Origin: Microbacterium sp.
Lineage (GTDB): Bacteria; Actinomycetota; Actinomycetes; Actinomycetales; Microbacteriaceae
Assembly (NCBI GenBank): GCA_003248845.1
Contig: QFPD01000045.1
Span: forward strand, 1 to 12,032
Direction: 5' to 3'
DNA: 12,032 nt
The position numbers and the translations under genes are program-made. Under the pieces are notes generated by a model, which was given only the letters and a program-made list of their open reading frames with translations, had not been told where the DNA came from and made no database searches. Shown piece after piece: positions 1 through 12,032 of this stretch. How positions within the stretch are numbered: the stretch's first letter is position 1; every line of letters starts with the position of its first letter.

Positions 1-1
1 C

Positions 2-1474
2 GTCGTGGTCGCGCACCTCGTGCTGCCGTGGCTCGTGTGGGCGGCATCCGTCGCCCACCGATCCTGGAGCACGGCGGGAGTCGCCTCGATCCTCGCCGCC
101 ATCGTGATCGCGTGTGCGCCGTCGCTCGCGCCGGCGTTCGCGATCGTCTTCGTCGTCGGCGTGATCCTCACCGCGACGGTTCTGCGCGGTCGCGGGCTCG
201 CGCGGGTCATCTGGCTCGTCGTGCCGACGATCGTCGTGTTCGCGCCGCTCGTCTGGACACGCCTGAGCGGGGGGGAGCACTGGGCGCTGCTGGCCGACCC
301 GGGCGTTCCGCTCGCCGACCCCGCGGGCACCGATGTCGCCCGGCGAGCGCTGCTCGCGCTCGGCTTCCCCGGCGCCGTGACCGGGGATGTGCCCAGCGCC
401 GACGGGTGGGGTGCGTTCCTCCCGGGCGTCGTCGCGGCCTGGACGCCGCTCCTCGTCGCGCCGGTGCTCGTGCTCGGCCTCGCCGGACTCGTGCTCGGCC
501 GCTCGATCCCCGCCCTCGTGCTCGCGATCACGGCCCTCACGGGACTCGGGACGGCCGCCGCCGCGATCGGGGTGGCCGTGGCATCCGACGGTCCGGATGC
601 CGTGACGCTCTTCCCCGGCGCTGCGCTCAGCCTGACCTGGATCGCGGCGCTGTGCGCAGCGGCGCTCGCCCTCGACGCGATCCCCGGTGCGGAGCGCGCC
701 GGCGCGCGCGTGCGCGGGACGCTCGCCGTCATCACGATGGCCACGCTCGCGCTGAGCGCCGTGCCCGCGCTGACGGCTCCGCTGCGCGGCGCCGCCGCGA
801 TCACCGAAGGCACGACGAGCACCCTCCCCGCGTACGTCGAGGCGGAGGGACGCGGCGGACTGTCGACGGCGACCTTCGTCATGGCCCCGACCGCCGACGG
901 CGCGGTGGTCGCCGACGTCGTGTGGGGCGAGACGGCCTCTCTCGGCGGCCAGACCACTCTTCGCACGGCTCGTTCGGCCCCGGACGCCGGTGACGAACGC
1001 ACCGCGGCTCTCGTCGCCGCACTCGTCGCCGACCCCGACGGTTCAGCGGTGGCCGACCTCGCGGCGCACGGCATCGCCTTCGTCGTGCTCGGGGAGGGCG
1101 CCGATTCGGATGCCGCGCGCGCGTTCCGTCTCGTCGCCGAGACCGCCCTCGATCAGCGCGCCGATCTCGAAGTCGTCGGGGAGACGGCGAAGGGAAAGCT
1201 GTGGCGGATCACGGGCACGGTCGCTGACCGCCCCGACGCGCACGCGGGTGACGCGTGGCGCACCGCGCTCGTGCAGGCGGGAGCCGTGATCGCTGCGCTC
1301 CTGTTGGCGCTACCGACGCGGCGATCGCTGGAGGAAGCACGCCGTCGCTCGCGGGTCGTGGGAAGGTCGGGACGGACCCGGCGCTCGCCGCGGCCCCCGC
1401 GTCACCCGGCGCGTCGCGTCGCCGAGGCGACCACCGCCACGACGACGGACCGAGACGATGCGGGGGAGAGCTGA
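2..1474 (+). CDS. Glycosyltransferase family 2-type membrane protein, C-terminal part (5' end outside window)
   Basis: The frame is open to the left edge, so this is the C-terminal 490 or so residues of a larger protein. What is visible is a polytopic membrane region. Hydrophobic segments lie at about residues 1-17, 24-38, 42-60, 66-86, 145-165, 168-193, 203-225 and 238-258, numbered from the GTG at 5. An alpha/beta extracytoplasmic stretch follows (about 265-410), then a last membrane segment near 418-437 and an Arg-rich cytoplasmic tail. No catalytic glycosyltransferase motif is in view. The assignment rests on locus order: in Microbacteriaceae a large family 2 glycosyltransferase with this kind of C-terminal membrane domain precedes a DUF5719 protein. 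Its role would be transfer of sugar to an envelope polymer. The stop overlaps the next start (TGATG), which implies translational coupling. Confidence is high that it is a gene and moderate for the family. Confidence 0.75.
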   Translation, partial: VVVAHLVLPWLVWAASVAHRSWSTAGVASILAAIVIACAPSLAPAFAIVFVVGVILTATVLRGRGLARVIWLVVPTIVVFAPLVWTRLSGGEHWALLADPGVPLADPAGTDVARRALLALGFPGAVTGDVPSADGWGAFLPGVVAAWTPLLVAPVLVLGLAGLVLGRSIPALVLAITALTGLGTAAAAIGVAVASDGPDAVTLFPGAALSLTWIAALCAAALALDAIPGAERAGARVRGTLAVITMATLALSAVPALTAPLRGAAAITEGTTSTLPAYVEAEGRGGLSTATFVMAPTADGAVVADVVWGETASLGGQTTLRTARSAPDAGDERTAALVAALVADPDGSAVADLAAHGIAFVVLGEGADSDAARAFRLVAETALDQRADLEVVGETAKGKLWRITGTVADRPDAHAGDAWRTALVQAGAVIAALLLALPTRRSLEEARRRSRVVGRSGRTRRSPRPPRHPARRVAEATTATTTDRDDAGES

Positions 1475-2746
1475 TGCGTCTGAGTCCCGCGCGTGCGGCG
1501 CAGATCACCGGTGGAGCAGTCCTCGCCGCGGCCGTCGTCATCGGCGCCGGAGCCGCCGTCTTCGCCCCCCTGCCCGGGCGCACGCACGACCCGATCCGCG
1601 TGCAGGCCCAGCCCCCCGCAGCGCCGGCCGTCGCCGTGTGCAGCGGCCCTCTGCTCGCCGCAGGACGCGATGCCACGCAGGCATCGCTCCTCGGCGATGG
1701 CGCCCCGCAGCAGATCACCGTCGGAGCGACAGCGGGCGCTGATCTCACGGACGCGCTCCTCACGCCCGCCGATGTCGCCGCGGGAGCAGGGCCTGCGGTG
1801 CAGACGGCGACTCCACCCGCATCATCATCCGACCCCGCCGACCTCGCAGTCGCGGGATCAGCGCAGGTCGCGGCATCCGATCTCACCGGATTCGCTGCCG
1901 AGGCCTGCACGCGTGCCTCGATGGAGTCGTGGCTCGTGGGCGGGTCGGGGACGACCGGCGCCGGCGACCTCGTCGTGCTCGCCAATCCCGGCGATGTCGC
2001 CGCCCAGGTGACGCTCGCGGTCTACGGTGCGACGGGCGCGCAGACGCCGGCGGCCGGAAAGAACATCGTCGTCCCGGCGCGGACGCAGCGGGTCATCCCC
2101 CTCGCCGCCATCGCCCTCGGCGAGGAGAATCCCGTTGTCCGCGTCACCTCCGCGCAGGCGCCCGTTCGGGCGTCGCTGCAGGCGACGCTCACGCGCGTGC
2201 TCAACCCGGGCGGCGTCGATCAGATCGCCGCGCTCGGTGCGCCGACGACCGACCTCGTCATCCCCGCGGTCCCGGTCACCGTGCCGCCGGGGGACCCCGG
2301 TGCGAGCAACACGCCGACGAGCCTTCGCCGTCGGCACCTACACGGTGTCGATCACGGCGACGACGCCCATCACCGGCGCCGTGTGGACGACGACGGGGTT
2401 CGGCGCGGGCAGCGACTTCGGCGTCTTCACACCGGCGGAGGTGCTCAGCTCCGCCACACTCGCTGCGGTCGCGGAGGGACCGTCGCCGCAGTTGTCGCTC
2501 GTCGGTGCGGCCGCGGGAGGAGCAACCGTCACGATCGAGCGGCTCGACGGGAGCGACGCGCAGCAGATCACCGTTCCCGAGGGACGAACAGTCCGAGTGC
2601 CGGTCGAGGGCGGCACCGTCTACCGCGTCACCCCGACCGGCAGCGTGCGGGTCTCGGTCGCCTATTCCGGTGCGGGAGCCGTGGCGGGGTATCCGATCGC
2701 GGCGGGGGATGCCGCTGCCGCGGCGATCGAGGTCTATCCGCACTGA
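1474..2746 (+). pseudogene. DUF5719 family membrane-anchored protein, disrupted by a frameshift or internal deletion near 2311-2330
   Basis: The ATG at 1474 overlaps the stop of the upstream glycosyltransferase gene. An N-terminal signal-anchor (residues about 12-31, Ala/Val-rich) leads into an extracytoplasmic beta-rich region typical of DUF5719, a family found beside this glycosyltransferase. Family-like sequence runs in one frame to about 2319 (ending PGDPGASNTPT) and resumes in the +1 frame at about 2324 (FAVGTYTVSI), continuing to the TGA at 2744-2746. Read straight through, the first frame gives Arg/His-rich nonsense up to a stop at 2784. The reconstructed protein is about 423 residues. 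From memory of the family, a strand-rich segment of a few tens of residues belongs between the two halves, so a deletion of 3n+2 bases is more likely than a single-base error. There is no slippery heptamer to suggest programmed frameshifting. It could be a true pseudogene or a sequence error. The function is unknown, probably accessory to the upstream glycosyltransferase. Confidence 0.72.
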
Positions 2747-2774
2747 CGCGCCTCGCGTCGGTCGGGGTCCCGGC

Positions 2775-3209
2775 TCAGAAGTAGCGGAAGCGCTCGGGGC
2801 CGAGGTCCCAGGGGTCGCGGTCGAGGTACTCGGCCGCCGCGCGGAAGACCGCGCCCTCGATCATCATCCGCCGGTGCAGATCGTCCTCGCGGTGCAGGTG
2901 CGACAGGCGCTCGATCGGCAGGCGATAGAGCACGATGCGCTGTTGGTCGGGATGGATGCTCCAGCGCGGGATGCCGTCGTCATCGGATGCCGCCGGCATC
3001 GCACCCACCTCGAAGCTCACGTCGCGCAGTTCCGGCCACGCACTGCGGAGGAACTCCGCCGCCGAGCCGACGGCGAAGTCGAATCGCTCCTCGCGCGTCT
3101 CCAGCGGCAGGAGCGGTGGGCGCACGACGGGGCTCCGATCCTCGCGTCCGTGCCGTCCGTGTCGAGCGGGACGGCGCACCGACGTCGTCGCCGCGCGTCG
3201 CCTCACCAT
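2775..3209 (-). CDS. Metallopeptidase-family (zincin-like, PF06262/DUF1025) protein lacking the HExxH motif
   Basis: A 144-residue soluble protein with a basic, disordered N-terminus (residues 1-30) and a compact domain at about 38-144. The pattern FDFAVGSAAEFL, RIVLYRLPIERL and a helix followed by DPWDLGPERFRYF matches the small minizincin-like family that sits next to DUF3499 in actinobacteria (Rv3259 position in M. tuberculosis). Members of this Pfam family outside the group carry HExxH in the penultimate helix. Here the aligned stretch is IEGAV (117-121), so Glu118 remains but both zinc-binding histidines are gone. It is therefore probably not an active protease, whatever its database name. 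The gene is convergent with the DUF5719 locus (28 bases between stops) and divergent from DUF3499. The ATG at 3209 has no Shine-Dalgarno but has a TAGACT box six bases upstream, which suggests a leaderless message. Confidence 0.85.
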   Translation of the reverse strand: MVRRRAATTSVRRPARHGRHGREDRSPVVRPPLLPLETREERFDFAVGSAAEFLRSAWPELRDVSFEVGAMPAASDDDGIPRWSIHPDQQRIVLYRLPIERLSHLHREDDLHRRMMIEGAVFRAAAEYLDRDPWDLGPERFRYF

Positions 3210-3221
3210 GAGTCAAGTCTA
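3210..3221 (-). promoter_or_regulatory. Putative leaderless promoter (-10 TAGACT) of the metallopeptidase-like gene
   Basis: On the minus strand TAGACT (3221-3216) fits the actinobacterial TANNNT -10 element. It is followed by six bases (TGACTC) and then the ATG at 3209, so transcription would start at or next to the start codon. No Shine-Dalgarno precedes the ATG. No convincing -35 hexamer is seen about 17 bases further upstream. Confidence 0.4.
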
Positions 3222-3270
3222 GGTCGGCCTCCGTCGGCGCGGCATCCACCGCTCGCGCTCGCGCCGCGAC

Positions 3271-3283
3271 TACCGTGAGGTCG
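3271..3283 (+). promoter_or_regulatory. Putative leaderless promoter (-10 TACCGT) of the DUF3499 gene
   Basis: TACCGT (3271-3276) fits TANNNT and is seven bases before the ATG at 3284, the spacing expected when transcription begins at the start codon. AGG at 3278-3280 is too close to the ATG to act as a normal Shine-Dalgarno. This box and the divergent one at 3216-3221 share the 74-base gap between the two genes. No clear -35 element is visible. Confidence 0.4.
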
Positions 3284-3490
3284 ATGCGAACCAGACTGTG
3301 CTCGAAGGTGGGCTGCGCCCGCGAAGCGGTGACGACCCTCACCTACGACTACGGCGACCAGATGGCGGCGCTCGGCCCCTTGGGAGCCGCGGGCGACCCG
3401 CACGCGCACGACCTCTGCCGTGTGCACACCGATCGTCTGTCGGTGCCGAAGGGGTGGATGGTCGTCCGCCACGAGACGCTGCGCGTCTGA
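3284..3490 (+). CDS. DUF3499 family protein (short, possibly C-terminally truncated)
   Basis: A 68-residue protein. Cys6 and Cys11 (LCSKVGC), the family signature VTTLTYDYGDQMAALGPLG at about 16-34, then Cys45 and His48 (HDLCRVH) followed by RLSVPKGWMVVRH. The Cys-x4-Cys and Cys-x2-His pairs look like a small zinc ribbon. The function of the family is unknown. It lies between the metallopeptidase-like gene and manB in other actinobacteria (Rv3258c position). Mycobacterial members are much longer (roughly 160 residues) with an Arg-rich tail, whereas this one stops just after the conserved GW..VRH block. The stop codon lies inside sequence shared with an ahcY remnant read in another frame, so the native C-terminus may have been lost. 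I chose the ATG at 3284 over an in-frame GTG at 3275, because the protein aligns from MRTRLCS and the -10 box fits this ATG. Confidence 0.85.
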   Translation: MRTRLCSKVGCAREAVTTLTYDYGDQMAALGPLGAAGDPHAHDLCRVHTDRLSVPKGWMVVRHETLRV

Positions 3491-3576
3491 CGGCGACCGC
3501 GCTGACGGCGGAGCAGGCCGCCTACATCGGAGTTCCCGTCGACGGGCCGTACAAGCTCGATCACTACCGTTACTGA
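3484..3576 (+). pseudogene. ahcY: C-terminal remnant of S-adenosylhomocysteine hydrolase (ahcY/sahH)
   Basis: The 30 codons before the TGA at 3574-3576 read LTAEQAAYIGVPVDGPYK followed by LDHYRY. This is the extreme C-terminus of adenosylhomocysteinase, the Lys/Tyr-containing tail that reaches into the neighbouring subunit's NAD site (E. coli lacks the enzyme; most actinobacteria have it at about 480-490 residues). Nothing upstream in this frame resembles the rest of the enzyme: it runs straight into the DUF3499 gene in a different frame. In other actinobacteria ahcY lies downstream of DUF3499, manB and manA and upstream of mtrA, so this fragment is in its expected place with the intervening genes missing. 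The tail is unmutated, which implies a recent deletion or an assembly join. It has no start codon or ribosome site of its own and is non-functional as it stands. Confidence 0.82.
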
Positions 3577-3612
3577 TGAGTCCGATCAACGATTCGTGAA
3601 ATCACCCGGACA

Positions 3613-3646
3613 CATTCCTGGGAATGCGCTGAGGGTGCAGTAAGTT
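3613..3646 (+). promoter_or_regulatory. Aquaporin upstream region: CATTCC-TG-GGAATG dyad and possible -10 TAAGTT
   Basis: A perfect inverted repeat, CATTCC and GGAATG around a two-base centre, occupies 3613-3626. TAAGTT at 3641-3646 fits TANNNT, and the dyad covers where its -35 would lie (3618-3623, not a recognisable hexamer). This arrangement is what a repressor operator or an activator-dependent promoter would look like. The aquaporin Shine-Dalgarno (GAGGAG, 3676-3681) is ten bases before its ATG. Confidence 0.3.
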
Positions 3647-3691
3647 CACGGATGCCGGTCCCCCCGGCGACTTCTGAGGAGAGAGAACTTC

Positions 3692-4339
3692 ATGAGCGGT
3701 CTTCTGCGCAATGCGCTTGCCGAGTTCGTCGGCACCTTCATCTTCGTGTTCGCGATCATCGGTGCCGTGAACAGCGGCAGCGCACTGACCCCCCTCGCCA
3801 TCGGATTCGCGCTGATGGTGATGGTCTTCGCGACCGGTCACATCTCCGGTGCGCACCTGAACCCGGCGGTCTCGCTGGGTGCCTGGATCCGCGGCGCGAT
3901 CTCCGCCGTCACGTTCGCGACCTACGTGGTCGTGCAGCTCATCGCCGGTGCGCTCGCGGCGCTGCTCAGCTTCGTGCTGTGGCCGGCTGCCGACGCGCCG
4001 GTGGCGATCGAGGTCGGCCCTGCCTTCCTGGTCGAGGCGCTCTGGACATTCGTCCTCGTCTACGTCGTGCTGAACGTCGCCACGAGCAAGGCGAACGTCA
4101 ACAACTCGTTCTACGGACTCGCGATCGGCTCGACGGTGTTCGTCGGCGCCGTCGCGGTGGGCGGCGTCTCCGGCGGCGGGTTCAACCCGGCCGTCGCGCT
4201 CGGCCTGTCCATCACGGGTGCGTTCGACTTCGCGGCCTACTGGCTGTACCTGCTCGCGCCGCTCGTGGGCGGTGCCGTCGCCGCGCTCGTCTTCCGCGCG
4301 CTCAACAGCGACGACCGTCTCCCGGCGCTCGAGGGCTGA
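3692..4339 (+). CDS. Aquaporin / MIP family channel with a non-polar selectivity filter
   Basis: A 215-residue, six-helix membrane channel with both half-helix motifs: GHISGAHLNPAVS (NPA at 57-59) and SGGGFNPAVALG (NPA at 165-167). It opens with the typical AEFVGTFIFVF, and its size is normal for the family. My hand alignment to E. coli AqpZ is gap-free from the NPA motifs. It places the four aromatic/arginine filter positions at Ile37, Ala153, Gly162 and Val168, where AqpZ has Phe, His, Thr and Arg. Loss of the Arg after the second NPA and of every bulky or polar filter residue predicts a wider, apolar pore. That argues against a strict water channel and for small neutral solutes. GAGGAG ten bases upstream is the ribosome site. 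The gene is a single unit: it follows the ahcY scar by 115 bases and ends at its own terminator before mtrA. The substrate cannot be read from context. Confidence 0.93.
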   Translation: MSGLLRNALAEFVGTFIFVFAIIGAVNSGSALTPLAIGFALMVMVFATGHISGAHLNPAVSLGAWIRGAISAVTFATYVVVQLIAGALAALLSFVLWPAADAPVAIEVGPAFLVEALWTFVLVYVVLNVATSKANVNNSFYGLAIGSTVFVGAVAVGGVSGGGFNPAVALGLSITGAFDFAAYWLYLLAPLVGGAVAALVFRALNSDDRLPALEG

Positions 4340-4360
4340 TCGGGTCGGCAACACGTCGAC

Positions 4361-4392
4361 GACGGGGCGGGTGCTGCGGCATCCGCCCCGTT
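4361..4392 (+). terminator. Intrinsic terminator after the aquaporin gene
   Basis: The arms ACGGGGCGG (4362-4370) and CCGCCCCGT (4383-4391) pair perfectly over nine bases around a 12-base loop, and a G-T pair extends the stem to 4361/4392. It starts 22 bases after the aquaporin stop. The following TTCCGTGTCT is only weakly T-rich, as is common in GC-rich actinobacteria. It separates the aquaporin from mtrA. Confidence 0.72.
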
Positions 4393-4431
4393 CCGTGTCT
4401 CGAGGTGCCGACACCACGCATCTCCGGCGCA

Positions 4432-4454
4432 GTCACAGGAGCGTCCGATACTGT
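4432..4454 (+). promoter_or_regulatory. Putative mtrA promoter (-10 TACTGT) with a GTCAC-N6-GTCCG direct repeat
   Basis: TACTGT (4449-4454), or the overlapping GATACT (4447-4452), is the only -10-like element between the aquaporin terminator and mtrA. It would give a leader of about 75 bases. GTCAC at 4432-4436 followed at an 11-bp pitch by GTCCG (4443-4447) resembles the paired half-sites of OmpR-family regulators and of MtrA itself, so autoregulation is possible. No -35 hexamer is recognisable. Confidence 0.3.
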
Positions 4455-4534
4455 AGAGCTGCGTCCGCACGGGCGCCCGGCGCCCGGACCCGATCCGGCC
4501 GCGCCCCGGTCTTCCGAAGGACGTATCCGCCCCT

Positions 4535-5215
4535 ATGACCTCTCGCATCCTGGTCGTCGACGATGACACCGCGCTCGCTGAGATGATCGGCATCGTGCTG
4601 CGCACAGAAGGCTTCGAGCCGGTGTTCTGCGCCGACGGAGCCGTGGCTGTCGACGCCTGGCGCTCGGAGAAGCCCGATCTCGTGCTCCTGGACCTCATGC
4701 TGCCCGGGCTGGACGGCATCGAGATCTGCACCCGTATCCGCGCCGAATCGGGGGTGCCGATCATCATGCTGACGGCGCGGACCGACACCGCCGACGTCGT
4801 CCGAGGGCTCGAATCGGGCGCAGACGACTACATCGTGAAGCCGTTCAACCCCAAGGAGCTCGTCGCACGCATCCGCACGCGGCTGCGCCCGGGCGCGGTG
4901 ACGGAGAGCGAGACGCTGCGGGTGGGTGACGTCGTCGTGGATGTCGCCGCGCACGAAGTGCGTCGGGGCGATGCCGCGATCGCGCTCACTCCGCTCGAGT
5001 TCGAGCTGTTGGTGGCCCTCGCGTCCAAGCCGCAGCAGGTCTTCTCGCGCGAGATGCTGCTCGAGCAGGTCTGGGGCTACCACTACAAGGCGGACACGCG
5101 ACTCGTGAATGTGCACGTGCAGCGGCTGCGCGCCAAAGTCGAGATCGACCCCGACAACCCCAAGATCGTCATGACCGTCCGGGGCGTCGGCTATCGCGCC
5201 GGCGCGGTGGTCTGA
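4535..5215 (+). CDS. mtrA: DNA-binding response regulator MtrA
   Basis: A 226-residue OmpR/PhoB-family response regulator. Receiver domain at residues 3-117: acidic pocket Asp10/Asp11, phospho-acceptor Asp53 (LVLLDLMLPG), Thr80, Tyr99 and Lys102 (YIVKPF). The winged-helix DNA-binding domain spans about 127-222 and includes LTPLEFELLVAL, the recognition helix DTRLVNVHVQRLRAKVE and the wing VRGVGYR. The sequence is close to the MtrA of other actinobacteria, where it controls cell division, wall hydrolase and replication-associated genes after phosphorylation by MtrB. The next gene, mtrB, begins ten bases after the stop, so they form one operon with lpqB. The nearest purine-rich stretch (GAAGGA, 4516-4521) is 13 bases before the ATG, which is longer than usual, so initiation may be weak. 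All key residues are present. Confidence 0.97.
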   Translation: MTSRILVVDDDTALAEMIGIVLRTEGFEPVFCADGAVAVDAWRSEKPDLVLLDLMLPGLDGIEICTRIRAESGVPIIMLTARTDTADVVRGLESGADDYIVKPFNPKELVARIRTRLRPGAVTESETLRVGDVVVDVAAHEVRRGDAAIALTPLEFELLVALASKPQQVFSREMLLEQVWGYHYKADTRLVNVHVQRLRAKVEIDPDNPKIVMTVRGVGYRAGAVV

Positions 5216-5225
5216 GGCGCGCACC

Positions 5226-6908
5226 GTGGCATCGACCGCGTCGGTCGCGGCGGCCGTGCCGGTCTCGGCGGGCTGGCGGGACTGGCGTGCGTGGCCACGC
5301 CGGGTAACGCAGCTGTGGCGCAGCTCGCTGCGTTTCCGCACCCTTGTGATCACGCTGGGACTCACGGCCTTCGCGATCATCGGCGGGTTCGTGACGATGG
5401 CACTCGCGATCCAGAACGATCTCTTCGAGTCGCGTGTCAACCAGGTGCAGACGGCCGTCGGGCGGGCGACCGCGACCGCGCAAGACACTCTCGGGGCCGC
5501 GCAGGTGGACGGAGATTCGGCGGCGCTCGAGGCGCTCATGTCGGCGGTGCTGACCTCTCTCACGCGGCAATCGGGCACCGACATGATTGCGGCTTACCGC
5601 GTCTCGAACGAACCGTCCGCGCTCGCGCCGCAGGACTTCAACAAGGGCGGCCTGGAAGCCGACATGATCACGCCCGGCATGCGCACGATGGTGCAGCGCG
5701 ATGCCGAGCAGCGGTGGTGGCAGTCGATCGCGTTGCCGACAGCGCAGGGAACGGCGCCCGGAGTCGTCATCGGACAGCAGCTCATCTTCCCCGAGGTCGG
5801 CGCCTACGAGTTCTACTTCGCCTACGACCTCGCGCCGGAAGCGGCGACGCTGCGCTTCGTCCAGGTGACGCTGTGGCTCGTGGGAGGAGCGCTGATCCTC
5901 CTGATCGGCGCGATCTCGTGGTTCGTGCTGCGCACGATCACGGTGCCCATCGCCCAGGCCGCCGAAACGAGCGCGACGCTCGCGGCGGGGGACCTGGGCG
6001 TGCGGCTGCCGGTGCGCGGCGACGACGAGTTCGCGACCCTCGGACGCTCCTTCAACGCCATGGCCGATTCGATCGAGTCGCAGATCAAGGAGCTCGCCGA
6101 GCTGTCCCTCGTGCAGCAGCGCTTCGTCTCCGACGTCTCCCACGAGCTGCGGACACCGCTGACGACCATCCGGCTCGCGAGCGACATGCTGAACGACCAG
6201 CGTGAGAACTTCGATCCGACCACGGCGCGCGCGGCGGAGCTTCTGCACGCTCAGGTGCAGCGGTTCGAAGTGCTCCTCACCGATCTCCTCGAAATCAGCC
6301 GGTACGACGCAGGGTCGGTGCAGCTCGAGAACGAGCCCACGAGCCTCGCCCACCTCGCAGAGGATGTCATCGCGTCGATGCAGCAGCTTGCCGATCAGCA
6401 CGGCACGGACGTGCGCCTCGTCGCCCCGGGCGGATATTCCCCCGTGGACATGGACCCGCGCCGGGTGCGCCGCATCGTCCGCAATCTTCTCGGCAATGCG
6501 ATCGAGCACGGAGAAGGGCGGCCCATCGTCGTCTCGGTCGACAGCGATCAGAACGCCGTCGCGCTGGGTGTCCGTGATTTCGGCCTCGGCATGACGGCGG
6601 ACGACAGTGCGCGAGTGTTCGACCGGTTCTGGCGGGCCGATCCTTCGCGCAAGCGCACGATCGGCGGAACCGGGCTCGGCCTGTCGATCGCGCTCGGCGA
6701 CGCGCGGCTGCACGGCGGGACGCTCGCCGTGTGGTCCGAGCCCGGGCGCGGCACGAACTTCGTGCTGACGCTGCCCAGACACGGGCAGCCGGTCGGCGCG
6801 GCATCCCCGATCCCCATCGATCCGGGCGACGACGGCGCACCGCTCGACGACCTCGGACTCACGCAGCCGATCGCGGTGCCACCCGGACGCATGAAGGGGA
6901 CGTCATGA
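5226..6908 (+). CDS. mtrB: Sensor histidine kinase MtrB
   Basis: A 560-residue membrane histidine kinase. A short cytoplasmic N-terminus with basic residues is followed by TM1 (about 39-62), an extracytoplasmic sensor region (63-208), TM2 (211-236), HAMP (about 237-289) and a dimerisation helix with the phospho-acceptor His306 (VSDVSHELRTPLT). The ATPase domain has the N box (RNLLGNAIEHGEG, 419-431), G1 (DFGLGM, 451-456), F box (FDRFWR) and G2 (GGTGLGLSI, 480-488). A Pro/Asp-rich tail of about 40 residues closes it. It phosphorylates MtrA. The GTG at 5226 lies ten bases after the mtrA stop and is preceded by TGAGG overlapping that stop. Its own stop overlaps the lpqB start (ATGA). The domains and order are complete and nothing is degenerate. 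Confidence 0.97.
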   Translation: MASTASVAAAVPVSAGWRDWRAWPRRVTQLWRSSLRFRTLVITLGLTAFAIIGGFVTMALAIQNDLFESRVNQVQTAVGRATATAQDTLGAAQVDGDSAALEALMSAVLTSLTRQSGTDMIAAYRVSNEPSALAPQDFNKGGLEADMITPGMRTMVQRDAEQRWWQSIALPTAQGTAPGVVIGQQLIFPEVGAYEFYFAYDLAPEAATLRFVQVTLWLVGGALILLIGAISWFVLRTITVPIAQAAETSATLAAGDLGVRLPVRGDDEFATLGRSFNAMADSIESQIKELAELSLVQQRFVSDVSHELRTPLTTIRLASDMLNDQRENFDPTTARAAELLHAQVQRFEVLLTDLLEISRYDAGSVQLENEPTSLAHLAEDVIASMQQLADQHGTDVRLVAPGGYSPVDMDPRRVRRIVRNLLGNAIEHGEGRPIVVSVDSDQNAVALGVRDFGLGMTADDSARVFDRFWRADPSRKRTIGGTGLGLSIALGDARLHGGTLAVWSEPGRGTNFVLTLPRHGQPVGAASPIPIDPGDDGAPLDDLGLTQPIAVPPGRMKGTS

Positions 6909-8596
6909 TCCGTGTCGGAATCCGCGGGGCCGTCGCCGCGCTCGCAGCCGCCGCCGTCGCGGTGACGCTCACCGCGTGCGGGGCGCTGCCGATATCGGGC
7001 CCCGTCAACGCGGGACAGCCCATCGCCGACGACTCCTCGGCCGGTGACCTCGTCTTCCTTCCCGACGCTCCGGCGAAGGACGCCACGCCGCAGCAGATCG
7101 TCGAGGGCTTCATCGCTGCGGGATCGGGTCCGCGCGACAACTGGGCCATCGCGCACCTGTACCTCGCACCGGAGTTCTCCTCGGAGTGGGATCCACGCGA
7201 AGGCGTCGCCGTCTACGATCCGGGCGAGCGCGCCCTCACTGAGACGGCGGAGGACGAATTCGTCCTCTCTCTGACCCCGTCGGCCTACGTCGACGCGACG
7301 GGCGAGATGTCGGCGACGGGGGAGAGCGCGGCGCTCGAGCTCACCTTTCACCTCGCCCAGCAGGCCGACGGCCAGTGGCGCATCACAGAGGCGCCGCAGG
7401 GGATCATCCTCGACCGCAACCGCTTCGTCACGGTCTTCGGCTCGTACTCGCTGCAGTTCTTCGACCCGACGTGGACCTACCTCGTTCCGGACGAACGCTG
7501 GTTCCCGCGGCAGTATGCCGCGACCCGCATCGCCGCGGAGCTCGTCAACGGGGGGCCGAGCCCGTGGCTCGTGGGCGCCGTCGCGACGGCGTTCACCGAC
7601 GCGGCGCGCCTCGCGACGCTGTCGGTGCCGCAGCAGCTGGGGGTCGCCGCCGTCTCGCTGCAGGAGGGCGCCCGCAGCCTCGACCGCACGACGCTGGACC
7701 GTATGCAGACGCAGCTCGAGGCGTCCCTGACACAGGCGCGCGTCGATCAGGTCGACATGCTCGTCGATGGTCAGGTGCTCACCGCCGAGGCACTCACCCC
7801 GCGACCCACACGAGTCGACACGAACCCGCTCGTGCGCACCGCCGACGACTTCGGATTCCTCGCGGGCGGCGCGGTCGTCGAGATCCCGGGCCTGTCGAAG
7901 TCGATCCTGGCGCTCGAGGCGACCGACATCGAAGTCGACCCCGACCACACGCTCGCCGCCGTGCGGGATGCCAACGGCACCGTCCTGCGCGTCGACGCCG
8001 ACGGCGCCGACCGGGTCGATCTGCGGCCCGGGCTGCTGCCGCCCTCCGTCGACCCCGCGGGGTACGTCTGGTCGGTGCCGCAGTCCTCGCCCGGCGCGGT
8101 GATCGCCTTCGGCCCGGATGCCGCTCAGGTCGCGATCGCCTCCGCGTGGCCGGGTGCGTCGCAGATCCTCGCCCAGCGCGTCTCGCGCGACGGCACGCGC
8201 CTGGCCGCGGTCGTGCGCGACGGCGACCGCTACGCGCTGTGGGTCGCGGGGATCCTTCGCGACCGCGCACAGGCGCCGACGGGACTGGGCGAGAAGAAGG
8301 TGCTCGCGATCCTGCCCGGCCCGTCGACGGCCCTCACCTGGACCGGATCGAACGACCTCGCACTCACCACCACCGCGCAGGGCGACCCCCGCCTGTTCAC
8401 GCAGGAAGTCGGAGGCTTCTCCTCCGTGACGCAACGCGTCGTCGCGAATGTGACCACGGTCGCGGGCGGTGTGCAGTCGGGCGGGATCCGCGTGCGCGAT
8501 ACGGCTGGTGAGCTCTACGCTCCGCGCGGATCGAACTGGCAGCAGCTGGCGTCCGGAATCCTCGTGCTCGCGGTGCAGCAGGGCGCGCCGCGCTGA
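6905..8596 (+). CDS. lpqB: Lipoprotein LpqB, accessory protein of MtrAB
   Basis: A 563-residue lipoprotein. The signal peptide (residues 1-24) ends in the lipobox LTAC, with Cys25 the lipidated residue, so the protein is anchored on the outer face of the membrane. The LpqB N-terminal domain with the GerMN (sporulation/germination) fold covers roughly residues 50-320, with the pattern ERWFPRQYAATRIAAELVNGGPSPWL near 205-230. The rest forms an LpqB-type beta-propeller with repeated strands such as DGTRLAAVVRDGDRYALWVAGI. In mycobacteria LpqB binds the sensor part of MtrB and tunes MtrA phosphorylation. The ATG at 6905 overlaps the mtrB stop by four bases, so translation is coupled. This ends the mtrAB operon unless transcription continues into comF, 85 bases on. 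An 18-base palindrome at 7250-7267 in the coding sequence is probably incidental. Confidence 0.96.
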   Translation: MIRVGIRGAVAALAAAAVAVTLTACGALPISGPVNAGQPIADDSSAGDLVFLPDAPAKDATPQQIVEGFIAAGSGPRDNWAIAHLYLAPEFSSEWDPREGVAVYDPGERALTETAEDEFVLSLTPSAYVDATGEMSATGESAALELTFHLAQQADGQWRITEAPQGIILDRNRFVTVFGSYSLQFFDPTWTYLVPDERWFPRQYAATRIAAELVNGGPSPWLVGAVATAFTDAARLATLSVPQQLGVAAVSLQEGARSLDRTTLDRMQTQLEASLTQARVDQVDMLVDGQVLTAEALTPRPTRVDTNPLVRTADDFGFLAGGAVVEIPGLSKSILALEATDIEVDPDHTLAAVRDANGTVLRVDADGADRVDLRPGLLPPSVDPAGYVWSVPQSSPGAVIAFGPDAAQVAIASAWPGASQILAQRVSRDGTRLAAVVRDGDRYALWVAGILRDRAQAPTGLGEKKVLAILPGPSTALTWTGSNDLALTTTAQGDPRLFTQEVGGFSSVTQRVVANVTTVAGGVQSGGIRVRDTAGELYAPRGSNWQQLASGILVLAVQQGAPR

Positions 8597-8631
8597 CCCC
8601 TGTCCACAGGGGCGAGAACGCGTCTCCACAG
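8597..8631. promoter_or_regulatory. lpqB-comF gap: CCCCTGT/ACAGGGG dyad and two TCCACAG words resembling DnaA boxes
   Basis: Immediately after the lpqB stop, CCCCTGT (8597-8603) and ACAGGGG (8606-8612) form a perfect dyad around CC. The TGTCCACA within it matches eight of nine positions of the actinobacterial DnaA box TTGTCCACA. A second TCCACAG lies 22 bases on (8625-8631), two helical turns away. The two-base centre is too small for a good terminator hairpin. No -10 or Shine-Dalgarno for comF is obvious in the remaining gap. Confidence 0.3.
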
Positions 8632-8681
8632 AAGCACTCCGTGTGCTCCCCACGTGGATGCCGCGCGGGCACCATGGTCCG

Positions 8682-9359
8682 ATGACCTTCTCGTCTGCGA
8701 CTCCCGCGCCGGCCGCACAGACCGTGCGCGAGGCACTCAGCGCCGCACTCTCGCTCGTGTTCCCGACATGGTGCGCTGGGTGCGACGCGCCCGACACGCC
8801 GCTGTGCGCGGCGTGTCGGGAAGCGCTCACGCCCCACGTGCGCGCTCGCCGAACGGGCGGTCTGCGGGTCTGGTCCGGTCTCGCATTCGAGGGCGTCGCC
8901 GCCCGCACTCTGCGGGCGGCGAAGGAGGACGGCCGCACGGGGCTGCTGCGCGCGCTCGCCCCCGCCCTCGCCGCCTCCGTCGCCGCAGCGCTCGCCGCGT
9001 CGACGGCCGGTCCGGTCGCGCTCGTCCCGGTTCCGACCTCTCCGGGGGCGATGCGGCGCCGCGGGTACCGTGTCGTCGAGACGATCGCGCGGCGCGCGGA
9101 CCTCCCGTTCCGGCGGCTCCTCGCCGCCGGAACGGGAGTGGCCGATCAGCGCCGGCTCGGTCGCGCGGAGCGCGCGCAGAACGTCGCGGGGGTGATGCAC
9201 GCGCAGCCCGCGAGCGGGCTGCGCGTGATCGTGCTCGACGATGTCGTGACGACGGGGGCGACGTTGGGCGAGGCGGAGCGGGCGCTGACGGCGGCGGGTG
9301 CCCGCGTGCTCGGCGCGGCGACCGTGGCATCCACCCCCCGCCGCAGAGGTGAGTCATAG
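8682..9359 (+). CDS. ComF family phosphoribosyltransferase-like protein
   Basis: A 225-residue protein from the ATG at 8682. A zinc ribbon is formed by Cys31, Cys34, Cys42 and Cys45 (CAGC...CAAC). The ComF signatures LRAAKEDGR (78-85), LVPVPTSPGAMRRRGY (114-129), RLGRAERAQNVAGVM (158-172) and the PRPP-binding loop VIVLDDVVTTGATL (182-195) follow in order. In naturally transformable bacteria ComF acts in the cytoplasm during DNA uptake. In actinobacteria the gene is conserved beside lpqB (Rv3242c position) and its role is not settled. The start is uncertain: ATG 8658 is in frame upstream, and neither has a Shine-Dalgarno. I prefer 8682 because family similarity begins after it. The coding sequence contains four long perfect inverted repeats, listed separately, unlike any neighbour. 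Length and motifs are complete. Confidence 0.92.
   Translation: MTFSSATPAPAAQTVREALSAALSLVFPTWCAGCDAPDTPLCAACREALTPHVRARRTGGLRVWSGLAFEGVAARTLRAAKEDGRTGLLRALAPALAASVAAALAASTAGPVALVPVPTSPGAMRRRGYRVVETIARRADLPFRRLLAAGTGVADQRRLGRAERAQNVAGVMHAQPASGLRVIVLDDVVTTGATLGEAERALTAAGARVLGAATVASTPRRRGES
8790..8820. repeat. Perfect inverted repeat 1 inside comF (13-bp arms, 5-base loop)
   Basis: The arms CCCGACACGCCGC (8790-8802) and GCGGCGTGTCGGG (8808-8820) are exact reverse complements separated by TGTGC. It lies over the codons for the second half of the zinc ribbon. Confidence 0.95.
8896..8922. repeat. Perfect inverted repeat 2 inside comF (12-bp arms, 3-base loop)
   Basis: The arms TCGCCGCCCGCA (8896-8907) and TGCGGGCGGCGA (8911-8922) are exact reverse complements around CTC. 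It covers codons for VAARTLRAAK. Confidence 0.95.
9102..9138. repeat. Perfect inverted repeat 3 inside comF (16-bp arms, 5-base loop)
   Basis: The arms CTCCCGTTCCGGCGGC (9102-9117) and GCCGCCGGAACGGGAG (9123-9138) are exact reverse complements around TCCTC. This is the longest of the four comF hairpins and covers codons for LPFRRLLAAGTGV. Confidence 0.95.
9198..9227. repeat. Perfect inverted repeat 4 inside comF (14-bp arms, 2-base centre)
   Basis: The arms CACGCGCAGCCCGC (9198-9211) and GCGGGCTGCGCGTG (9214-9227) are exact reverse complements around GA. As RNA it would form about 12-13 pairs with a small loop. It sits just before the PRPP-loop codons. Confidence 0.95.
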
Positions 9360-9373
9360 CGTCGTGAGGGGTT

Positions 9374-9419
9374 TGTCACGGGAATGACAGGTGACATCTC
9401 GGGGGCGTCCCGATAGCGT
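9374..9419 (+). promoter_or_regulatory. Putative hpf promoter (GTGACA-N17-TAGCGT) with upstream TGTCA-N6-TGACA dyad
   Basis: GTGACA (9391-9396) matches five of six bases of TTGACA. It stands 17 bases before TAGCGT (9414-9419), which fits TANNNT. Directly upstream, TGTCA (9374-9378) and TGACA (9385-9389) form a dyad with a six-base spacer. The dyad centre would be about 44 bases before the expected start near 9426, a position typical of an activator contacting polymerase. The half-site spacing is like that of CRP/FNR-family sites, but the sequence is not their consensus. Confidence 0.48.
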
Positions 9420-9428
9420 GGGAGGGAC

Positions 9429-9483
9429 CAAGGCGAACTCAGGTTCTCCCTTGACCGGGAGGACCGGAACAAGGAGGTCAAGG
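9429..9483 (+). promoter_or_regulatory. hpf 5' leader: strong Shine-Dalgarno that can be paired with an upstream CCTTGACC
   Basis: AAGGAGGT (9471-9478) is a near-perfect Shine-Dalgarno five bases before the hpf ATG. CCTTGACC (9449-9456) is the exact complement of GGTCAAGG (9476-9483), which covers the end of the Shine-Dalgarno and all bases up to the ATG. CCTTG can instead pair with CAAGG at 9429-9433 upstream, or with CAAGG at 9470-9474 in the Shine-Dalgarno itself. The competing pairings could open or close the ribosome site. Confidence 0.4.
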
Positions 9484-10104
9484 ATGGAAACCAGCATCGT
9501 CGGCGTGGGTGTGAGCGTGTCGGACAGGTTCCGCACCGTCGCCGAAGAGAAGTCCGTCCGCATCGAGAATCTCGCGCCGCGTGCGCAGCGTCTCGATGTC
9601 AAGGTCACCCACCGTGCGTACCACAACGGCTCCCGTGAGGACGAGACGGTCGAGCTCACCGTGACCGGCAAGGGGCCGGTCGTTCGCGCCGAGGCGACCG
9701 ACGGCGACAAGTTCGTCGCCCTCGACCTCGCGGTCGACAAGCTCGCCGAGCAGCTGCGCCGCGCGAAGGACAAGCGCGTCGACGCGCGCAACCACCCGCG
9801 CGGAGCCAAGCTCGACAAGGGCAGCGGCTCGCTCGCGGGCATCGATCTGCAGCCGGCCTCGGTCGATGTGCTGCGCGCGGTCGCAACCGGCGAGGTCCCG
9901 GTCGTCGGCGAGAGCGATGCCGACGAGGAGTACACGCCCGTCGTCATCCGCACGAAGAACTTCGATGCCGAGTGGATGACGGTCGAGGAGGCTGTCGATC
10001 GGATGGAGCTCGTCGGGCACGACTTCTTCCTCTTCATCGATGCACGCACCGACCACCCGAGCGTCGTCTACCGCCGCAAGGGGTGGGATTACGGTGTCAT
10101 CTAG
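9484..10104 (+). CDS. hpf: Ribosome hibernation promoting factor, long form (HPF/RaiA family)
   Basis: A 206-residue protein. The N-terminal S30AE domain (about residues 1-100: METSIVGVGVSVSDRFRTVAEEK, then the basic helix LAEQLRRAKDKRVDARNH) binds the 30S decoding centre. A linker (100-147) rich in charged residues leads to the C-terminal dimerisation domain (150-206: YTPVVIRTKNF, MTVEEAVDRMELVGHDFFLFI, VVYRRKGWDYGVI). The long form drives 100S ribosome dimers or stabilises idle ribosomes in stationary phase or stress. The start at 9484 is fixed by AAGGAGGT five bases upstream. The gene has its own promoter region and leader, and is followed 96 bases later by a strong terminator. Its position between comF and secA matches Rv3241c. 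All parts are present. Confidence 0.96.
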   Translation: METSIVGVGVSVSDRFRTVAEEKSVRIENLAPRAQRLDVKVTHRAYHNGSREDETVELTVTGKGPVVRAEATDGDKFVALDLAVDKLAEQLRRAKDKRVDARNHPRGAKLDKGSGSLAGIDLQPASVDVLRAVATGEVPVVGESDADEEYTPVVIRTKNFDAEWMTVEEAVDRMELVGHDFFLFIDARTDHPSVVYRRKGWDYGVI

Positions 10105-10200
10105 CTGACCGCGAGCGCGCCGCCCGTGGCCGCGGAGGAACTCGCCTCCTGATGCGTTGACGGCCGTCACTGGCCGGGCTCAGCACGATCGCAGAAGCAC

Positions 10201-10241
10201 AACAGAATCGGATGCCGCGCCGCGCGGCATCCGATTCTGTT
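10201..10241. terminator. Bidirectional intrinsic terminator between hpf and the minus-strand coiled-coil gene
   Basis: The arms AACAGAATCGGATGCCGCG (10201-10219) and CGCGGCATCCGATTCTGTT (10223-10241) are exact reverse complements over 19 bases with the loop CCG. The two genes converge on it: hpf stops at 10104 and the minus-strand gene stops at 10267. The stem contains the genome word GGATGCC/GGCATCC. A further direct copy of CCGATTCTG follows at 10250-10258. The flanks are only slightly A-rich on the left and T-rich on the right. Confidence 0.88.
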
Positions 10242-10266
10242 CGTGTCGTCCGATTCTGCGGACCGA

Positions 10267-11592
10267 TCAGTCGAAGATACCGTCCAGGATCGACCCGATG
10301 ACGAGGCCGCCCAGGATGCCGCTGGCGAGGTCACTCCCGCCGCCGCGGCGCCCCCCGCCCTGACCGGGGCCGCCCCAGCCGCCGTCGTTCGGTCGCGAGG
10401 AGTCGATGTCGCGCTGGGCGAGCTGCAGCGCTTCCGCGGCGAGCTGCCCGCAGCGGCGCGCGTCGGCGAGGGCCTGTTCGCGGTCATCTTCGCCGATCGG
10501 GGTCGCGGCGAGCTGGGCGAGGTCGAGGCGCAGGCGCTCCGCCTCGGCGAGGCGGGTCCGTGCGTCGGCACCGATCCAGCCTCGGTGACCCGAGATGACG
10601 CTGCGCGCCACACCGAGCTGACGGTCGGCGTCGTCGATCGCGTGCCGTACGTGCGCTTCGGGCGGTACGGGGCGAGCTGCCCGCTCACGGGCTTTCGCGA
10701 CGGCGGCGTCGAGTGCGGCGTTCGCGGCGCGCAGGCGTGTCAGTTCGCTGAACGGGTCGGGCTTCGCCCCGGCCGGCGTCAGCGCGCCGAGCTCCTGCTC
10801 GAGCGTCGTCATCGCGGCGGCGACGGCGGGTACTGCGCGAAGGTCCCGCGCGGCCGCGAGGTCGTCGCGCGAATCATCGACGATGGCATCCAGCGTCGAT
10901 TCGGCGCGCAGCGCCTCGACCTCGAACGCATCGACGGCGTCGAGGAGCATCGTCGCGCGGCGCCCGGCCTCGATCGCCGTCTCGAGAGCGAGATTCGCCT
11001 GCTCGCGCTGACCGCCCTCGCGGCGCGCGGTCGAGACGTCGGCGCCGTGGGTCGCGAACTCGAGCAGCTGAGCGGCCTCGCGCGTATTGCCCGAGATCTT
11101 GCGGAGCGCGTCGGGCGAATACCGTTCGCCGAGACGCTCGAGCGCAGCCTCGATGCGCGGGATGCGCTCGCCGTCGCGAGCCACCTGTGCCCGAATGCCG
11201 TCGATGATCTCCGGCGCCCGGCGTGCGCGCTCGACGGGGCCGGCGAGGGCCGACAGGCGGTCGTCGAGGAGGTCCTCGGCCCAATCGCACAACTGGATGA
11301 TGCGCGCATTGCGCGTGCGTGCCTCTTCGGCGGTGTCGGGGATCTCGTCGTGGTTCAGCTGATTCAGCTGGAACGCCTCGCGCAGATGCGTGCGGACGGC
11401 CGTGAGCGCGTCGCGGAGGTCGCGTGTCGCATCGGCGCCCAGCTCGATCTCGGCGAAGGCGAGCTCGTCCTGAGTCGTGCGCAGCCGCTCGTCAGCGGCA
11501 ACGAGGGCCGCGTCGGCGCGGCGCCCGAACTCGGCATCCTGCGCGGCGAGCTGCTCGCGCTCCTTCTTGCGTGCGCCCCAGAAACCGGCCAT
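10267..11592 (-). CDS. Coiled-coil protein resembling the C-terminal region of TPM-domain proteins
   Basis: A 441-residue, mostly helical protein, rich in Ala, Arg, Glu and Leu, with long coiled-coil stretches (about residues 8-400). It ends in a Gly-rich linker (about 402-421: GGWGGPGQGGG) and a short hydrophobic tail (LASGILGGLVIGSILDGIFD). This architecture and the block ALQLAQRDIDSSRP before the Gly-rich linker match the cytoplasmic tail of actinobacterial TPM-domain proteins. Here there is no signal peptide, TPM domain or N-terminal membrane segment: the protein begins MAGFWGARKKEREQ. It is thus either a free-standing homologue or a relative of phage-shock-type coiled-coil proteins. The function is unknown. 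The Gly-rich tail with a hydrophobic end could bind a membrane. The start at 11592 has no Shine-Dalgarno, but TAGGAT lies six bases upstream. It is convergent with hpf and divergent from secA. Confidence 0.85.
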   Translation of the reverse strand: MAGFWGARKKEREQLAAQDAEFGRRADAALVAADERLRTTQDELAFAEIELGADATRDLRDALTAVRTHLREAFQLNQLNHDEIPDTAEEARTRNARIIQLCDWAEDLLDDRLSALAGPVERARRAPEIIDGIRAQVARDGERIPRIEAALERLGERYSPDALRKISGNTREAAQLLEFATHGADVSTARREGGQREQANLALETAIEAGRRATMLLDAVDAFEVEALRAESTLDAIVDDSRDDLAAARDLRAVPAVAAAMTTLEQELGALTPAGAKPDPFSELTRLRAANAALDAAVAKARERAARPVPPEAHVRHAIDDADRQLGVARSVISGHRGWIGADARTRLAEAERLRLDLAQLAATPIGEDDREQALADARRCGQLAAEALQLAQRDIDSSRPNDGGWGGPGQGGGRRGGGSDLASGILGGLVIGSILDGIFD

Positions 11593-11604
11593 GGGTCGAT
11601 CCTA
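11593..11604 (-). promoter_or_regulatory. Putative leaderless promoter (-10 TAGGAT) of the coiled-coil gene
   Basis: On the minus strand TAGGAT (11604-11599) is followed by six bases (CGACCC) and the ATG at 11592. This is the same layout as at the metallopeptidase-like and DUF3499 genes. No Shine-Dalgarno or clear -35 is present. Confidence 0.42.
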
Positions 11605-11658
11605 TGCGGCGTCCGGACGGGACCGACCGGGCGGGCAGCAAGCCACAGCCGATTCCCG

Positions 11659-11706
11659 GCGCACAGGCGAATCGGCGCACAGGGAATCCGGTGCACAGGC
11701 GAATCA
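11659..11706. repeat. Three tandem 16-bp direct repeats upstream of secA
   Basis: The copies are GCGCACAGGCGAATCG (11659-11674), GCGCACAGGGAATCCG (11675-11690) and GTGCACAGGCGAATCA (11691-11706), with no bases between them. Copies 1 and 3 differ at two positions, and copy 2 differs from copy 1 at three. A weaker copy sharing CACAG and CGA/TC lies at 11641-11656. They occupy the gap between the divergent coiled-coil gene and secA, immediately upstream of the putative secA -10. Confidence 0.93.
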
Positions 11707-11708
11707 AA

Positions 11709-11726
11709 GTCACGGACGGGTAACAT
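11709..11726 (+). promoter_or_regulatory. Putative secA promoter (-10 TAACAT) overlapped by GTCAC-N6-GTAAC
   Basis: TAACAT (11721-11726) fits TANNNT and would give a leader of roughly 70 bases. GTCAC (11709-11713) and GTAAC (11720-11724) form an 11-bp-pitch direct repeat that overlaps this -10, like the binding sites of MtrA, GlnR and other OmpR-type regulators. Binding here would be expected to repress. The -35 position falls inside the third tandem repeat and has no consensus hexamer. Confidence 0.38.
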
Positions 11727-11804
11727 AGGCCGTTGTGCTGTGCCTCCCGTGCGCAGCGCCGGGGGACCGCGACGTCGCCCGCATCCGACAGATGGAGATC
11801 CTCC

Positions 11805-12032
11805 GTGGCCAACCCTCTCGAGAAACTGCTCCGCGCCGGTGAAGGACGTATCCTTCGCAGGCTCCAGCAGGTCGTGAAGGCCGTGAACGCCCTCGAAGAG
11901 GACTACGCGCAGCTCACCGACGAGGAGCTGCGCGGCGAGACGGCGGAACTGCGGGCCCGCCACGAAGCCGGAGAGTCGCTCGACAAGCTCATGCCCGAGG
12001 CGTTCGCCGCCGTGCGCGAGGCCGCGAAGCGC
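11805..12032 (+). CDS. secA: Preprotein translocase ATPase SecA (N-terminal 76 residues; continues past window)
   Basis: The frame opens at GTG 11805 and is open to the right edge. The N-terminus reads [20 protein letters not shown] followed by [24 protein letters not shown], which is the characteristic start of actinobacterial SecA1: a basic amphipathic helix, then the helix with the LTDEEL motif leading to the first nucleotide-binding domain. SecA powers export of unfolded preproteins through SecYEG. GGAG (11794-11797) is seven bases before the GTG and fixes the start. The gene lies downstream of hpf as in M. tuberculosis (Rv3240c), with a coiled-coil gene on the opposite strand between them. 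The ATP-binding motifs lie beyond the window. Confidence 0.96.

Follow-up and report, generated by a model that had tools for sequence, protein, structure and literature searches.

Recurrent loss of ahcY in Microbacterium: a probable deletion scar behind DUF3499 and the nucleosidase that may make the gene dispensable

Why does a Microbacterium contig carry the very end of ahcY, the gene for S-adenosylhomocysteine (SAH) hydrolase, directly behind a DUF3499 gene, and how would a cell manage if the rest of ahcY were gone? SAH strongly inhibits the methyltransferases that produce it, which is why cells must have a means of removing it; LuxS requires the product of SAH cleavage. We addressed the question in a stretch of 12,032 nucleotides from a Microbacterium sp. 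assembly (contig QFPD01000045.1), referred to here as the window, and in the genomes of its relatives. The one-step hydrolase SahH and the two-step Pfs/LuxS pathway are described in two papers as alternative routes for SAH that rarely occur together in one genome (PMC524169, PMC2233627). The first, which covered 138 genomes in 2003, assigns SahH to the Actinobacteria and gives Pfs and LuxS as absent from them except in Bifidobacterium longum (PMC524169, 2004), and the second mentions free-living species with Pfs only (PMC2233627).

The DUF3499 gene of the window encodes 71 amino acids at positions 3275..3490 of the forward strand (GTG at 3275, TGA at 3488-3490). Both the profile match (PF12005, 89.4 bits, E 3.3e-25) and the C-terminus HETLRV before the stop place it in the family, and a pattern scan of 34 loci found HETLR[V/A] as the terminal motif in all 17 loci in which DUF3499 was detected. 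The original prediction had described a DUF3499 fused to AhcY, but the gene is not truncated: it is full length, ends in its own stop codon and scores 89 bits against PF12005, so it adjoins the ahcY tail and is not fused to it. The same prediction was right to recognize the tail as the end of SAH hydrolase, in a frame different from that of DUF3499 and with its stop codon kept. Positions 3496..3576 of the forward strand, the final 26 codons and stop of ahcY, translate to TALTAEQAAYIGVPVDGPYKLDHYRY followed by the stop, which matches PF05221 at positions 274-299 of 299 (E 5.6e-7; 29.4 bits, above the curated cut-off of 25) and the C-termini of AhcY proteins in the PDB (E 5.4e-7, far above chance). 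The count of 30 codons given earlier comes down to about 26. The catalytic and NAD-binding domains of AhcY are not present in the window locus, where these final 26 codons alone are left, and judged by its sequence the piece is a remnant and not an enzyme.

We regard it as very improbable that the tail was retained for a function, either as a small peptide or as part of a frameshifted DUF3499-AhcY product. Of 11 differences between the tail and its counterpart in the closest relative, 7 lie in residue-preserving codons, which such a function would predict, but this sample is too small for inference, and low decay is also explained by recent loss. The earlier statement that the tail shows no decay is softened to little decay. 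Read directly, the sequence has no ATG, GTG or TTG in the tail frame anywhere between the stop codon of DUF3499 and that of the tail. When the junction DNA was searched against 366 Microbacterium genomes, 365 had a match, and no match listed reaches all the way from DUF3499 to where the tail ends; of those listed that cross the stop, the longest (4-291) is in G055, a genome with full-length ahcY.

Relatives of the locus were collected by a scan of genome contigs with LpqB as the query, which gave 34 loci. In the window, lpqB (6905..8596, with homologues that have LpqB domains and name) is preceded on the same forward strand by the mtrB histidine kinase gene (5226..6908), by the mtrA response regulator gene (4535..5215), both assigned by Pfam, and by an aquaporin-like MIP-family channel gene (3692..4339; PF00230, E 2.5e-36), which is the downstream neighbour of ahcY in close relatives too. 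One of the collected loci, L011 (JACEFY010000311.1), is a 3.1-kb contig with a Microbacterium-like LpqB in a Stenotrophomonas maltophilia assembly, probably by contamination. The closest relative, L001, belongs to a metagenome-assembled Microbacterium genome (LpqB 92% and MtrB 94% identical to the window) and has the same locus with an intact ahcY, in the order DUF3499, a 61-bp spacer, ahcY (ATG at 5197 to TGA at 6672, 491 aa), MIP channel and mtrA. The motifs of tail, MIP channel and mtrA follow in identical order in L001, L006, L007 and L032.

Aligned with L001 by blastn, the window falls into two pieces, 3263-3492 and 3500-3576. Identity on the DUF3499 side, where 219 of 230 nt agree, continues until 3492, and on the ahcY side it begins at 3500 or before (about 3496 by codon alignment); together with the tail alignment, this gives a breakpoint zone at 3491..3501, to which no strand is assigned. 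The YIGV codon lies 32 nt past the DUF3499 stop in the window and 1,483 nt past it in L001, a difference of 1,451 nt. As had been proposed, most of ahcY is therefore missing where it usually stands and one of the breakpoints falls within it; the missing stretch measures about 1.45 kb instead of the several kilobases that had been suggested. In L001 the hexamer CTGACG is found at each end (5132-5137 and 6589-6594), but codon alignment gives the window tail two extra codons between CTGACG and the common EQA. No single position can therefore be assigned to the crossover, and we do not claim microhomology.

Of the 17 loci in which DUF3499 was detected, 13 have ahcY directly behind it, with the ahcY tail 1,426-1,502 nt past DUF3499; four (L002, L005, L016 and L017) have no ahcY tail at that distance, and in L008, L009 and L020 the tail is visible and DUF3499 was missed by the search pattern. 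The gene order of Mycobacterium, on which the loss of manB and manA had been predicated, is thus a poor model for the 13 loci with both genes detected, and neither manB nor manA lies between DUF3499 and ahcY in the relatives examined. A search for manA (PF20511) in the genomes of 13 relatives found it in every one; in 11 it shares a contig with DUF3499 and lies 6-9 kb upstream of that gene, and in G003 and G023 it is on a different contig. Genes of the PGM/PMM family, sought in 5 genomes, are in each of them either at least 50 kb distant or on separate contigs. Because of this, nothing points to a loss of mannose activation. On these sequence comparisons, what is missing is the spacer together with the greater part of ahcY, and nothing else.

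The junction could also be an artefact of assembly in which two points 1.45 kb apart were wrongly joined. In favour of this, the nearest LpqB homologues of the window (97-99%) come from metagenome sources only, on contigs of at most 12.6 kb, but several observations make this reading improbable. The flanks of the window are in the correct order and orientation relative to L001. When the reading frame that crosses the junction was used to query a database, it matched P0231, a 62-aa protein encoded on a 15,216-bp JGI contig, and the final 34 residues of P0231 are identical to those encoded by window positions 3472-3573, across the breakpoint; because this contig, which differs upstream, encodes the same junction, a mis-join private to the window is unlikely, although the sample may share its origin. 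Independent losses of ahcY with other breakpoints are found in isolates, and in G056 the locus lies on a contig of 3.18 Mb.

P0231, which carries the predicted name adenosylhomocysteinase, begins with VLAQLE, an AhcY segment that is absent from the coding of the window, continues with a DUF3499-derived portion that corresponds to window positions 3405-3472 with two small frame changes, and ends in the window tail. This composition suggests that the 3' end of DUF3499 was copied into an ahcY gene. As a tentative alternative, the loss may conceivably have taken place in two steps, in which template switching wrote the DUF3499 3' copy into ahcY and the two DUF3499 copies later recombined, deleting ahcY, with P0231 as the intermediate; such recombination would yield the window sequence exactly. 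However, the P0231 contig may be a mosaic or contain errors, and the window by itself is explained by a one-step deletion. That single deletion, the reading we prefer, would have taken out the spacer between DUF3499 and ahcY and about 465 of the 491 ahcY codons in a Microbacterium known only from metagenomes, and at the locus it left DUF3499 intact and the ahcY tail as a dead remnant.

A PF05221 search of 366 Microbacterium genomes gave a match at E <= 10 in 239, and the 78 genomes with a best E above 1e-100 were searched again. We take full-length ahcY as present in 161 genomes, the weakest being G089 (3.2e-123) and G232 (6.9e-103), both outside the matches listed, and as not present in 205, with the absences in genomes other than the window's resting on assemblies of unstated completeness. 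The 78 genomes searched again include five with split or partial canonical genes (G162, G237, G241, G243 and G319), one with the remnant of M. lacticum and seven with sub-threshold matches only; in most others the matches look like pieces of one open frame, a diverged AhcY-like paralogue. Weak PF05221 matches (E 1e-5 to 1e-18) were considered as ahcY remnants and set aside, as most of them, by their positions, fit this paralogue, a reading for which one case, L074, was looked at in detail; they are not counted as AhcY. In L074, positions 853-2283 hold a diverged AhcY-like frame of 477 aa that scores 257 bits against NF004005 (cut-off 275), and weak PF05221 matches point to such a frame (L050-L074) in several dozen of the Microbacterium genomes that have no canonical AhcY. 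Canonical AhcY is spread over two or three frames in G319 (L045), G162 (L046) and G243 (L047), through decay or sequencing error.

Where ahcY has been lost, the locus takes various forms. M. lacticum DSM 20427 has rearranged ahcY pieces, one internal piece repeated, between DUF3499 and a Fur-like gene (L005 3297-3680), and M. oleivorans Wellendorf has kept a few of the first ahcY codons. In M. flavum (G002) there is nothing of ahcY beside DUF3499, and in G056 (M. dextranolyticum) nothing is recognizable in the 1.7 kb past DUF3499. The Fur-like gene, recognized by eye, follows DUF3499 with a palindrome like TTTTGAACTGATCAAAAC in front of it in L002, L005 and L016, where ahcY is lost. These genomes also bear on the possibility that ahcY was relocated, so that the genome of the window would hold an intact copy elsewhere. 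The places of ahcY and the MIP channel are hundreds of kb apart on one contig in some distant Microbacterium (e.g. G205), so the position of ahcY is not fixed across the genus, but each of 20 genomes with full-length AhcY that we examined has exactly one AhcY match, and neither G002 nor G056 has a genome-wide PF05221 match at E <= 10. We consider relocation unlikely and infer that the window strain has no further copy of ahcY.

When the window was placed in a tree with 33 loci, its branch and those of L002, L005, L016 and L017 each arose beside AhcY-bearing kin. The window pairs with the genome of L001, with support of 0.998 in this 34-tip locus tree and 0.94 in a tree of MtrB from 146 genomes, which were drawn from the best 150 of 364 with an MtrB match; G147, G217, G260 and G354, all of them AhcY-less with the short nucleosidase described below, lie outside the MtrB tree. 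When each AhcY-negative clade is scored as a loss and no regain is allowed, that tree contains 14 of them, among which are the window and the fragmentary genomes G237, G248 and G331. The trees show many independent losses of ahcY within Microbacterium, of which the window is one.

Canonical MtnN (TIGR01704 above cut-off) was found in 27 of the 366 genomes, none of which has full-length AhcY; G319 combines MtnN and LuxS with its frame-split AhcY. The mtnN gene adjoins luxS in 22 of the 27 (the exceptions are G082, G083, G163, G319 and G328), an arrangement that suggests joint acquisition of the two genes. Weak MtnN hits led to a short nucleosidase of 183-184 aa (NF004168/PRK05634 model), present in 286 of 366 genomes at E <= 1e-15 and in 31 above the curated cut-off of 129 bits. 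Four such proteins score 124.1-131.5 bits against NF004168 (curated cut-off 129) and 39.4-41.8 bits against TIGR01704, below its cut-off of 73.8, and the short nucleosidase is therefore not classed as MtnN. It is also shorter than MtnN/Pfs (PDB 5cce, 3nm4 and 1jys; about 230 aa), with 19-26% identity among the matches listed. In length it resembles the short MTAN CT263 of Chlamydia trachomatis (PDB 4qaq and 4qat; chains of 187-195 residues), on which it superposes with an rmsd of 2.1-2.7, but identity to CT263 is just 20-21%, and its role in Microbacterium is put forward here as a prediction.

The predicted structure of the short nucleosidase has the MTA/SAH nucleosidase fold over its full length, and E11, E130 and D153, which correspond to the catalytic Glu, Glu and Asp, are found in all 34 sequences. 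Equivalence to E. coli E12 and D197 was assigned by PDB entry titles and alignment, and the remaining catalytic residue we take to be the counterpart of E. coli E174. The fold, the catalytic residues and the way the protein co-occurs with LuxS and with loss of AhcY lead to the prediction that it cleaves SAH to S-ribosylhomocysteine and adenine. Automated JGI annotation already names many of its homologues adenosylhomocysteine nucleosidase (the NCBI names are nucleosidase or phosphorylase family). The name thus has a precedent, whereas the role would be new, if true. In the open-licence PMC literature we found neither an experimental characterization of a short NF004168-like nucleosidase nor, for Microbacterium, a report that ahcY is lost repeatedly or that a nucleosidase takes its place.

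The short nucleosidase is present in 171 of the 178 genomes without full-length AhcY and without MtnN, compared with 115 of the 188 others (Fisher p 1.7e-17, kinship ignored). As 114 of the 161 AhcY-bearing genomes have it too, it is no dedicated replacement. It is absent from 26 of the 27 MtnN genomes, with G005 having both; M. lacticum DSM 20427 has MtnN, LuxS and the short nucleosidase. Seven genomes (G195, G243, G248, G252, G301, G302 and G331) lack AhcY, MtnN and the short nucleosidase, and among these G248, G252, G301 and G331 are small (1.7-2.6 Mb), G302 has no MtrB match either, G243 has a split AhcY and G195 is explicable only by its many contigs. The MtrB tree has 13 clades without the short nucleosidase, the AhcY-negative members of which are solely G248 and G331, small assemblies with their loci on contigs of about 8 kb. 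A test for dependent evolution of AhcY loss and nucleosidase on the 146 tips was not significant (LR 7.2, p 0.13), and without the fragmentary G248, G331 and G237 it gave LR 12.5 and p 0.014, so that support corrected for kinship is modest.

LuxS was searched for in 38 chosen genomes of the 366 and was found in 6 of the 8 examined in which the short nucleosidase is the only enzyme. AhcY, MtnN and LuxS are all absent from G002 and G014. Fold, catalytic residues and co-occurrence point to a course in which the short (about 183 aa) NF004168-like protein, or canonical MtnN, would split SAH into S-ribosylhomocysteine and adenine, and LuxS, where present, would give homocysteine back; by removing SAH, the short nucleosidase would make ahcY dispensable. 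The genome of L001, the nearest kin, has the short nucleosidase and no LuxS match, and the window strain therefore probably destroys SAH without recycling homocysteine.

Taken together, we think it probable that 3491-3576 is a deletion scar, one of the many independent losses of ahcY that the trees show in the genus, and that the loss is tolerated because nearly all AhcY-less genomes have an MTA/SAH-type nucleosidase. We lean, with some reserve, towards the more specific account that the short NF004168-like protein is a working SAH nucleosidase that permits repeated deletion of ahcY and, with LuxS, rebuilds the activated methyl cycle, and that the deletion in the window is recent. The scar itself is ordinary, and like other deletion pseudogene scars it has one gene gone, its neighbours intact and a small remnant; in contrast to these, the same gene has been hit in many lineages of one genus. 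The alternation of SahH and Pfs/LuxS is likewise already known, but here one actinobacterial genus appears to switch repeatedly, mostly by way of a short nucleosidase below the MtnN cut-off, and it is this genus-wide pattern that is unusual. A SAH hydrolase, or the mannose-gene synteny of Mycobacterium, should thus not be assumed in related genomes. With 205 of 366 species genomes lacking full-length ahcY and a small nucleosidase as the likely substitute, the replacement is testable by enzyme assay. If true, the short nucleosidase and LuxS would rebuild this cycle in a group that has been reported to rely on SAH hydrolase.
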